Below are positions 1 through 64,000 of a DNA stretch of 64,000 nt, in pieces. This stretch comes from Polaromonas sp. CG_9.7 (GTDB taxonomy: Bacteria; Pseudomonadota; Gammaproteobacteria; Burkholderiales; Burkholderiaceae_C). Position 1 is the first letter of the stretch; every line of letters starts with the position of its first letter. Location of the stretch: the NCBI RefSeq assembly GCF_015752205.1, contig NZ_JADOVG010000012.1, forward strand, positions 1 to 64,000, read 5' to 3'. The position numbers and the translations under genes were made by a program. The notes below the pieces were generated by a model. That model saw only the letters and a list, made by a program, of their open reading frames with translations. It was not told the origin of the DNA and ran no database searches.

Positions 1-72
1 CCGGATGGCCCGCTTGTTGCGCCGCTCATCGCCCAAGTCTATCGTCTCAAATTCAGTGCCTGCCCAGCCCAT
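1..72 (-). mobile_element. N-terminus of an IS4/Tn5-type transposase, cut by the left edge
   Basis: On the minus strand an ATG at 72 opens a frame of 24 codons that leaves the window. It begins MGWAGTEFETIDLGDERRNK. An aromatic-rich start, then E-F, then D-L-G-D-x-R is the pattern of the N-terminal DNA-binding domain of Tn5/IS4-family transposases. An inverted-repeat-like sequence lies about 40 bp upstream, as expected at the end of such an element. The rest of the element, and whether it is intact, cannot be seen. Family assignment rests on this short motif and the repeat. Confidence 0.6.
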
Positions 73-112
73 CGTTTTCCTTCAAATCTTTCTTGAGGGG
101 AATTTTGCCGGA

Positions 113-131
113 GTTGTGTATAACGAAATGC
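113..131. repeat. Probable terminal inverted repeat of the IS4/Tn5-type element
   Basis: The 10-mer TTGTGTATAA at 114-123 matches the core of the IS50/Tn5 outer end read outward. It sits just outside the transposase start, which is the correct side. This would put the right boundary of the insertion near base 131. The other end and any target duplication lie outside the window. Confidence 0.4.
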
Positions 132-167
132 TCTAAGCCATCGTGAATTTTCAAGTGGAGAAAGCAC

Positions 168-359
168 ATGCAAAAACACCTTCAAAACCTGGAAAGAGTC
201 TGCCAAAAACTACAGTTCCGTTATGGCGATAACGATGAACTGGTCATTGAGTTCAAGCACGAACTCGAATCCCTCAAGACCAAAAAATCCCTGAATCGTT
301 CGCGGACACTTCGAAACCAGGGTGAGCAAAACGCGAAATTAGCAGCACCGCTGCACTGA
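168..359 (+). CDS. Small hypothetical protein (63 aa)
   Basis: Short frame with a good ribosome-binding site (GGAGAAAG about 6 bases before the ATG). The protein is charged and probably helical: the N-terminal 40 residues are rich in Q, E, K and L, and the tail is basic. No domain is recognised. It lies between the IS end and the 3' end of the chemoreceptor gene, with which it converges. It could be a real small protein or a chance frame; the ribosome-binding site and amphipathic composition favour the former. Confidence 0.45.
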   Translation: MQKHLQNLERVCQKLQFRYGDNDELVIEFKHELESLKTKKSLNRSRTLRNQGEQNAKLAAPLH

Positions 360-438
360 AAGCCGGCAATCGGTGGTGACGCCATTGCCGATACCCTCAA
401 AATGACTGCTGAACCGACCTGCTCGCCCCAAGCGGCTT

Positions 439-2061
439 TCAGGCGCTGAAGGCCAGTTGCGGTGCGTGCACGGCAGCGCGCTTCGGCGAAAAGCGCTCAG
501 CCTGCTCGGGCAGCACAAAGCGGCTGACAAGCGCTGCCAGTTCGTGCGCCTGGTGGCGCAGGCTCTCAGATGCCGCCGCCGACTGTTCCACGAGGGCCGA
601 GTTTTGCTGGGTCATCTTCTCGAGTTGCGAGACGGCGGTGTTGACCCGGGAAATGTCCTGCGTCTGGGCGTGGGTGGCGCCGGTGATCTCGCGCAGGCTG
701 AGAGCCACATTCTGGATCGCTTCCACGGTCTGGCCCATGGTCTGGCCGGCATAGTTCACCAGGTGCACGCCGGACTCCACCCGCTGCACCGACGCATGAA
801 TCATCGCCTTGATTTCCCGGGCGGCCGTGCTGGACCGGTTGGCCAGACTGCGCACTTCCGTCGCCACCACCGCAAAACCCCGGCCTTGTTCGCCCGCCCG
901 CGCCGCTTCCACCGCCGCGTTCAGCGCCAGAATGTTGGTCTGAAAGGCAATGCCTTCGATTACGCCGATGATGTCCTCGATGCTGCGCGAGGACTGAAGT
1001 ATCTCTTGCATGGTGCCGACCATCTCGCGCACCGCCTGGCCGCCCTGGACGGCCAGGGTCGAGGCCGAGGAAGCCATGGCGTCGGCACGATTTGCCGCCT
1101 TGGCCGACTGGTGCACGGCAGAGGTGATCAATTCCACCGATGCGGCGGTCTCCTGCAGGCTGCAAGCCGCTTGTTCCGTGCGGCTGGACAGGTCGGCATT
1201 GCCGCTGGCAATGTCGCTTGAAGCATGGCTGATGTTGTGGGTCGCTCCCTGCACCTGCTGCACCAAGGTGCGCAGCGCGCCCTGCATCACGCCCAGCGAG
1301 GTCAGCAGCCGACCGGCTTCGTCGCGCTCGTGCCCCTCGATGTCATGGCGCAGGTCCAGGCTGGCCACTCGGTCCGCCGTGGCGCCGGCCAGACGGATAG
1401 GCTGGGAGATGCTGCGCACCAGCCACCCGGACAGCACGGCGCCCAGCACCAGCGCGGCAATGCTGAACACGACCAAGGCCATGCGCGCCGTGGCGCTCCA
1501 CCGGGCGATCTGGCTGGCGGCAGCGTCGATGGCCTGGCGCTGAAAATCGGCCAGAGCGGACACCGCGGCCAGAAGCGCATTGGACGCTGGCTGGAAGCGC
1601 GCCGAATACACCTTGCGGATGCGCTCGGTCAGCCCCGAGTCACGCGCCGCCACCAGTTCGGCTTGGGCCTTAGCAAAAACCTTGCCAGCCGCACTGATTT
1701 TTGTCAGCAATGCCTGCTCGTCCGTGGTCTGCAGGCGGCTTTGCAGCTGCTTCATCAGCGCGTCATAGCGCTGCTGCGTGGCCACGATATCAGCCGCCAG
1801 GATGTCGCCCACTTCGGGCTCGGAACTGAGCGCCATCGCCTTGTAGTTCGCCGCGTTGATTTCCTGGTGGCGGTAGGCATCCGTCACCAGCCTTTCGCTC
1901 GCCATGTTTTGCCGCACCATCTGCTCTGTCTCGCCGTTGACGTAGTAAAGCGACCAAAGCCCAATGGCAGAACCCATCATCGTCAGCAGCAAGATGGTGG
2001 AAAACGTGGCCAGCAGGCGTCGGCCCAGCGTATTGCGAAGGGGGGTGGTGATTTTTTGCAT
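439..2061 (-). CDS. Methyl-accepting chemotaxis protein
   Basis: Inner-membrane chemoreceptor of about 540 residues. Visible in order: a first membrane helix near residues 16-38, a periplasmic four-helix-bundle-type sensor of about 150 residues, a second membrane helix near 190-215, a HAMP linker ([11 protein letters not shown]), and a long cytoplasmic signalling domain. The highly conserved hairpin tip ([19 protein letters not shown], near 372-390) binds CheA and CheW. The C-terminus ends in AFSA and lacks the CheR/CheB-tethering pentapeptide. The ATG at 2061 (MQKITTP) is preferred; a GTG at 2082 would add seven residues. It stands alone, so the ligand cannot be guessed. Confidence 0.95.
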
Positions 2062-2246
2062 TTGATGGTTATGCCCTGCCACTGCCGTGGATCGCCAGCG
2101 AACGAGGACAGGAGCATGCAGGGTGAGGAGGGGTATGCAGGCATGTACCTGCCGCTGGATTAGACAGGCGCTCTATGACGGCGTCATGTCAGGCAACAGT
2201 AAGAAGGCGATTAAAAATAACCGACAGACGGTTTAATAGGCATCAA

Positions 2247-2302
2247 ATAGGCATTTTAGGCACGGCCTACATGAATAAACAGCTATAAAATTAGTAGCAA
2301 AA
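2247..2302 (+). repeat. Dispersed hairpin repeat, family A, copy 1
   Basis: Non-coding. A small hairpin (TAGGC-ACG-GCCTA) is followed by AGCTATAAAATTAGTAGCA. This is the shared right-hand motif AGCTATnnAAnnnATAGCA of a repeat family with about ten copies in this window. The rest of the 2062-2353 spacer shows nothing else. Confidence 0.6.
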
Positions 2303-2353
2303 CGCGCCAGCACCCTGGCCGCCGTGCTTGCGCGCCAGATGATGCCAGCAGCG

Positions 2354-3481
2354 CTACAGCGTATGCAGGCGGTCGCCTGCCGAAAAGCCCATCGGTTCCC
2401 ATACGGCGCTGCCTTTGGCGCCGAAGGCAATCACCTTGAACAACTCGCCCATCTCGTGCTCGTTGACCAGCTTTTGCGCCATGGCGCGCCCGGCCAGCGA
2501 AGCGTCTTGCAGCCTGTCCAGCAAGCCGCAGTTAAGCAAAAACCGCCCTTGGCTGGTGTAGCCCAGCACTTCCAGGCCGGCGTCCTGCCCGGCCAGCGCA
2601 ATGCCGGTGAAGTTGACATGCGCGGTGATGTCTTTTTCGCCGACATCGGCCAGCGCGTCGCCGTCCGCCAGATGGGCGCGGTGGCACATCACCGTGCCCA
2701 TGCTGCGCTGCGGGTGGTAATACTCGTTTTCGGGAAAGCCGTAATCGAGCAAGAACACCGCACCGGCTTCCAGCCGGTCAGCCAGCGTGCCCACAAACCC
2801 TTCGGCCTGGGGATGGATTTCGGTGACGTAATCGTGGCTGCCCGCGACTTCCAGCGGCGGTCGCAGCTGGGTTAATTGGTCGGCGTAGGCAAAACGGCCT
2901 GCATGCATCGCCACGCCGCGCTCGTGCCAGACGCCGTTCAGCCGGGCCAGCAGTTTTACCGGCATGGCATCGAGCACTTCGTTGCCCAGCACCACGCCGC
3001 GCATCCGCACCGGCAACCCGGTTGCCCAGCGCACCTTGCAGGCGTGCGCCGCCAGCCGTGTGCGCTGGCGTTCACGCAAAGAAACTGACAGATCGACAAT
3101 CGTGTAGCGCACCACCTGGTCGCCCAGCGCGTCGAGCACCTGATGCGCCAGCGCGCCCGAACCCGCGCCAAACTCCCAGACTTCATCCGTACCCGTGGCC
3201 TGCAGCGCCTCGGCCACCTGCCCTGCCAGCGTGCAGCCAAAATGCGGCGACAACTCGGGCGCAGTCACGAAATCGCTGCCGCCGGTCTGCGCGCCATTGA
3301 TGCTGTGGGCGACTGCAGGCATATGTCCGAATTTGAGCGAGTCGTTGGCGTAGTAGCCCATGCCCGGCTGGTACAGCGCCAGCGCCATGAAGGCATCAAA
3401 ACCCAGCCATCCGCCGGCGTCGTCAATCGCCTTGGCTATCAGGGTTTGCAGGGTGTTCGTTAAAATGGAGCGATTCGTCAT
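2354..3481 (-). CDS. MidA/NDUFAF7-family SAM-dependent methyltransferase
   Basis: Class I SAM-dependent methyltransferase of about 375 residues, the usual size for the bacterial MidA (DUF185, COG1565) family. Its mitochondrial relative NDUFAF7 methylates an arginine of a complex I subunit. The N-terminal part carries the family's LYQPGMGYYAN and TAPELSPHFG segments. The SAM-binding loop reads EFGAGSGALA, followed by an acidic strand end (IVDLS). The ATG at 3481 (MTNRSIL) is chosen because the upstream extension is low-complexity and overlaps the divergent SDR gene. The substrate in bacteria is not established. Confidence 0.85.
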   Translation of the reverse strand: MTNRSILTNTLQTLIAKAIDDAGGWLGFDAFMALALYQPGMGYYANDSLKFGHMPAVAHSINGAQTGGSDFVTAPELSPHFGCTLAGQVAEALQATGTDEVWEFGAGSGALAHQVLDALGDQVVRYTIVDLSVSLRERQRTRLAAHACKVRWATGLPVRMRGVVLGNEVLDAMPVKLLARLNGVWHERGVAMHAGRFAYADQLTQLRPPLEVAGSHDYVTEIHPQAEGFVGTLADRLEAGAVFLLDYGFPENEYYHPQRSMGTVMCHRAHLADGDALADVGEKDITAHVNFTGIALAGQDAGLEVLGYTSQGRFLLNCGLLDRLQDASLAGRAMAQKLVNEHEMGELFKVIAFGAKGSAVWEPMGFSAGDRLHTL

Positions 3482-3559
3482 GTTTGTCACCAAGCCTGAT
3501 TGTCTGCGATTCCCCCGGCCATCCAGCCTCTTCACTGACCTGACCTTTTGCACCACCCC

Positions 3560-4342
3560 ATGACACCTGCCCTGCCCCGACCCGTGGTTCTTGTGACCGG
3601 CGCTGCCCTGCGGCTGGGCCGTGAAATCGCGCTGACGCTGGCCGCTGCGGGCTGGCAGGTGGCGGTGCATTACCGCCACTCGGCCCAAGACGCTCTTAAA
3701 ACCGTAGCTGACTGTGACCGCCTGACGGGCGGATCAGCCGCTTTTGATGCTGATTTGTCAAACGAAGCCGCGGTGCGTGGCCTGCTGCCCCGCGTCATTG
3801 CGCATTTTGGCCGCGTCGATGCGGTGGTCAACAGCGCCTCGACCTTCGAGCACGACAGCGCCGCGACCTTTGGCTTTGCCGCGCTCGACAAGCACCTGCA
3901 CAGCAACGCCGCCGCGCCCATCTTGCTGGCCCAGGCGCTGCATGCGCATGTCGTGTCGCGAAGCGCGCCAGAGCACGCCGGCCAGTGCGCGGTCGTCAAC
4001 CTGCTGGACCAGAAGCTCTGGAACCAGAACCCCGATTTCTTGAGCTACACGCTGTCCAAAGCCGCGCTGGAAGCGGCCGGCACCATGCTGGCGATGGCGC
4101 TGGCGCCGCAGGTGCGGGTGGTCGGCGTCGCGCCCGGCCTGACATTGACCAGCCATCTTTTGAGCGACGCAGAATTTGCCGCGCGCCACCAGCTCTCGCC
4201 GCTGGGCCGTTCGTCCACGCCGGCCGATGTGGCCAATGCGGTGAAGTTCGCGCTGGAAAATTCGTCGATCACCGGCACCACGCTGCTGGTCGATGGCGGC
4301 CAGCACCTGATGCGCTTCGAGCGCGATTTTTCGTTGATGTGA
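3560..4342 (+). CDS. SDR-family oxidoreductase, probable pteridine/dihydromonapterin reductase
   Basis: Short-chain dehydrogenase of 260 residues. It has the nucleotide-binding motif TGAALRLGREIA, where the R-L-G form is typical of FolM/PTR1-like pteridine reductases. It also has the NSAS strand motif, the catalytic Y-x3-K pair in SYTLSKAALE, and a C-terminal DGGQ. It lies 68 bp upstream of folB on the same strand, which supports a role in reduced-pterin or folate metabolism. Start is the ATG at 3560; an in-frame TTG at 3548 is less likely. FolM-type activity is inferred from motif and context. Confidence 0.8.
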   Translation: MTPALPRPVVLVTGAALRLGREIALTLAAAGWQVAVHYRHSAQDALKTVADCDRLTGGSAAFDADLSNEAAVRGLLPRVIAHFGRVDAVVNSASTFEHDSAATFGFAALDKHLHSNAAAPILLAQALHAHVVSRSAPEHAGQCAVVNLLDQKLWNQNPDFLSYTLSKAALEAAGTMLAMALAPQVRVVGVAPGLTLTSHLLSDAEFAARHQLSPLGRSSTPADVANAVKFALENSSITGTTLLVDGGQHLMRFERDFSLM

Positions 4343-4410
4343 TTCTTGCCACGTCCAAGCGTCGGCAATGGCTGACAGACCCCTTTTCTTACCTATTACA
4401 GACTGTCTAC

Positions 4411-4782
4411 ATGTTCACCACCCGGGGCAACCAGATCCTGAACCTCACCGGCTTGCGCTTTGACGCCAACCTCGGCATCCTGGAGCATGAAAAAAACGCA
4501 CCACAACCAATCCAGGTCGATGCCGAACTGAACCTGGGCACGCAGCCGCTGCTGCCCCGCGACGACGACATCCACCATGTGCTCGACTACCGCAAGGTGC
4601 GCCAGATCATCATCACCGAATGCACTGCAGAGCATGCCAACCTGCTGGAAAGCCTGATCGGCAAGCTGGCGCACCGGCTGATGCAACTTCCCGGCGTGCT
4701 GGGCGTGCGTGTGAAGATTGCGAAACTTGAAATTTTTGACGACTGCGAAGTGGCCATTCGCATCGAGACAGGGCAGTGGTGA
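4411..4782 (+). CDS. folB: Dihydroneopterin aldolase FolB
   Basis: Protein of 123 residues, the normal FolB length. It catalyses retro-aldol cleavage of 7,8-dihydroneopterin to 6-hydroxymethyl-dihydropterin in folate synthesis. Family features seen: the N-terminal L[11 protein letters not shown] strand, the central D-D-I-x-x-V-L-D-Y segment, and the active-site region [11 protein letters not shown] with its conserved glutamate. A longer in-frame extension upstream is rejected because it overlaps the SDR gene in another frame. The ATG at 4411 gives full family length. It is followed immediately by ttcA. Confidence 0.93.
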
Positions 4783-4787
4783 ACGGC

Positions 4788-5732
4788 ATGAATGCCCTCT
4801 GGATAGACGAACAACTTGAGACGTCTGCCCGCGTGCAGAACGCGCTGAAGATCGAACGCGAAGACCACAAGCTGGAAAAGCGCCTGTGCCGCGAAGTTGG
4901 CCGGGCAATTGTCGATTTCAACATGATCGAGGAAGGCGACAAGGTGATGGTCTGCGTGTCCGGTGGCAAGGACAGCTACGCCATGCTGGACATCTTGCTG
5001 AAACTGCAAAAACGCGCGCCGATCAACTTCGAGCTGGTCGCCGTCAACCTCGACCAGAAGCAGCCGGGCTTTCCCGAGCAGGTGCTGCCCGACTATCTGG
5101 GCAAGCTCGGCGTGCCGTTCCACATCGAGAACCAGGACACCTACAGCATCGTCACGCGCGTGATTCCCGAGGGCAAGACGCTGTGCTCGCTGTGCTCGCG
5201 GCTGCGGCGGGGCATCCTGTACCGCGTGGCGGGCGAGTTGGGCTGCACCAAGGTTGCCTTGGGCCATCACCGGGACGACATGCTGCAGACCTTCTTTTTG
5301 AACATGTTCTTTGCCGCCAAGCTCAAGGGCATGCCGCCCAAGCTGGTCAGCGACGACGGCAAGAACATCGTCATTCGTCCGATGGCCTACGTGACTGAAA
5401 AAGACCTGACGCGCTGGGCTCAAATCCAGGACTTCCCGATCATTCCGTGCACGCTGTGCGGCAGCCAGGAAAACCTGCAGCGCAAGCAGATAGGCAACAT
5501 GCTGCGGGACTGGCAAGAGCTGTATCCGGGCCGCATCGAGAACATGTTCGCCGCGCTGCAAAACATCGTGCCGTCGCACCTGATGGACAAGCAGCGACAC
5601 GACTTCAAGGGCATTAAAACCACCGGCGTTGCCGACCCCGAAGGCGACAAGGCGTTCGATGCCGAAGAGTTCGCGCAGGCAACGCTGCCAGGCCATGCCG
5701 TGATCAGCATCGGCCTGCGAACGGCCCGTTGA
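4788..5732 (+). CDS. ttcA: tRNA 2-thiocytidine(32) synthetase TtcA
   Basis: ATP- and iron-sulfur-dependent enzyme that thiolates cytidine 32 of tRNAs. The PP-loop ATPase signature SGGKDS is near residues 59-64. The paired cysteine motifs CSLC (about 133) and CTLC (about 222) hold the cluster; GHHRDD in between is also typical. Length is 314 residues. The start ATG at 4788 follows folB by five bases; a GTG at 4776 overlapping folB is possible. The close spacing suggests co-transcription with folB. Confidence 0.95.
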
Positions 5733-5765
5733 GCATTTTTTCCATCCCCTCCCACAGGAGACAAT

Positions 5766-6386
5766 ATGAAACGAGCACTTTCGGCCATTTTTTCAATTGC
5801 AATGCTGGGATTTTTCATGGTCGGCTGTTCCGGATTGCAGCTGGTTGAAAACAACGTCACCGCCTTTCACAGCTGGAACGCGCCGCCGCCCGGGCCGGGC
5901 ACGCCCTACCGCTTCGAGCGATTGCCGTCGCAGCAGGTGAGCGCCGCCTACCAGGACCGCGTCGAGGAAACCGCGCGCATTGCGCTGGCCAAGGTCGGGA
6001 TGGAGCTGAACCCGGCGGCGGCGCGCTACAGCGTGCAGGTGCGGGTCAGCACGCAGGTGATCGAAGCGCTGCCCTATGGCCCCGGCTATGACGGCTTCGG
6101 TTTTGGCATGCCCGGCGTTTTTCTGGGTGGTGGCAACCGGGGCGGGGCGTTCGGTTTGTCCTTTCCGCTGGGTTACTCAACGCCCAGCCCCTATTTCCAC
6201 CGCGACCTGACGCTGCTGGTGCGCAACCTCGGCAACAGCCAGGTGGTGTTTGAAACCCGTGTCACGAATGACGGGATTCAGAACGAAACGCCTGCGGTGT
6301 TGTCGGCCATGCTGGACACGGCGCTGCTGGGCTTTCCCGAACCGCCGCCGGGGCCGCGCCGGGTCAATGTCCAGATACCTCGATAA
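5766..6386 (+). CDS. DUF4136-type outer-membrane lipoprotein
   Basis: Exported lipoprotein of 206 residues. A basic N-terminus and hydrophobic stretch end in the lipobox VGCS, predicting lipidation of Cys near residue 21. The mature part has the aromatic and proline-rich layout of DUF4136 proteins (AFHSWNAPPPGPGTPYRFER near the N-terminus), a glycine-rich central stretch, and a conserved tail. The ribosome-binding site (CACAGGAGAC) lies just before the ATG. No enzymatic motif is seen and function is unknown. The next gene starts four bases after the stop. Confidence 0.75.
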   Translation: MKRALSAIFSIAMLGFFMVGCSGLQLVENNVTAFHSWNAPPPGPGTPYRFERLPSQQVSAAYQDRVEETARIALAKVGMELNPAAARYSVQVRVSTQVIEALPYGPGYDGFGFGMPGVFLGGGNRGGAFGLSFPLGYSTPSPYFHRDLTLLVRNLGNSQVVFETRVTNDGIQNETPAVLSAMLDTALLGFPEPPPGPRRVNVQIPR

Positions 6387-6389
6387 AAC

Positions 6390-7064
6390 ATGATTGAACC
6401 CACCCGCATCATTGCCATCCGCCATGGCGAAACCACCTGGAATGTGGACACCCGCATTCAGGGCCGTCTTGATATCCCCCTGAATGCCACGGGCCGCTCG
6501 CAGGCTGCCCGCATGGCACAGGCGCTGAAGCATGAACCGATCGCGGCCGTGTACGCCAGTGACCTGGTGCGCGCCTGGGAAACGGCCGAATACCTGGGGC
6601 GCGCACACGGGCTGACCGTCAACGTCGAAGCCGGCCTGCGCGAACGCGGCTTTGGCGACTTCGAAGGCATGACCTTTGCCGAAATCGAGACCCGGCTGCC
6701 TGAGCAATCGATGCGCTGGCGCAAACGTGATCCGGAATTCGCCCCTTCTGGCGGCGAGTCGCTGGTGGACCTGAACCGCCGGGTGGTCGAGGCCGTCGAG
6801 CGGCTGGCCGCCAGGCATCCGGGCGAGCTGATCGCAATGGTTGGCCACGGCGGCGTGATGGATGTGCTTTACCGCGCGGCCGCGCGCCTGCACATTCAGG
6901 CTCCACGCACCTGGACCCTGGGCAATGCCGCCATCAACCGCTTGCTCTGGACGCCGCAGGGCTTCAGCCTGGTCGGCTGGGCAGACACCCAGCACCTGGA
7001 CGACGAATCGCTGGACGACGGCCTGTTCGCTGCCGGACCGGCTGCTGGCGTTGGTAACCGATGA
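6390..7064 (+). CDS. Histidine phosphatase family protein (GpmB/CobC-like)
   Basis: Cytosolic phosphatase of the phosphoglycerate-mutase-like superfamily, 224 residues. The phosphohistidine motif RHGETTWN is at residues 10-17, and the second catalytic histidine lies in MVGHGGVMD near residue 153. Conserved arginine and glutamate positions (SDLVRAWETA and LRERGFGDFEG) are present. These sequences alone do not separate a phosphoglycerate mutase from an alpha-ribazole or other small-molecule phosphatase. The stop overlaps the ATG of the next gene by four bases (ATGA), so the two are translationally coupled. Confidence 0.88.
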   Translation: MIEPTRIIAIRHGETTWNVDTRIQGRLDIPLNATGRSQAARMAQALKHEPIAAVYASDLVRAWETAEYLGRAHGLTVNVEAGLRERGFGDFEGMTFAEIETRLPEQSMRWRKRDPEFAPSGGESLVDLNRRVVEAVERLAARHPGELIAMVGHGGVMDVLYRAAARLHIQAPRTWTLGNAAINRLLWTPQGFSLVGWADTQHLDDESLDDGLFAAGPAAGVGNR

Positions 7065-8257
7065 ACAAAGCGGTTGCGTACCTGTCCGAGCTGATTGGCA
7101 AATCCGTCCACGACATCGATACCCCAGCCCTGGTGATTGACCTTGACGCCATGAAACGCAACCTGGGCCGGATGGCCGAATTTGCCCGAAAGCACCAGGT
7201 CCGCTGGCGTCCCCATGCCAAACTGCACAAAAGCATTTTGCTGGCCAAGATGCAGATCAAGGCCGGCGCCGTTGGCGTGTGCGTGCAAAAGACCTCCGAG
7301 GCCGAGATCATGGTCGCGGGCGGCGTGCACGACGTGTACATCAGCAACGAGGTGATCGCGTCGGCCAAGCTGGCGCGGGTGGCGGCCCTGACGCAGGCCG
7401 TCGCCGCGCATGGCGGACAGATTGCCATTGCCGTGGACAGCCTGGAAGGCGTGAGCCGGCTGGCGCAGGCGATGTCCGACGCCCGGACCGGCATCCGTAA
7501 CGGCACGCCGAGCACTGCCACGGTGATTGACGTGTTTGTCGAGATCGATGTCGGCCAAGGCCGTTGTGGCGTGCAGCCCGGGCAGGACGCAGTTTTGCTG
7601 GCACTGGAAATCCGCAAACATCCGGCCCTGCGTTTTGCCGGTCTGCAGGCCTACCACGGGAAGGTTCAGCATGTGCGCAACGTGCAGGAGCGGCGCATGA
7701 CCGCCGCCGACGCCATGAAGTCGGTCGAGTTGACCTGCGAGTTGCTCAAGGCGCAGGACATGGCACCAGGGCTGGTGACCGGTGCAGGAACCGGCAGCTT
7801 CGCGCTGGAGGCCGCCAGCGGTGTTTATGGCGAACTGCAGGCCGGCTCCTTCATCTTCATGGATGCCGACTATGCGCAGAACGAGCGCGACCCGGTTCAA
7901 CCTCACTTTGAACATGCCCTTTTCGTCAAGACACAGGTTGTCAGCCGCCATGCCAGCCACGCTGTGTGCGATGCCGGCCACAAAAGCCATGCCATCGACT
8001 CCGGCCTGCCCCAGGTGCATGCGTTGAAGCGCCAGGAGGGACTGGATTATTTCAACGGGGGTGATGAACACGGCATCTTGCGGCCGTCATCGGGCCAGAC
8101 TGGCTTGCCCGATTTGGGCCAGATGCTATGGCTGATTCCTGGCCATTGCGATCCGACCGTGAACCTGCATGATGTGATGATTGGTGTGAGCGGCGGCCTG
8201 AAAAGTGGAACGGTCGAACGCATCATCCGTGTGGATGCACGGGGCGCACTGACTTGA
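7061..8257 (+). CDS. PLP-dependent D-threonine aldolase / D-serine dehydratase-like enzyme (DSD1 family)
   Basis: Fold-type III PLP enzyme of 398 residues. The N-terminal D-T-P-A-L-V-I-D-L-D-A-M-x-R-N motif and the RPHAKLHKS segment carry the Schiff-base lysine, as in D-threonine aldolases and eukaryotic-type D-serine dehydratases. The C-terminal part has the GHCDPTVNLHD metal-site motif (His and Cys ligands). The reaction is probably cleavage or dehydration of a D-3-hydroxy amino acid; which one cannot be decided. It overlaps the preceding phosphatase gene by ATGA. A dispersed repeat follows the stop. Confidence 0.85.
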   Translation: MNKAVAYLSELIGKSVHDIDTPALVIDLDAMKRNLGRMAEFARKHQVRWRPHAKLHKSILLAKMQIKAGAVGVCVQKTSEAEIMVAGGVHDVYISNEVIASAKLARVAALTQAVAAHGGQIAIAVDSLEGVSRLAQAMSDARTGIRNGTPSTATVIDVFVEIDVGQGRCGVQPGQDAVLLALEIRKHPALRFAGLQAYHGKVQHVRNVQERRMTAADAMKSVELTCELLKAQDMAPGLVTGAGTGSFALEAASGVYGELQAGSFIFMDADYAQNERDPVQPHFEHALFVKTQVVSRHASHAVCDAGHKSHAIDSGLPQVHALKRQEGLDYFNGGDEHGILRPSSGQTGLPDLGQMLWLIPGHCDPTVNLHDVMIGVSGGLKSGTVERIIRVDARGALT

Positions 8258-8263
8258 AATTCA

Positions 8264-8330
8264 AGCAAAAACGGCTTTAGCGCATTACCATCTTGCATAA
8301 GCTGCTATTTAATCAATAGCAAAATTCCAT
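8264..8330 (+). repeat. Dispersed hairpin repeat, family A, copy 2
   Basis: Imperfect stem (GCTTTAGCGCA against TGCATAAGC), then GCTATTTAATCAATAGCAAAA, which fits the family right-hand motif. It lies directly after the DSD1-like gene and may serve as its transcript end. Confidence 0.65.
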
Positions 8331-8372
8331 CAAGCGCGTCTTTTTATACAGTACACGGTCAAGGGACTGCCT

Positions 8373-8717
8373 ATGATCAATCCCAACCTCTGGAGTCCAA
8401 CCTTGAAAAACGTTTTTGCCCTGCTTGCGACCTGCGGCCTGACGATGGCGGCGCACGCAGGCTGCTACAGCGTGTACAACCCCGCTGGCAATCTGATCTT
8501 CCAGTCCAGCGAAGCGCCGGTGGACACACGGCTTGAATACCACAGCACCGTTCCGCAGCGCTTTGGCCAGGGCGCAACGCTGGTTTACATCAACGACGAA
8601 CAAAGCTGTACTCAAGTGGGCACGCTGGTGGGCATGTCGGACGCCACCACAGGAAGGGTCGGCCAAGGCCAAGGCCAGGGAACCCAAATCAGGCCGGGTC
8701 GCGCAGACAGGGGCTGA
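8373..8717 (+). CDS. Small exported hypothetical protein
   Basis: Protein of 114 residues with a signal peptide (hydrophobic FALLATCGLTMAAHAGC, cleavage probably after AHA). The mature region has two cysteines (GCYSVYN and SCTQV) that could form a disulfide, and a Q/G-rich tail. Two starts have ribosome-binding sites: the ATG at 8373 (AAGGG upstream) and a TTG at 8403 (GGAG upstream) that gives a more classical signal peptide. No domain is recognised. It opens a run of four small genes on the plus strand. Confidence 0.7.
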   Translation: MINPNLWSPTLKNVFALLATCGLTMAAHAGCYSVYNPAGNLIFQSSEAPVDTRLEYHSTVPQRFGQGATLVYINDEQSCTQVGTLVGMSDATTGRVGQGQGQGTQIRPGRADRG

Positions 8718-8805
8718 ACCGGTGGCGGCTGAAAGGTGAAGGTATTGCCTCGCAACAGGCACGCGAGTATCGTGACGGGGACAAAACCAACCCGCAGGAG
8801 TGCAC

Positions 8806-8988
8806 ATGACCGACCATCCCTCCCCTTTCAAGCCGCTTGACCCCGGTCGCATCGACATCATTGACCCGGAAGAACTGGCCTACTGGCGCGATGAACTCCA
8901 CTGCACCGAGTCCGAACTGGCAGAGGCGGTGACCCAGGCCGGCGAACACGTTACGGCAGTGCGCGCGTATCTGGCGGCGCGCAAATAA
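8806..8988 (+). CDS. DUF3606-type small protein
   Basis: Protein of 60 residues matching the DUF3606 layout: an acidic N-terminus with R-I-D-I-x-D-P-E-E-L-x-Y-W, then a helix-turn-like segment in which E-L-A-E-A-V-x-x-A-G and V-x-A-V-R-A-Y-L are conserved. The ribosome-binding site AGGAG ends six bases before the ATG at 8806, which decides the start over a GTG at 8800. Function is unknown. Confidence 0.8.
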   Translation: MTDHPSPFKPLDPGRIDIIDPEELAYWRDELHCTESELAEAVTQAGEHVTAVRAYLAARK

Positions 8989-8998
8989 GCACGGGGCC

Positions 8999-9880
8999 AT
9001 GTCAGCTTTGGTCATTAAAAACACCATGCCGACCATCAACGTGACCACCAACACATTGTTTTTTATGCGCTGTGCGAAACCAATGGCGTGGACATGCCTT
9101 GTCGCCTCCACCTGCCTGAGCGTAGCGGCGCAGGACAAAACCGGCGGAAATCTCCCGACGGTCACGATCTCGGCCAAGGCGAACCCCGACCCTGTCGAAA
9201 AATCCTACCGGAAAATGATCAGCGCAATGGACCTGTTCGAGCAGGAGCGCGGCCTGCGCGCACCCGACGCATCGCTGCGCTTCAAGCTGCTGCCGCGCCG
9301 TCCGGACACTGACCTGCAACGCATCGAGATGGAAGTGGTCGGCTCCACGGTGGATTTTCAGGTGCCGATTGCGCCCGACCAGACATTTACCCTGGCGCGC
9401 AACCAGAAGGCTTATGACGAAAACGCCCAGGTGTCGCCCAACCGCAGGGCGCAAAGCATGACCTGGCGCAGCGAGGTGAAGACGCCCGGTCTGCCGCCCG
9501 ACACCCGGCGTTTGGGCGATCTGCGCATGGAGTGCCGGGTGGGCATGGAAGCCGGCCTGATTTCCAACCGCAGCAACATCGTCGGCCGAATGGTCAAGGC
9601 CTTGCTGGACACGCCGGCCTACTGCGACCGGCAGCTGCCGCTCTACCTGTTCTTTGCCGACCGGCCACTCTTCAGCGTCACCCTGGTCGCCGGGCCGCGC
9701 CGCGAAATCCTGCCCATCGACATGCTCTACGCAGCCGCCAGCGACGACCCGAAGCTCAAGGATGAACTGCCCTATTGCGATTGCGAGGTGCTGGTAGACC
9801 GCACCTATGTGCTGCCGCTCGGCGACCGCAGCTGGCCGGACGACACGCGGGTCGAATTTGAGTACATGGAGGACGAATGA
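8999..9880 (+). CDS. Exported hypothetical protein (293 aa)
   Basis: Protein with a long N-terminal region. The real signal peptide is probably the stretch MAWTCLVASTCLSVAAQ near residues 29-45, so translation may start at an internal ATG (residue 23 or 29) rather than at 8999. The mature part is rich in charged residues and prolines, with cysteines in LRMECRVG, AYCDRQ and PYCDCEV. No known domain is recognised. Its stop overlaps the start of the following lipoprotein gene (ATGA), suggesting a two-gene envelope unit. Confidence 0.7.
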   Translation: MSALVIKNTMPTINVTTNTLFFMRCAKPMAWTCLVASTCLSVAAQDKTGGNLPTVTISAKANPDPVEKSYRKMISAMDLFEQERGLRAPDASLRFKLLPRRPDTDLQRIEMEVVGSTVDFQVPIAPDQTFTLARNQKAYDENAQVSPNRRAQSMTWRSEVKTPGLPPDTRRLGDLRMECRVGMEAGLISNRSNIVGRMVKALLDTPAYCDRQLPLYLFFADRPLFSVTLVAGPRREILPIDMLYAAASDDPKLKDELPYCDCEVLVDRTYVLPLGDRSWPDDTRVEFEYMEDE

Positions 9881-10266
9881 AGTGCCTGATGCAGTTGCCT
9901 GTCGCTTTGCGCAGTGGCTCCGTCATGGCCGGAGTGCTGGCATCGTGCCTGTGGCTTGCCGGGTGTGCCGGCGCTTTGGGGTTTACAGGTGCAGGAGACA
10001 GCACGCACCCCTTTCGCGACCCCGGCCTGTCGATGCAAGCGGCCATGCAAGCCGTCGCCACCGGCACATCAAACCAGCAAGATGTGATGGCAGCCCTGGG
10101 CTCGGCCACGGTGGTCAGGTTCGACAGCGGCTATGAAGTCTGGGTTTACCGCAAGAATCCGCTCAGGAGCGAGCCGGCGAATGCAGAATTCGTCATCTTG
10201 TTTGACCCGTCAGGCCACGTGAAAAAATCGCGCTTTCGCCCCGCCTATGCGCCAAAGGGCAGCTGA
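9877..10266 (+). CDS. Small lipoprotein, SmpA/BamE-like
   Basis: Lipoprotein of 129 residues. A hydrophobic leader ends in the lipobox LAGC (Cys near residue 30). After it come a segment of the form G-T-S-x-x-D-V-M-A-A-L-G-x-A, a strand with Y-E-V-W-V-Y, and a late F-V-I-L-F-D-x-x-G-x-V. That is the order of the BamE/SmpA-OmlA fold, in which a helix pair precedes a short beta-sheet. It is too divergent to call BamE. It is translationally coupled to the exported protein upstream. Confidence 0.7.
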   Translation: MKCLMQLPVALRSGSVMAGVLASCLWLAGCAGALGFTGAGDSTHPFRDPGLSMQAAMQAVATGTSNQQDVMAALGSATVVRFDSGYEVWVYRKNPLRSEPANAEFVILFDPSGHVKKSRFRPAYAPKGS

Positions 10267-10327
10267 ACCCAAGCGCTGAATGAATGGCGCGGACAGGCAT
10301 TGCGTCCGACAACACAATTGAGCGAAA

Positions 10328-10390
10328 AAATCATCTTGCTATATTTTTAATAGCTGCCTACGCAATTCCACCGTGCGCAAATGCCGTATT
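10328..10390 (-). repeat. Dispersed hairpin repeat, family A, copy 3 (minus orientation)
   Basis: Read on the minus strand: TTTGCGCA, a short loop, TTGCGTAGGC, then AGCTATTAAAAATATAGCA. Stem and right-hand motif both fit the family. It lies in a 413-bp spacer without a gene between the lipoprotein and ruvB. Confidence 0.65.
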
Positions 10391-10462
10391 TGATACACAA
10401 AGCGCAACCACACAGATCACTTTTCAGGTGAACTTGCATGGCAGGTGCCAGCATTGGCCTGG

Positions 10463-10612
10463 CCCCTTCTCTCATCCCTGCCCCTTCTGTGATCCGTGTC
10501 TCTTCTGTCATCCCTGCCCGTTCAGTCATCCCGGGCTCGACCCGGGATCCATGCCTCCACCAGCACAGGCACGCATTGCAGATTCCCGGATCAAGTCCGG
10601 GGCAGGCTCAAC
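10463..10612. repeat. Four tandem 18-bp units running into GTCATCCCGG-type palindromic repeats
   Basis: Four consecutive 18-bp units start at 10463, 10481, 10499 and 10517, with consensus CCCCTTCTGTCATCCCTG and one to four mismatches each. The fourth unit runs into a palindrome (CCCGGGCTCGACCCGGG, 10530-10546). An inverted counterpart (CCCGGATCAAGTCCGGGG) follows near 10586-10603. Together they form a repeat mosaic that fills most of the spacer downstream of ruvB. No open frame here has coding character. Confidence 0.75.
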
Positions 10613-10679
10613 CTACAAAGACAAAAGAGAATGCGAAGAGCTTCAGGAAACTCAATAGTTACCTCAAAGCAATCTCCGA

Positions 10680-11747
<1,068 letters not shown>

Positions 11748-11753
11748 GGTTTT

Positions 11754-12146
11754 TCAGACCTTCAAAATAGGGCCGGGGTAACTGGCCAGCAGGGCATCGG
11801 CCGTGACCAGCGTCAGGTCTTCGCGCATGGCCTGGGCCAGCAGCAGGCGGTCAAACGGGTCTTTGTGCAGATCGGGAAGGTTGCGAACGTCCATGGCGTG
11901 CAAGGAAGTGATCACCAGTTCCTGGTAGCCGTTGTCCAGCATGCCGGCTCGCCATTCCTGAACATCAATCGCCAGATCCTTGCGTGGCCGACTCAGCTTG
12001 ATGCTGATTTCCCAAATGCTGACAGTGCTGAAATACAGCGTGTTTGCCGTATCACGCATCAGCCGGTCTGCTTGTTCAGGCAGGCGCTCCGGAAACAAGG
12101 CCGCCCATAACAGCAGGTGGGTGTCGAGCAAAAGGCGCTGGCTCAC
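11754..12146 (-). CDS. PIN-domain toxin, VapC-like
   Basis: PIN-fold ribonuclease of 130 residues. The four acidic positions expected for catalysis are present: LLDTHLLLW near residue 8, a glutamate in STVSIWEISIK, DPFDRLLLAQA near 100, and LVTADALL near 115. This is the COG3744 type of VapC-like toxin, paired with Phd/YefM-type antitoxins. It starts at a GTG that overlaps the antitoxin stop (GTGA). The pair sits between ruvA and ruvB, so toxin translation, antitoxin translation and ruvB are probably coupled. Confidence 0.88.
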   Translation of the reverse strand: MSQRLLLDTHLLLWAALFPERLPEQADRLMRDTANTLYFSTVSIWEISIKLSRPRKDLAIDVQEWRAGMLDNGYQELVITSLHAMDVRNLPDLHKDPFDRLLLAQAMREDLTLVTADALLASYPGPILKV

Positions 12147-12394
12147 AGCGTGCCGTTGCCATTGAACAGGTCTTCGATTTCCTTGGCATACATCGTGTCG
12201 AAGTCTTCAGGGATTTTCCCCTTGCCTTTCATGAACCCCAGACGCTGCGGCGTGTGCGGCGTCTCGGGCTCGATCGGCACGACCCGCACCATCGGCTTGC
12301 CCGCCTTGGCGATGATGAAGGATTCGCCCTTGGCGGCCCGATCCACCAGCCGCGACAAATGGGTTTTGGCTTCATGGATGTTGACGGTTTGCAT
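12143..12394 (-). CDS. Phd/YefM-type antitoxin
   Basis: Antitoxin of 83 residues. The N-terminus (MQTVNIHEAKTHLSRLVDRA) followed by GESFIIAKAGKPMVRVVP is the canonical Phd/YefM DNA-binding fold. The C-terminal third, with acidic and aromatic residues, would bind the toxin. The start ATG at 12394 has an AGGAG ribosome-binding site; a TTG three bases upstream is unlikely. Such proteins repress their own operon, so this insertion could place ruvB under autoregulation by the antitoxin. Confidence 0.9.
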   Translation of the reverse strand: MQTVNIHEAKTHLSRLVDRAAKGESFIIAKAGKPMVRVVPIEPETPHTPQRLGFMKGKGKIPEDFDTMYAKEIEDLFNGNGTL

Positions 12395-12472
12395 CAAAAA
12401 CTCCTTGTGAACTAAGTCGGGTTAGTTTATCCAATCCCATGAAGAACCATCTACCAAGCCTGACGTCCCGGA

Positions 12473-13045
12473 TTATTTCCCCAGACTCTTCAACGCCAGC
12501 TTGATACCCTCGCTCACGCCAACGTCCTGCGGCAGCGCCTTGAGCGCCAGCGCCGCATCCTTGTCGCTGTAGCCCAGCGCGACCAGTGCCTGCAGGATGT
12601 CGAGCTGCGCTTCGTTGGTCACGCTGGCCTGCGCACCGATGTCGGCGCCGAGCTTGCCTTTCAACTCCAGCAGCAGGCGCTCGGCGGTTTTCTTGCCGAT
12701 GCCGGGCACCTTGATGATGCGGCCGGTTTCTTGCAAAGTTACCGCCTGCGCCAGATCGGCCACGCTCATGCCGCTGAGTACGCTGAGCGCCATGCGCGGA
12801 CCGATGCCGGTGATCTTGATCAGCAGGCGAAAGGCGGCGCGCTCGGCGGTGTTGCCAAACCCATAGAGCAGCTGCGCGTCTTCCCGCACGATGAAATGCG
12901 TGTGCAGGCTGACTTTTTCGCCCAGCCCCGGCAGGTTGTAAAAGGTGCTCATGGGCACCAGCACCTCGTAGCCGACGCCATGGCAGTCCACCAGGATTTC
13001 GGGCGGGTTTTTTTCGGCCAGCTGGCCAGTGAGTCTTCCTATCAT
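12473..13045 (-). CDS. ruvA: Holliday junction-binding protein RuvA
   Basis: Tetrameric junction-binding subunit of 190 residues. The start MIGRLTG is typical, and chooses the ATG at 13045 over a TTG two codons upstream. Two helix-hairpin-helix motifs are visible ([15 protein letters not shown] and [18 protein letters not shown]). A flexible linker precedes the small C-terminal domain that contacts RuvB ([19 protein letters not shown]). In most relatives ruvB follows directly; here a toxin-antitoxin pair intervenes. It is divergent from phoH across a 94-bp spacer. Confidence 0.96.
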
Positions 13046-13139
13046 GGGCAAATCTTAGCAGCCGGCCAGCGGCGCGGATTTAGGCAGACAATCGCGTTTT
13101 GCCACCCTGTTTTGACCGCCAGAGGAAACCCCGATCTTG

Positions 13140-14168
13140 ATGCTTCGTCACACCTTCACGCCGCCCAACAACACCCGCATGGCCAACCTGTGCGGACCCA
13201 TGGACATCCACATCCGCACCATCGAGGCCGGGCTGCAGGTGACGATTGCGCACCGCTTCGAGCAGTTCAAGATCGATGGCACAAAGCTGCGCGCGACCCA
13301 GGCGCTGGAAGTGCTGCAGGCGCTGTATGAAATCGCCCAGCGCCCCATCGAACCCGAAACCGTGCAGCTGATGCTGGCCGGCGACATGGCGCTGAACACC
13401 GTCGAAGGCGGGATCGCATTGACGACGCGCCGCGCCGACCTGCGCGCGCGCACCGTCAACCAGGGCACTTACCTGGAAAACATCGCCGCGCACGACATCA
13501 CCTTTGGCATCGGCCCGGCCGGCACCGGCAAGACCTACCTGGCGGTGGCCTGCGCGGTCGATGCGCTGGAACGCAGCACGGTGCAGCGCATTGTCCTGAC
13601 GCGCCCGGCGGTCGAGGCCGGTGAGCGCCTGGGCTTTTTGCCCGGCGACATGGCGCAAAAGGTCGATCCGTACTTGCGGCCGTTGTATGACGCACTGCAC
13701 GAGCTGATGGGCTTCGAGCGCGTGCAAAAAGCCTTTGAGCGCCAGCAGATCGAGATTGCACCGCTGGCCTTCATGCGCGGCCGCACGTTGAACCATGCCT
13801 TCGTCATCCTGGACGAGGCGCAAAACACCACACCCGAACAGATGAAGATGTTTTTGACACGCATCGGTTTTGGCAGCAAGGCCGTGGTGACGGGCGACGT
13901 CAGCCAGGTCGATTTGCCACGCACGCAAATGAGCGGGCTGATCGATGCCGAGCGCGTGCTCAAGCGCGTGCAGGGCATCGCCATTACCCGCCTGACCAGC
14001 GCCGACGTGGTGCGGCACCCGCTGGTGGCGCGTATCGTGGACGCCTACGACAAGACGCCGAGCAACCGGGACGATGCCAAGGCCGCGCTTGAAGCGGCAG
14101 ATGACGCTGTTGTTGTGCTGGCCACGCCCATCCGCAAGACCAGCGCCAGGAGCCGAAATGGCTCTTGA
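13140..14168 (+). CDS. PhoH-like ATPase
   Basis: Cytosolic P-loop ATPase of the PhoH family, 342 residues. Walker [12 protein letters not shown] is near residues 125-135, and Walker [22 protein letters not shown] follows. The GDVSQVDLP and SGL motifs of the family come next. The start is the ATG at 13140; an overlapping TTG at 13137 is not used. The last 11 bases overlap ybeY, the usual partner in proteobacteria, where the pair is linked to rRNA maturation. The precise role of PhoH is not established. Confidence 0.93.
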
Positions 14169-14613
14169 TGCACTGAGCTTGTCGCTGCAGTTCGGAAAAT
14201 TCCCTGACGCTGCGCTGCACCGCGCCGCCCTGCCCCGGCACAGCGTCGCCCGCTGGATTCGTCACGCCTTGCAAAGCGATGCCGAAATCACCGTGCGCAT
14301 CGTTGGCCAGGAAGAAGGCCAGACGCTGAACCGCGACTACCGGGGCAAGGACTACGCCACCAATGTGCTGACCTTTGACTACACGCAAGCGCCTTATGTG
14401 ACGGCTGACCTGGTGCTGTGCGCGCCAGTAGTGGCGCGGGAAGCGCAGGAAAACGGCAAGACCCTGCAGGCGCATTACGCGCATCTGCTGGTACACGGCA
14501 CGCTGCACGCGCAAGGCTGGGACCATGAAACCAGCGACGACGATGCCCAAGAGATGGAAGCATATGAAATCGACATCCTGGCGGGTTTGGGCTTCGACAA
14601 CCCCTACCGCTGA
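14158..14613 (+). CDS. ybeY: Endoribonuclease YbeY
   Basis: Zinc-dependent single-strand endoribonuclease involved in 16S rRNA 3' processing and ribosome quality control, 151 residues. The metal-binding signature [11 protein letters not shown] is at residues 113-123 with all three histidines intact. The upstream segment [16 protein letters not shown] is also conserved. The start ATG at 14158 has a strong AGGAG just upstream and lies inside the end of phoH, so translation is coupled. A repeat-type hairpin follows the stop. Confidence 0.95.
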
Positions 14614-14627
14614 CAATTTATGCATCA

Positions 14628-14690
14628 AATAGGGCACTGGCGCAACAGGGACGGGCGCCAGCAGCTATTTAAAACATAGCATTCAACGGC
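14628..14690 (+). repeat. Dispersed hairpin repeat, family A, copy 4
   Basis: Well-formed copy: GCACTGGCGC, loop AACAGGGACG, GGCGCCAGC, then AGCTATTTAAAACATAGCA. It fills the spacer between the convergent ybeY and dtd genes, where the hairpin could end both transcripts. Confidence 0.75.
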
Positions 14691-14692
14691 AT

Positions 14693-15157
14693 TTAGACAT
14701 CGGGGGCGATGTGCAGCGGAATCGTCACCGGCCCGTCATTGACCAGGTGCACCTGCATGTCGGCGGCAAACCGCCCGGTTTCGACTTGCGGGTGCAGCTT
14801 GCGCGCCTGGGCCACGAAATAATCGTAAAGCCGCCGGCCTTCGTCAGGTGCTGCCGCGCCGGTAAAGCCCGGCCGGTTGCCGCCCGACACATCGGCCGCC
14901 AACGTGAACTGGCTGACGACCAGCAACCCGCCGCGCGCACCCTGCCCGTCAAGGTCCTGCACGCTGCGGTTCATCTTGCCGGCGTCGTCGGCAAAAATGC
15001 GCAACTTGAGAAGTTTGGCGAGCAGCTTGTCGGCTTGCGCTTCCTTGTCGCCCTGTTCGGCGTAAACCAGCACCAGCAGGCCGCGCTCAATTTGTCCAAC
15101 GGTGTCGCCATTCACCACGACCCGGGCTTCGGACACACGCTGCAGCACGGCTTTCAT
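14693..15157 (-). CDS. dtd: D-aminoacyl-tRNA deacylase Dtd
   Basis: Homodimeric enzyme of 154 residues that removes D-amino acids (and glycine from tRNA-Ala) from charged tRNA. Family hallmarks: [15 protein letters not shown] at the N-terminus, [12 protein letters not shown] with the SQxT motif, and the cross-subunit Gly-x-Pro loop reading VNDGPVT near the C-terminus. The ATG at 15157 gives the normal length. It starts 19 bases after tyrS, which itself can charge D-tyrosine, so co-expression is sensible. Confidence 0.96.
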
Positions 15158-15176
15158 GAACGACGGACCCGGCGCA

Positions 15177-16409
15177 TCAGCTGAGCGTGACCCGCACAAA
15201 CTTGCGCTTGCCGACCTGCACCACATACACGCCGGCTGGCAGCTTCAGCGCCTTGTCACTCACCACGCTCGAATCGACGCGCACGCCGCCGCCGTCAATC
15301 AGGCGACTCGCTTCGCTGCCCGAAGGCGCCAGTCCCGCCGCCTTGAGCAGCGCGCCAATGCCCAGCGGCGCGCCGGACAGCGTCACCTCGGCAATCTCGT
15401 CAGGCACGCCGCCCTTGCTGCGGTTGATGAAGTCCTGTTCGGCGACGTCAGCAGCAGCCGCTGAATGAAAGCGTGCCGTGATTTCCTTGGCCAGCGCCAC
15501 CTTGGCGTCTTTCGGGTTGCGGCCGTCAGCCACTTCGGCCTTGAGCGCGGCAATGTCGGCTTCGCTTTGGAACGACAGCAGCGTGTACCACTTCCACATC
15601 AGCACGTCGGACACCGACAGCACCTTGGCAAACATGCTGTTGGGGTCTTCGGAAATGCCGATGTAGTTGTTCTTGCTTTTCGACATCTTCTCGATGCCGT
15701 CCAGACCTTCGAGCAGCGGCATGGTCAGAATGCACTGCGGCTCCTGGCCATATTCCTGCTGCAGGTGCCGGCCCATCAGCAAATTGAACTTCTGGTCCGT
15801 ACCGCCGAGTTCCAGATCGCTCTTGAGCGCCACCGAGTCATAACCCTGCAGCAGCGGGTACAAAAACTCATGCACGCTGATCGGCGTTCCGGCGTGGAAA
15901 CGGTCATGAAAGTCGTTGCGCTCCATCATCCGTGCCACGTTGTAGCGCGAAGCCAGCTGGATCAGCCCACGCGCGCCCAGCGGATCGCACCATTCGCTGT
16001 TGTAGCGAATCTCGGTCTTGGCCGGGTCCAGCACCAGGCTGGCCTGGCGGTAGTAGGTTTCGGCATTCACCTTGATCTGCTCGGCCGTGAGCGGCGGGCG
16101 GGTGGTGTTGCGCCCCGACGGGTCGCCAATCAGCGTGGTGAAGTCGCCGATCAAAAAGATCACCGTATGCCCCAGGTCTTGCAACTGGCGCATCTTGTTC
16201 AGCACCACGGTGTGGCCGATGTGGATGTCGGGCGCGGTCGGGTCCAGCCCGAGCTTGATGCGCAACGGCACGCCGGTGGCTTCGCTGCGGACCAGTTTTC
16301 GCGTCCATTCGTCCTGCGGAATCAACTCGTCACAGCCTCGCAGAGAGACGGCTAGCGCCGTCTTAACACGCTCAGACAGAGGATTGTTTGTAACAGGCAC
16401 TTGATTCAT
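15177..16409 (-). CDS. tyrS: Tyrosyl-tRNA synthetase
   Basis: Class I synthetase of 410 residues, of the TyrZ-like bacterial branch. The HIGH motif is DIHIGHT near 61-67 and the KMSKS motif is EKMSKSKNN near 240. The tyrosine-pocket motif GSDQ appears as [15 protein letters not shown]-terminal S4 RNA-binding domain follows ([17 protein letters not shown]). The start ATG at 16409 (MNQVPVT) gives the family length; the longer upstream frame is not needed. It is divergent from the M23 peptidase gene. Confidence 0.96.
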
Positions 16410-16528
16410 AAGGGTTTTTCCAGGGGTCGCGTGATGTCTTACAGATATAATTCCGACTTTCCTACGCCGGGCCGCCATTTTAAAGGCCCTACTGATCGCT
16501 GGCGAGGAAGCCAAAATTTTCGAGTTCG

Positions 16529-18028
16529 ATGCTCACCGGCGCTGGCAAAACGCCTGGTAACGGTATCGATCGACCTGTCATCATTGCCCGGCCGCTCCTG
16601 AAAGCCCCGTGCACTTTAGTTGGGATTCACGTTTTGCGCCTGCCCGTCGCCTCCTATGTTCCATTGACCTTTTCTCGAGTGCTGACCGCTGTTGGCGAAA
16701 GCCTGCGCCGCCACCCCCGGCGCATCACTGGCAGCTTGGCCATGCTGCTTCTGGGAACCGGCGTGACGGCTTTCGGGGTTGCGCCGCTGGCGCCCGATGC
16801 TGCCGACCTGCCGGTCCGCCAGGTGCTCGAAGCGATTAAGCCGCTGGCTTCCGCGTCCGCCCAGGCCCAGACCGAGGCGCTGGCGGGCTTCAGCTTCAAA
16901 CTGTTCCGCACCGAGGCCACGCGCAGCAGCGACACCGCCAGCGCACTGCTCAAGCGTCTGAACCTTGATGACGCAGAAGCCGATGCTTTTTTGCGCAGCG
17001 ACCCCAACGCGCAACTGATTCTGGGCGGCCAGCCGGGGAAAAATGTAACAGTTGAAGCCAGTGAGCGTCAGCAATTGCTCAAGCTCAGCATGCGCTGGCC
17101 GACTGACGACGAACAGATGTTCCAGCGCCTGGTGATCGAGCGCAGCAGCACGGGCTTTACGTCGCGCATTGAAACCGCGCCCTACACCCGCTCTGCCCGG
17201 CTCGCCAGCGCCGCCATCCAGTACACGTTGTTTGGCGCCATTGACGATGCGCGTATTCCTGACGGTGTCGGCGTGCAGATCGCGGAAATCTTCGCCACCG
17301 ACATCGACTTTCGCCGCTCACTGCGCAAGGGCGACCGCTTCAACGTGGTGTATGAAACGCTAGAAGCCGATGGCGAAACCATGCGTTCCGGCCGCGTGCT
17401 GTCCGCCGAGTTTGTCAACAACGGCAAGACGTTCCAGGCCATGTGGTTCCAGCCACCGGGCAAGGATTCCGCCGGCATGGAGATCAAGGGCGGCTACTAC
17501 ACGCTGGACGGCCAGAGCCTGCGCCGCTCTTTCCTGAGTTCCCCGGTCGAGTACTCGCGCATCAGCAGTGGCTTCGCGATGCGCTTTCATCCGGTGCTGA
17601 AAACCTGGCGCGCCCACAATGGCACCGACTTTGCCGCCACCACCGGCACACCCGCCCGCACCATCGGCGACGGCGTGGTCGAGTTCGCCGGCGTGCAAAA
17701 CGGTTATGGTAATGTGGTTTTCGTGAAGCACCGAAACAACATGGAAACCGTTTACGCCCACCTGAGCAAGATCAATGTCCAGGCCGGCCAGACCGTGACG
17801 CAGGGCCAGACCATCGGTTTGGTCGGATCCACGGGCTGGGCCACAGGCCCGCACCTGCATTTCGAGGTGCGCGTCAATGGCGTCCAGGAAGACCCGATGA
17901 CGATTGCCCGAGAAAGCGAAGTGGTGCCGGTTCCGGCCGCCGCGCTGCCGCAATTCAAGCAGCTGGCGAATGGTTTTCGCAACCAGTTGCAGGCGGCCGC
18001 CACCATCGACGTGAACCGCGCCGAATAA
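16529..18028 (+). CDS. M23-family murein endopeptidase with membrane anchor
   Basis: Envelope protein of up to 499 residues. A membrane segment (LAMLLLGTGVTAFGVAPLAP) follows a basic stretch. The middle part is an OapA/LysM-like region. The C-terminus is a LytM-type peptidase with the zinc ligands HNGTDFA and HLHFEV. It is probably a cell-wall hydrolase or its activator. The true start is uncertain: the first 35 residues look non-coding, and a TTG at 16634 or GTG at 16680 would give the more usual N-terminus. anmK follows by 41 bases, a murein-recycling neighbour. Confidence 0.9.
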   Translation: MLTGAGKTPGNGIDRPVIIARPLLKAPCTLVGIHVLRLPVASYVPLTFSRVLTAVGESLRRHPRRITGSLAMLLLGTGVTAFGVAPLAPDAADLPVRQVLEAIKPLASASAQAQTEALAGFSFKLFRTEATRSSDTASALLKRLNLDDAEADAFLRSDPNAQLILGGQPGKNVTVEASERQQLLKLSMRWPTDDEQMFQRLVIERSSTGFTSRIETAPYTRSARLASAAIQYTLFGAIDDARIPDGVGVQIAEIFATDIDFRRSLRKGDRFNVVYETLEADGETMRSGRVLSAEFVNNGKTFQAMWFQPPGKDSAGMEIKGGYYTLDGQSLRRSFLSSPVEYSRISSGFAMRFHPVLKTWRAHNGTDFAATTGTPARTIGDGVVEFAGVQNGYGNVVFVKHRNNMETVYAHLSKINVQAGQTVTQGQTIGLVGSTGWATGPHLHFEVRVNGVQEDPMTIARESEVVPVPAAALPQFKQLANGFRNQLQAAATIDVNRAE

Positions 18029-18069
18029 GCCAGCGCAGTTGCTGGCAGCGGCTGCGGCAAAATCGCTGC

Positions 18070-19209
18070 ATGCACGACTATTTCATCGGCCTGATGTCAG
18101 GCACTTCCCTTGACGGCGCCGACGGCGTGCTGGTCGATTTTTCTGGCGAAAAACTGCGTGTTGCCGCCAGCGCGAGCCAATCATTTGCCAGCAGCTTCCG
18201 GGCCGAACTGCTGGCGCTCAATACACCTTCGCACAATGAACTGCATCGCGCCGCGTTGGCAGGCAGCGAACTGGCTGCGGTGTATGCGCAGGTAGTCGCC
18301 GACCTAGTGCAACAGGCCCAGGCACGCGGAATTGCCATCGGCCAGATTCGGGCGATAGGCGCGCATGGGCAAACCGTCAGGCATCAGCCGCAGCGAATAT
18401 CCCCGGACCCTTCAGGCGTCGGGTACACGCTCCAGCTCAACAACCCTGCACTGCTGGCCGAGCTGACCGGAATCGACGTGGTGGCGGATTTTCGCAGCCG
18501 GGATGTGGCGGCAGGCGGCCAGGGCGCACCCCTGGTACCGGCGTTTCACCAAGGTGTTTTTGGCTGCGCCGACGTCGGCGTGGCGGTGTTGAATCTGGGC
18601 GGTATTTCCAATCTCAGCGTATTGCCCCCTGCAGACTCGGCACGACCGGTGGTTGGCTTTGACTGTGGCCCGGGCAATGCGCTGATGGACGCCTGGTGCC
18701 TTCAGCACACCGGCCAGCCCTTTGATGCAGGCGGTGCCTGGGCTAAAAGCGGCCAACGCATTCCTGCACTGCTCGCCAGCCTGCTGGACGATCCTTACTT
18801 TGCGCAGCCAATCCCCAAAAGCACGGGGCGGGATCTTTTCAGCCTTGCGTGGCTGGCTGAAAAGATCCGGTCTTTTGCCAGGGAACGGCCTGAGGATATT
18901 CAAAATACATTGACCGAATTGACGGTTCGCGCATGTGCTATGGGCGTTAACAGCTATGCAAAAGAGAGCAAGGAACTGATTGTCTGCGGTGGCGGCGCTT
19001 TCAATCTTCATTTGCTTGAGCGCCTGCAGGCAGCGTTGCCCTGGCTACCCGTCAGCACCTCGGACGCGCACGGTTTGGGGCCCCTTGAGGTCGAGGCCGC
19101 TGCCTTTGCCTGGCTGGCCCGTCAAATGCTCAGGCGCCAGCCGGGCAACCTGTTCGGCGTGACCGGGGCAGCCGGGGCGCGGGTGCTGGGAGCGCTGTAT
19201 CCGGCCTGA
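18070..19209 (+). CDS. anmK: Anhydro-N-acetylmuramic acid kinase
   Basis: Cytosolic murein-recycling kinase of 379 residues. It cleaves the 1,6-anhydro ring and phosphorylates the product to MurNAc-6-phosphate. The N-terminal LMSGTSLDGADGVLVDF signature is intact, with further family motifs GAHGQTVRH, VADFRSRDVAAGGQGAPL and the C-terminal ICGGGAFN(x)L. Length is normal. It follows the M23 peptidase gene closely and ends at a bidirectional terminator shared with erpA. Confidence 0.95.
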   Translation: MHDYFIGLMSGTSLDGADGVLVDFSGEKLRVAASASQSFASSFRAELLALNTPSHNELHRAALAGSELAAVYAQVVADLVQQAQARGIAIGQIRAIGAHGQTVRHQPQRISPDPSGVGYTLQLNNPALLAELTGIDVVADFRSRDVAAGGQGAPLVPAFHQGVFGCADVGVAVLNLGGISNLSVLPPADSARPVVGFDCGPGNALMDAWCLQHTGQPFDAGGAWAKSGQRIPALLASLLDDPYFAQPIPKSTGRDLFSLAWLAEKIRSFARERPEDIQNTLTELTVRACAMGVNSYAKESKELIVCGGGAFNLHLLERLQAALPWLPVSTSDAHGLGPLEVEAAAFAWLARQMLRRQPGNLFGVTGAAGARVLGALYPA

Positions 19210-19247
19210 TTCCATTTGGCTGGTCGGAAGGAAATTTCCCCGCCATC

Positions 19248-19276
19248 AAAAAAGCCGCCTTTGAGGCGGCTTTTTT
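19248..19276. terminator. Bidirectional intrinsic terminator between anmK and erpA
   Basis: GCCGCC-TTTGA-GGCGGC type stem flanked by A6 on the left and T6 on the right, so it can work on both strands. It lies between the convergent anmK and erpA genes. Confidence 0.92.
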
Positions 19277-19311
19277 GTAAAAACAGCGTGAGCTGCCTGT
19301 TTATAGAATGC

Positions 19312-19677
19312 TCAGACCGAAAAGCTGGAGCCGCAGCCGCATGAACTGCTGGCATTCGGGTTCTTGATGACGAACTGAGCGCCTTCCAAATCATCTTTGT
19401 AGTCGATTTCCGCACCGACCAAGTATTGGTAGCTCATCGCGTCGATCAGCAACGACACGCCGTTCTTGGTCATGGTGGTGTCGTCTTCGTTGGTGATTTC
19501 ATCAAATGTGAAACCATACTGGAAACCCGAGCAGCCACCGCCCTGCACGAACACGCGCAGCTTCAGGTCGGGGTTTCCTTCCTCGGCAATCAGTTCGGCT
19601 ACCTTGGAAGCCGCGCTGTCGGTGAACACAAAGGGGGAAGGCATTTCAGTCTGGATATTTTCGGCAACTGCGCTCAT
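19312..19677 (-). CDS. erpA: Iron-sulfur cluster insertion protein ErpA
   Basis: A-type iron-sulfur carrier of 121 residues. The three cluster-ligand cysteines are present: C49 in [11 protein letters not shown], and C113 and C115 in SSCGCGSSF. The family insertion segment [15 protein letters not shown] is also present. It passes clusters to apo-proteins in the cytosol. It forms its own transcription unit between two terminators. ErpA, rather than IscA, is favoured by the acidic N-terminal extension and by the neighbouring ribosomal genes seen in relatives. Confidence 0.93.
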
Positions 19678-19775
19678 GGGGGACTCCGTTAATCTATAGG
19701 CAATGGGGGAAATAGTACAGTAAATCGATCAACCATACCGGCTGCGCGTCTTAGCATGCAACGCTAGGCCCAACG

Positions 19776-19808
19776 AAAAAAGCCGCCCGGCGAACCAGGC
19801 GGCTTTTT
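19776..19808. terminator. Intrinsic terminator after rpsI
   Basis: Stem AGCCGCC(CGGCGAACCA)GGCGGCT with A6 on one side and T5 on the other. It lies 22 bases past the rpsI stop on the minus strand. Confidence 0.9.
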
Positions 19809-19829
19809 GCGAAGCAGGGAAAGCGAAAA

Positions 19830-20222
19830 TTAACGCTTGCTGAACTGCTTGCGGCGGCGGGCTGAGCGGAAACCGACCTTTTTACGTTCGACTTCACGGG
19901 CATCGCGCGTCACGAAACCGGCTTGGCTCAACGCTGGCTTGAGCGTTGCGTCATAGTCGATCAGGGCGCGGGTGATGCCGTGGCGCACTGCGCCGGCCTG
20001 GCCGGACTCGCCGCCGCCGTGGACGTTGATCATGATGTCAAACGTCTCGACGTGGTTTGTCAGGAACAGGGGTTGGCGGCAGATCATGATGGAGGTCTGG
20101 CGACCGAAGAACGCCTGGATGTCCTTGTCGTTGACCGTGATCTTGCCGGTGCCTTTTTTCAAGAACACGCGGGCAACGCTGGATTTTCGACGGCCAGTGC
20201 CGTTGTTCCATTCACCGATCAT
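19830..20222 (-). CDS. rpsI: 30S ribosomal protein S9
   Basis: Ribosomal protein of 130 residues. It begins [21 protein letters not shown] and ends in the invariant basic tail [11 protein letters not shown], which reaches into the P-site of the 30S head. The start overlaps the rplM stop (ATGA), so the two proteins are made from one transcript with coupled translation. Confidence 0.98.
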
Positions 20223-20674
20223 TTGGCTGACTCCCGGGATATGCCTGCGATTTCCAGCACTTTAGGCTGTTGGGCGGTATGCGGATGCTCTGCACCACCG
20301 TACACCTTGAGTTTCTTGATCATGGCGTAACCCAGCGGGCCTTTGGGCAGCATGCCCTTGACGGCTTTTTCCAGGGCGCGGCCCGGGAACTTGGTTTGCA
20401 TGTCGCGGAAATTGGTGGCAGTGATGCCGCCTGGATAACCGGAATGGCGATAGTAAATCTTGTCGGTCGATTTGGCACCGGTCACGCGCAGCTGGGCTGC
20501 GTTGATGATGATGATGAAATCACCGGTGTCGACGTGAGGCGTATAAATGGCCTTGTGTTTGCCGCGTAAACGGAGAGCAACTTCGCTGGCTACTCGTCCG
20601 AGGACCTTGTCGGTCGCGTCAATCACAAACCACTCGTGCACTACGTCAGCGGGTTTTGCGCTGAAAGTATTCAT
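20219..20674 (-). CDS. rplM: 50S ribosomal protein L13
   Basis: Ribosomal protein of 151 residues, slightly longer than the 142 of E. coli because of its N- and C-terminal ends. Signature segments: [42 protein letters not shown], and the L13 motif [20 protein letters not shown]. The ATG at 20674 (MNTFSAK) is the conserved start; an upstream extension is rejected. It is the first gene of rplM-rpsI, driven by a strong promoter about 140 bases upstream. Confidence 0.98.
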
Positions 20675-20811
20675 GAGTTTTCTCTTTACAGAAAGGGGTT
20701 TGTCGGGTTCTTTTCCACGGTCGGCGTTCCTCTGATGAGAACCTCTTAGGTGGTCATTTGCCTTTTCAAGCAACCCTGCCGCGGAACCACATGTGCGCTG
20801 CAGAGTCTGCG

Positions 20812-20841
20812 ATTATATGAAGAATCAGGCGCTTGCGTCAA
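20812..20841 (-). promoter_or_regulatory. Strong sigma-70 promoter of rplM-rpsI
   Basis: On the minus strand TTGACG (20841-20836) and a perfect TATAAT (20817-20812) are separated by 18 bases. The leader to rplM is about 130 bases, long enough for an L13 control structure, but none was identified. Confidence 0.8.
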
Positions 20842-20881
20842 TTTTTGAGGTTTTTTGCGTGCGAGAAGGTACGATAGAGGG

Positions 20882-21898
20882 ATGTTTTCCTACCGCCACG
20901 CCTTCCATGCAGGCAACCATGCCGACGTTCTCAAGCACACCACCTTGATCGCGTTGATGAAGTACCTGACCCAAAAAGACACGGCATTGACCGTGATCGA
21001 CACCCACGCCGGCGCCGGCCTTTACCGCCTCGACGGCGACTACACCGAGACCAGCGGCGAAGCCAGCGAAGGCATCTTCAAGCTGATTGAAGCGTCAAAA
21101 GTCGCTCCAGCGACTGCAGGACGCGCCGGAACAGCTACCAAAAAAATAGCAGCCGACGCCAAAACCGCGTTTGCTGCAGCCGATGCGGCCACGCCAGCGG
21201 CCAGCAATTACGCCTGGGCACCAGCCTTGCAGGACTACCTGGAACTGCTGCGCAGCCTGAACCCGCATTTCGCGCAGACGGGTGATCCGGCACACCTGAA
21301 GATTTACCCGGGCTCACCTTTCATTGAACAAAAATTCCTGAGCGGGCGCGACAAGCTCAAATTGTTCGAGCTGCACCCAACCGATTTCAAGTCGCTTTCC
21401 GGCAACATCGAGCAGCTTGGCGTCGGCCGCCAGGTGGTGGTGGCACGCGAAGACGGCTTTGAGGCGCTGAAAACATTTTTGCCGCCGCCGGCCCGGCGCG
21501 CCATGGTGCTGTGCGACCCAAGCTATGAAATGAAGAGCGACTATGCCCGCGTGGCCGCCTGCATGACGGACGCCGTCAAGCGCTTTGCCACCGGCACCTA
21601 TGTGGTCTGGTACCCAATTATTCCGCGCCCGGAAGCACACGACCTGCCGCGCAAGCTGAAAACCCTGGCAGTCAAGGCGCACCGGAGCTGGCTGCATGCC
21701 ACGCTGACGGTCAAGTCCAGCAAGCTGACCACCGACAGCGAAGGCGAGGTGATTCGCCCCGGCCTGCCCGCCAGCGGCATGTTCATCATCAACCCGCCCC
21801 ACACGCTGAAGACCGACCTGCAAGCCGCGCTGCCGCAGATGGTCGCACTGCTGGGTCAGGACCGCAATGCCGGCTTCACCCTGGAACACGGCGGCTGA
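20882..21898 (+). CDS. rlmJ: 23S rRNA (adenine2030-N6)-methyltransferase RlmJ, with an insertion
   Basis: SAM-dependent methyltransferase. The start MFSYRHAFHAGNHADVLKH is the RlmJ signature and sets the ATG at 20882 (GAGGG upstream). SAM-loop region DTHAGAGLYRL and tail SGMFIINPPHTL are also typical. The catalytic motif reads DPSYEMKSDY, where E. coli has DPPY. At 338 residues it is about 55 longer than the E. coli enzyme. The extra segment (roughly residues 70-107) lies where a family A genomic repeat is read through in frame, giving an A/T/K-rich stretch. Probably still functional. Confidence 0.93.
   Translation: MFSYRHAFHAGNHADVLKHTTLIALMKYLTQKDTALTVIDTHAGAGLYRLDGDYTETSGEASEGIFKLIEASKVAPATAGRAGTATKKIAADAKTAFAAADAATPAASNYAWAPALQDYLELLRSLNPHFAQTGDPAHLKIYPGSPFIEQKFLSGRDKLKLFELHPTDFKSLSGNIEQLGVGRQVVVAREDGFEALKTFLPPPARRAMVLCDPSYEMKSDYARVAACMTDAVKRFATGTYVVWYPIIPRPEAHDLPRKLKTLAVKAHRSWLHATLTVKSSKLTTDSEGEVIRPGLPASGMFIINPPHTLKTDLQAALPQMVALLGQDRNAGFTLEHGG
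21088..21160 (+). repeat. Dispersed hairpin repeat, family A, copy 5, inside rlmJ
   Basis: Stem-like GCTCCAGCG and CGCGCCGGAAC, followed by AGCTACCAAAAAAATAGCA, the family right-hand motif. The copy is read in frame by rlmJ and encodes part of its extra segment. Confidence 0.65.
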
Positions 21899-21902
21899 AA
21901 CA

Positions 21903-21982
21903 GGGCCCCCACGGTCGCCCACTGCGTGTGGCTCCCTGCCCCCCGAGGGGGTCGCTGCGCCTGCTGCCCCTTCTGGGCGGGC
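21903..21982 (+). repeat. Dispersed GC-rich repeat, family B, copy 1
   Basis: Sequence with GCCCCCACG, about 25 variable bases, then CTGCCCCCCGAGGGGG and GCTGCGCCTGC. The same order of blocks occurs inside cydA. It lies just after the rlmJ stop, before the convergent cydB. Confidence 0.7.
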
Positions 21983-22023
21983 AATAGCTTTGATGGCGGG
22001 TGTGCAGTTGTCAGAGTCTGGCT

Positions 22024-23055
22024 TCAATACTTTAGAGCGGTGCTTTTGCCCCAGAACACGCGGTAGGCAAACACCGTGTAGCCGATGATCATCGGCAGCA
22101 CGACAGCAGCGCCGACCAAAATGATGCCCATGGATTCCGGTGCAATGGCGGCCTGCCAGATGGTGATCCGGTCAATCACCAGCCACGGAAACAGGCTGTA
22201 GGCCAGGCCGTAGAACGCCAGCACAAACACGCCGATGGTTGCGCCGAAGGGCACCCAGGCACCGTATTCATTGCCTTGCGCCAGCCGCGTGGACAGGCGC
22301 TGCAAGCTGCGGTAAATCACCCAGAACAGCACGGCCGTGGCCACCGGAATGGGCAGCAGCAGCACGATGTTGGGAAAGGCAAACCATTTGTCAAAGATGT
22401 TTTGGCTCACCAGCGGCGTGGCAATTGAAATTGCGGCAATACCGGCCATGGTGAAGAACAGGCTGGCCCGCCCCCAGCGCACCGCCTGCAATTGCAGTTC
22501 GCCCTCGGACTTGATGATCAGCCAGCCGGCACCCAGCAGGCAATAGGCCGACACCAGCGCCGCACCAATCACCGCATTGAAGGCGATGACCCAGCCGCCC
22601 GAGTCAAAGCCGGTGATCAGCGAGCCGAGCATGTAGCCCTGGCTCCAGCTGGCCAGCACCGAACCGCCAAAAAAAGCGCGGTTCCAGAGCGGCTTGAGCG
22701 CGGCACGCGCCTTGACGCGAAAGTCGAATGCCACGCCACGCAGCGTCAGGCCGATCAGCATCAGGGCCACTGGCAGGTAGAGCGCGCCCAGGATGACGCC
22801 GTGCGCCATCGGGAACACCGTCAGCAAGATGCCCACGCCCAGCACCAGCCAGGTCTCGTTGGCATCCCAGAAGGGGCCGATGCTGGCAATCATGCTGTCC
22901 TTGTCGTCCTCGCTGGCGCGGTTCATGAGCACGCCGACGCCCAGGTCGTAGCCGTCGAGCACCACATAGGCCAGCATTGCCAGGCCCATCACCACCAGGA
23001 ACACCATCGGCATCCAGCCGGCGGCCTGTGTCAGGTCGGGGGCGAGGTCAAGCAT
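22024..23055 (-). CDS. cydB: Cytochrome bd-type ubiquinol oxidase subunit II (CioB/CydB)
   Basis: Polytopic membrane subunit of 343 residues, the short form typical of cyanide-insensitive (CIO) oxidases. Family features: LAYVVLDGYDLGVGVL in the first membrane helix, FWDANETWLVLGVGIL, and repeated hydrophobic helices throughout. With CydA it forms the quinol oxidase that reduces oxygen to water without pumping protons. The ATG lies inside the end of cydA (8-base overlap), so the two are translated together. Confidence 0.95.
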   Translation of the reverse strand: MLDLAPDLTQAAGWMPMVFLVVMGLAMLAYVVLDGYDLGVGVLMNRASEDDKDSMIASIGPFWDANETWLVLGVGILLTVFPMAHGVILGALYLPVALMLIGLTLRGVAFDFRVKARAALKPLWNRAFFGGSVLASWSQGYMLGSLITGFDSGGWVIAFNAVIGAALVSAYCLLGAGWLIIKSEGELQLQAVRWGRASLFFTMAGIAAISIATPLVSQNIFDKWFAFPNIVLLLPIPVATAVLFWVIYRSLQRLSTRLAQGNEYGAWVPFGATIGVFVLAFYGLAYSLFPWLVIDRITIWQAAIAPESMGIILVGAAVVLPMIIGYTVFAYRVFWGKSTALKY

Positions 23056-24598
23056 GGGAGGCTCCTGCGGGTTTGACTTGACGGGTAACCCGGGGGTCAG
23101 GATAGTTCACCGGATTGAGCGTGTCTTCCATGCCGGCCTCGGTAGGCTTGTCGGCATGCGTGCGATGGCGCGCCAGGTAGAACACCACCGACACATAGGC
23201 GACGATCAGCGCGGCATACATGGCCAGGTACAGGAAAAGCGTCAGCGCGATTTTGGGCGCCACCACCTTCGAGGCCGCGTCGGCGGCGGTCAGCACACCC
23301 GACACCAGCCAGGGCTGACGGCCGATTTCTGTGGTGTACCAGCCGGCAATCAAGGCCACCCAGCCGGCAAAGGTCATGGCCACCAGCGCCCTCGCCTGCC
23401 AGGTTTTCAACTCGCGTGCCGGAGGAAGTGTGCGGCCGCTAGCAAGCCCTTCCATATCCGTCGGGGCCGCGGAACCGGCTTCGCCGGGCCGCAGGCGCAG
23501 CGCCCCCTCGGGGGGCAGCGCAGTACGCGAAACGACAAGCGTGGGGGCTTGCTTCTTCCAAGGTGCCAGCTGTAAAACACTGGTCCAACTCACGGCGAGC
23601 ATCAAGAGGCCCATGCCGACCATGATGCGAAAGGCCCAGAACACCGGCGCGACAGGCGGATGCTTGCCCTCGAACTCGTTCAGCCCCTTCACCTCGCCGT
23701 CCAGGCTGTGCGTCAGGTAAAGCGAGGCGAGCTTGGGAATGGCAATTTCATAGCGGTTTGTCCGGGTTTTCTCGTCCGGCAGCGCAAACAGCACGGCCGG
23801 CACGCCTTTCTGGGTTTCCCAGATGCCTTCCATCGCAGCCAGTTTGGCGGGCTGGTGCTCCAGCGTGTTCAGGCCGTGAAAGTCGCCCGCCACGATCTGG
23901 AGCGGAATCAGGAAAGCGGCCAGGTAGACGCCGGTTTTCAGGCTGGCGATGACATCGGCAGCACGGTCCTGACGCAGCCAGCGGTAGGCGGAAATGCCGG
24001 CGACCAAAAAGGCGACCGTGAGGCCTGAGGCCAGCATCATGTGCGTGAAGCGGTAAGGAAAAGACGGGTTGAAGATCACTTCCAGCCAGCTGGTCACATG
24101 CGCCTGGCCGTTGATCATTTCAAAGCCGGCGGGCGTATGCATCCATGAATTGAGCGCCAGGATCCAGAAGGCCGACAGCGTCGTGCCGCCAGCCACCAGC
24201 AGTGTGGCGATGGTGTGCATCCGTTCACTGACACGGGCCCGGCCAAACAGCATCACGCCCAGCATGGTGGCTTCCAGGAAAAACGCCGTCATCACTTCAT
24301 AAGCCAGCAGCGGGCCGGCCACATTGCCGACGGTTTCCATGAAACCCGGCCAGTTGGTGCCGAACTGGAAACTCATGGTGATGCCGCTCACCACGCCCAG
24401 CGCAAAGGTCAGCGCAAAGATCTTGACCCAGAACTGGTAGGCGTCCATCCAGTGCTGCTGGCCGGTCTTGACAAAGCGCAGCTTGAAAAACAGCAGCACC
24501 CACGCCAGCGAGATGCTGATGGTCGGAAACAAAATGTGAAAAGTCATGTTGGCCGCAAACTGAATCCGGGCCAGAACAACAGCGTCAAGTCCATCCAT
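23048..24598 (-). CDS. cydA: Cytochrome bd-type ubiquinol oxidase subunit I (CioA/CydA), with an insertion
   Basis: Haem-bearing subunit of 516 residues. The start MDGLDAVVLARIQFAANMTF is typical; the ATG at 24598 has AGGAG upstream. The axial histidine helix (LARIQFAANMTFHILFP), the GRQPWLV motif and the short quinol-binding loop of CIO enzymes are present. It is longer than the roughly 480 residues usual for this type. The excess maps to residues about 348-389, a proline- and glycine-rich cytoplasmic loop encoded by a family B genomic repeat. The regulator gene ends two bases upstream. Confidence 0.95.
   Translation of the reverse strand: MDGLDAVVLARIQFAANMTFHILFPTISISLAWVLLFFKLRFVKTGQQHWMDAYQFWVKIFALTFALGVVSGITMSFQFGTNWPGFMETVGNVAGPLLAYEVMTAFFLEATMLGVMLFGRARVSERMHTIATLLVAGGTTLSAFWILALNSWMHTPAGFEMINGQAHVTSWLEVIFNPSFPYRFTHMMLASGLTVAFLVAGISAYRWLRQDRAADVIASLKTGVYLAAFLIPLQIVAGDFHGLNTLEHQPAKLAAMEGIWETQKGVPAVLFALPDEKTRTNRYEIAIPKLASLYLTHSLDGEVKGLNEFEGKHPPVAPVFWAFRIMVGMGLLMLAVSWTSVLQLAPWKKQAPTLVVSRTALPPEGALRLRPGEAGSAAPTDMEGLASGRTLPPARELKTWQARALVAMTFAGWVALIAGWYTTEIGRQPWLVSGVLTAADAASKVVAPKIALTLFLYLAMYAALIVAYVSVVFYLARHRTHADKPTEAGMEDTLNPVNYPDPRVTRQVKPAGASHA
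23432..23556 (-). repeat. Dispersed GC-rich repeat, family B, copy 2, inside cydA
   Basis: About 125 bp. On the minus strand it reads GCAAGCCCCCACGC, then CTGCCCCCCGAGGGGG, CGCTGCGCCTGCGG, and GAAGGGCTTGCTAGC. Its ends are inverted (GCAAGCCC against GGGCTTGC). It is in frame with cydA and adds about 41 residues between two membrane helices. Confidence 0.8.
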
Positions 24599-24600
24599 GA

Positions 24601-25242
24601 TCAACTCCTTTCGTTATCGGAAAAAGTGACAGCCGCCTTGGGCGCCAACGCCAGTGCCGGCGCGGCGACGGGCGGCACGCGGCCTTTGAAGCCGGCCTTC
24701 ACGCTGCTGGTCACCCGGTCCTTGGCTTCGAGCAGCTTTTGCACCTTGGCGCCCATCTTCATCAGGCTCACCAGCGTGGCGGAATCCATCTTTTGCACAT
24801 CGGCCATCCAGCCGGTCATCAACTCGATCAAATCGTGCATCTGCTTCATGCGCTCTTGGGCGTGGATATCGTCTTTGTCGCTGGGTTTTTCCATCAGCGC
24901 ATCGCGCAACATCGACAGCGTCGGGTCAATCTCGCGCTTGCGCCGCTCTTCGGCCAGCGTGCGAAAGATGGCCCACACGTCTTCGGGCGCCTGGAAGTAT
25001 TCGCGCCTGTCACCCGGCAAATGCTGCAACCGGACCAGATTCCAGGACTGCAGTTCCTTCAGCCCCATGCTGACGTTGGAGCGCGAAAACGACAGCGCGT
25101 CGCCAATGTCGTCGGCATTCAGCGCCTGGGGCGAAACATACAGCAAGGCATAGATCTGCCCCACGGTGCGGTTGATGCCCCAGCGGCTGCCCATCTCGCC
25201 GAAATGCAGGACAAAACGCTGGGTCAGGGGAGCAAGGTTCAT
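24601..25242 (-). CDS. GbsR/MarR-type transcriptional regulator
   Basis: DNA-binding regulator of 213 residues. The N-terminal winged helix-turn-helix (INRTVGQIYALLYVSP, then ALNADDIGDALSFSRSNVSMGLKELQSWNLV) matches the GbsR branch of MarR-like proteins. A helical C-terminal region probably mediates dimerisation. The ATG at 25242 is preferred over a TTG three codons upstream. It ends two bases before cydA, so it is the first gene of the cydAB operon and most likely controls it; the signal is unknown. Confidence 0.85.
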   Translation of the reverse strand: MNLAPLTQRFVLHFGEMGSRWGINRTVGQIYALLYVSPQALNADDIGDALSFSRSNVSMGLKELQSWNLVRLQHLPGDRREYFQAPEDVWAIFRTLAEERRKREIDPTLSMLRDALMEKPSDKDDIHAQERMKQMHDLIELMTGWMADVQKMDSATLVSLMKMGAKVQKLLEAKDRVTSSVKAGFKGRVPPVAAPALALAPKAAVTFSDNERS

Positions 25243-25378
25243 GGTACGCAATATACAGAAGTTTCAGGAATTACTGAAATTCTAATAAATACGAACACTT
25301 CATGCTGCTGCTTTGACTTGACCCTTATCGAAAAAGGTTAACCGCTACAGACAGCTGCCATTGCCCACGGGGCAAGCC

Positions 25379-26164
25379 TTAAAGCAAGGGATGGCGGCGG
25401 CTAATGGCGGTTTGACCTGGAGGCCGGTGGCGAGAGGATTTACGAATTTTCCTGCTCGGCTTGGCACGCGGCGTCACCACTTTCAACGCTTTTTCCACGT
25501 TCAACGACACCTCGGCAACGCCGACGCCTATCAGCCCCAGCGCCTCGGCGGCGGCCCGGCTGACGTCGATCACGCGGTCCGAGGAAAACGGTCCCCGGTC
25601 GTTGATGCGCACATCGACTTCGCGGCCCAAGGCCAGACTGCGCACCCGGACGATGGTGCCAAAAGGCAGTGTCCTGTGGGCCGCTGTCAGCGCATATTTG
25701 TCATAGCTCTCGCCGCTGGCGGTGGGGCGGCCGTGGAACTTCCCGCCATACCATGATGCATTGCCGCGCTCCAGTTCCCGGGCGTCTTCGCCGGTAAACT
25801 GGTATTTTCCATCCACCGGAATGTCCGGCGTCACGGGCGCTTCGGCCTCGACGGCGGGCGCTGGGGTTTCAATTTGCTTGCGCAGGCGCCTGGCAATGAA
25901 ATCGGCCAGGCGCGACGGTCGCGGCGTGTTCTCGGTGAAGGGTGCCGGTGGAGGCGTTGCCTGAAGCGATTGCGTGGGCGCTGGAGTGGCTAAAACCAGT
26001 GCCGGGTCACTCGGATCAGCCATATCTGCCGCAGCTGCTGGAGGCGTTGAATCCGCAGGCACGGGGGGCTCGGACGGCGTGGCGCAGCCAGCCAGCAGCG
26101 CAAAAAGGCCGGCGGCCAGCCAGCCTCTGGCGGCCGCCGGAAAAGCGAGAACCGGCCCGGCCAT
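25379..26164 (-). CDS. rlpA: RlpA-like septal ring lytic transglycosylase lipoprotein
   Basis: Outer-membrane lipoprotein of 261 residues. The leader ends in LLAGC (lipidated Cys near 27). A long alanine/proline-rich linker follows. The double-psi beta-barrel domain begins GNASWYGGKFHGRPTASGE and contains the catalytic aspartate region RINDRGPF and ISRAA-like VSRAAAEALG. The C-terminus is basic and lacks the SPOR domain of E. coli RlpA, so septal targeting by SPOR is not expected. Its ATG overlaps the metF stop (ATGA). Confidence 0.88.
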   Translation of the reverse strand: MAGPVLAFPAAARGWLAAGLFALLAGCATPSEPPVPADSTPPAAAADMADPSDPALVLATPAPTQSLQATPPPAPFTENTPRPSRLADFIARRLRKQIETPAPAVEAEAPVTPDIPVDGKYQFTGEDARELERGNASWYGGKFHGRPTASGESYDKYALTAAHRTLPFGTIVRVRSLALGREVDVRINDRGPFSSDRVIDVSRAAAEALGLIGVGVAEVSLNVEKALKVVTPRAKPSRKIRKSSRHRPPGQTAISRRHPLL

Positions 26165-26994
26165 CAAGCCGGCGTCAACCGGCGAATGATCTCGGACGTC
26201 GCTGCCGCCTGGTTCATCGTATAAAAATGAATTCCCGGCACGCCCGCTGTGCGCAACTGCTCGCACATGTCGGTTATCACGTCCAGTCCAAAACTCCTGA
26301 TCGAGGCGATGTCGTCGCCAAAGCCCTGGAGCCGCAAACGGATCCAGCGCGGAATCTCGGCACCACAGGCATCCGAAAAGCGCATCAACTGGGTTGAACT
26401 GGTGATCGGCATGATGCCCGGCACTACTGGAACATCAGCGCCCAGGCGCTGAACATCATCCACAAAGCGGAAATAGGCGTCAGCATTGAAAAAATACTGG
26501 GTGATGGCCGAATCGGCGCCGGCCCTGACCTTGGCCACAAAAGCCTGCAGATCGGCCTCGGCGGATTTGGCCTGCGGATGGATTTCCGGGTAAGCGGCCA
26601 CCTCAAGGTGAAAGGCATCGCCGGTCTCGTGCCGGATGAAGGCCACCAGGTCGCTGGCGTAATGGAACTCGCCACCCGCGCCATAGCCGCTGGGCAGGTC
26701 ACCGCGCAAGGCCACCAGTCGCTGGACGCCCATGGCCTGCAAGGTGGCCAGCTGGTCACGCACCGTTGACTTGGTGGCGCCGACGCACGAAAAATGGCAG
26801 GCGGCGGCCACACCCTCGTCCAGAATTGCTTTGACCGTGTTGAAGGTGCCCTCTTGCGTTGAGCCTCCGGCGCCAAAGGTGACCGAGCAGAACTCGGGCT
26901 GGCTGGCGTACAGCGCCTGTCTTGTCAGACGCAGCTTGTCCACGCCTTCAGGTGTCTTGGGCGGGAAAAATTCAAAACTGACCGGAATGTTCAT
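26164..26994 (-). CDS. metF: 5,10-methylenetetrahydrofolate reductase
   Basis: FAD enzyme of 276 residues that makes 5-methyltetrahydrofolate for methionine synthesis. Motifs: SFEFFPPKTPEG at the N-terminus with the catalytic glutamate, SVTFGAGGSTQEGT, LVALRGDLP, AAYPEIHP, and ITQYFF. The start ATG at 26994 gives family length. It lies ten bases after tlyA and near ahcY, whose product removes S-adenosylhomocysteine, so this region carries two steps of the methyl cycle. Confidence 0.96.
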   Translation of the reverse strand: MNIPVSFEFFPPKTPEGVDKLRLTRQALYASQPEFCSVTFGAGGSTQEGTFNTVKAILDEGVAAACHFSCVGATKSTVRDQLATLQAMGVQRLVALRGDLPSGYGAGGEFHYASDLVAFIRHETGDAFHLEVAAYPEIHPQAKSAEADLQAFVAKVRAGADSAITQYFFNADAYFRFVDDVQRLGADVPVVPGIMPITSSTQLMRFSDACGAEIPRWIRLRLQGFGDDIASIRSFGLDVITDMCEQLRTAGVPGIHFYTMNQAAATSEIIRRLTPA

Positions 26995-27004
26995 CACGGG
27001 CTTT

Positions 27005-28045
27005 CTAGTCGCTGGTGTCGTTGTTGTCGGCTTTTTTGCCGCGCCGCTTGGCCGGTCCATGCTGGCCGGCATGCGCGGCTTCGGCCGCCTCGGAGTCTTC
27101 GTGCGGCTCGCGGGAGGCGCGCATTTCGCTGCGCGACACGCGCTTGGCGACTTGTCGTTTCGGCGCAGCGGCCAGCGGCTGGTCTTCGCCCTGCACTTCG
27201 TGGCCCTTCCTGGCCTGGATGAAAAATTCGCGGTTGCCGTCGCCGCCAGCAATCGGTGAGGCCAGCCAGGCCTTGACCTCCAGCCCCAGGGCGGCGCAGG
27301 TATCACGCAGGCGCTTTTCCACAAAATCGAAATGCACCGGGTCGCGCACGATGCCGCCTTTGCCGATCTGGCCGGGCTGCAACTCGAACTGCGGCTTGAC
27401 CAGCATCAACAGCTGGCCGTCCGCTTTAAGCAGGCGCGCCACGGCGGGCAGCACCAGCGTCAGCGAGATAAAGGACAGGTCGCCGGTCAGGAAATCGAAC
27501 ACCGGGCTGAAACCGTCCATGTCCTGGTCGCTGTAGCCGTCTTCCTCGACATCGGCAAACGTGTCGTCGTCCAGGCTGCTGCCATGCAAGGCGCGCCGGT
27601 AATGTTCGGTCAGCTCGTCGGCCGTCAGCGAACGCGCATTCACACCCTCGATGCAGACCACGCGCTCGTCGCTGCGCAGGCTGTCGTGCAACTGGCCGTG
27701 GCCGACATCGACGCCCACGACCTGAACAGCGCCATGCTGCAGCAGGCAGTCGGTAAAGCCGCCGGTGGACTGGCCGATGTCGAGGCAGCGCAGGCCGCTC
27801 ACGTCCAGGCCGGTTGCTTTCAGCGCGCCTTCGAGCTTCAGGCCACCGCGCGAGATGTATTTCGCCTCGGTGGTGTCGAGCAGTTGCAGTTCGGCAGCGG
27901 CAGGAATCTCGTCGCCGTTCTTGGCGATTTTTTTCCACGCCACCGCCTCGTCAACCCGCCAGTGGACGCCCGAGGCAATCAAGCGCTGGGCCTGGGAACG
28001 GGTAGTGGCATGGCCGTGTTCGACCAAAAATAAATCAGCGCGCAT
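27005..28045 (-). CDS. TlyA-family rRNA methyltransferase
   Basis: Protein of 346 residues. An N-terminal S4-like RNA-binding domain (MRADLFLVEHGHATTRSQAQ) precedes an FtsJ-type methyltransferase with SAM motif CLDIGQSTGGFTDCLLQHGA and KPQFELQPG. TlyA homologues 2'-O-methylate 16S and 23S rRNA and are often annotated as hemolysins. Two atypical regions: an acidic insertion near residues 150-180 (DDDTFADVEEDGYSDQD) and a charged, disordered C-terminal tail from about residue 290. It precedes metF. Confidence 0.88.
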   Translation of the reverse strand: MRADLFLVEHGHATTRSQAQRLIASGVHWRVDEAVAWKKIAKNGDEIPAAAELQLLDTTEAKYISRGGLKLEGALKATGLDVSGLRCLDIGQSTGGFTDCLLQHGAVQVVGVDVGHGQLHDSLRSDERVVCIEGVNARSLTADELTEHYRRALHGSSLDDDTFADVEEDGYSDQDMDGFSPVFDFLTGDLSFISLTLVLPAVARLLKADGQLLMLVKPQFELQPGQIGKGGIVRDPVHFDFVEKRLRDTCAALGLEVKAWLASPIAGGDGNREFFIQARKGHEVQGEDQPLAAAPKRQVAKRVSRSEMRASREPHEDSEAAEAAHAGQHGPAKRRGKKADNNDTSD

Positions 28046-28086
28046 AAAGTTGGGGCAACGTCAAGGTTGCGTACAGGAAAATAAAA

Positions 28087-28141
28087 CCATCATTTCGATA
28101 GCTGATGGCGCATGCCCAGCATGCGCCAGAGGCCAATTCGG
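28087..28141 (-). repeat. Dispersed hairpin repeat, family A, copy 6 (minus orientation)
   Basis: Best stem of the family: TGGCGCATGC-TGG-GCATGCGCCA is perfect, followed by AGCTATCGAAATGATGG. It lies between the ahcY terminator and tlyA. Confidence 0.7.
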
Positions 28142-28144
28142 CTT

Positions 28145-28174
28145 AAAAAATCCCCTGCACCGTGATGCAGGGGA
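28145..28174 (-). terminator. Intrinsic terminator after ahcY
   Basis: On the minus strand TCCCCTGCA and TGCAGGGGA pair around a six-base loop, followed by T6. It lies 12 bases past the ahcY stop. Confidence 0.9.
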
Positions 28175-28185
28175 CGCCAACCACT

Positions 28186-29622
<1,437 letters not shown>

Positions 29623-29721
29623 TTGGGAACTCTCCAAAATCAGGTTCAAGCGGGCAAAATAGCCACGACCGCAGGGCTTGTCAAGGGAAGTGTGGAATTC
29701 ACTCACCCGGCATCAAGGCAC

Positions 29722-29797
29722 ATGCGGGTGAGCGTGGTTGCAAGAAAAAGTCCTGAGCCTAGACCACATGCCGTGGGTTGCAACGCTCCTCAGGAGA
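29722..29797 (-). promoter_or_regulatory. S-adenosylhomocysteine (SAH) riboswitch upstream of ahcY
   Basis: On the minus strand, read 5' to 3', the leader contains GAGGAGCGTTGCAAC, then AGGCTC, then GCAACCACGCTCACCC. These are the conserved blocks of the SAH aptamer in correct order: a GAGGAGCG 5' strand, an internal AGGCTC, and a 3' GCTCAC strand that pairs with GAGCG, with pseudoknot-capable GCAAC. It starts close to a TACAAT -10 box (29809-29804) and ends about 100 bases before the ahcY ATG. SAH binding is expected to raise expression. Confidence 0.9.
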
Positions 29798-29868
29798 GCA
29801 TATATTGTACAGAACGCTCCACGCCAGGCCGCGCATCGCGGCAAAAGCCTGCATGCCAGAATGGCGCG

Positions 29869-30690
29869 ATGCAAGCACTTGAACACTGGCCGATCAACAG
29901 CCGCCGCCGAATCACCGGCGTTTTCACCGACATCGACGACACCCTGACCACCGAAGGCGCCATCACGCCCGACGCACTGGGCGCGCTGGCCGCACTGAAA
30001 GCCGCCGGCCTGGACCTGATCGCCATCACCGGCCGGCCGGTCGGCTGGAGCGCGCCCTTTGCGCGGGTCTGGCCGGTCAATGCCATCGTTGCTGAAAACG
30101 GCGCAGTGGCGCTGCTTTCAAGCCAAAACGGGCTTCAACCTCTGTCTGGCGGGCGTGGGCAGCTGTCAAAGATCTACCAGCAGGACGAAGCGACACGGCA
30201 AACCAATTACGCCCGCATGCAGCAGGTGGCGGCGCGTGTCGTGCGCGACGTGCCCGGCGCGGTGATCTCGCAAGACAGTCCGGGGCGCGAGACCGACATG
30301 GCCATCGACCACAGCGAATTCGCGCACCTGCCGTCAGCCGCCATCGCCCTGGCCGTGCAGATCATGCAGGACGAAGGCATGAACGCCACGGTCAGCTCGA
30401 TCCACATCAACGGCTGGTTCGGCCCCCACAACAAGCTGCAGGGCGCGCGCTGGATCGTTCGCGAATTGCTGGGCCGCGACCTGGATGCCGAAATGGACCG
30501 CTGGGTGTACGTTGGCGACTCGACCAACGACCAGCTGATGTTCGAGGCCTTTGGCAACTCGGTTGGCGTGGCCAATGTGCGGCGCTTTGAAGCGCAACTG
30601 AGCCACCTGCCGCGCTACATCACCCGGGACGAGCGCGGCGCGGGCTTTGCCGAAGTGGCCGCCGCCGTGCTGGCGGCGCGCGCCGATTAA
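29869..30690 (+). CDS. HAD-IIB family hydrolase
   Basis: Cytosolic phosphatase-like protein of 273 residues. Motif I is FTDIDDTLT near residues 19-27, with the nucleophile and acid aspartates. Motif II is AITGRPVG, and motifs III and IV fall in HNKLQGARWIV and YVGDSTNDQLMF. This is the Cof/phosphomannomutase-like type acting on small phosphorylated molecules; the substrate is unknown. Near residues 81-101 a short S/G/Q-rich stretch resembles a read-through family A repeat. The ATG at 29869 is chosen because upstream sequence belongs to the ahcY leader. Confidence 0.85.
   Translation: MQALEHWPINSRRRITGVFTDIDDTLTTEGAITPDALGALAALKAAGLDLIAITGRPVGWSAPFARVWPVNAIVAENGAVALLSSQNGLQPLSGGRGQLSKIYQQDEATRQTNYARMQQVAARVVRDVPGAVISQDSPGRETDMAIDHSEFAHLPSAAIALAVQIMQDEGMNATVSSIHINGWFGPHNKLQGARWIVRELLGRDLDAEMDRWVYVGDSTNDQLMFEAFGNSVGVANVRRFEAQLSHLPRYITRDERGAGFAEVAAAVLAARAD
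30112..30172 (+). repeat. Possible decayed family A repeat inside the HAD gene
   Basis: AAAACGGGCTT, a GC-rich middle and GGGCAGCTGTCAAAGAT resemble the family order but with several changes. It is read in frame. Weakest accepted copy. Confidence 0.35.
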
Positions 30691-30706
30691 AAAGCAGGCT
30701 GACGCG

Positions 30707-31690
30707 TCAGGACGGCTTGCCCAGCCCCAGCTTTTCGACCAGCGCTTTTTCCTTCAGAAAGGTTTCCTGGGCGAACTTGGTGTAGGCGGCCGTGCTCATG
30801 TAGTTGGGCAGCATGTCATAGCGACCGAGCGCGGCCACGTAGCTGGGCTCTTCCATGGCTTTCTTGAACGCATCGTGCAGCCGCTTCACCACGTCGGGCG
30901 GCGTGCCCTTGGGCGCACCGATGCCGAAGGGCGAGTTCTGCACGATGTCGTAGCCCAGTTCCTTGAGCGTGGGCGCATTGGGAAACTTGTCCAGCCGCTT
31001 CTCGCCCCAGGTGTTCAGCACCCGCAGCTTGCCGGCCTCGACCTGCGGCGCAAAACCGGTGCTGTCGGCCGCCGCCATCAACTGGCCGCTGACCACCGCC
31101 AGCATCAGGTCGGCGCTTCCCTTGTAGGGAATGTGCAGCAGCTTGATGCCGGCCTGTTGCGCGATCAACTCGGTGGTCAGGTGCGGGCTGGTCAGCGTGC
31201 CGGTCGAGCCATAGCTCAGCTCGCCGGGATGGGCCTTGGCATAGGCGACAAAGTCGGCCCAGGTCTTGAACGGCGAGTCGGCCGGCACGACGATGCCGAA
31301 GGCATAACCGGTGACATTGAGCACATAGGTGATGTCCTGGACCGGGTCCCAGTTGATCTTGGTGGTGTACGGCAGGCGAAACACGCCCAGCGGAATCTGC
31401 GCCAGCGTGTAGCCGTCGGCCGGCGCTGTCTGCAGCTGCTGCGCCGGCAGCGTGCCGCCGGCGCCGGGTTTGTTGTCGACGATCACCGGTTGGCCAAGGA
31501 TTTTCGAGGCGTTGTCGGCCAGCGAGCGCATGGTGATGTCGGTCGGCCCGCCAGCCGGAAAGGCCACGATGAGCTTGATCGGACGGACCGGAAAGCCCTG
31601 GGCCTGGGCTTGAGCGAAAGGGGCACCCAGCGAACCCAGTGCGGGAACAGCCAGGGCGGCGGCGGATTGAAGCAGTTGGCGGCGTTGCAT
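30707..31690 (-). CDS. Bug-family tripartite tricarboxylate transporter receptor (TctC-like)
   Basis: Periplasmic solute receptor of 327 residues. The signal peptide (RRQLLQSAAALAVPALGSLG, cleavage near AQA) carries a double-arginine-like start. The mature protein opens with PIKLIVAFPAGGPTDI and NKPGAGGTL, the Bug-family ligand-loop motifs, and continues with HIPYKGSADLMLAVVSGQ and the late FGIGAPKGTP. Such receptors bind carboxylates or nicotinate-like acids. No TctA/TctB genes are adjacent; orphan receptors are common in this family of bacteria. Ligand unknown. Confidence 0.92.
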   Translation of the reverse strand: MQRRQLLQSAAALAVPALGSLGAPFAQAQAQGFPVRPIKLIVAFPAGGPTDITMRSLADNASKILGQPVIVDNKPGAGGTLPAQQLQTAPADGYTLAQIPLGVFRLPYTTKINWDPVQDITYVLNVTGYAFGIVVPADSPFKTWADFVAYAKAHPGELSYGSTGTLTSPHLTTELIAQQAGIKLLHIPYKGSADLMLAVVSGQLMAAADSTGFAPQVEAGKLRVLNTWGEKRLDKFPNAPTLKELGYDIVQNSPFGIGAPKGTPPDVVKRLHDAFKKAMEEPSYVAALGRYDMLPNYMSTAAYTKFAQETFLKEKALVEKLGLGKPS

Positions 31691-31819
31691 GAAGGCGTCT
31701 CCTGAAAGGTCTGGCAGTTGGCGAAACCGCCATGATGCGTCACTCCGGCCCCGGCCACATCAGGGCAACACCTGAAGCGCTGTCGCCTGCGCGTCAGGTG
31801 GTTTTACAAGCCTTTCAGG

Positions 31820-31868
31820 GTGTTTGCGCAATGGGCGCGGTCACAGTCAGCTATTTATTTCATAGCAC
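31820..31868 (+). repeat. Dispersed hairpin repeat, family A, copy 7, at the uvrA 3' end
   Basis: TTTGCGCAATGGGCGCGG, then AGCTATTTATTTCATAGCA. The right-hand end overlaps uvrA, so the repeat supplies its last codons and stop. Confidence 0.7.
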
Positions 31869-34800
31869 ATACGATTTTCCGGATCGCGCCAGCACGCTCG
31901 CCAGCGCCTTGCCGGTCGGTGTTGCCAGTGCCACCACGGCCTCGGGCGGCGCGGACGCGACGACCAGGCCACCGGCGTTGCCGCCGTCCGGCCCCAGGTC
32001 GATCACCCAATCGGCTTCGGCGATCACGTCGAGGTCGTGCTCAATGACGATCACGCTGTGGCCGCCGTTGACCAGCCGGTGCAGCACATGGATCAGCTTT
32101 TCCACATCAGCCATGTGCAGGCCGACGGTCGGCTCGTCGAGCACATACAGCGTGTGCGGCGCTTTCTGGCCGCGCCTTGTGATGTCATCGCGCACCTTTG
32201 ACAGTTCGGTCACCAGTTTGATGCGCTGCGCCTCGCCGCCCGACAGCGTGGGCGACGGCTGGCCGAGCGTGAGATAACCAAGTCCCACGTCTTTCAGCAA
32301 TTGCAGCGGATGGCCGATGGCGGGCATGGCGGCGAAAAAGTCCACCGCTTCATCGACTTCCATCTTCAGCACGTCGCCGATGCTCTTGCCGCGCCAGGTG
32401 ACGGCCAGCGTCTCGGGGTTGAAGCGCGCACCGTGGCAGGTTTCGCACAGCACCTTCACATCGGGCAAAAAGCTCATGCCGATGGTGCGAACACCCGCGC
32501 CCTCGCAGGTCGGGCAGCGGCCTTCGCCGGTGTTGAAGGAAAAGCGCCCGGCCGCGTAACCACGCGCGCGCGCTTCGAGCGTGTCGGCAAACAGCTTGCG
32601 CACCGTGTCCCAGAAGCCGATGTAGGTCGCTGGACAGGAACGCGGCGTCTTGCCGATGGGCGTCTGGTCGACCTCCAGCACGCGGTCCACGGCGCGGTAG
32701 CCGTCGATGCGCTCGCAACCGGTCCAGACCGGGTGTTTTCCGGCGTCGTCGGCTTCGCGGCCGGCTTTCGTCGAGCGCAGCGCAACGCCGGCGTGGACGT
32801 TGGTCAGCAGCACGTCGCGCGCCAGTGTGGATTTGCCGGAGCCCGACACGCCGGTGACCGCGACCAGCCGGTACAGCGGGACATCGACCGAAACGTTTTT
32901 CAGGTTGTGCAGGCTGGCGCCTTCGACTTTCAGCCACGAGGTGTACTCGCTGGTGGAGGCGGGCGCGGCGTTGTGCAAGGCGCTGGCCGTGGCGGCTGCG
33001 GCTTTGAGGGCTGCAGCTTTCAGGGCGGCTTGCTTGGCTTTGCTGACAGGTTTGGTTGGGGTGGGGGAGCCCTCACCCCCGCCCTCTTCCTGAGGGAGAG
33101 GGAGTAAATCCGCCGCGCGTACCAAATCACCAGCGCCGGCATCCGTTTCGCTCCCTTGCCCGGCTGGCTTCGTCACACGCCGCGCATGCAGCGGATGAAT
33201 CAGCGGATTCGCCAGATAGCGCCCGGTCAGCGATTCCGGCACGGCGGACAGCTGCGCCGCCGTGCCTTGCGCCACCAGTTGCCCGCCGCGCTTGCCGGCG
33301 CCGGGGCCGATGTCGATGATGTTGTCGGCCCGGCGAATGGTGTCTTCGTCGTGCTCGACCACCACCAGCGTGTTGCCGCGCTCGCTGAGCTTGCCCAAAG
33401 CGCCCAGCAAAATCTGGTTGTCGCGCGGATGCAGGCCGATGGTCGGCTCGTCCAGCACGTAGCACACGCCCTGCAGATTGGAGCCGAGCTGCGCCGCCAG
33501 CCGGATGCGCTGCGCCTCGCCGCCCGACAGCGTGGGCGCGCCCCGGTCAAGCGTGAGGTAGCCCAGGCCCACATCTTCGAGGAATTCGAGCCGGCTCTTG
33601 ATCTCGGGAATCAGGTCTCTGGCAATGCCGGCTTCGCGACCCGTCAGCGCCAGCGTGTCCACCCAGGCGCGGATCGCGGTGACGCTCAGACGGGCGATGG
33701 CGGTGATGGGCCAGCCCTGGCCCGTGCCATCGTCCAAAAGCGCAAGTTCCTGCTTGAAATAGGCCTTCCCGCTTGATGGGCTTGCGTCAGCAGCTATCAA
33801 TTTTGAAAAGCCGGCGCCAAAGCGCACGGCCCGCGCCGTGGCATTGAGCCGCGCTCCCTGGCAGCCGGGGCAAACCGTGTCCAGCACGTCGTCGGTCTCG
33901 GGTTCGCCGAAGGTCTGCTCGCGGCCCTTGTTGTCGTCCGTGTTCAGCACCGAATCGTCAAAGGCCTGGCGCTGGTCCTTGGTCAGCTTGACGCCGGTGC
34001 CGACGCAGTCCGGGCACCAGCCATGCTTGCTGTTGTAGCTGAACAGGCGCGGATCGAGTTCGGGGTAGGAGGTCGAACACACCGGGCAGGCGCGCTTGGT
34101 CGAGAAGGCTTCGAGCTTGCCAATCGCCTGGGTGCTGGTGCCGGCCAGCATCGCTTCGCGCAGGCCATCGAGCGGCGCCAGCACATGCACCACGCCCTTG
34201 CCATGCTCCAGCGCGCTGGCCAGCGCGGCACGCAGTTCGGCCTCGTTGTCAGGCGTGACGTGAATGTCGGCAATCGGCAGCTCGACCGTGTGTTCCTTGA
34301 AGCGGTCGATGCGCGGAAACTTCGTCGTCGGCAGGAATTCGCCATCGACGCGCAAGTGGGGGTAGCCACGCGGCCGCGCCCAGTCGGCCAGCTCGGTGTA
34401 AACGCCCTTGCGGTTCATCACCAGCGGCGCCAGCAGGCCGATGTGCTGGCCCCGGTAATGCTTCAGCAGCTGCGCGGCGATGCTCTCGGGGCTTTGCGGC
34501 ATGACCGCCGCGCCGTCCTTGGTGCAATGCTGGATGCCCAGCTTCACGTACAGCAGGCGCAAAAAGTGCCAGACCTCGGTGGTCGTGCCGACGGTCGATT
34601 TGCGCCCGCCGCGCGACAAGCGCTGCTCGATCGCCACGGTCGGCGGAATGCCATAGACCGCATCCACCTCGGGCCGGCCGGCCGGCTGCACGATGCTGCG
34701 GGCATAGGCATTGAGCGATTCGAGGTAACGGCGCTGGCCTTCATTGAACAAGATGTCAAACGCCAATGTCGATTTGCCCGAGCCGCTGACGCCGGTCACC

Positions 34801-37800
34801 ACATTGAACTTGCCGCGCGGAATATCGACCGACAGGCTTTTGAGGTTGTTTTCCTTGGCGTTGACGATCTGGATCAGGTTGGAGAACGCCGGCCGGGTCT
34901 TCCAAGCCTTGGGGCGCTGTTCCTCGACCTGGTGCGTCTGGTTCATGGTCAGTTCGTACTCGCGCAGCGCCAGCGCCGTGTGCGACGTGGGATGCTGACG
35001 CACGAGCTCCGGCGGCCCTTCGGCGACCAGCAGACCGCCGTTCTCACCGCCTTCGGGGCCCAGGTCGATCAGCCAGTCGGCCGAGCGGATCACGTCGAGG
35101 TTGTGCTCAATGACGATCAGCGAATGGCCGGCTTCCAGCAGCCGGCGCAGCGCGCGCATGAGCTTGGCAATGTCGTCGAAATGCAGCCCGGTGGTCGGCT
35201 CGTCGAACAAAAACAGCGTGCCGCGATGCGGGCGCATCAGCGCCAGCCCCTGCCGGCTCAGGCTGGGTTTGGCCGCCGACTTGCTGGCGCCGGCCAGGAA
35301 GCCCGCGAGCTTGAGCCGCTGCGCTTCGCCGCCCGACAGCGTGGGCACCGGCTGGCCGAGCTTGACGTACTCCAGCCCCACATCGACGATGGGCTGCAGT
35401 GCGCGTATGACTTCGCGGTCCTGGGCGAACAACTGCACCGCTTCGCTGACGGTCAGGTCGAGCACATCGGCCACATTCAGCAAGCGGGGCATGAGCTGGC
35501 CAATGGCTTTTCGCTCGATGGTGACCTCCAGGATTTCGGGCCGGTAGCGCTTGCCGTCGCAATCGGGGCAGCGCAGGTACACGTCACTCAGGAACTGCAT
35601 CTCGACATGCTCAAAGCCCGAGCCACCACAGGTCGGGCAACGGCCGTCGCCGTTGTTGAAGCTGAATTTGGTCGCGGTGTAGCTGCGTTGCCGGGACAGC
35701 GGCGACTGGGCAAACAGCTCGCGCACCGCATCCCAGGCGCCGACATAGCTGGCCGGGTTCGAGCGCGCGGTCTTGCCGATGGGCGACTGGTCGACAAACA
35801 CCACGTCCGTCAGGTGGTCGGCGCCCATCAAGCGGTCATGCAGGCCCGGCGTTTCGGTCGCCTTGCCGAACTGGCGCAGCAGCGCGGGCGCGACGATGTC
35901 CTGCATCAGCGTCGATTTGCCCGAACCGCTGACGCCGGTCACGCAAACCAGGCGCTGCAGCGGAAACTCGATGGTCAGGTTTTGCAGGTTGTGGTCGCGC
36001 GCGCCTTCCAGGATCAGGCGCGGCGTGCTGTCCGTCACGGCGCGTTTCAGCCCCATGCCGACCTGCTTGCGCCCGCCGAGGTAGGCGCCGGTCAGCGTGT
36101 CGGCATGCCGGACGTCCTCGGGCGGGCCGTCGAACACGATCTGCCCGCCCCGCTCGCCGGGCCCCGGTCCCATGTCGATCATGCGGTCGGCGGCCAGCAT
36201 CACCGCCGGGTCGTGCTCGACCACGACCAGCGTGTTGCCGGCATCGACCAGCCGGCGCATCGCCTGCGTGATGCGGTTCATGTCCCGCGGGTGCAGGCCG
36301 ATGGACGGCTCGTCCAGCACGAACAGCGTGTTGACCAGCGAGGTGCCCAGCGCCGTGGTCAGGTTGATGCGCTGCACCTCGCCGCCCGACAGCGTGCGGC
36401 TCTGGCGGTCCAGCGTCAGGTAGCCGATGCCCACGTCGCACAGGTATTTCAGCCGGGTCTGGATTTCCTCGAACAGCGACTTCAGCGCCTTCTGTTCGGC
36501 ATCAATGCCCTCGGCGGTCAGCGACAGGCTGCCGGAGAATTTTTGCAGCCGGTCAATCGGCAAGCGCATCAGGTCGTGCAGGCACAGCCCCGGCATCGCT
36601 TCGAGTTGCGCGCGGGTCCATTGCACACCGACCGGCATGAAACGCTGGTCCGGCGGCAACACCGCATCGGCGGCTTCTTTCGTGCCCAGCCGCCATTGCA
36701 GCGATTCGAGCTTCAGGCGCGCGCCACCGCAGGTGTCGCAGGTGGTGTAGCTGCGGTACTTGGACAGCAGCACCCGGATGTGCATCTTGTAGGCCTTGCT
36801 TTCCAGGTAGGCAAAAAACCGCTTGATGCCGAACCAGTGCCTTTCCCATTTGCCCTTCCAGTGCGGCGAGCCGTCGATGACCCAGGCCTGCTGCCCGGGC
36901 GTGAGCTTGTACCAGGGCGTGTCGCGCGGAATGCCCTCGGCCTCGGCATGGCGCATCAAATCGTCCTGCGCTTCCTTCCAGGCTGGCGTCTGCATCACCT
37001 TGATGGCGCCGGCGCGCAGCGTGAGCTTGTCGTTCGGGATCACCAGCCCGTAATCGACGCCAATCACCCGGCCAAAGCCCTTGCAGGTCTCGCACGCGCC
37101 CATCGCCGAATTGAAGGAAAAAAGCGACGGCGTGGGTTCGGTGTAGCGCAGGTCGCTGTCGGGGCAATGCAGCCCAGTGGAAAACTGCCACATCTCTTCG
37201 ACGGCACTTTCCTCACCGTTCTGGACATAGACATTGAGCCGGCCGCCGCGCTTCAGCGCCGTTTCAATCGCTTCGATGGCGCGGATTTTCTCAGTGAGGT
37301 GCAGGCGAAAGCGGTCGGCCACCACGTCAAGCAGCTTGTGCGGACCGGCGGGCGTGGCGACTTCGCGTTGCGCATGGACCCGGGTGAAGCCGCTGGCCGA
37401 CAGCCACTGTTCGATCTCTTCGGCGCTGGTGTTGCCCGGCAGTTCGACCGGAAAGGTCATGATGACGCGCGGGTCGCTGGCCTCGGTGCGTGCCATCAGT
37501 TCGGCGTAGATGGATTCGGGCGTGTCGTGGCGCACCGCCTGCGCGGTCTGCCGGTCAAACAACAGCGCAGCCCGGGCATAGAGCAGCTTCAAATGGTCGT
37601 TCAGCTCGGTCATCGTGCCCACGGTCGAGCGCGACGAGCGCACCGGGTTGGTCTGGTCGATGGCAATCGCCGGCGGCACGCCTTCGACCTTGTCCACCGC
37701 CGGCTTGTCCATGCGGTCAAGGAACTGCCGGGCGTAGGCCGAGAAGGTTTCAACATAACGGCGCTGGCCTTCGGCAAACAGTGTGTCGAACACCAGGGAG

Positions 37801-37919
37801 GACTTGCCCGAGCCGCTGGGGCCGGTGACCACTGTCAGTTCGTTGGTCCGAATGTCGAGGTCAATATTTTTGAGATTGTGCTGGCGCGCGCCGCGAATGC
37901 GGATGATTCCCTGGGACAT
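31860..37919 (-). CDS. uvrA: Double-length UvrA-like protein (tandem fusion, 2,019 aa)
   Basis: About twice the 940 residues of normal UvrA. It holds two complete UvrA-like units, so four ABC modules. Walker A motifs: GPSGSGKSS at 33-41, then GVSGSGKST near 657, 1040 and 1688. ABC signatures TLSGGE(V/A)QR follow four times. Zinc-finger cysteine clusters include CPTCGGSG and CPDCVGTG. A helical segment near 1010-1030 joins the halves. Extra material occurs near 1369-1393 (family A repeat) and 1603-1650 (palindromic repeat plus an A/K-rich linker). It may act in DNA damage recognition, but whether it is the main UvrA cannot be told here. Confidence 0.9.
33056..33110 (+). repeat. Palindromic GGGTGAGGG/CCTCACCC-type repeat inside uvrA
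   Basis: GGGTGGGGGAGCCCTCACCC followed by CGCCCTCTTCCTGAGGGAGAGGG, a kind of intergenic repeat frequent in GC-rich proteobacteria. Here it is in frame in uvrA and encodes a proline/glutamate/glycine-rich stretch ([16 protein letters not shown]). Confidence 0.65.
33740..33812 (+). repeat. Dispersed hairpin repeat, family A, copy 8, inside uvrA
   Basis: GCGCAAGTTCC, then GGGCTTGCGTCAGC, then AGCTATCAATTTTGAAAAG. It is read in frame on the opposite strand and corresponds to residues about 1369-1393, a segment not expected between the zinc-finger region and the third ABC signature of UvrA. Confidence 0.6.
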
Positions 37920-38196
37920 CGGTGAAGGTCTTTCCTGAAGAAGTCGAACATTTTAGGGTTCCTCAACGGCGTACGTGCGCATGGCAAAAAGCAGCCCCAA
38001 CGGGCATGGCGCTTCACGGATTTGCAGAAAAACAGCGGTGCTTCTACACAAAAAGAGGGGGCAATGGCGGGCCGTCCATCAAATCAGGCTGGCATGGATT
38101 TCGGCAAGCCCCGCCACTAATGGTTTTCATATAGTCAGGCGATGAGACTTTGCCGTTAAATGAAACACTTCTTTCATTTAAATACACATTGCCACA

Positions 38197-39315
38197 ATGA
38201 AAAAAATATTCTTGTCTTTCACCGCCATCCTGGTTTGCGCCCTGAGCCTTGCCAGCCAAGCCCAGATCCTGATTGGGCAGACGGCAGGGTTTACAGGCGC
38301 TGTAGGTGCTGGCGTCAAGGAAACCACGGACGGTGCTGTGCTTTACTTCAATTCAGTCAATGCCAAAGGCGGTGTGGGGGGACAAAAGATCGAATTGATT
38401 TCCATGGACGACAAGTTCGATGTCCCACTGGCGGTGGACAACACGCGGAAGTTGATTCAAGAAAAAAACGTGGTGGCGATGTTCCTTACACGCGGCACGC
38501 CACACACCGAAGCCATTATTCCCCTGCTTGACAAGCATGGCGTGCCGCTGGTCGGACCTTCTGCAGGTTCAATGGTGCTGCACCAGCCTGTCAGGAAACA
38601 TGTTTTCAATGTGCGGGCAACCTACCAGCGCGAAGCAGAAAAAGTCATTTCACATTTTGCGACCATGGGCATTACCCGGATTGCACTGGTCTACACCGAC
38701 GACAGCTTTGGTGCCGATGGGCTGGCCGGTGCCCAAAAAGGCATGACAAGGGCCAAGCTCACGCCAGTGGCAATAGAAAAACTCAACCGTGCCAATCCCG
38801 ACTTCAGTGGGATAACGCCCAAAATCTACCAAGCCAATGCGCAGGCCGTCATCATGGTTGCTTCAGGACAGGCGGTCGCCGCGGGACTGAAGGCCTTGCG
38901 TGCGGCGGGCTCTGCTGCGCAGGTCGCAACCTTGTCCAACAATGCCTCCAGCGGCTTTGCAAAGAGTCTGGGTGACAACGCGCGCGGCGTGATCGTGACG
39001 CAGGTGTTTCCATCAGAACGGTCCATCAATTACTCAATGGTCAAGGAAGCCCAGGACTTGCTCAAGGCCAGTTCCAAGGCTCCGGGGGAACTCAGCCCGG
39101 CGATGCTGGAGGGTTTTGCGGCGGCCAAGGTGCTGGTGGAAAGCCTGCGCCGTGCCGGCCCCAAGCCGAGCCGTGAAACAATCCAGACGGCATTGGAAGG
39201 CATGCGCAAGTTCGACCTCGGGGGGCTGGAGGTGAACTTCAGCCCGGAGGATCACACCGGACTTGATTTTGCAGACCTGTCCATCATTGGCGCCGATGGC
39301 AAGTTCAAGCGTTGA
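38197..39315 (+). CDS. Branched-chain amino acid-type ABC transporter substrate-binding protein
   Basis: Periplasmic binding protein of 372 residues of the LivJ/LivK-like type. The signal peptide is KIFLSFTAILVCALSLASQA. The mature part begins ILIGQTAGFTGAVGAGVKE and contains LYFNSVNAKGGVGGQKIEL and the domain-crossing VYTDDSFGADGLAG. No permease or ATPase gene is adjacent, so it is either an orphan receptor or served by a distant transporter. The 277-bp upstream spacer shared with uvrA shows no clear element. It ends eight bases from the convergent next gene. Confidence 0.93.
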   Translation: MKKIFLSFTAILVCALSLASQAQILIGQTAGFTGAVGAGVKETTDGAVLYFNSVNAKGGVGGQKIELISMDDKFDVPLAVDNTRKLIQEKNVVAMFLTRGTPHTEAIIPLLDKHGVPLVGPSAGSMVLHQPVRKHVFNVRATYQREAEKVISHFATMGITRIALVYTDDSFGADGLAGAQKGMTRAKLTPVAIEKLNRANPDFSGITPKIYQANAQAVIMVASGQAVAAGLKALRAAGSAAQVATLSNNASSGFAKSLGDNARGVIVTQVFPSERSINYSMVKEAQDLLKASSKAPGELSPAMLEGFAAAKVLVESLRRAGPKPSRETIQTALEGMRKFDLGGLEVNFSPEDHTGLDFADLSIIGADGKFKR

Positions 39316-39323
39316 TCGGCGGC

Positions 39324-39872
39324 TCAATCGTAGAGGGCGCTCTGAAGTTCCATGAACTTTTCAGGGCCGATTGCCGTCTTGATCTTGGGGGCCAGCTCTT
39401 GCAGTTTGGCCAGGTTGGTGGCGCCTTCAACAGCCAGGTTGAGCAGAAAGCCGCGCAGACCCAAGCTCGCCGTCAGTCGGGTGGCGATGGGATAGGCTCT
39501 TGAATATTGCGCCCGGGCCGTGGCGATGGACAGGCCCTCCTCGTCCGGGGAAGAAGGCACAGAGTAAGAACCTTCAGTTGCCGCTTTGGCAAGGAAAGTC
39601 GAAGGTGCCTCAGCCTGAAAGCCCAGCATGCCGTCTGGCGCAGTGGCGATAACGGACACCTGGACGGCAACGTTGCAGGGCGCCAGCAGGCCGTGCGCTA
39701 CCAAATGGCCTATGTCCTCCGAACTGACTCCAAGCCCGGCCGTGGCTCTCATGACCTCCTCCAGATCGCGCTTTCCATCAAACAAAATGAAGGCTGAACG
39801 TTGCCGTGGCGTCAGCAAGACGGCCCGGCACTTAAAAGCTGACTGTCCGTGCTGTGTTTTCATATAAATCAT
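39324..39872 (-). CDS. Conserved hypothetical protein (182 aa)
   Basis: Soluble protein. The N-terminal third (LLTPRQRSAFILFDGKRDLEEVMRA) and LGVSSEDIGHLVAHGLLAP look like a small winged-helix-type domain seen in Comamonadaceae proteins of unknown role. The C-terminal part is helical (YPIATRLTASLGLRGF, then KLQELAPKIKTAI). The ATG at 39872 (MIYMKTQ) is chosen for its AGAAGG ribosome-binding site; the longer frame upstream looks non-coding. Function unknown. Confidence 0.7.
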   Translation of the reverse strand: MIYMKTQHGQSAFKCRAVLLTPRQRSAFILFDGKRDLEEVMRATAGLGVSSEDIGHLVAHGLLAPCNVAVQVSVIATAPDGMLGFQAEAPSTFLAKAATEGSYSVPSSPDEEGLSIATARAQYSRAYPIATRLTASLGLRGFLLNLAVEGATNLAKLQELAPKIKTAIGPEKFMELQSALYD

Positions 39873-40221
39873 GGCGTGCCTTCTGTAAATGCCGGTATCT
39901 GGGCCATGAAGCCCTTGCGTCGATTGGCTGATGTTACATTTTGACACTTTTTTGACTTTTTGCAATCCTGTTTCATTTTTGCTTTTTTGGAGTTGCCTTT
40001 GCGCGGTGCCGGCAGCGCGGGGGAAGTGGTGCAGCATCAGACTGGGCATGGCCAAAACGAACTGTTTTCTGCCAAAGTCAGGGTTGCCGCAAGGATTCAC
40101 GGCAGGAACAGTGCAAAGCCGGTCAACCGTAAAAACGTCTGTGCCGGATCGCAAGGGCTTTAAAAACTGACAAAGGTTTTGAAGGGTGCACAGCAGAACA
40201 CCGGCACCCTTTGCCGGTCCG
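39873..40221. other. Spacer without gene
   Basis: 349 bp. It holds the promoter region of the hypothetical gene to its left and a weak hairpin near the end of the MHS transporter to its right. Nothing else with coding or repeat character was seen. Confidence 0.6.
40182..40212 (-). terminator. Possible terminator after the first MHS transporter
   Basis: AAGGGTGC and GCACCCTT pair around a 14-base loop just past the stop on the minus strand. A T-rich stretch follows only after several bases, so termination strength is doubtful. Confidence 0.4.
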
Positions 40222-41883
40222 TCAGTCGTTGGCGTAGATGTCGACGTCCTTGGTTTCCTTCACGAACAGCGTGCCTATGACAAACGTCATGCCGGCAATG
40301 ATGATCGGATACCACAGCCCGTTGTACATGTTGCCTGTCTGCGCCACGATCGCAAAGGCGGTGGTGGGCAGCAGGCCGCCAAACCAGCCATTGCCGATAT
40401 GGTAGGGCAGGCTCATGGACGTGTAGCGGATACGTGTCGGAAAGAGTTCCACCAGCATCGCGGCAATCGGGCCATACACCATGGTCACCAGAAGCACCAG
40501 ATAGAACAGGATCAGGGTGACCATGAACTTGTCCACTTTGGCCGGGTCGGCCTTGGAGGGATAACCGGCGGTCTTCAACGCGTCGGCCACGGATTTTTTG
40601 AACTCAGCGTCCTTCTTCCTGGCTTCGTCGGCCGGCAGGCCCTTGGCGGTGTAGCTGGAAATCTCGGTCGTGCCGATCTTGATGGTGGCCGGCGTGCCGG
40701 CCTTGCCTGGCGCATTTTCATAGCTGACCGAAGCGCCGGCCAGCACCTGTTTGGCAATGTCGCAGGAACTGGTGAACTTGACGGTGCCGGTCGGGTTGAA
40801 CTGGAACGAGCATTCCGAAGGGTCGGCGGTCACCACCACCTGGTTAGCGGCCTGTGCGGCGGCCAGGTCGGGGTTGGCAGCCTTGGTCAGCGCGGTGAAC
40901 ACCGGGAAATAGGTCAACGCCGCCAGCAGGCAGCCTGCCATGATGATCGGCTTGCGGCCGATCTTGTCCGACAGCATGCCGAAGACCACGAAGAATGGCG
41001 TGCCCAGAATCAGCGAGTAAGCCACCAGGATATTGGCCGTCGGGCCGTCCACCTTCAGCGCCTGCGTCAGGAAGAACAAGGCATAGAACTGGCCCGAGTA
41101 CCAGACCACGGCCTGGCCGGCGGTCAGGCCGACCAGCGCCAGAATCACGATTTTCAGATTTTTCCACTGGCCAAAGGACTCGGACAGCGGCGCCTTGGAG
41201 GTCTTTCCCTCGGCCTTCATTTTCTGGAATGCAGGCGACTCGTTCATCGACAGGCGGATGTACACCGACACGGCCAGCAGCAGGATGGAAACGAGAAACG
41301 GAATGCGCCAGCCCCAGTCGGCAAAAGCGGCCTCGCCAATGGCGGTTCGCACGCCCAGGATGACCATCAGGCTCAGGAACAGGCCCATGGTCGCCGTGGT
41401 CTGGATCCAGGATGTGTAGGCGCCGCGCTTGTGCTGGGGCGCGTGCTCGGCCACATACACCGCCGCACCGCCATACTCGCCGCCCAGCGCCAGGCCTTGC
41501 AGCATGCGCAGGGCAATCAGGATGATCGGCGCAGCAACCCCGATCGACGCATAGTTGGGCAGCAAGCCGACGATAAAGGTGGACAGCCCCATGATGACGA
41601 TGGTGACCAAAAACGTGTACTTGCGGCCGATCATGTCGCCCAGGCGGCCAAACAGCAGCGCGCCGAAAGGCCGGACGATGAAACCGGCGGCAAACGCCAG
41701 CAGCGCAAAAATGAAGGCCGAACCGGAGTCCAGTCCGCTGAAGAATTGCCGGGCGATGATGGCCGCCAGCGAGCCATACAGATAAAAATCGTACCACTCG
41801 AAAACCGTGCCCAGCGAAGACGCGAAGATCACGCGCCGTTGCTCGGATGACATCGGTCTGTTGTCGATTGCACGTGTCGCCAT
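40222..41883 (-). CDS. MHS-family MFS transporter with a large periplasmic loop (paralogue 1)
   Basis: Twelve-helix major facilitator of 553 residues, of the metabolite:H+ symporter (ProP/ShiA-like) type. It has GTVFEWYDFYLYG near the N-terminus, GRLGDMIGRKYTF between helices 2 and 3, and GLALGGEYGGAAVYVAEHAP. About 115 residues (near 334-451) are inserted between helices 9 and 10, on the periplasmic side. They include CSFQFNPTGTVKFTSSC, whose two cysteines could form a disulfide. Start is the ATG at 41883 after GGGAGAC. A paralogue with the same loop lies at 51-53 kb. Substrate unknown, probably a carboxylate. Confidence 0.9.
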   Translation of the reverse strand: MATRAIDNRPMSSEQRRVIFASSLGTVFEWYDFYLYGSLAAIIARQFFSGLDSGSAFIFALLAFAAGFIVRPFGALLFGRLGDMIGRKYTFLVTIVIMGLSTFIVGLLPNYASIGVAAPIILIALRMLQGLALGGEYGGAAVYVAEHAPQHKRGAYTSWIQTTATMGLFLSLMVILGVRTAIGEAAFADWGWRIPFLVSILLLAVSVYIRLSMNESPAFQKMKAEGKTSKAPLSESFGQWKNLKIVILALVGLTAGQAVVWYSGQFYALFFLTQALKVDGPTANILVAYSLILGTPFFVVFGMLSDKIGRKPIIMAGCLLAALTYFPVFTALTKAANPDLAAAQAANQVVVTADPSECSFQFNPTGTVKFTSSCDIAKQVLAGASVSYENAPGKAGTPATIKIGTTEISSYTAKGLPADEARKKDAEFKKSVADALKTAGYPSKADPAKVDKFMVTLILFYLVLLVTMVYGPIAAMLVELFPTRIRYTSMSLPYHIGNGWFGGLLPTTAFAIVAQTGNMYNGLWYPIIIAGMTFVIGTLFVKETKDVDIYAND

Positions 41884-42053
41884 TGTTTTGTCTCCCACTG
41901 ATAAATACCTCTGGAATAGAAGCTGCCAGTAGTATTTTTGAAACACCTGTCAGCAATCTGACTTGAAAATAACAAAACCTTACATAAAACTTTCACGAAA
42001 CTGACAAATAAATGCTAACCCTTATGACATTTTTCAGCATGTGAAGAACCTAC

Positions 42054-42713
42054 TTACAAACCCTGATGTCGACGGGCAATGCCTGACGAAACCGTATGCA
42101 CCGAGTTCCAGTCCGGCCCATCAAACCACGGGTCGCCCAGCAGGTAATTGCGCAGCATGACAAGCGCATCCAGCCCCCAGAAAAGCTTGTCGTCAACGGC
42201 AAAAGTGGGAACGCCAAAAACGCCGCGCGCTATGGCGGCGTCGGTGTTTTTCTTGAGCTGCACCTTGACGGCATCGCTTTCGGGATCATTCCCTGGCCGA
42301 AGCTGTCTTGTCAGCGCCTCTTGGCGCTGCGCATCGACGGCTTCGGCGCCGCCACGCCAGACATGGCGAAAAATGGTTTCGCACACATAGCGGTTGGGCG
42401 CGCCCGGCGTCGCCTCGGCGCTGCAGGCCAGCGCCAGCCGCAGCAATGCCAGCGGGTTGAAGGGATGGCTGGCGGGCATGTCCAGCGCAATGCCCCGGCT
42501 GTGCGCCAGCCACAGCACCTGGCGATAGGTCCATTCGCGCTTGGAGGCGATCTCGGCCGGCCCCAGCTGGCCATGGTGCTTGAGCAAGCCGGCGAACAGC
42601 ACCGGCACATGGCTGACGCGGTAGCTCACGCCCATCAGCGCTTCGGGCAGGGCTTCAAACGCCAGATGGGCATAGGGAGAGATGAAGTCGAGATAGAACG
42701 TGATGTGTTTCAT
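42054..42713 (-). CDS. 2-hydroxychromene-2-carboxylate isomerase / kappa-GST-like DsbA-fold protein
   Basis: Protein of 219 residues with the thioredoxin-fold DSBA domain. The start ITFYLDFISPYAHLAFEAL is the NahD/kappa-GST motif, in which a serine replaces the DsbA cysteines. The late segment ARGVFGVPTFAVDDKLFWGLDAL is the conserved cis-proline and glutathione region. NahD isomerises a naphthalene-pathway intermediate; many relatives have other glutathione-dependent roles. No aromatic-degradation genes are nearby. ATG at 42713 chosen. Confidence 0.88.
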   Translation of the reverse strand: MKHITFYLDFISPYAHLAFEALPEALMGVSYRVSHVPVLFAGLLKHHGQLGPAEIASKREWTYRQVLWLAHSRGIALDMPASHPFNPLALLRLALACSAEATPGAPNRYVCETIFRHVWRGGAEAVDAQRQEALTRQLRPGNDPESDAVKVQLKKNTDAAIARGVFGVPTFAVDDKLFWGLDALVMLRNYLLGDPWFDGPDWNSVHTVSSGIARRHQGL

Positions 42714-42871
42714 GGCGGGCGATCCTTGTTTGAATCGAGCATAGCGGCAAGGCCAGCCACCGGCACGCTGGCGGCGCCAGTCGTGCAGACCTTGCCAGGT
42801 GTGATGCGGCAGCGTTATTGGAGGGGACGGTTTCGAGCCGCTGCGGAACAGGTGGCCCAAGACCCTAAACG

Positions 42872-42930
42872 CTATGAATTAAATAGCTACTTAAGCATAC
42901 CTATATTGCGCAAACAGCACTTTTATCTTG
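42872..42930 (-). repeat. Dispersed hairpin repeat, family A, copy 9 (minus orientation)
   Basis: TTTGCGCAATATAGG, then TATGCTTAAG, then AGCTATTTAATTCATAGCG. Located just past the stop of the exonuclease fusion gene. Confidence 0.65.
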
Positions 42931-42935
42931 AAAAT

Positions 42936-45103
42936 TCAATATTTGAGCCGCGCGTAGTAGGTTTCTTGCGCCGCCTCCCGCGCCTGCCGCAGGGTGTGGA
43001 TGCCCATGCCCTGCAGCAGCGGCAGCAGGCGCAGCAGCACTTCAGCGGTCAACATGGCGTCGCCCAGTGCCGTGTGCCGGCCCAGCACGGTGATGTTGAA
43101 GCGCCCGGCAATGGCTTCGAGCCGGTGCGATTTTTGGCTTGGATGCACCACCGCCGACAGCAGCAGCGTGTCCAGCACCGGCTGGTGAAAGGCAACGCCG
43201 GTGCGAGCCTCCTGCAGCTGCAAAAACTTCATGTCGAAAGCCGCGTTGTGCGCCACCAGCACGGTGTCCTGCGCAAACGCATGAAAGGCGGGCAACACCT
43301 CGGCAATCGTCGGCTGGCCGGTGACCATGTCCTGCGTGATGCCGTGGATGGGAATCGAGGCGGCTGAAATCAGCCGGCCCGGGTCCACCAGCTGTTCGAA
43401 CGACTCCTGGCGCAGCAGCTTGCCGTTGACGATGCGGGCCGCGCCGATCTGGATGATCTCGTCGCCTTGCGAAGGGTTCAGGCCGGTGGTCTCGGTGTCG
43501 AACACGGTAAAGGACAGCGACGACAGCGGCTGGTCGTCGAGCGCGCTGGCCTGCTCGCTGAGCTGGAACAGATCTAAATCGTAGTACTCGGGCCGGCTCT
43601 CGCTCTGCATGATCTGCGCGGCATCAAGCTGCTCCTGCGCGCTGGCCAATGGCAGCAAAAAGCGGAAAAAAGCCTGGTGGCGCACGCGCTCGCGCTCGAA
43701 CCACATCTCGCCGCCGTGGCGCTCGACCACGTCACGCACCGTCAGCGGCGTGCTCTGGGTGCCAAAACGCATCGGGTCCATTTCCCAGGCCATGACGGTT
43801 TCGGTGCTCATCACCTGGCCCGACCAGATCAAATCGAGCTGCGCGCGCTGGCCGGCCTGCTGCAGCCGCAGCTGCAAAAACTTCACGTCGAATTCATCGA
43901 CCAGCCGGCTCGCCAGGTAGGTCAGCGCCTGCAGCAGCGTGAAGCTTTCAACCTTGAGCCACAGGGCGGCGTCGGCGCCTTCAATCGCCACGCTGCGCCG
44001 GCAATGGCTTTCAATCTGCCGCTGGGCGGCGGTGACAAAGTCGGTGCCGAGCATTTCCTCAAGCGGCCAGCGGGTCTTGAGCGCCTGCGTCGAGCGTGCT
44101 ACCTGGTCAGTGATGCGCGCGCTCATGGCGCTGACTTCTTCGCGCACCACGCGCAGAAACTGCTCGCGCATCTCGGGTTCGAGGTCGGCGTAACCGAGCA
44201 TGTCGACGGCCGCCTGCATGTTGGCCAGCGACGAGCGGCTGCCCTCGGTCAGGCCGTGCAGCAGCTGGTCGCGCAGCGTCGCTTCCTCGAAGCTCTGCGT
44301 CACGTTGTCGAGCATCAGCACAAAGCCGCTGATGCCGGCGTCCGGCGCGTCGCCGGTCGCCGGGTCGCGCACCGGCGCCATCTGCACGCGGATCAGCTGG
44401 CCGGAGCGGGTGGCCGTGACAAACTGCGCCGACGGGCTGGCCGCGCCCCGGCGCAGGCGCTGGTGAATGGTTTGCAGCGCATGCGCCACCAGCTGGCGGT
44501 CGAATACGGCGTAGATTGAGCGGCCGATGCCCATCAGCTCGGCGCCATCGGCCAGCGCGGGAGCCTGCGACAGGGCGCGAAACTGCAGCCTGGCGCGGCT
44601 GTTGTAGAGCAGGATGCGGCCGCCCTGGTTGCAGACCACCACGCTTTGCGTCAGCTCGGCCATCAGCGCGGCCAGGCGGTTTTTTTCCTGCTGCACGCTG
44701 CGGCTGGCCAGCGCGATCTGCTCGGCCATGCCCTCGCGCAGGCGGTCGCGCTGGGCGGCCAGTTCGTTGATGCTGCCAGCGAGGGCGCAGAGTTCGCTGC
44801 TGCCCTGCAGCGTGAGCGGCTGCGCCTGGGTAGCAGCCAGCAGCACGCGGGTTTCCTCCAGCAGGCGGGCCGGGGCGCTGGCGTAGCGCAGGTACAGCCA
44901 GTGCAGCCCATACGCCACGCCCACCAGCGCCGCCCCCCAGCTCATGCCAAGCAAGGCGATGCGCGGCCCCAGCAGCGCACCCACGGTTTCGCGCTCGGCG
45001 GGCGCCAGCGTGGACCAGACCAGCGCCCCGCTCAGGACCAGCCAGGCGGCCAGGGCCAGCCCGACGGCGACAATTGCCAGTACCAGCCGGCGGTCGGGCG
45101 GCT

Positions 45104-45107
<4 letters not shown>
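42936..45107 (-). CDS. Membrane pseudo-histidine-kinase fused to a DEDDh 3'-5' exonuclease
   Basis: Protein of 723 residues. Order: two membrane helices (about 8-30 and 50-72), a HAMP-like helix, a PAS-like domain (VVVCNQGGRILLYNSRARLQF), a HisKA-like helix pair where the phospho-histidine is missing (GLTEGSRSSLANM), and a degenerate ATPase domain whose end still resembles a kinase (VVERHGGEMWFE). From about 525 follows a DnaQ-type exonuclease with intact FDTETTGL (about 534), HNAAFDMKFL (about 620) and HTALGDA (about 680). Its ATG overlaps the receiver gene stop. It probably links a membrane signal to nuclease activity. Confidence 0.9.
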
Positions 45108-45474
<367 letters not shown>

Positions 45475-45478
<4 letters not shown>

Positions 45479-48234
45479 GTCTTGTCTCCTCTTGTTGGCT
45501 TCGCTTGTGGCATGGGCGCGTGCCAAGGCAGGTGAAATGCAAAGCACGCGCCCTGTCCGCTGCCAGGCTCCAGCCACAGCCGGCCGCCGAAATGCTCGAC
45601 GATCTGGCGGCTGATCGGCAGGCCCAGGCCGGTGCCCTGCGGCCGGTTGACGCCGTTGCCGCCTTGCAGGAAGCGCTCAAAAATCAGGCTTTGCTGTTCG
45701 GCTGGCACACCGGGCCCATTGTCTTGCACGCACACTGTCAGGCCGCTGACATCGCTCGCCAGGCGGACCACCACCTCGCCGCCGGGAACCGGCACAAACT
45801 TGGCGGCGTTCGACAGCAGGTTCAGCACCACCTGCGTCAAGCGGTCCGGGTCAGCCCATAACAGGCGCACCTCCGGGGGCAAGTGCAATTGCACCGCGCA
45901 CTGACGTTCGCGAAACATCTCGGACGTGGTTTCGACCGCCTGCGACAGCAGCGCGCGCAGGTCCACCTCGGCGTTGTGCCACTCGGCGTTGCCCGACTCG
46001 ATCTTCGCCAGGTCCAGAACCTGGTTGACCAGACGCGTCAAGCGCTCGGTTTCCGACACGATGATCCGCATGAAATGCTGGCGCTGCGTCAGGTCCATGT
46101 CGGCGTCGTCGCGCATCAACTCGGCGAGTGCGCGGATCGAGGTCAGCGGCGTGCGCAGCTCGTGCGTCACCGAGGACATGAAATCGTCTTTCAGCCGGTC
46201 CAGGCTCTTGAGCTGCTCGTTGGCCTGGCGCAGCTCGGCCGTTGCACGCTCCAGCGAATGCGACTTTTCTTCCAGTTCATGCGAATAGGCGCGAATTTGC
46301 GACGACTCATCCAGAATGCGCAGCACGTCCTCGGGCGTGAGCACTTCTTCTTCCACCACCGAGGCCACCAGCACCCGGGCCGAAGCGCTGCCGACGGCGC
46401 CGGCCAGTTGGGTTTCGACAAACTGCACCAGCCGGGCATCGGGCCGGATGCTCTCTATCTGGCGCACGCCGGCCTGACGCGCATAGGACGCGAACAAGGC
46501 CCCGGCCTTGGCTGCACCCATGAAACGCTCGCACAAACGCAGCAAGTCGGGCACCTTGGCCTGGCCGCGCCAGAACACCGGGCTGGACGCTGCCGTGCGG
46601 TGGAACACATCGACAAACAGCAGCGCCTGGCTGGCTTCCTGCCCCGATGGCGCGCGCCACAGCGACAGGCCGACATAGGCGCCGACGTTGACCAGCAGGC
46701 TCCAGAACAGCGCATGCGTGAGCCCGTCCAGGCCCTGCAGGCCGAGCAGCTGCTCGGGCCGCAGCAGCGTGATGCCCCACGGGCCCAGCGTCAGGAAGTC
46801 GGTGCCCAGCCAGCCTGACTTGGCAATCGACGGCAGCATCAGCGTGTACGCCCACATCAGGAACCCGGCCAGCAAGCCGGCCAGTGCGCCAAGGCGGGTG
46901 CCGCCCTTCCAGTACAGCCCGCCCAGAACCGCCGGCGCGAACTGGGCCACCGCGGCGAAGCTGATCAGGCCGATGCTGACCAGCGCATAGGCCTCGCCCG
47001 CCAAATGAAAATACACATAGCCCAGCACCAGCACGCCCAGAATGGCGGCGCGCCGGATGCCCAGCAGCAAGCGGCTCAGGTCATGGCCGGCAGCGCCGTG
47101 AAAGTGCCGGGAGCGCAGCAGCAGCGGCAACACCAGCTCGTTGCTGACCATGGTGGACACGGCAATGGTCTCGACAATCACCATGCCGGTGGCCGCCGAC
47201 AGGCCGCCGATGAACGCGAACAGTGCCAGCATCGGCTGCCCAGCAGCCATCGGCAGCGACAGCACAAAGGTCTCCGGGTTCATCGGACTGCCGCCAAAAT
47301 ACAGCAGCCCGCCCAGCGCAATCGGCAGCACGAACAGGTTGATGAGCAGCAGGTACAGCGGAAACACCCAGACCGCGCGGCGCAGGTGGCTCTCGCGCAC
47401 GTTTTCCACCACCATCACCTGAAATTGCCGGGGCAGGAACAGCACCGACAGCATCGACAGCAAGATCAGCGCAAACCATTGCGTCCAGGCAAAGTCAGCG
47501 CCCTGCTCCAGCCGCACCAGTCTTTGCAGGGCCGGCACCGCCTGGGCCCGGACAAACAGGTCGGCCAGGCCGTCGAACAGGCCATAGACCACGAACACGC
47601 CCACCGCCAGGAAGGCCACCAGCTTGACCACCGACTCGAAAGCAATCGCCGCCACCATGCCCTCGTGGCGCTCGGTGGCGTCCAGGTGCCGGGCACCAAA
47701 CACCATGGTGAAACCGGCCAGCACCAGCGCGACATAAAAAGCGCTGTCCTGCATCCAATGCGGCGACCCCGGCGCCGCGCTGCCCGCAGGCGTGGTCAGC
47801 AGTCCATAGCCTGCCGACACGGCCTTGAGCTGAAGGGCAATGTAGGGAACGATGCCGACCAGGGCAATCAGCGTGACCAACCCGGCCAGTAAAGGGCTTT
47901 TGCCGTAGCGGCTGCCAATGAAGTCGGCAATCGACGTGATGCGCAAGGTCTTGGCAATGCGGATCATCTTGCGCAGCACCATCCAGCCGAGCACCATCGC
48001 CAGCGTCGGTCCGAGGTAGATCGGCAAAAACCACACCCCGCCAGACGCGGCCCGGCCGACGCTGCCAAAGTAGGTCCAGGCGGTGCAGTACACGCCCAGC
48101 GACAGCGCATAAGTCCAGGGGTTGGCAATGATCGAGCGCCCTTCGGCGGCCCGCCGGTCGCCGTACCAGGCGACCCCAAACAGCAGCAGCAGATAGGCCA
48201 GCGACGCACCGATGACCCAGACGGGCGACAGCAT
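45475..48234 (-). CDS. Sodium/solute-symporter histidine kinase (CbrA/CrbS-like)
   Basis: Membrane sensor kinase of 919 residues. The first 550 residues form a sodium:solute-symporter-like domain with about 13 helices (start VWVIGASLAYLLLLFGVAW; YPIYLG-like FLPIYLGPTLAMVLG). A linker with a coiled coil near 650 follows. HisKA has VTHELRTPL near 688, and the ATPase has NLLSNAAKF (about 805), DNGPGVP and GTGLGLPI. This matches CbrA/CrbS/MxtR kinases, which control use of acetate or amino acids. It is coupled to the receiver gene by a four-base overlap. Confidence 0.94.
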
Positions 48235-48236
48235 AC

Positions 48237-48449
48237 CTAATCGTCCGCCTGCGTCTGGCCGGGCCGCTCCATCTGCCAGGCCAGCACGGCAATCAGCAAC
48301 GCCCAGAGAATGAACAGCGCCGCCGGGAACAATGGAACGCCCAACAGCGTGGCGTCCCGGTCCCACAAGCCCAGCAAGGGAAAGTTAAACAACAGCCAGC
48401 CACTGGCGAAAAGCGCCAGCAACCGCTGTGCTCGCAGTCCTTTGAACAC
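48237..48449 (-). CDS. Small membrane protein upstream of the symporter kinase
   Basis: Protein of 70 residues with two hydrophobic helices (LLALFASGWLLFNFPLL and LFPAALFILWALLIAVLAW) joined by GLWDRDATLLGVP. The GTG at 48449 is chosen because AAGGAGG ends five bases upstream; longer frames have no such site. It ends two bases before the kinase ATG, so it is co-translated. Possibly an accessory subunit of the symporter-like sensor; function unknown. Confidence 0.8.
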   Translation of the reverse strand: MFKGLRAQRLLALFASGWLLFNFPLLGLWDRDATLLGVPLFPAALFILWALLIAVLAWQMERPGQTQADD

Positions 48450-48504
48450 CAGCGCCTCCTTGCCGCGACAACCGGGTTGATGCCGCTCAGCTCTTGGTGC
48501 TGGG

Positions 48505-48657
48505 CTAGGCAATGCTGGCATGGGCATGCTTGAGCGTGACTTCGGAAAGATCACGCCTGACCAGAATGCGCCAGGCCCGGCGCAGCCAGAAAAACCCCAT
48601 CGGGAACAGCGCCAGGAAAAGAATCCACGTCAAGGCCACGCTGAAATTAAAAACCAT
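48505..48657 (-). CDS. Tiny membrane protein (50 aa) at the head of the signalling operon
   Basis: Protein of 50 residues with one membrane helix (FSVALTWILFLALFPMGFFWL) followed by a basic stretch (RRAWRILVRRD). The ATG at 48657 has AGGGAG upstream. It lies after a terminator, so it probably opens the operon that runs through the kinase, receiver and exonuclease fusion. Small conserved helices of this kind often stabilise symporter-like partners. Confidence 0.75.
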   Translation of the reverse strand: MVFNFSVALTWILFLALFPMGFFWLRRAWRILVRRDLSEVTLKHAHASIA

Positions 48658-48711
48658 GCAGCACTCCCTGAAACCGGCGCGGCACCCTGCAGCACGACGT
48701 CGATTGAATTG

Positions 48712-48746
48712 AAAAAAAGGCCCTGCCAGTGCCAGTGGCAGGGCCT
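48712..48746 (-). terminator. Intrinsic terminator after the decayed symporter gene
   Basis: On the minus strand AGGCCCTGCCA and TGGCAGGGCCT form a perfect 11-bp stem around seven bases, followed by T7. It separates the symporter remnant from the signalling operon. Confidence 0.92.
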
Positions 48747-48790
48747 CCATTGTCACGCCCTACCCGCCTGAACGGGCAAAGGGATTTGCA

Positions 48791-50006
48791 TCAAATCATG
48801 GCGTACCAGACTCGATGGCTGCCCGTGACCAGTTTGGAGCCGCGCGGAACAGGCACGGCTTCAACCATCGCCTGGATATGCGCTGGCGGTTCTCTGGTGA
48901 ATTTTCCAACCAGGAAAACCATCCCGAAATTCACCATGGCGCCGACCGCACCGAAGGCTTCCGGCCTGATGCCGAATAAGCTGCTTGCGCCGCCGATCAT
49001 CGGATGGAACCCGGTTCCGTTGATGAAGAAAGTACCTTGTGCGCCACCAGATAGAACAACGTGACGAACAAGCCCGACAGCATGACGGCAATGGCGCCTT
49101 GCTTGTTCATCTTCTTGCTGAAGATACCCATCATGAGGATCAGCAAGCCCGCAGCCGTTGACAGTGCTGCGGCCAGGCCACCCGCTGCCACCAGCGCGAT
49201 CACCCAGTTGGGCAGCAACGCAATTTCAGGATTGGCCAACACAATGATGTCGGGGTTGACCGTCAATTCGTTGCCTTTCCAGCCGGCTGCTTCTGCCTGG
49301 CCCGTGGCAACTTCGTTTTTGCTGGTGTCGTTGTAGTACTGGATGCAGCCGTCGCCGTTTTTGTCTTCAAACTTGAGCAACCCGGTTTTTTTCCAGCGCT
49401 TCATCCAGTCGGGGCGGTCCCCGTTCAGGATGCTGGATTGAGGGGCATACAGGTCTTTGCCGGTTGCCACGGCAGTGTTCACCGTCGCAGGCAGGTTCGG
49501 TTTGGCCATGGCCGCTACGGCGGGTGCCGTGGTGTAGAGGATGGCGATGAAAACCAGTGCCCAGCCCGCAGAACTGCCGGCATCCTTGACCGACGTAACG
49601 GTGAAGAATCTCATAATGACGTGCGGCAAGCCAGCGGTCCCGATCATCAGCGACAGCGTGTACATGAACATGAACATGAACATGTTCAGCGTGCTGCCGG
49701 CTGTGGTGATGGTGGTGTATTGGCTAAAGCCCAAATCGGTGACGACCAGGTCCAGCTTGGCCTGTAGCGACATGTCGGTGCCGGAAAAACCACGACCCAA
49801 GCCCAGATGTGGAATCGCGTTGCCCGTCAGCTGCAGCGAGATAAAGACCGCTGGCACGGTGTAGGCAATGATCAGCACGAAGTACCGGGCCAACTGGGTG
49901 TGGGTGATGCCTTTCATGCCGCCGAACACGGCGAACAAAAAACAATTCTTATACCTACGTAGATGCCCACCTCGTTGCTCGTGTCCAGGAGGCGGGAGAA
50001 CGCCTA
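48791..50006 (-). pseudogene. Decayed sodium/solute symporter (ActP-like, VC_2705 type)
   Basis: Remnant of a sodium:solute symporter. Frame 1 (48997-49938) gives membrane helices such as GGMKGITHTQLARYFVLIIA and TAGLPHVIMRFFTV, plus the extra loop typical of this subfamily. Near 49028 one base is missing, so the tail (PMIGGASSLFGIRPEAFGAVG) continues in another frame to 48791. Near 49934 a T-run is one base short, and the next upstream piece (SNEVGIYVGIRIVF) is again shifted. Homology stops near 50006 at a TAG. About 200 N-terminal residues and the usual DUF4212 partner gene are missing. Confidence 0.85.
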
Positions 50007-50055
50007 AACTCTCTCTACTTTAATCTTTGATACATGAGGCAAAGGAGACCCTGCC

Positions 50056-50328
50056 GTGACCGATCTTGTACTTTCGCAACTGACCGACCCGTTTCGCATC
50101 GGTCTGATCATCGCCCTTGTGGTCACGATGATCAGAACCTCCGCTGTGACCGGGCGCGCCCTGCCTTTAGCCCTGGGGGTGGTTTTCGTGGCCGTGATCC
50201 TGCCCAGCACCATGCCAGGCGGCGCTGCAATCCTCAGCGATGCCATTCTTGCAGGGCTGATCTCGAACCTGATCATATTGGGACTGGCCCTTCCCATTGC
50301 GGCGCTGGTCGCACGACTGCGCCGCTGA
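50056..50328 (+). CDS. Small hydrophobic protein (90 aa)
   Basis: Probably three membrane helices (IGLIIALVVTMI, LPLALGVVFVAVILP, LISNLIILGLALPIAALV). It starts at a GTG with AAGGAG about ten bases upstream. No family is recognised. It lies in the junction between the truncated symporter and a transposase relic, on the opposite strand to all neighbours, and probably arrived with the accessory segment. Confidence 0.6.
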   Translation: MTDLVLSQLTDPFRIGLIIALVVTMIRTSAVTGRALPLALGVVFVAVILPSTMPGGAAILSDAILAGLISNLIILGLALPIAALVARLRR

Positions 50329-50344
50329 CCTCCTCTGTTTGATC

Positions 50345-51069
50345 CCAGATCAAAGGCACCCATCGTGCGTGCGTGGAGGTGGTTGGTTGGCATGATGCGC
50401 AGCCATGGGTGTAACCGTCGGCAAGCCTGGCCAGACACAAAGGGCGATAAGGCTTTGGTGTCCAACAGTGGCGCATATCGTTATTGCGCCCGAAGCGTGC
50501 CGCTTCTGGAAACATCAGCCGGACAGGTTCGCCTCGCGATTCTTTGTAAAGGCCGTGGTGCGTGCCAAGACGCTTCCCCTCACTCTTCCTGGGCCAAAGT
50601 ATCAGTTTGTGGATGGCACTTGTCCGGGGCCAACTTCCGCCAATCAAGGCGCTGCAGCAGCGTGTAAACAGGCGAGCGTCACAGCGCATCATCAAGGCGA
50701 TGCTTGATTTGGCCAACCACAATGGCGCCTTCCTCGCGGACTTGCGCCAGAAACGGATTGAGTGCAGCAGCCTCTTTTTTCCGCGTGAAGTTTTGTCTGC
50801 GCCGCCCCCACGCGCTGGAATGGGGCTGCCGCGCACGGCCTTTCCGTGAAGGAATTGGTGCGCTGCTTACTTGCCCAACCGTTGAACAGTCCGATTGCTT
50901 TAGCTGTCTGCTCCAAGCTCAATGCAAATCGCAATGAAAATATCTCCGCCTGCACGTAGCGCAACGGTTCGGCAGTTACAGCATTGGAGATGGCTTGTAT
51001 CGAAATATGAACAACATCTTCCATCGTGCAATTCTGGCCATGACGAAAGCCGAAATTGATACGTTTCAA
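50345..51069 (-). pseudogene. Degenerate IS630-type transposase
   Basis: No complete frame, but three pieces in order on the minus strand match IS630/Tc1-type transposases. The N-terminal helix-turn-helix SLEQTAKAIGLFNGWASKQR is near 50850-50930. Next comes NPFLAQVREEGAIVVGQIKHRL followed by stops near 50650-50770. Last is GEPVRLMFPEAARFGRNNDM with RHCWTPKPYRPLC, near 50400-50530. In the last piece the catalytic aspartate of the usual QDEARFG is replaced (PEAARFG). Frameshifts and at least two stops make it inactive. No terminal repeats were identified with confidence. Confidence 0.75.
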
Positions 51070-51122
51070 TGAAGTGGATCTGTTGAGTTGCGGACGCGGG
51101 CATCTCGCTTGCCCTTTCCTGC

Positions 51123-51166
51123 TTCCTGCAAATCGGGCGCAGCATGCTGCGCCCGATTTGCAGGAA
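51123..51166. repeat. Perfect 44-bp palindrome
   Basis: Bases 51123-51144 are the exact reverse complement of 51145-51166, without a central loop. The arm is TTCCTGCAAATCGGGCGCAG plus CA. It lies between the transposase relic and the end of the second MHS transporter. No T-run flanks it, so it is not a classical terminator. The rest of 51070-51255 holds nothing else recognisable. Confidence 0.9.
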
Positions 51167-51255
51167 ACAGACCAGCCTGGCCCCTTGGGGGCTGATGGCC
51201 GTATCGCAAAGAAGGCCGGGCCAGGGACCCGAAGGCCCCGGTCCGGCAGTTGGAT

Positions 51256-53058
51256 TTACTTACCGCTGTCGCCGGCGAAGATATCCTTCTTGTGGGTGCC
51301 ACCCGGCACGAACAGCGTGCCGATCACCACCGTCATGACCGCAATCACGATCGCGTACCACAAGCCCGAGTAGATGTTGCCGGTCTGGGCAGAGATCGCA
51401 AAAGCGGTCGCTGGCATCAGTCCGCCAAACCAGCCATTACCGATGTGATACGGCAACGACAGGCCGGAGTAACGGATGCGGGTCGGGAACATTTCGACCA
51501 ACATCGCCGCAATCGGGCCGTAGACCATCGTTACCAGCAGGACCAGGTAGGTCAAGATAAGAATGATCGTCAACTTCTGTGCCGTGAAAATGTCGACAAA
51601 ATTCTGCGCCTTGGCGATGGTCGTGTTGTCGGCTGGCACCAGCGGGTAACCCGCCTTCTTCAGCGCGGCGTTCAGACTGCCGTCAAAGGTTGTCTTCGCC
51701 TTTTTCAGATCGTCGCCGGTCAGTTTGCCTGCGTCATAGGACTGGATCTCCGTTTCCCCAACCTTCACCATGGCCAAGGTGCCCGATGCGGCCCCTTCAA
51801 TGGTTTCGTAATTGACCGAAGTCCGCGCGAGCTGTGCCTTGGCGATGTCGCAAGACGATGTGAACTTCACCGTTCCGGTCGGGTTGAACTGGAACGAGCA
51901 GTCTTCTGCCGCTACCTTTACCGATACCGGGGTCTGGTGTGCGGCATAGATGGCTGGATTGGCCGTCTTGGTCAAAAAGCCGAACACCGGCAGGAAGGTG
52001 GCGGCGGCCAGCAGGCAGCCCGCCAGGATGATCGGCTTACGGCCGATACGGTCAGACAACGATCCAAAGAACAGGAAGCCCCCGGTACCCAGGATCAGCG
52101 ACCAGGCCACCATGACGTTGGCGGTGAAGCTGTCGATCTTGATCACGTTTTGCATGAAAAACAACGCGTAGAACTGACCGGTGTACCAGACCACGGCCTG
52201 ACCGGCGACCAGGCCAAACAAAGCGATGACCGCAATCTTGCCATTTTTCCAGTTGCCGAACGCTTCACTTAACGGTGCTTTGGAGGTGCGACCCTCTTCC
52301 TTCATCTTCTTGAAGGCGGGGCTCTCATTCATCTGCAGGCGGATATAGAGCGAGACCATCAGCAGGAAGATCGAGCCGATGAAGGGGACACGCCAACCCC
52401 AGGCGTTGAACGCCTTGACCATGGTCGGTGCGCCGTCGGCCATCAATACCGCGACGCCGTCTTTCATCAGAGGTACATCGGGGTAGTTGCCGTTGACGTA
52501 GCCTTGCACCGACAGAATCACGACCAGCGACAGCAGCAGGCCCAACGTTGCCGTGGTCTGAATGAAGGCCGTGAAGTAGCCGCGCTGGTTGGCCGGCGCG
52601 TGTTCGGCCACATAGATGGCTGCGCCACCGTACTCGCCGCCCAGGGCCAGACCTTGCGCCATCCGCAAGACGATCAGGATGATGGGCGCGGCCGTGCCGA
52701 TGCTTTCGTAGTTTGGCAGCACGCCGACCAGGAAGGTCGATACGCCCATGATGACGATGGTCATCAGGAAGGTGTATTTACGGCCGATCATGTCGCCCAG
52801 CATCCCGAATACCAGCGCGCCGAACGGGCGCACGATGAAGCCTGCAGCAAAGGCAAGCAGCGCAAACACGTTGCGTGTATTTTCGGGGAAAGCTGTGAAA
52901 AACTGCGCTCCGATGATCGCTGCCAGTGCACCGTAAAGGTAGAAGTCGTACCACTCGAAAATAGTACCCGCCGAAGAGGCCATGATGACCTTCTTCTCTT
53001 CGCGGGTCATTGGACGGGATCGCTCCCGCACATTCGTCACCGTGTCAGCTATCGCCAT
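51256..53058 (-). CDS. MHS-family MFS transporter with a large periplasmic loop (paralogue 2)
   Basis: Transporter of 600 residues, clearly homologous over its length to the one at 40-42 kb. It shares GTIFEWYDFYLYGALAAI, GMLGDMIGRKYTF, GLALGGEYGGAAIYVAEHAP and the loop motif CSFQFNPTGTVKFTSSC. The periplasmic loop between helices 9 and 10 (about 366-489) is again over 110 residues. A second insertion between helices 5 and 6 (QGYVNGNYPDVPLMKDG) is absent from paralogue 1. The ATG at 53058 is preferred because GGAG lies six bases upstream; an ATG four codons earlier is possible. Substrate unknown. Confidence 0.9.
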   Translation of the reverse strand: MAIADTVTNVRERSRPMTREEKKVIMASSAGTIFEWYDFYLYGALAAIIGAQFFTAFPENTRNVFALLAFAAGFIVRPFGALVFGMLGDMIGRKYTFLMTIVIMGVSTFLVGVLPNYESIGTAAPIILIVLRMAQGLALGGEYGGAAIYVAEHAPANQRGYFTAFIQTTATLGLLLSLVVILSVQGYVNGNYPDVPLMKDGVAVLMADGAPTMVKAFNAWGWRVPFIGSIFLLMVSLYIRLQMNESPAFKKMKEEGRTSKAPLSEAFGNWKNGKIAVIALFGLVAGQAVVWYTGQFYALFFMQNVIKIDSFTANVMVAWSLILGTGGFLFFGSLSDRIGRKPIILAGCLLAAATFLPVFGFLTKTANPAIYAAHQTPVSVKVAAEDCSFQFNPTGTVKFTSSCDIAKAQLARTSVNYETIEGAASGTLAMVKVGETEIQSYDAGKLTGDDLKKAKTTFDGSLNAALKKAGYPLVPADNTTIAKAQNFVDIFTAQKLTIILILTYLVLLVTMVYGPIAAMLVEMFPTRIRYSGLSLPYHIGNGWFGGLMPATAFAISAQTGNIYSGLWYAIVIAVMTVVIGTLFVPGGTHKKDIFAGDSGK

Positions 53059-53481
53059 TTTTTGCTCCATGTGTGTCCGGCAATTTGGCCGGACGGTTAT
53101 TTTCAGAAGTTAGCCTCTGGATCGCTTCGCTCGCTACGGGCGCAGGGCCCGGAGGCGATGTGATGTCACAGGCTTCCCACTACTTGCTGCTCTGCCCTTT
53201 TCTGCCCAAACCCGAACATCGACTGCCCTGGATGCCAGCCAGTCGATCCAGTGCAACACACACTATTTATTGTTGCTTTTTGCTCTGCTGGCGCGACTGT
53301 GTAGGAGGTTTCTTACGCCAAAATTGCAGACTTGGAGCCATCACGTCAATAGCAGGGTAAGCCCCTAATAAATAACGGACTGTCCGAGGCGAAGTTTTCA
53401 AAAGTGACGCATTTGACCGGGAAATGCCTGTACGGAAATGGGCTGGCAAGGCTGGGTGTTGCGGCAACATCCGGCCAAATT
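53059..53481. other. Spacer without recognised gene
   Basis: About 420 bp between the kinase gene and the MHS transporter. Short frames here show no coding character. It probably holds the transporter promoter; no clear -35/-10 pair or repeat was recognised. Confidence 0.55.
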
Positions 53482-54915
53482 TCACACTCGCGCCATACCT
53501 TCGCGCCGTTCGGGCACCCGGATCACCGTCACCGAACAATGCGCCTCGGCCACCACCTGCGTCGAAATAGATCCCAGGTAGCGGCGCGCCGTCGAATGGC
53601 CGCCCGCGCCCAGCAGGATATGGCTGACGTGGTTCGCCGTGGCATAGTCAATGATCACCGGCCCCGGATCAGGCCCCGCCAGCACGGCAAAGGTCAACCG
53701 GTCCTCCGGCAGATCAATCCCTGCGGCCCAGGCCCTCAGCGCCACAAGCCGCACCACATGCAGGTTATTGCCCGCCTCGTCCGTGGCCTGATCTATGCCG
53801 ATACGGGCGGTCTTCAGGACGTTGACACAAGCAATCCGTGCATCCGGCTGGGTCAACAGCATGCGCTGGACCGAGTCGCGAAGGATTTCAGCCAGCCGCT
53901 CGCCCTCGGGGGAAAAATCCACCGCCACGCAAATGATCGGCACCGAAGCGAGATGAAGCGCCACTGAAACTGGCGTCGTGAACCGCTGTATCTTGCGCAT
54001 CACGCGCCAGCGGTGGAAAACAGTCAGCCGGCTGTCTGGTAGGGTCTTCATCCCCCGTGGTGTCAGCTTGACCTGCAGCGGATACGCCAGATCGAACGCC
54101 ATCTGCGCGGCTGTTTGGTAACGGTGCATCGGGTCCACCTCCAACGCGCGCAGGATGATCTCCTGCAGCCACTCTGGAACCTCGGGTCGCAGGGCACGCG
54201 GCGGCACCGGGTCGCGCCACAGGCGTTTGCGCACCCCTTTCAACTTTTCAGGCATGCCGAATGGCAACTTTCCAGTGGCCAGCTCATAGACCATCGCGCC
54301 CAGAGCAAATAAATCCGACCTAAGGTCATCACGGCAACGCAGATACTGCTCGGGCGCGATGTAAGGGAAGGTTCCCATCGGGATGGAAAATTCCTCAGCC
54401 AGGAGGTCCGGCAATTGATCATGGCGACTGAGGCCAAAGTCAATCAGCACCGTTTCACCGCCCGACGCCTGAGAAACCGGTCGTTGCATTAAATTTTCTG
54501 GTTTCAGGTCCAGATGGATCACATGCTGGCGGTGCAGTTCGGCCACTGCCTGCACCATTTGAGCAGCAATTTCCATCACGTCAGACAGCGGCAGGGGCGC
54601 ATGCTTGAACACGCCAAGCAACGACCCCCCTTCGATCTTTTCGGCCACGATATAAGGCATCGCCGAAAAATCGCCCACGCCCACCACCCGGGGCACATGG
54701 GGCCCGGACAGACGCGGCATGATCATCTGCTCCACCTCGAAGCCCACGATGGCGGGGCCGTCATAGCCGTCCATGATGATCGGGACCTTCATCACCATGG
54801 AGGTGGGATGGTCGGGGTGCGTCACCTCCCAGATCGTGGCGAAGGCGCCTTGATGCAGTTTTTCGCCCAGGCGAAAACCATCGATCGCCATTCCAGGATG
54901 CGGCAGTACCGGCAT
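53482..54915 (-). CDS. Serine/threonine protein kinase fused to a universal stress protein domain
   Basis: Cytosolic protein of 477 residues. The N-terminal eukaryotic-like kinase has a glycine loop (GEKLHQGAFATIWEV), K43, catalytic loop HLDLKPEN (134-141, with L in place of the usual R), DFG at 159-161 and the APE motif (IAPEQ). After a basic linker, residues from about 328 form a UspA domain (VPIICVAVDFSPEGE, then HILLGAGGHSTARRYLGSIS and VTVIRVP), whose G-x-x-G-x-x-x-R-x-x-x-G-S pattern suggests ATP binding. One base separates it from the upstream phosphoesterase gene, so a kinase/phosphatase pair is likely. Confidence 0.93.
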   Translation of the reverse strand: MPVLPHPGMAIDGFRLGEKLHQGAFATIWEVTHPDHPTSMVMKVPIIMDGYDGPAIVGFEVEQMIMPRLSGPHVPRVVGVGDFSAMPYIVAEKIEGGSLLGVFKHAPLPLSDVMEIAAQMVQAVAELHRQHVIHLDLKPENLMQRPVSQASGGETVLIDFGLSRHDQLPDLLAEEFSIPMGTFPYIAPEQYLRCRDDLRSDLFALGAMVYELATGKLPFGMPEKLKGVRKRLWRDPVPPRALRPEVPEWLQEIILRALEVDPMHRYQTAAQMAFDLAYPLQVKLTPRGMKTLPDSRLTVFHRWRVMRKIQRFTTPVSVALHLASVPIICVAVDFSPEGERLAEILRDSVQRMLLTQPDARIACVNVLKTARIGIDQATDEAGNNLHVVRLVALRAWAAGIDLPEDRLTFAVLAGPDPGPVIIDYATANHVSHILLGAGGHSTARRYLGSISTQVVAEAHCSVTVIRVPERREGMARV

Positions 54916-54916
54916 C

Positions 54917-55657
54917 TCATTTACCTTTCATCAAGCGACGCGCCAGTTCTTCGGGCAGTCCGGCCACCCGCATTTTCTGAACCGTTTTCGCCGTGTCATA
55001 CGGCGTTCGGCGAAAGGTCAGCTCATTGGTTCCAGTGTCCAGCAGCGCATAACCTGCCTGCGCCGTCCCGTCGCGCGGCTGGCCCACCGCACCCACCACC
55101 GCCAGCCAGCGGCGCGAGCGAACCAGAGGAATCGGCGTGGCCATGCGGAACGAATGCACCCGCACCACGCCGCCCACGTTGCTACTGGCCAGCAGGGGCA
55201 CATGCACATGCCCGCACAGGATGATTCGCGCTTCGCAAGACCGGAACGATCCCCGGGCCATGCTGGCCGATGTCACATAGATCCACGCCCCCGGATCATT
55301 GGCCGAGGCGTGAACAAAAAGCACATCCCCTGTCGTTGCCATCAAGGGCAAGCCTGCCAGAAACGTCCGGTGCGCGTCGGTCAGCTGGGCCTTGGTCCAG
55401 ACCATCGCCCGTCTGGCATTGGCGCTCAACGATTCGACCCCACCTGCGGCCGCGCTGTCATGGTTGCCCCGGATGCAGACGGCCCCTGCCGCCACCAGAC
55501 CGGCGGTCTTGTCAACGCACCATTCGGGGTCAGGGCCGTAACCCACCACATCGCCCAGAAGCACGATCCGGTCCACCCCGCGCGCGGCTGCATCGGCCAG
55601 AACAGCCTCAAACGCCTCCCGGTTGGCGTGGATATCGGTCAGAACGGCAAACCTCAT
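54917..55657 (-). CDS. Calcineurin-like metallophosphoesterase
   Basis: Protein of 246 residues with the dinuclear metal motifs in order: DIHAN (D8, H10), GDVVGYG, GNHD, and GHVHVP. This is the YfcE/PrpE-like type, which includes protein serine/threonine phosphatases. The ATG at 55657 has GGGAGGAG upstream; the longer frame is rejected. It is the first gene of a two-gene operon with the kinase-UspA fusion, so it could reverse the kinase's action. Substrate not shown. Confidence 0.9.
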   Translation of the reverse strand: MRFAVLTDIHANREAFEAVLADAAARGVDRIVLLGDVVGYGPDPEWCVDKTAGLVAAGAVCIRGNHDSAAAGGVESLSANARRAMVWTKAQLTDAHRTFLAGLPLMATTGDVLFVHASANDPGAWIYVTSASMARGSFRSCEARIILCGHVHVPLLASSNVGGVVRVHSFRMATPIPLVRSRRWLAVVGAVGQPRDGTAQAGYALLDTGTNELTFRRTPYDTAKTVQKMRVAGLPEELARRLMKGK

Positions 55658-56267
55658 CGGAACTCCTCCCAAGACGCAGCGCGGATCTTCCTGCAAACGC
55701 CCCAACCCTGCCATGTGGCGGATCAAGCTGGCACATAGTCAAAAATATCTCAACAATCATCACAACACCACGCCCTTTTAACGCCTTAATTCCGCTGGGG
55801 AGTGGCGCCTGCAGGAGTCAAAATCGGTGCTGACTGACGTGGTCTCGGTGCTCCACCGTGAGCACTCAGCGTCAGGTATGGAGTATGCAGCGTGTCCATG
55901 GGGAATTCCAAAATGGGGTCGCCCTCAAACGTGTCCAGGCCCAAGGACACCACCAGCGCCGGCAGCCCAAAGTCGGCCACACCCTGCAAGGCGGCGTGCC
56001 AGACTTTAAAACCCGTACTGCGCAGCAAGATGACGGATGACGGCCAGACCGATTCCCTGCACGCTGGCCATGAGCTGCTACGCCGACCTGGAGGTGTTGA
56101 CCATCGACGAGTATGGGGGTTAGCGATGGGACCTCAAGGGAAAACACCCAGACACACTTCTCACAGCAAAAAGCGCTTTGCCTGTGTGTCCCTGGCCCAT
56201 CAACAGCGCGTGCCGCCCCCCATGGCCACCCTGTCAAAGGCCGGCCATGGGAAGGGGGGCGGCGACA
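55658..56267. other. Gene-poor spacer containing a deacetylase relic
   Basis: 610 bp. The left part is the likely promoter region of the phosphoesterase-kinase operon. The middle carries a short remnant of a deacetylase gene. On the plus strand near 56056-56121 a frame ends CTLAMSCYADLEVLTIDEYG, which may be another gene tail but is not recognised. Confidence 0.55.
55855..56028 (-). pseudogene. Fragment of a histone-deacetylase-family gene (acetylpolyamine amidohydrolase type)
   Basis: On the minus strand WHAALQGVADFGLPALVVSLGLDTFEGDPI(L)EF is preserved. The ALVVSLGxDTFxxDPI segment is a hallmark of the HDAC/AphA superfamily and includes a zinc-ligand aspartate. Only about 35 residues of a roughly 340-residue family are left, with no start and no C-terminus, so it is a relic. 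Both flanks are unrelated. Confidence 0.65.
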
Positions 56268-57017
56268 TCAAGCCTGCAAGGCCTGCATGCGCTGCGCAAT
56301 GAGGCGCCAAGCGGCGCGCTTGCCGTCGTCATTGGCGCTGCTCCAGCCGGCGATTTCGTTGCGCGTGCGAAAGCAGCCTTCACACAGGTCCGTCCGGGCG
56401 TTCATGCGGCAAATTGAAATGCAGGGCGAGGGGATATCGGCAGCCGTGTCCACGGTACGCAAGCGCAAGGTGACCAGGGAGATGGCGCGCGCCAGCGCCT
56501 GTTGCTGCTCGTCGGTGTCCACCGCCAGATCCACCACGGGCGCATCGGTCAAGCGCTGAAGCGCCTGCGGCGAGAGCCTGAACACCGCATGCGGATGGCC
56601 AGCCGCCGCCCAGAGTTCGTCAAAACGGAACAACGACTGGTCGATCAGCACCAGCACCGGTGTGGCGTGAGCCAGCGGTGCCACGCCGCCAATCGAAAAG
56701 CCGGTACTTGCCTTCACAAATGCCGCATCGGCCCGGCCCAGCCGCTTGCCATCGCAGACCAGGGCTTCGACTTTTTTCTCGTCCACACGCTGGTCGCCGG
56801 AGGTCACCACCAGCACGGCGGCATCGTCCTGCTTGCGGCGAAACACAATGCTTTTGGCAATCTGGCCAACCGACACACCCAGCGCATCGGCCGCCTGTTG
56901 CGCGGTTCGGGCAGCGTCGTTCAGCATGACAGGGGCGTGCGCATGTCCGCTGGCCAGAAGCACTGCAGCCACGCGTTGAACGCCTTCGGGCAAGGTCAGG
57001 ATTTCGGCGCCGCACAT
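56268..57017 (-). CDS. YbaK/EbsC-type editing domain fused to a DUF1289 cysteine motif
   Basis: Protein of 249 residues. Residues 1-165 form a YbaK/ProX-like domain (IAKSIVFRRKQDDAAVLVVTSGDQRVD, then TGFSIGGVAPLAH), which deacylates mischarged tRNAs. Residues about 195-245 carry the DUF1289 pattern C-x3-C-R-M-N-x5-C-x-G-C-x-R-T-x-x-E-I-x-x-W, a likely metal site found mostly in separate small proteins. The start (MCGAEIL) overlaps the HMG-CoA lyase stop by one base. A longer frame read through the lyase gene is rejected. Confidence 0.88.
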   Translation of the reverse strand: MCGAEILTLPEGVQRVAAVLLASGHAHAPVMLNDAARTAQQAADALGVSVGQIAKSIVFRRKQDDAAVLVVTSGDQRVDEKKVEALVCDGKRLGRADAAFVKASTGFSIGGVAPLAHATPVLVLIDQSLFRFDELWAAAGHPHAVFRLSPQALQRLTDAPVVDLAVDTDEQQQALARAISLVTLRLRTVDTAADIPSPCISICRMNARTDLCEGCFRTRNEIAGWSSANDDGKRAAWRLIAQRMQALQA

Positions 57018-57928
57018 CACAAAGCCGCCCGCATGTTCAATAAGGCCGTACCGGCACGCGAGCCGGATTTCCGGCCGAGAAAATCGCTGATGAACTGGCC
57101 GGCGTCGATTAGCTTGTCCAGGTCGATGCCGGTGGCTATGCCCAGGCCATGCAGCAAATAGACCACGTCTTCGCTGGCCACGTTGCCGGTCGCGCCCTTG
57201 GCATAAGGGCAGCCGCCCAGACCCGCCACCGACGTGTCGAACTGCCACACGCCCATTTCCAGGCTCGCCAGGGTGTTGGCCAGGGCCTGGCCATAGGTGT
57301 CGTGGAAATGCCCGGATATGTCGTCGATGTCGAAGTGGCGCAGGGTTGCTTCGAGTGCGCGCTGCACCTTGAGAGGCGTGCCTACGCCAATGGTGTCGGC
57401 GACGCCAACATGCTGCACACCAATGCCCTTCATCAGGCGCGCCAGCATTTCCACCCGCTCTGGCGCTATCTCGCCCTCGTACGGGCAGCCCACGGTGCAC
57501 GACATCGCGCCCCGCACATGGATGCCGCGGGCTCGTGCGGCCTCCACCACCGGTCGGAAACGCTCGATGCTGTCGGCAATCGAGCAGTTGATGTTGCGCT
57601 GGCTGAACGCCTCGCTGGCGGCGCCAAACACCACAATCTCGTCGGGGTGCGAGTCCAGCGACGCTTCGAAGCCCTGGAGGTTGGGCGTCAGCACCGAATA
57701 GCACACGCCCGGCTGGCGCTGGATGCCGGCCATCACCTCGGCGTTGTCGGCCATCTGGGGCACCCATTTGGGCGACACGAAGCTGGTGACTTCAATGTTT
57801 TTCAAACCCGCCTCCTGCAGGCGGTGAACCAGTTCGATCTTGATGGCGGCGGGCACCGGCTGCTTTTCATTTTGCAAGCCGTCGCGCGGGCCGACATCGA
57901 CGAGTTTGACGTGGGCAGGGAGTTTCAT
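57017..57928 (-). CDS. Hydroxymethylglutaryl-CoA lyase
   Basis: DRE-TIM metallolyase of 303 residues that splits HMG-CoA into acetyl-CoA and acetoacetate, the last step of leucine breakdown. Motifs: VDVGPRDGLQNEKQ at the N-terminus, EVTSFVSPKWVPQMAD, HFHDTYGQALAN with metal-ligand histidines, and the catalytic-cysteine loop AGLGGCPYAKGATGN. ATG at 57928 chosen. The carboxylase gene at the right edge is its probable pathway partner. It is coupled to the YbaK-DUF1289 gene downstream. Confidence 0.95.
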   Translation of the reverse strand: MKLPAHVKLVDVGPRDGLQNEKQPVPAAIKIELVHRLQEAGLKNIEVTSFVSPKWVPQMADNAEVMAGIQRQPGVCYSVLTPNLQGFEASLDSHPDEIVVFGAASEAFSQRNINCSIADSIERFRPVVEAARARGIHVRGAMSCTVGCPYEGEIAPERVEMLARLMKGIGVQHVGVADTIGVGTPLKVQRALEATLRHFDIDDISGHFHDTYGQALANTLASLEMGVWQFDTSVAGLGGCPYAKGATGNVASEDVVYLLHGLGIATGIDLDKLIDAGQFISDFLGRKSGSRAGTALLNMRAAL

Positions 57929-58047
57929 GGACAGAGGATTCCTTCTGGGCTCAAGTATCTCAAAAACCGGGGCCGCGATTAACGCCACCGGCGTATTCGG
58001 GACAGACGGCAGGGTCAGCAAAGCGTTTTCATGACCATCAAACCGGC

Positions 58048-59880
58048 TCAGCCAGGAAGCTGGTAGCGCAATTGCAGGTGTTGCCTGAAGCGCTTGATGA
58101 TGATTAACGAGTCTTTCAGCAAGTCACGGTCCAGCGTGCCAAGGCTGGAAAAATGCGACAGGTTGTCAAGCGGTTGCTCCAGCTGTTTTTGCCGAAGATT
58201 GCTTTTAAGCTTCATGCTCATCAGGAAATGCAGTGCGTCAATCAGGTCGCGGGCCAGATCGGACGGAATATGCTTTCGGCTCACCAGCACCTGCAGCCGG
58301 GCCGTCGTGCCCACCTCGTCAAGCCGATGCTCCAGCGCCAGGGAACGTACGCCATGCACGATGGGAAACGTGCCAAGCTTCTTGAGATCGAACACCTGCT
58401 CTTCCCGCCCGCGCAGCGTGGCAAGGCGCACCCACCAACCGGGAGGTTCGCTGAACTGGTCAATAGCAGCTGCAAAACGGGCAAAAAATGCATCGCTGCC
58501 TGCCATGATGCGATGCGCGTAATCCCGGGCCTGCCGGAGCAGCGACGCGTCACCAGCAACGGCCCGGGCATCCATGAAGATCGCCAGATTCATCGGCCCG
58601 TCCGCATCGGTGCCATAAAGCCATTCCAAAAGACTGTTTTGAAAACCGGCCAGCGGCTGGCACCACAGCGGATTGGTCACCATGATGTTGCCCGGACACA
58701 GCGGGTAGCCAAACTCCGTCAACGCCTGGTTGAAACGCTGCACGCTCTGCTGAAGTTCGGCGCACACAAAGCCGTCGCGCAGCAGCAGGGCATTGTCCTG
58801 GTCTGTCTTGAGGATCTGCTCGCCACGCCCTTCGCTGCCCATCACGATCAGGCAGCTGTTGGCGACCAGCTCGGCCGGTGCGACAAACGACCACAGGCGG
58901 GCAAAAATCTGCTGATTTAGCTCGCTCACCAGGCTGGAAATCAATTCAACCCGGGCACCTCCGCTGTGAAGCAACGCAATCAGGCCATCCATTTGCAAGG
59001 CTGCCGTGCGGAGTTCCGAACTACAAGCGGCCTGCTCCACCTGCAGTGCAATCAGGTGTGAATGGTTGGATACAAAGCTCATCAGGTCAAGCTGGCTCAA
59101 CACGCCCAAAATAGCATCGCCTTCGCGCACCAGCACGCGATGCACACGGTGACGAATCATCGCCAGCAGCGCTTCCGACAGCTCGGCGCCGGCCTGAACC
59201 GAGACCAGCGAGAACTGCGTGACCTCGCGAACCGCCAGTTCATGCGGCCGCACGGGCCGAAGCAAGGCATCGCGCAAATCGGTGGTGGTGAACATGCCGA
59301 TGCGCTCCACGCCGTCCTGCGTGTCACGCACCAGCGCATTGCCCAGCCCCTGCGCCGACAGCAGGCGGCAGACCGACACCAAATCGAGGGCGCCATCGAC
59401 AAAAAATGGCTTGCGGATGTAGGCATCGCGCACACGCACCATCATGAGTGACAGCAATTCACGGCTATTTCGATTTTCTGATGCAGCCGAAAGCCGCTTC
59501 GACAGGTCGGCAAACACCAGCGCGCTGAACAGCGCGTTGCCTGAAATCAGCGCACGCGCCGTGGCACCGGGCAGTTGCCAGGCCTGCACGTCGTCCAGCG
59601 CCTGCAGCACGCCGCTGGCGCGGCCAGCCATCACCGCGCGAAAGGCAAAAAAATCAGGTGGCGTGTAGACCGCGACGACCTCTCCCGCTTCCATCTGCTG
59701 CACATGGCCCTTGAACAGCACGTACACATGGGCCGGTTCCATGTCAGGGGTCAAAATCACCGTATCTTTCGCAAAAGACACCCGGCGCAAGCTTCCCCGC
59801 ACCAGCGCCTGCTGCTCCGGGTTCAGGCAGTCAAAAGGCGGCGCATCAAAAGAAAAGGGGTCTGAAAAATGATCCGGCAC
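58048..59880 (-). CDS. cNMP-binding/CBS/DUF294 nucleotidyltransferase-like signalling protein
   Basis: Cytosolic protein of about 610 residues. An N-terminal cyclic-nucleotide-binding-like barrel (about 20-125) is followed by a CBS pair (about 150-275; VRDAYIRKPFFV and VREVTQFSLVSV). A DUF294 nucleotidyltransferase domain comes next, with the GlnD-like motif MGSEGRGEQILKTDQDNALL, and then a DUF294 C-terminal domain. The start is probably the GTG at 59880. Such proteins are known as neighbours of acetate permeases and DnaQ-type exonucleases. It lies downstream of actP behind a terminator, so it is at least partly separate. Confidence 0.88.
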   Translation of the reverse strand: MPDHFSDPFSFDAPPFDCLNPEQQALVRGSLRRVSFAKDTVILTPDMEPAHVYVLFKGHVQQMEAGEVVAVYTPPDFFAFRAVMAGRASGVLQALDDVQAWQLPGATARALISGNALFSALVFADLSKRLSAASENRNSRELLSLMMVRVRDAYIRKPFFVDGALDLVSVCRLLSAQGLGNALVRDTQDGVERIGMFTTTDLRDALLRPVRPHELAVREVTQFSLVSVQAGAELSEALLAMIRHRVHRVLVREGDAILGVLSQLDLMSFVSNHSHLIALQVEQAACSSELRTAALQMDGLIALLHSGGARVELISSLVSELNQQIFARLWSFVAPAELVANSCLIVMGSEGRGEQILKTDQDNALLLRDGFVCAELQQSVQRFNQALTEFGYPLCPGNIMVTNPLWCQPLAGFQNSLLEWLYGTDADGPMNLAIFMDARAVAGDASLLRQARDYAHRIMAGSDAFFARFAAAIDQFSEPPGWWVRLATLRGREEQVFDLKKLGTFPIVHGVRSLALEHRLDEVGTTARLQVLVSRKHIPSDLARDLIDALHFLMSMKLKSNLRQKQLEQPLDNLSHFSSLGTLDRDLLKDSLIIIKRFRQHLQLRYQLPG

Positions 59881-59894
59881 GGCGGGTTTCCCAT

Positions 59895-59930
59895 GAAAAA
59901 AGGACTGCAGGCAATGTTCCTGCAGTCCTT
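59895..59930 (-). terminator. Intrinsic terminator after actP
   Basis: On the minus strand AAGGACTGCAGG and CCTGCAGTCCTT pair around seven bases, followed by T6. It lies about 50 bases past the actP stop and overlaps the leader of the DUF294 gene. Confidence 0.9.
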
Positions 59931-59982
59931 CCAGATTATGGCAAGGTGGACCGAACGGCCCGCCTTGGTCAGGCAAACAACA

Positions 59983-61710
59983 TCAGTGGCCCGAAGCACC
60001 CGCAGCGCCAATGCCGGTTTCAGACCGCACCTGCTGCGCCAGGAAGCCAGCCCGGTCGATCTGGGCTTGCTTGCTGTTGTCCAGAATGGAGAACAACCAG
60101 ATACCCAGAAAGCCCAGGGTCATGGAGAACAAGGCCGGCGAGGCATAAGGGAACAGCGCCGAGCCCTTCGGGTTGCCCAATGTGGCTTCCCAGACAGAAG
60201 GCGACACCACCGTCAACGCCACCGACGAGATCAGGCCCAGGAAGCCGCCAATCACCGCGCCGCGGGTCGTGCAGTCTTTCCACAGCACCGACATGAACAG
60301 CACCGGGAAGTTGGCCGAAGCCGCAATGGCAAAGGCCAGTGACACCATGAACGCGATGTTCTGCTTTTCAAAGGCAATGCCCAGGACGACTGCAATCACG
60401 CCCAGCACCAGGGTGGTGATTTTCGAGATGCGCAACTCTGACGCGCTGTCGGCCTTGCCCTTCTTGATGACCGTGGCATACAGGTCATGCGAAACAGCCG
60501 AGGCACCCGACAGGGTCAGGCCGGCCACCACGGCAACGATAGTGGCAAACGCCACCGCCGAGATGAATCCCAGGAACACGTTGCCGCCCACGGCATTGGC
60601 AAGGTGAATGGCTGCCATGTTGTTGCCGCCAAGCAGCGCGCCCTTGGCGTCCAGGAAGGACGGATTGGTCAGCACGAAGCTGATGGCGCCAAAACCAATG
60701 ATGAAGGTCAGCAGATAGAAGTAGCCGATCCAGCCTGTCGCCCACATCACCGACTTGCGCGCTTCCTTGGCGCTGGGCACGGTGAAGAAGCGCATCAGGA
60801 TGTGCGGCAGGCCGGCGGTACCAAACATCAGCGCCATGCCGAAGGAAATGGCCGAAATCGGGTCTTTCACGAAGTTGCCCGGGCCCATGATGGACTGGCC
60901 CAGCTTGGCGGCTTCTTCAGCCGTCTTGCCGGTGCTCGAAGCCAGGTCGGCCTTGATCTTCACCGCCTGGGCAAACATGGCTTCAGGGCTGAAGCCGAAA
61001 TTCCAGAGCACCATGAGCGCCATGAAACTTGCGCCGCCAAGCAGCAGACAAGCCTTGATGATCTGCACCCAGGTGGTGGCCGTCATGCCGCCAAACAGCA
61101 CGTAAATCATCATCAAGCTACCAACGATGACCACCGCGATCCAGTATTCCAGACCGAACAGCAGTTTGATCAGCTGGCCCGCGCCCACCATCTGGGCGAT
61201 CAGGTAGAACGCCACCACGACCAGCGTGCCTGATGCCGCAAAAATGCGGACCGGCGCCTGCTTGAAGCGGAATGCGGCCACGTCGGCAAAGGTGAACTTG
61301 CCCAGGTTGCGCAGCCGCTCGGCCATCAGGAAGGTGATGACCGGCCAGCCGACCAGAAAGCCGATGGAGAAAATCAGGCCGTCAAAGCCGCTGGCCATCA
61401 CGGCGGCGGAAATACCCAGGAAGGAAGCGGCCGACATGTAGTCGCCGGCAATCGCCAGGCCATTTTGAAAGCCGGTGATGCCGCCGCCGCCGGTGTAGAA
61501 GTCAGCAGCCGATTTGGTCTTGGACGCGGCCCATTTGGTGATGAACAGGGTCAGCACCACGAAGCCGCCGAACATGCCGATGGCCGTCCAGTTGGTGGCC
61601 TGCTTTTCAGCCTGGCCCAGGTCTGCGCCGGCGGACCAGGCCGCAGCCGACACGCCAAACAAGGCCAGCAGCGTCAAAAGACGCCGCATGTTGTCAGATT
61701 TGAAATTCAT
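59983..61710 (-). CDS. actP: Cation/acetate symporter ActP
   Basis: Sodium:solute symporter of 575 residues with an N-terminal signal-like helix ([20 protein letters not shown]) and about 13 further helices. ActP-type motifs: [51 protein letters not shown], and [24 protein letters not shown]. It takes up acetate and other short carboxylates. Its ATG overlaps the stop of the DUF485 gene, the usual small partner. A strong terminator follows. Confidence 0.94.
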
Positions 61711-62015
61711 TTGAGCACCGCCTTGGTAACTTCTGCCGTCAGGTCGTCAAATTCCTTGTTGGCGCGCTTGACGTAAATGGCCGTGATCAGAATCGTAAAA
61801 ATAATCACGCCAAAGCCGATGGGAATGCCGACGGTCATGACACCCTCGCCCAAGCGCTGGGAAAGAAAAGGCTTGTTGAAAGCCACCAGCAGAATGAAGC
61901 CGTAGTACACGACCATCATGGCCAGCGTGAGCCACCAGCCATAGCTGGTGCGCTTGGCCTTCAGCTCCTGGTATTTTGGATTTTTTACAATCCGTTGGAC
62001 CAAATCATCATCCAT
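61707..62015 (-). CDS. DUF485 small membrane protein (YjcH-like)
   Basis: Protein of 102 residues with two membrane helices ([19 protein letters not shown] and [21 protein letters not shown]) and the family start [22 protein letters not shown]. It is the conserved partner of ActP, as YjcH is in E. coli. The ATG at 62015 has GAGGAGA about seven bases upstream. The 200-bp upstream spacer contains a short palindrome (GTTGCGCGCAAC, 62107-62118) that could be a regulator site, but nothing more certain. Confidence 0.93.
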
Positions 62016-62217
62016 ATCGCTATCTCCTCTAAATAAATTTGTTAGGAGGAGATTAAGGAGGAGGACTTACCGCCTACTTACTCAGCGACTAGGCGTTTAC
62101 CCTGTAGTTGCGCGCAACGCAGACAGGGAAAAAACCGGTAGTTTTCCGGCGCATTTTCAATAGAAAACCGCTCATCTTTTGCCATGAACAAGACCGGCAT
62201 GATCAAACGCTGTCCGA

Positions 62218-63138
62218 TCAATAGCCGCGCGCTGGATCGACGATGCCGGACACGGGTTGGCCACCTTGCAGCGCGGCGATCTTGCCAGCAATCTGGGCAA
62301 TGCTTTCGTCGCGCAGCGTACGCGCCGACGTATGCGGTGTGACAGTAATTTTGGAATGCTGCCAGAACGGATGCGCCGCCGGCAGCGGCTCGGTGCGAAA
62401 CACATCAAGCGTGGCGCCGGCCAGGTGGCCGCTGTCAAGCAGCGCAATCAGATCGTCGTCCACGAGATGGCTGCCACGCGCCACGTTGATGACATAGCCG
62501 CCCGGCTGCAACCGGGCCAGTGTGTCGTGACGCATGATGTTGTCGGTGTCCGGCGTCAGGGGCAGCAGGCACACCAGAATGCGGCTGGCCGCCAGGAAAT
62601 CATTGAGGCCCGATTCGCCTGAAAAGCATTGCACGCCGGGAATGGTCCTCGCGCTCCGGCTCCAGCCCTGAACCGGAAATTCAAATTGCGCCAGTGCCCG
62701 GCTGACGCGCTCGCCCAAGATACCCAGGCCCATCACGCCGACCGGAAAATCCTGGCGCATCCGGGGTTTGCGGTAAGTCCATTTGCCTTCTGCAGCATCC
62801 GCCTCGTAGCCACCCAACTCCCTGAAATGCCGGATCACCGCATGGCAGACGTATTCGGCCATCTGTACCGACATGCCGGCGTCGTCCAGGCGCACCACCG
62901 GAACGCCTGGCGGCAGGCGCAGCGCCATCAGCGCATCGACTCCGGCGCCGATGTTGAAAATGCCCTTGAGCTGCGTTTGCTCGTCGATGAACTGCTGCGG
63001 CGGCGTCCAGACCACGGCATAGTCGGCAAGCGGCGCACCTGCTGACCAGGTTTCAACCTCGGCGCCCGGAAAGGCGTCGCGCAGGCCTTCCAGCCAGGGC
63101 TGGGCTTTGGTGCCGGTACAGCAAAAACTAATGCGCAT
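62218..63138 (-). CDS. ghrA: Glyoxylate/hydroxypyruvate reductase A
   Basis: D-2-hydroxyacid dehydrogenase of 306 residues. The NAD(P) loop is VGVMGLGILGERVSRAL near 125-140. The catalytic arginine is in NVARGSHLVDDDL, the glutamate in LDVFRTEPLP and the histidine in VTPHTSA. The N-terminus (MRISFCCTGTKAQPWLEGL) and length match the GhrA branch, which reduces glyoxylate and hydroxypyruvate in the cytosol. It lies between actP and the carboxylase gene. Confidence 0.9.
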   Translation of the reverse strand: MRISFCCTGTKAQPWLEGLRDAFPGAEVETWSAGAPLADYAVVWTPPQQFIDEQTQLKGIFNIGAGVDALMALRLPPGVPVVRLDDAGMSVQMAEYVCHAVIRHFRELGGYEADAAEGKWTYRKPRMRQDFPVGVMGLGILGERVSRALAQFEFPVQGWSRSARTIPGVQCFSGESGLNDFLAASRILVCLLPLTPDTDNIMRHDTLARLQPGGYVINVARGSHLVDDDLIALLDSGHLAGATLDVFRTEPLPAAHPFWQHSKITVTPHTSARTLRDESIAQIAGKIAALQGGQPVSGIVDPARGY

Positions 63139-63156
63139 TCAAAATTTCCTTTAATT

Positions 63157-64000
63157 TCAGACCGTTATTTTGAGCAGTTCCGACCCCTCGGTGACCTGGT
63201 CCCCGGGGGCGTACATCAATTCATCGACCACGCCGTCGGCGGGAGCGGCAATCGTGTGCTCCATTTTCATCGCTTCCATCACCGCCAGCGGCTGACCTTT
63301 GGTGACTTTGTCGCCAGCCTTGACGGAAAACGACAGGATTTTTCCGGGCATGGGCGCGGTCAGGCGTCCGCCTTCGGTGTGGCTTTCGCCGGCATGCGCC
63401 AGCAAGTCAATCGCGGTGATCTGGGTCGCGCCGCGCGCGGTGAAGACATGGCCCACCTCGCCCTGGCTGTACACCGTTGCGGTCAGTCGCTGGCCGGCGA
63501 ACTGGATGTCAATGCCCTGTGCGCTTTTGGCAAACACCAGTGGTCCCGACACGCCGCCCACCGCCAGTTGCAAGGCGCCGTCATGGCCATAGGTCAAGGT
63601 GGCGTTGGCCGGCTCGCCCTTGAAATCAAATTCAAAGGGCCGCTGCGCGACGCCATGCGTTTGCCAGCCGTCGCGGCGGCTGAACGGGTCGCGGCCCTCG
63701 CTGGCTTGTTCGTCCAGCAGCGTCCGGGCAATCGCGCTGGCCGCCGCCATCGGCAGGCCGACCGGCTCCTGCTTGAACAGCACGGCTTCTTCGCGCGGGA
63801 TCAGCGCCGTGTCGAGATTCGCCTGCGCAAACGACGGGCTGCGCACCACATAGCGCAGGAACTGCACATTGGTGCTCAAGCCCACGATGCGGGTCTGCGA
63901 CAGCGCCTCGCCCATGCGAGCCAGCGCCTCTTCGCGTGTCTGGCCGTGCACGATCAGCTTGGCGACCATCGAGTCGTAGAACGGTGAAATCGTGTCACCC
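63157..64000 (-). CDS. Biotin-dependent acyl-CoA carboxylase alpha subunit, 3' part (right edge)
   Basis: The last 280 residues of a biotin carboxylase/carrier subunit; the 5' part lies beyond the window. The visible N-terminal end (GDTISPFYDSMVAKLIVHGQTREEAL) is the end of the biotin carboxylase C-terminal domain. A BT-type linker domain follows, then a biotinyl carrier domain with the biotinylated lysine in EAMKMEH and TAPMPGKILSFSV. With the HMG-CoA lyase nearby, 3-methylcrotonyl-CoA carboxylase of leucine breakdown is likely. A propionyl- or acetyl-CoA enzyme cannot be excluded. Confidence 0.92.
   Translation of the reverse strand, partial: GDTISPFYDSMVAKLIVHGQTREEALARMGEALSQTRIVGLSTNVQFLRYVVRSPSFAQANLDTALIPREEAVLFKQEPVGLPMAAASAIARTLLDEQASEGRDPFSRRDGWQTHGVAQRPFEFDFKGEPANATLTYGHDGALQLAVGGVSGPLVFAKSAQGIDIQFAGQRLTATVYSQGEVGHVFTARGATQITAIDLLAHAGESHTEGGRLTAPMPGKILSFSVKAGDKVTKGQPLAVMEAMKMEHTIAAPADGVVDELMYAPGDQVTEGSELLKITV

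Follow-up and report, generated by a model that had tools for sequence, protein, structure and literature searches.

What does a protein kinase fused to a universal stress protein (USP) domain do when its gene begins one base after that of a phosphoesterase? The question is raised by two genes in a stretch of 64,000 nucleotides from Polaromonas sp. CG_9.7 (contig NZ_JADOVG010000012.1), referred to here as the window. Where a bacterial Hanks kinase has a dedicated partner, this is usually a PP2C enzyme, and a different type of partner is encoded here. The answer reached is that the pair would form a self-contained, soluble reversible-phosphorylation switch with a nucleotide gate in the USP domain, a reading to which slightly better than even confidence is given.

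Both genes lie on the minus strand. The metallophosphoesterase (MPE) gene (54917..55657, 246 aa) is the first of the pair, with its ATG at 55657 and its stop ending at 54917, and the single base 54916 separates it from the ATG of the kinase-USP fusion gene (53482..54915, stop included, 477 aa). This arrangement had been described in a sequence-only reading as a Ser/Thr kinase fused to UspA, one base from a phosphoesterase gene; the coordinates proved exact, and Pfam confirmed the domains, with a protein kinase domain at residues 15-268 of the fusion (54112..54873, minus strand; PF00069, E 3.3e-28), a USP domain at residues 328-466 (53518..53934, minus strand; PF00582, E 1.6e-14) and, in the MPE, PF12850 (E 7.9e-16) and PF00149 (E 2.4e-14), each match exceeding its cut-off. 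Structure modelling of the fusion gave a mean pLDDT of 88.5 and a pTM of 0.88. With a 19-residue window, the hydropathy of the MPE peaks at 1.37 and a membrane span is not evident; the fusion has one stretch reaching 2.02, from residue 316, which is modelled as a short helix together with the first strand of the USP domain.

The kinase domain carries Lys43, Glu60/62, Asp136, Asn141 and Asp159-Phe-Gly, and thereby the catalytic Lys, the HxD Asp and the DFG Asp of Hanks-type kinases. Its best PDB match is PknB, by profile as well as by model, with a Z of 28.6 for the overall fold. Across 113 kinase copies, Lys43, Glu60, Glu62, Asp136, Asp159 and Gly161 are invariant, the first Gly of the glycine loop is replaced by a nearly invariant His, and position 141 is occupied by Asn in 103, Ser in 8 and Gln in 2. 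The catalytic loop, H134-L135-D136 (54508..54516, minus strand), lacks the HRD arginine of the RD subclass, and position 135 is Leu in 104 copies, His in 9 and Arg in none. As a control, 19 other kinases fetched alongside the fusions were looked at, and HRD was present in 12 of the 13 with a readable motif. The HLD triplet singled out by the sequence-only reading is therefore real, but it is no oddity of the window copy, since HRD is absent from all 113; HLD or HHD is a mark of the whole fusion family, and local mutation or damage is ruled out by these counts. In lineage f66 the loop reads HHD and the metal-binding Asn141 is Ser in 7/7 copies (L121, L122, L123, L125-L128). By analogy with what is established for other non-RD kinases, the kinase activity predicted here is probably not gated by phosphorylation of the enzyme's own activation loop.

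The C-terminal domain of the fusion scores 55.1 bits against a Usp cut-off of 24. It has a G-2x-G-8x-G-S motif of the ATP-binding type, reading G436-AG-G439-8x-G448-S449, together with D333 in strand 1, and the ATP-binding-like motif noticed earlier is thus indeed present in the window. According to PMC3673472, the 8-residue spacing is typical of NE1028, a USP that has been observed in complex with AMP. In the model, the loop of residues 439-447 has a pLDDT below 50. A relaxed form of the motif was found in 85/96 copies outside two lineages and is absent from those two, which keep the pair all the same (0/13 and 0/4). On its residues, ATP sensing by the window copy is plausible, while the motif is gone in all 17 copies of these two lineages.

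Turning to the MPE, the metal-site residues D8, H10, D36, N65, H66, H116, H150 and H152 are invariant over the 46 rows of the alignment, and the DxH, GD, GNHD, H and GHxH motifs of calcineurin-like enzymes are all found. Protein phosphatases of the PPP type bear the signatures GDxVDRG and GNHE; the window protein reads GDVVGYG and GNHD instead. Its closest solved relative is 3rqz, an uncharacterised structural-genomics entry titled as an MPE of Sphaerobacter thermophilus, matched over the whole length (E 6e-42, residues 1-245), followed by SapH (Spr1479; 3qfm), whose title gives an asymmetric Ap4A hydrolase and phosphodiesterase and which is matched by the single sequence only at residues 2-51 (E 3e-7). 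With a profile of the 46 MPEs the order is 3rqz, two Pyrococcus entries and SapH (E 7.5e-14, residues 2-158). SapH is the nearest characterised relative, sharing with 3rqz and the window protein the MPE fold and metal motifs, and a model of relatives in which the MPE is fused to another domain gave a Z of 26 with SapH vs 16-17 with protein phosphatases. The likeness to an Ap4A hydrolase is one of sequence and predicted fold.

A search for the two genes across genomes, which the sequence-only reading had set as a check and whose failure would have refuted it, found them together nearly everywhere, so that the pair passed strongly. Of 90 full-length fusions (80 retained out of 163 relatives from a scan of genome contigs, plus ten from 60 genomes related to the host's), 87 have the MPE gene immediately upstream in the same orientation; in the other three the kinase match begins 31 (L019), 4 (L069) and 257 nt (L109) from a contig end. 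The MPE is incomplete in five of the 87, four of them at contig ends and the fifth (L085) at a run of N, an assembly gap which rules this locus out as a pair without a whole MPE. The two genes are at most 20 nt apart in 82/87, a figure that carries some start-codon uncertainty, because the starts of homologs were picked for their closeness to the query. An evenly drawn sample of 398 Pseudomonadota genomes contained a fusion at E<=1e-40 in 23, the window's own included; the fusions score 3.3e-90 or better and other kinases, from the host's relatives, 1.9e-33 or worse. The MPE adjoins the fusion in 21 of the 22 sample genomes other than the window's. At the exception (L131), the first MPE residues run into the kinase without a start and an integrase-core ORF lies downstream, which looks like the decay of a pair. 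On plasmids the two genes adjoin in 4/4 cases, one pair spanning the start of its record, and the divergence of the kinase is correlated with that of the MPE (r 0.91 over 3741 pairs, shared ancestry included). Chance adjacency is ruled out by these pairing counts: the MPE and the kinase-USP fusion are a conserved two-gene module, and the pairing looks obligate.

Relatives of the MPE occupy 61 places in 60 of the 398 genomes: 23 are close (the window's, 21 in pairs, and G258, the one genome where an MPE occurs without the fusion), 31 lie at E 2.4e-37 to 2.2e-24, and 7 are weaker. The 54 matches at E<=1e-20 thus comprise 22 in a pair, one orphan and a second group of 31. Of this second group 24 were read; the open frames of the remaining seven are at least 521 aa long. 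In 22 of the 24, the MPE stands at the end of a longer protein; in G267 the same N-terminal domain is split between two open stretches, and in G387 there is none. The N-terminal domain of these 23 shows a Lys, a Glu, Asp-4x-Asn and DDD in the order of a kinase, with Lys54 invariant, Glu78 nearly so, Asp147 followed five residues on by Asn152, and Asp165-167. The model (pLDDT 89.7, pTM 0.84) places strands and helices around those residues in what we read as kinase order. An hhalign comparison with the Hanks kinase aligned the same residues at E 0.44, which is not significant; Pfam and PDB sequence searches with the domain returned chance-like matches and no Pfam match common to the members, and fold searches were filled by the MPE domain. 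The order of residues and the predicted secondary structure are suggestive of a kinase-like domain, and with it of a second tie between MPE and kinase; the domain carries no USP match. Proteins of this build, MPE plus an N-terminal kinase-like domain that fits none of the Pfam models, stand at L164 (652-2226) and 22 further loci (L165-L185, L207) and are frequent in family f57.

The window copy of the pair is horizontally acquired. In the kinase tree, it groups with a copy from a contig labelled as a Polaromonas MAG (L039) inside a Rhodobacterales clade (support 99 for the clade of 11 rows, 100 for that of 38), while the kinases from the host's own genus, with 41-44% identity, fall in a separate, distant clade; the MPE tree gives the same result at the level of the 38 rows. 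The trees hold 87 (kinase) and 84 (MPE) rows, with 19 and 22 loci left out as near-duplicates or as cut at contig ends, and are drawn without 7 of the 22 phylum-sample copies. In addition, the segment is missing from two close relatives of the host: one (G019) lacks 50004..56113, with about 830 bases in place and the part up to 50004 present, and the other (G036) lacks 48462-56286, with about 210 bases in place and collinearity on both sides. A truncated SSF transporter relic (48997..49938, minus strand; Pfam SSF, 141 residues, profile 133-255 of 406) lies beside the segment, and given the nested absences it is probable that two steps were needed to bring in the relic and the block. The sequence-only reading had proposed that the pair may be acquired, on the ground of a segment with IS and gene relics; the acquisition stands, through the trees and the two relatives, and so does the SSF relic, whereas no IS was found, as Pfam gave no transposase family at E<=0.01 for nine further proteins, including four ORFs that lie between 50007 and 51069, and the plasmid collection contained no DNA match to 50000-51260. 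Identity to L039 is 93% over 50800-56028 and 83-85% in the flanks, with finer bins at 72 to 98%; the inner block is closer to L039 than the flanks are, as if recently exchanged. With dN/dS values of 0.20 for the kinase and 0.29 for the MPE against L039, the pair is kept under purifying selection. A near-perfect, loopless palindrome of 52 bases, single-copy in the genome, was noted at 51119-51170, just past the MFS gene described below.

From the observed anatomy, conservation, near-obligate pairing and transfer, we infer the activities, the gating and the target as follows. The MPE would be made first and the kinase right after, with translational coupling probable from the spacing. A soluble kinase of the PknB type, complete in its catalytic residues and with a non-RD loop, would be gated by its C-terminal USP domain, whose adenine-nucleotide-binding motif is kept in the window's branch. 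The MPE would then remove the phosphate added by the kinase, either from the fusion itself or from a shared target. In the window genome, this pair came in from Rhodobacterales together with an MFS transporter. Several findings count against such a switch: the MPE is nearest to 3rqz and then SapH, away from the PPP protein phosphatases; the USP motif is lost in 17/17 copies of the two pair-keeping lineages; HHD and Asn141 to Ser coincide in 7/7 f66 copies; and an MPE occurs without a kinase in G258 and, in the second group, without a kinase-like domain in G387.

That the MPE would reverse the mark of the kinase, as the sequence-only reading has it, is a proposal: among characterised proteins, the one closest to it in sequence is an Ap4A hydrolase. 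The MPE might instead be a nucleotide hydrolase that destroys an adenine-nucleotide signal, Ap4A or similar, read by the USP domain, so that a nucleotide-gated kinase would carry its own signal breaker. The SapH matches and fold scores point this way, as do a USP motif like the one that accompanies bound AMP in NE1028 (PMC3673472) and the acetyl-CoA synthetase (acs) and adenylate kinase genes that adjoin the pair in four Rhodobacterales loci. However, in the 17 copies that have lost the USP motif the MPE is still paired with the kinase, and relatives of the MPE are joined to a kinase-like domain without a USP match; this reading is regarded as rather unlikely, if by no means negligible. A broader idea, and a more speculative one, is that signal reading, signal destruction (the operon partner hydrolysing the adenine-nucleotide alarmone read by the USP domain) and protein phosphorylation are joined in one transferable module, of which the kinase-like-MPE fusions would be a second, independent build; it is considered unlikely. 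A pseudokinase or scaffold in place of an active kinase, with the MPE alone acting, would fit the non-RD loop, the His in the glycine loop and the change of Asn141 in 10/113 copies, yet it is very improbable in view of the invariance of Lys43, Glu60, Asp136 and Asp159 and of a fold as in PknB.

The neighbourhood has also been weighed as a guide to function. The acquired segment contains an MFS gene of the metabolite/H+ symporter type (51256..53070, minus strand), which a minority of other genomes also have next to the pair; its best relatives found are those of L039 (97%) and of a Rhodobacter plasmid, where it also stands beside the pair (76%). The pair could accordingly be imagined as specifically controlling how short-chain acids are taken up and activated, through the adjoining transporter and acetyl-CoA synthetase. 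The window and 7/80 named loci of several lineages have a member of one MFS subfamily beside the pair, and MFS, adenylate kinase and acs genes stand on the strand opposite to the pair in L059, L068, L071 and the Rhodobacter plasmid. On the other hand, the subfamily recurs in just one of 24 further pair regions (L188-L190, L209-L229), namely L217, about 6-7 kb away, with a 29% match in L221; co-presence of pair and transporter in genomes (19/23 vs 42/375) does not show up inside families f1, f56 or f66; and the other recurrent neighbours in the named loci are housekeeping families (QueC, DsbA, family 5 solute-binding protein, acyl-CoA ligases) that vary by lineage. Such a regulator is held to be quite improbable, and the MFS or acetate genes are unsupported as a general partner beyond some lineages. 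A role in defence is not supported: PADLOC matched the kinase to models of kinases (PD-T4-6, mad6 and others) and gave nothing for the MPE, and no defence gene was seen among the neighbours examined. Three further features of these surroundings were recorded. On the Rhodobacter plasmid (L208, 999-8458), the MFS - adenylate kinase - acs genes are divergent from the pair, with a polysaccharide gene and a nos cluster downstream. A second MFS gene of the same subfamily is found in the window at 40222-41946, at a place where relatives carry it too, and about 2.4 kb upstream of the pair (58048-59976) a DUF294 nucleotidyltransferase with cNMP-binding and CBS domains lies by an SSF symporter.

Part of this was already known. 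PknB has a PP2C phosphatase partner gene, and the window pair resembles it in joining a Hanks kinase to an adjoining gene of the phosphatase type; it differs in that the partner is a calcineurin-like MPE (PF12850/PF00149) and not a PP2C, in having a USP domain in place of transmembrane and PASTA parts, and in its non-RD loop. Kinases (STYKs) with a USPA domain were called 'stress-responsive protein kinases' in 2005 (PMC1262709); the three proteins given there are kinase-USP fusions as here and possible orthologues of the window fusion, and, unlike for the pair described here, the main text of that article does not contain 'phosphoesterase' and gives neither a partner gene nor transfer. Plants likewise have proteins that combine USP and kinase domains (PMC3673472; PMC1262709), which are likened here by description only. 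RefSeq names the same two proteins, adjoining on named plasmids, as 'bifunctional serine/threonine-protein kinase/universal stress protein' and 'metallophosphoesterase family protein', annotation names that do not state the pairing as a system. Publication of the fusion itself dates back to 2005; text searches of open papers gave none on its partnership with the MPE.

These results describe a large family of soluble, non-RD kinases of Proteobacteria that is almost always coupled to a calcineurin-like phosphoesterase and a USP domain. The biochemical role of the USP domain is an old question. The strict pairing offers a direct handle, as either part can be used to assay the other.
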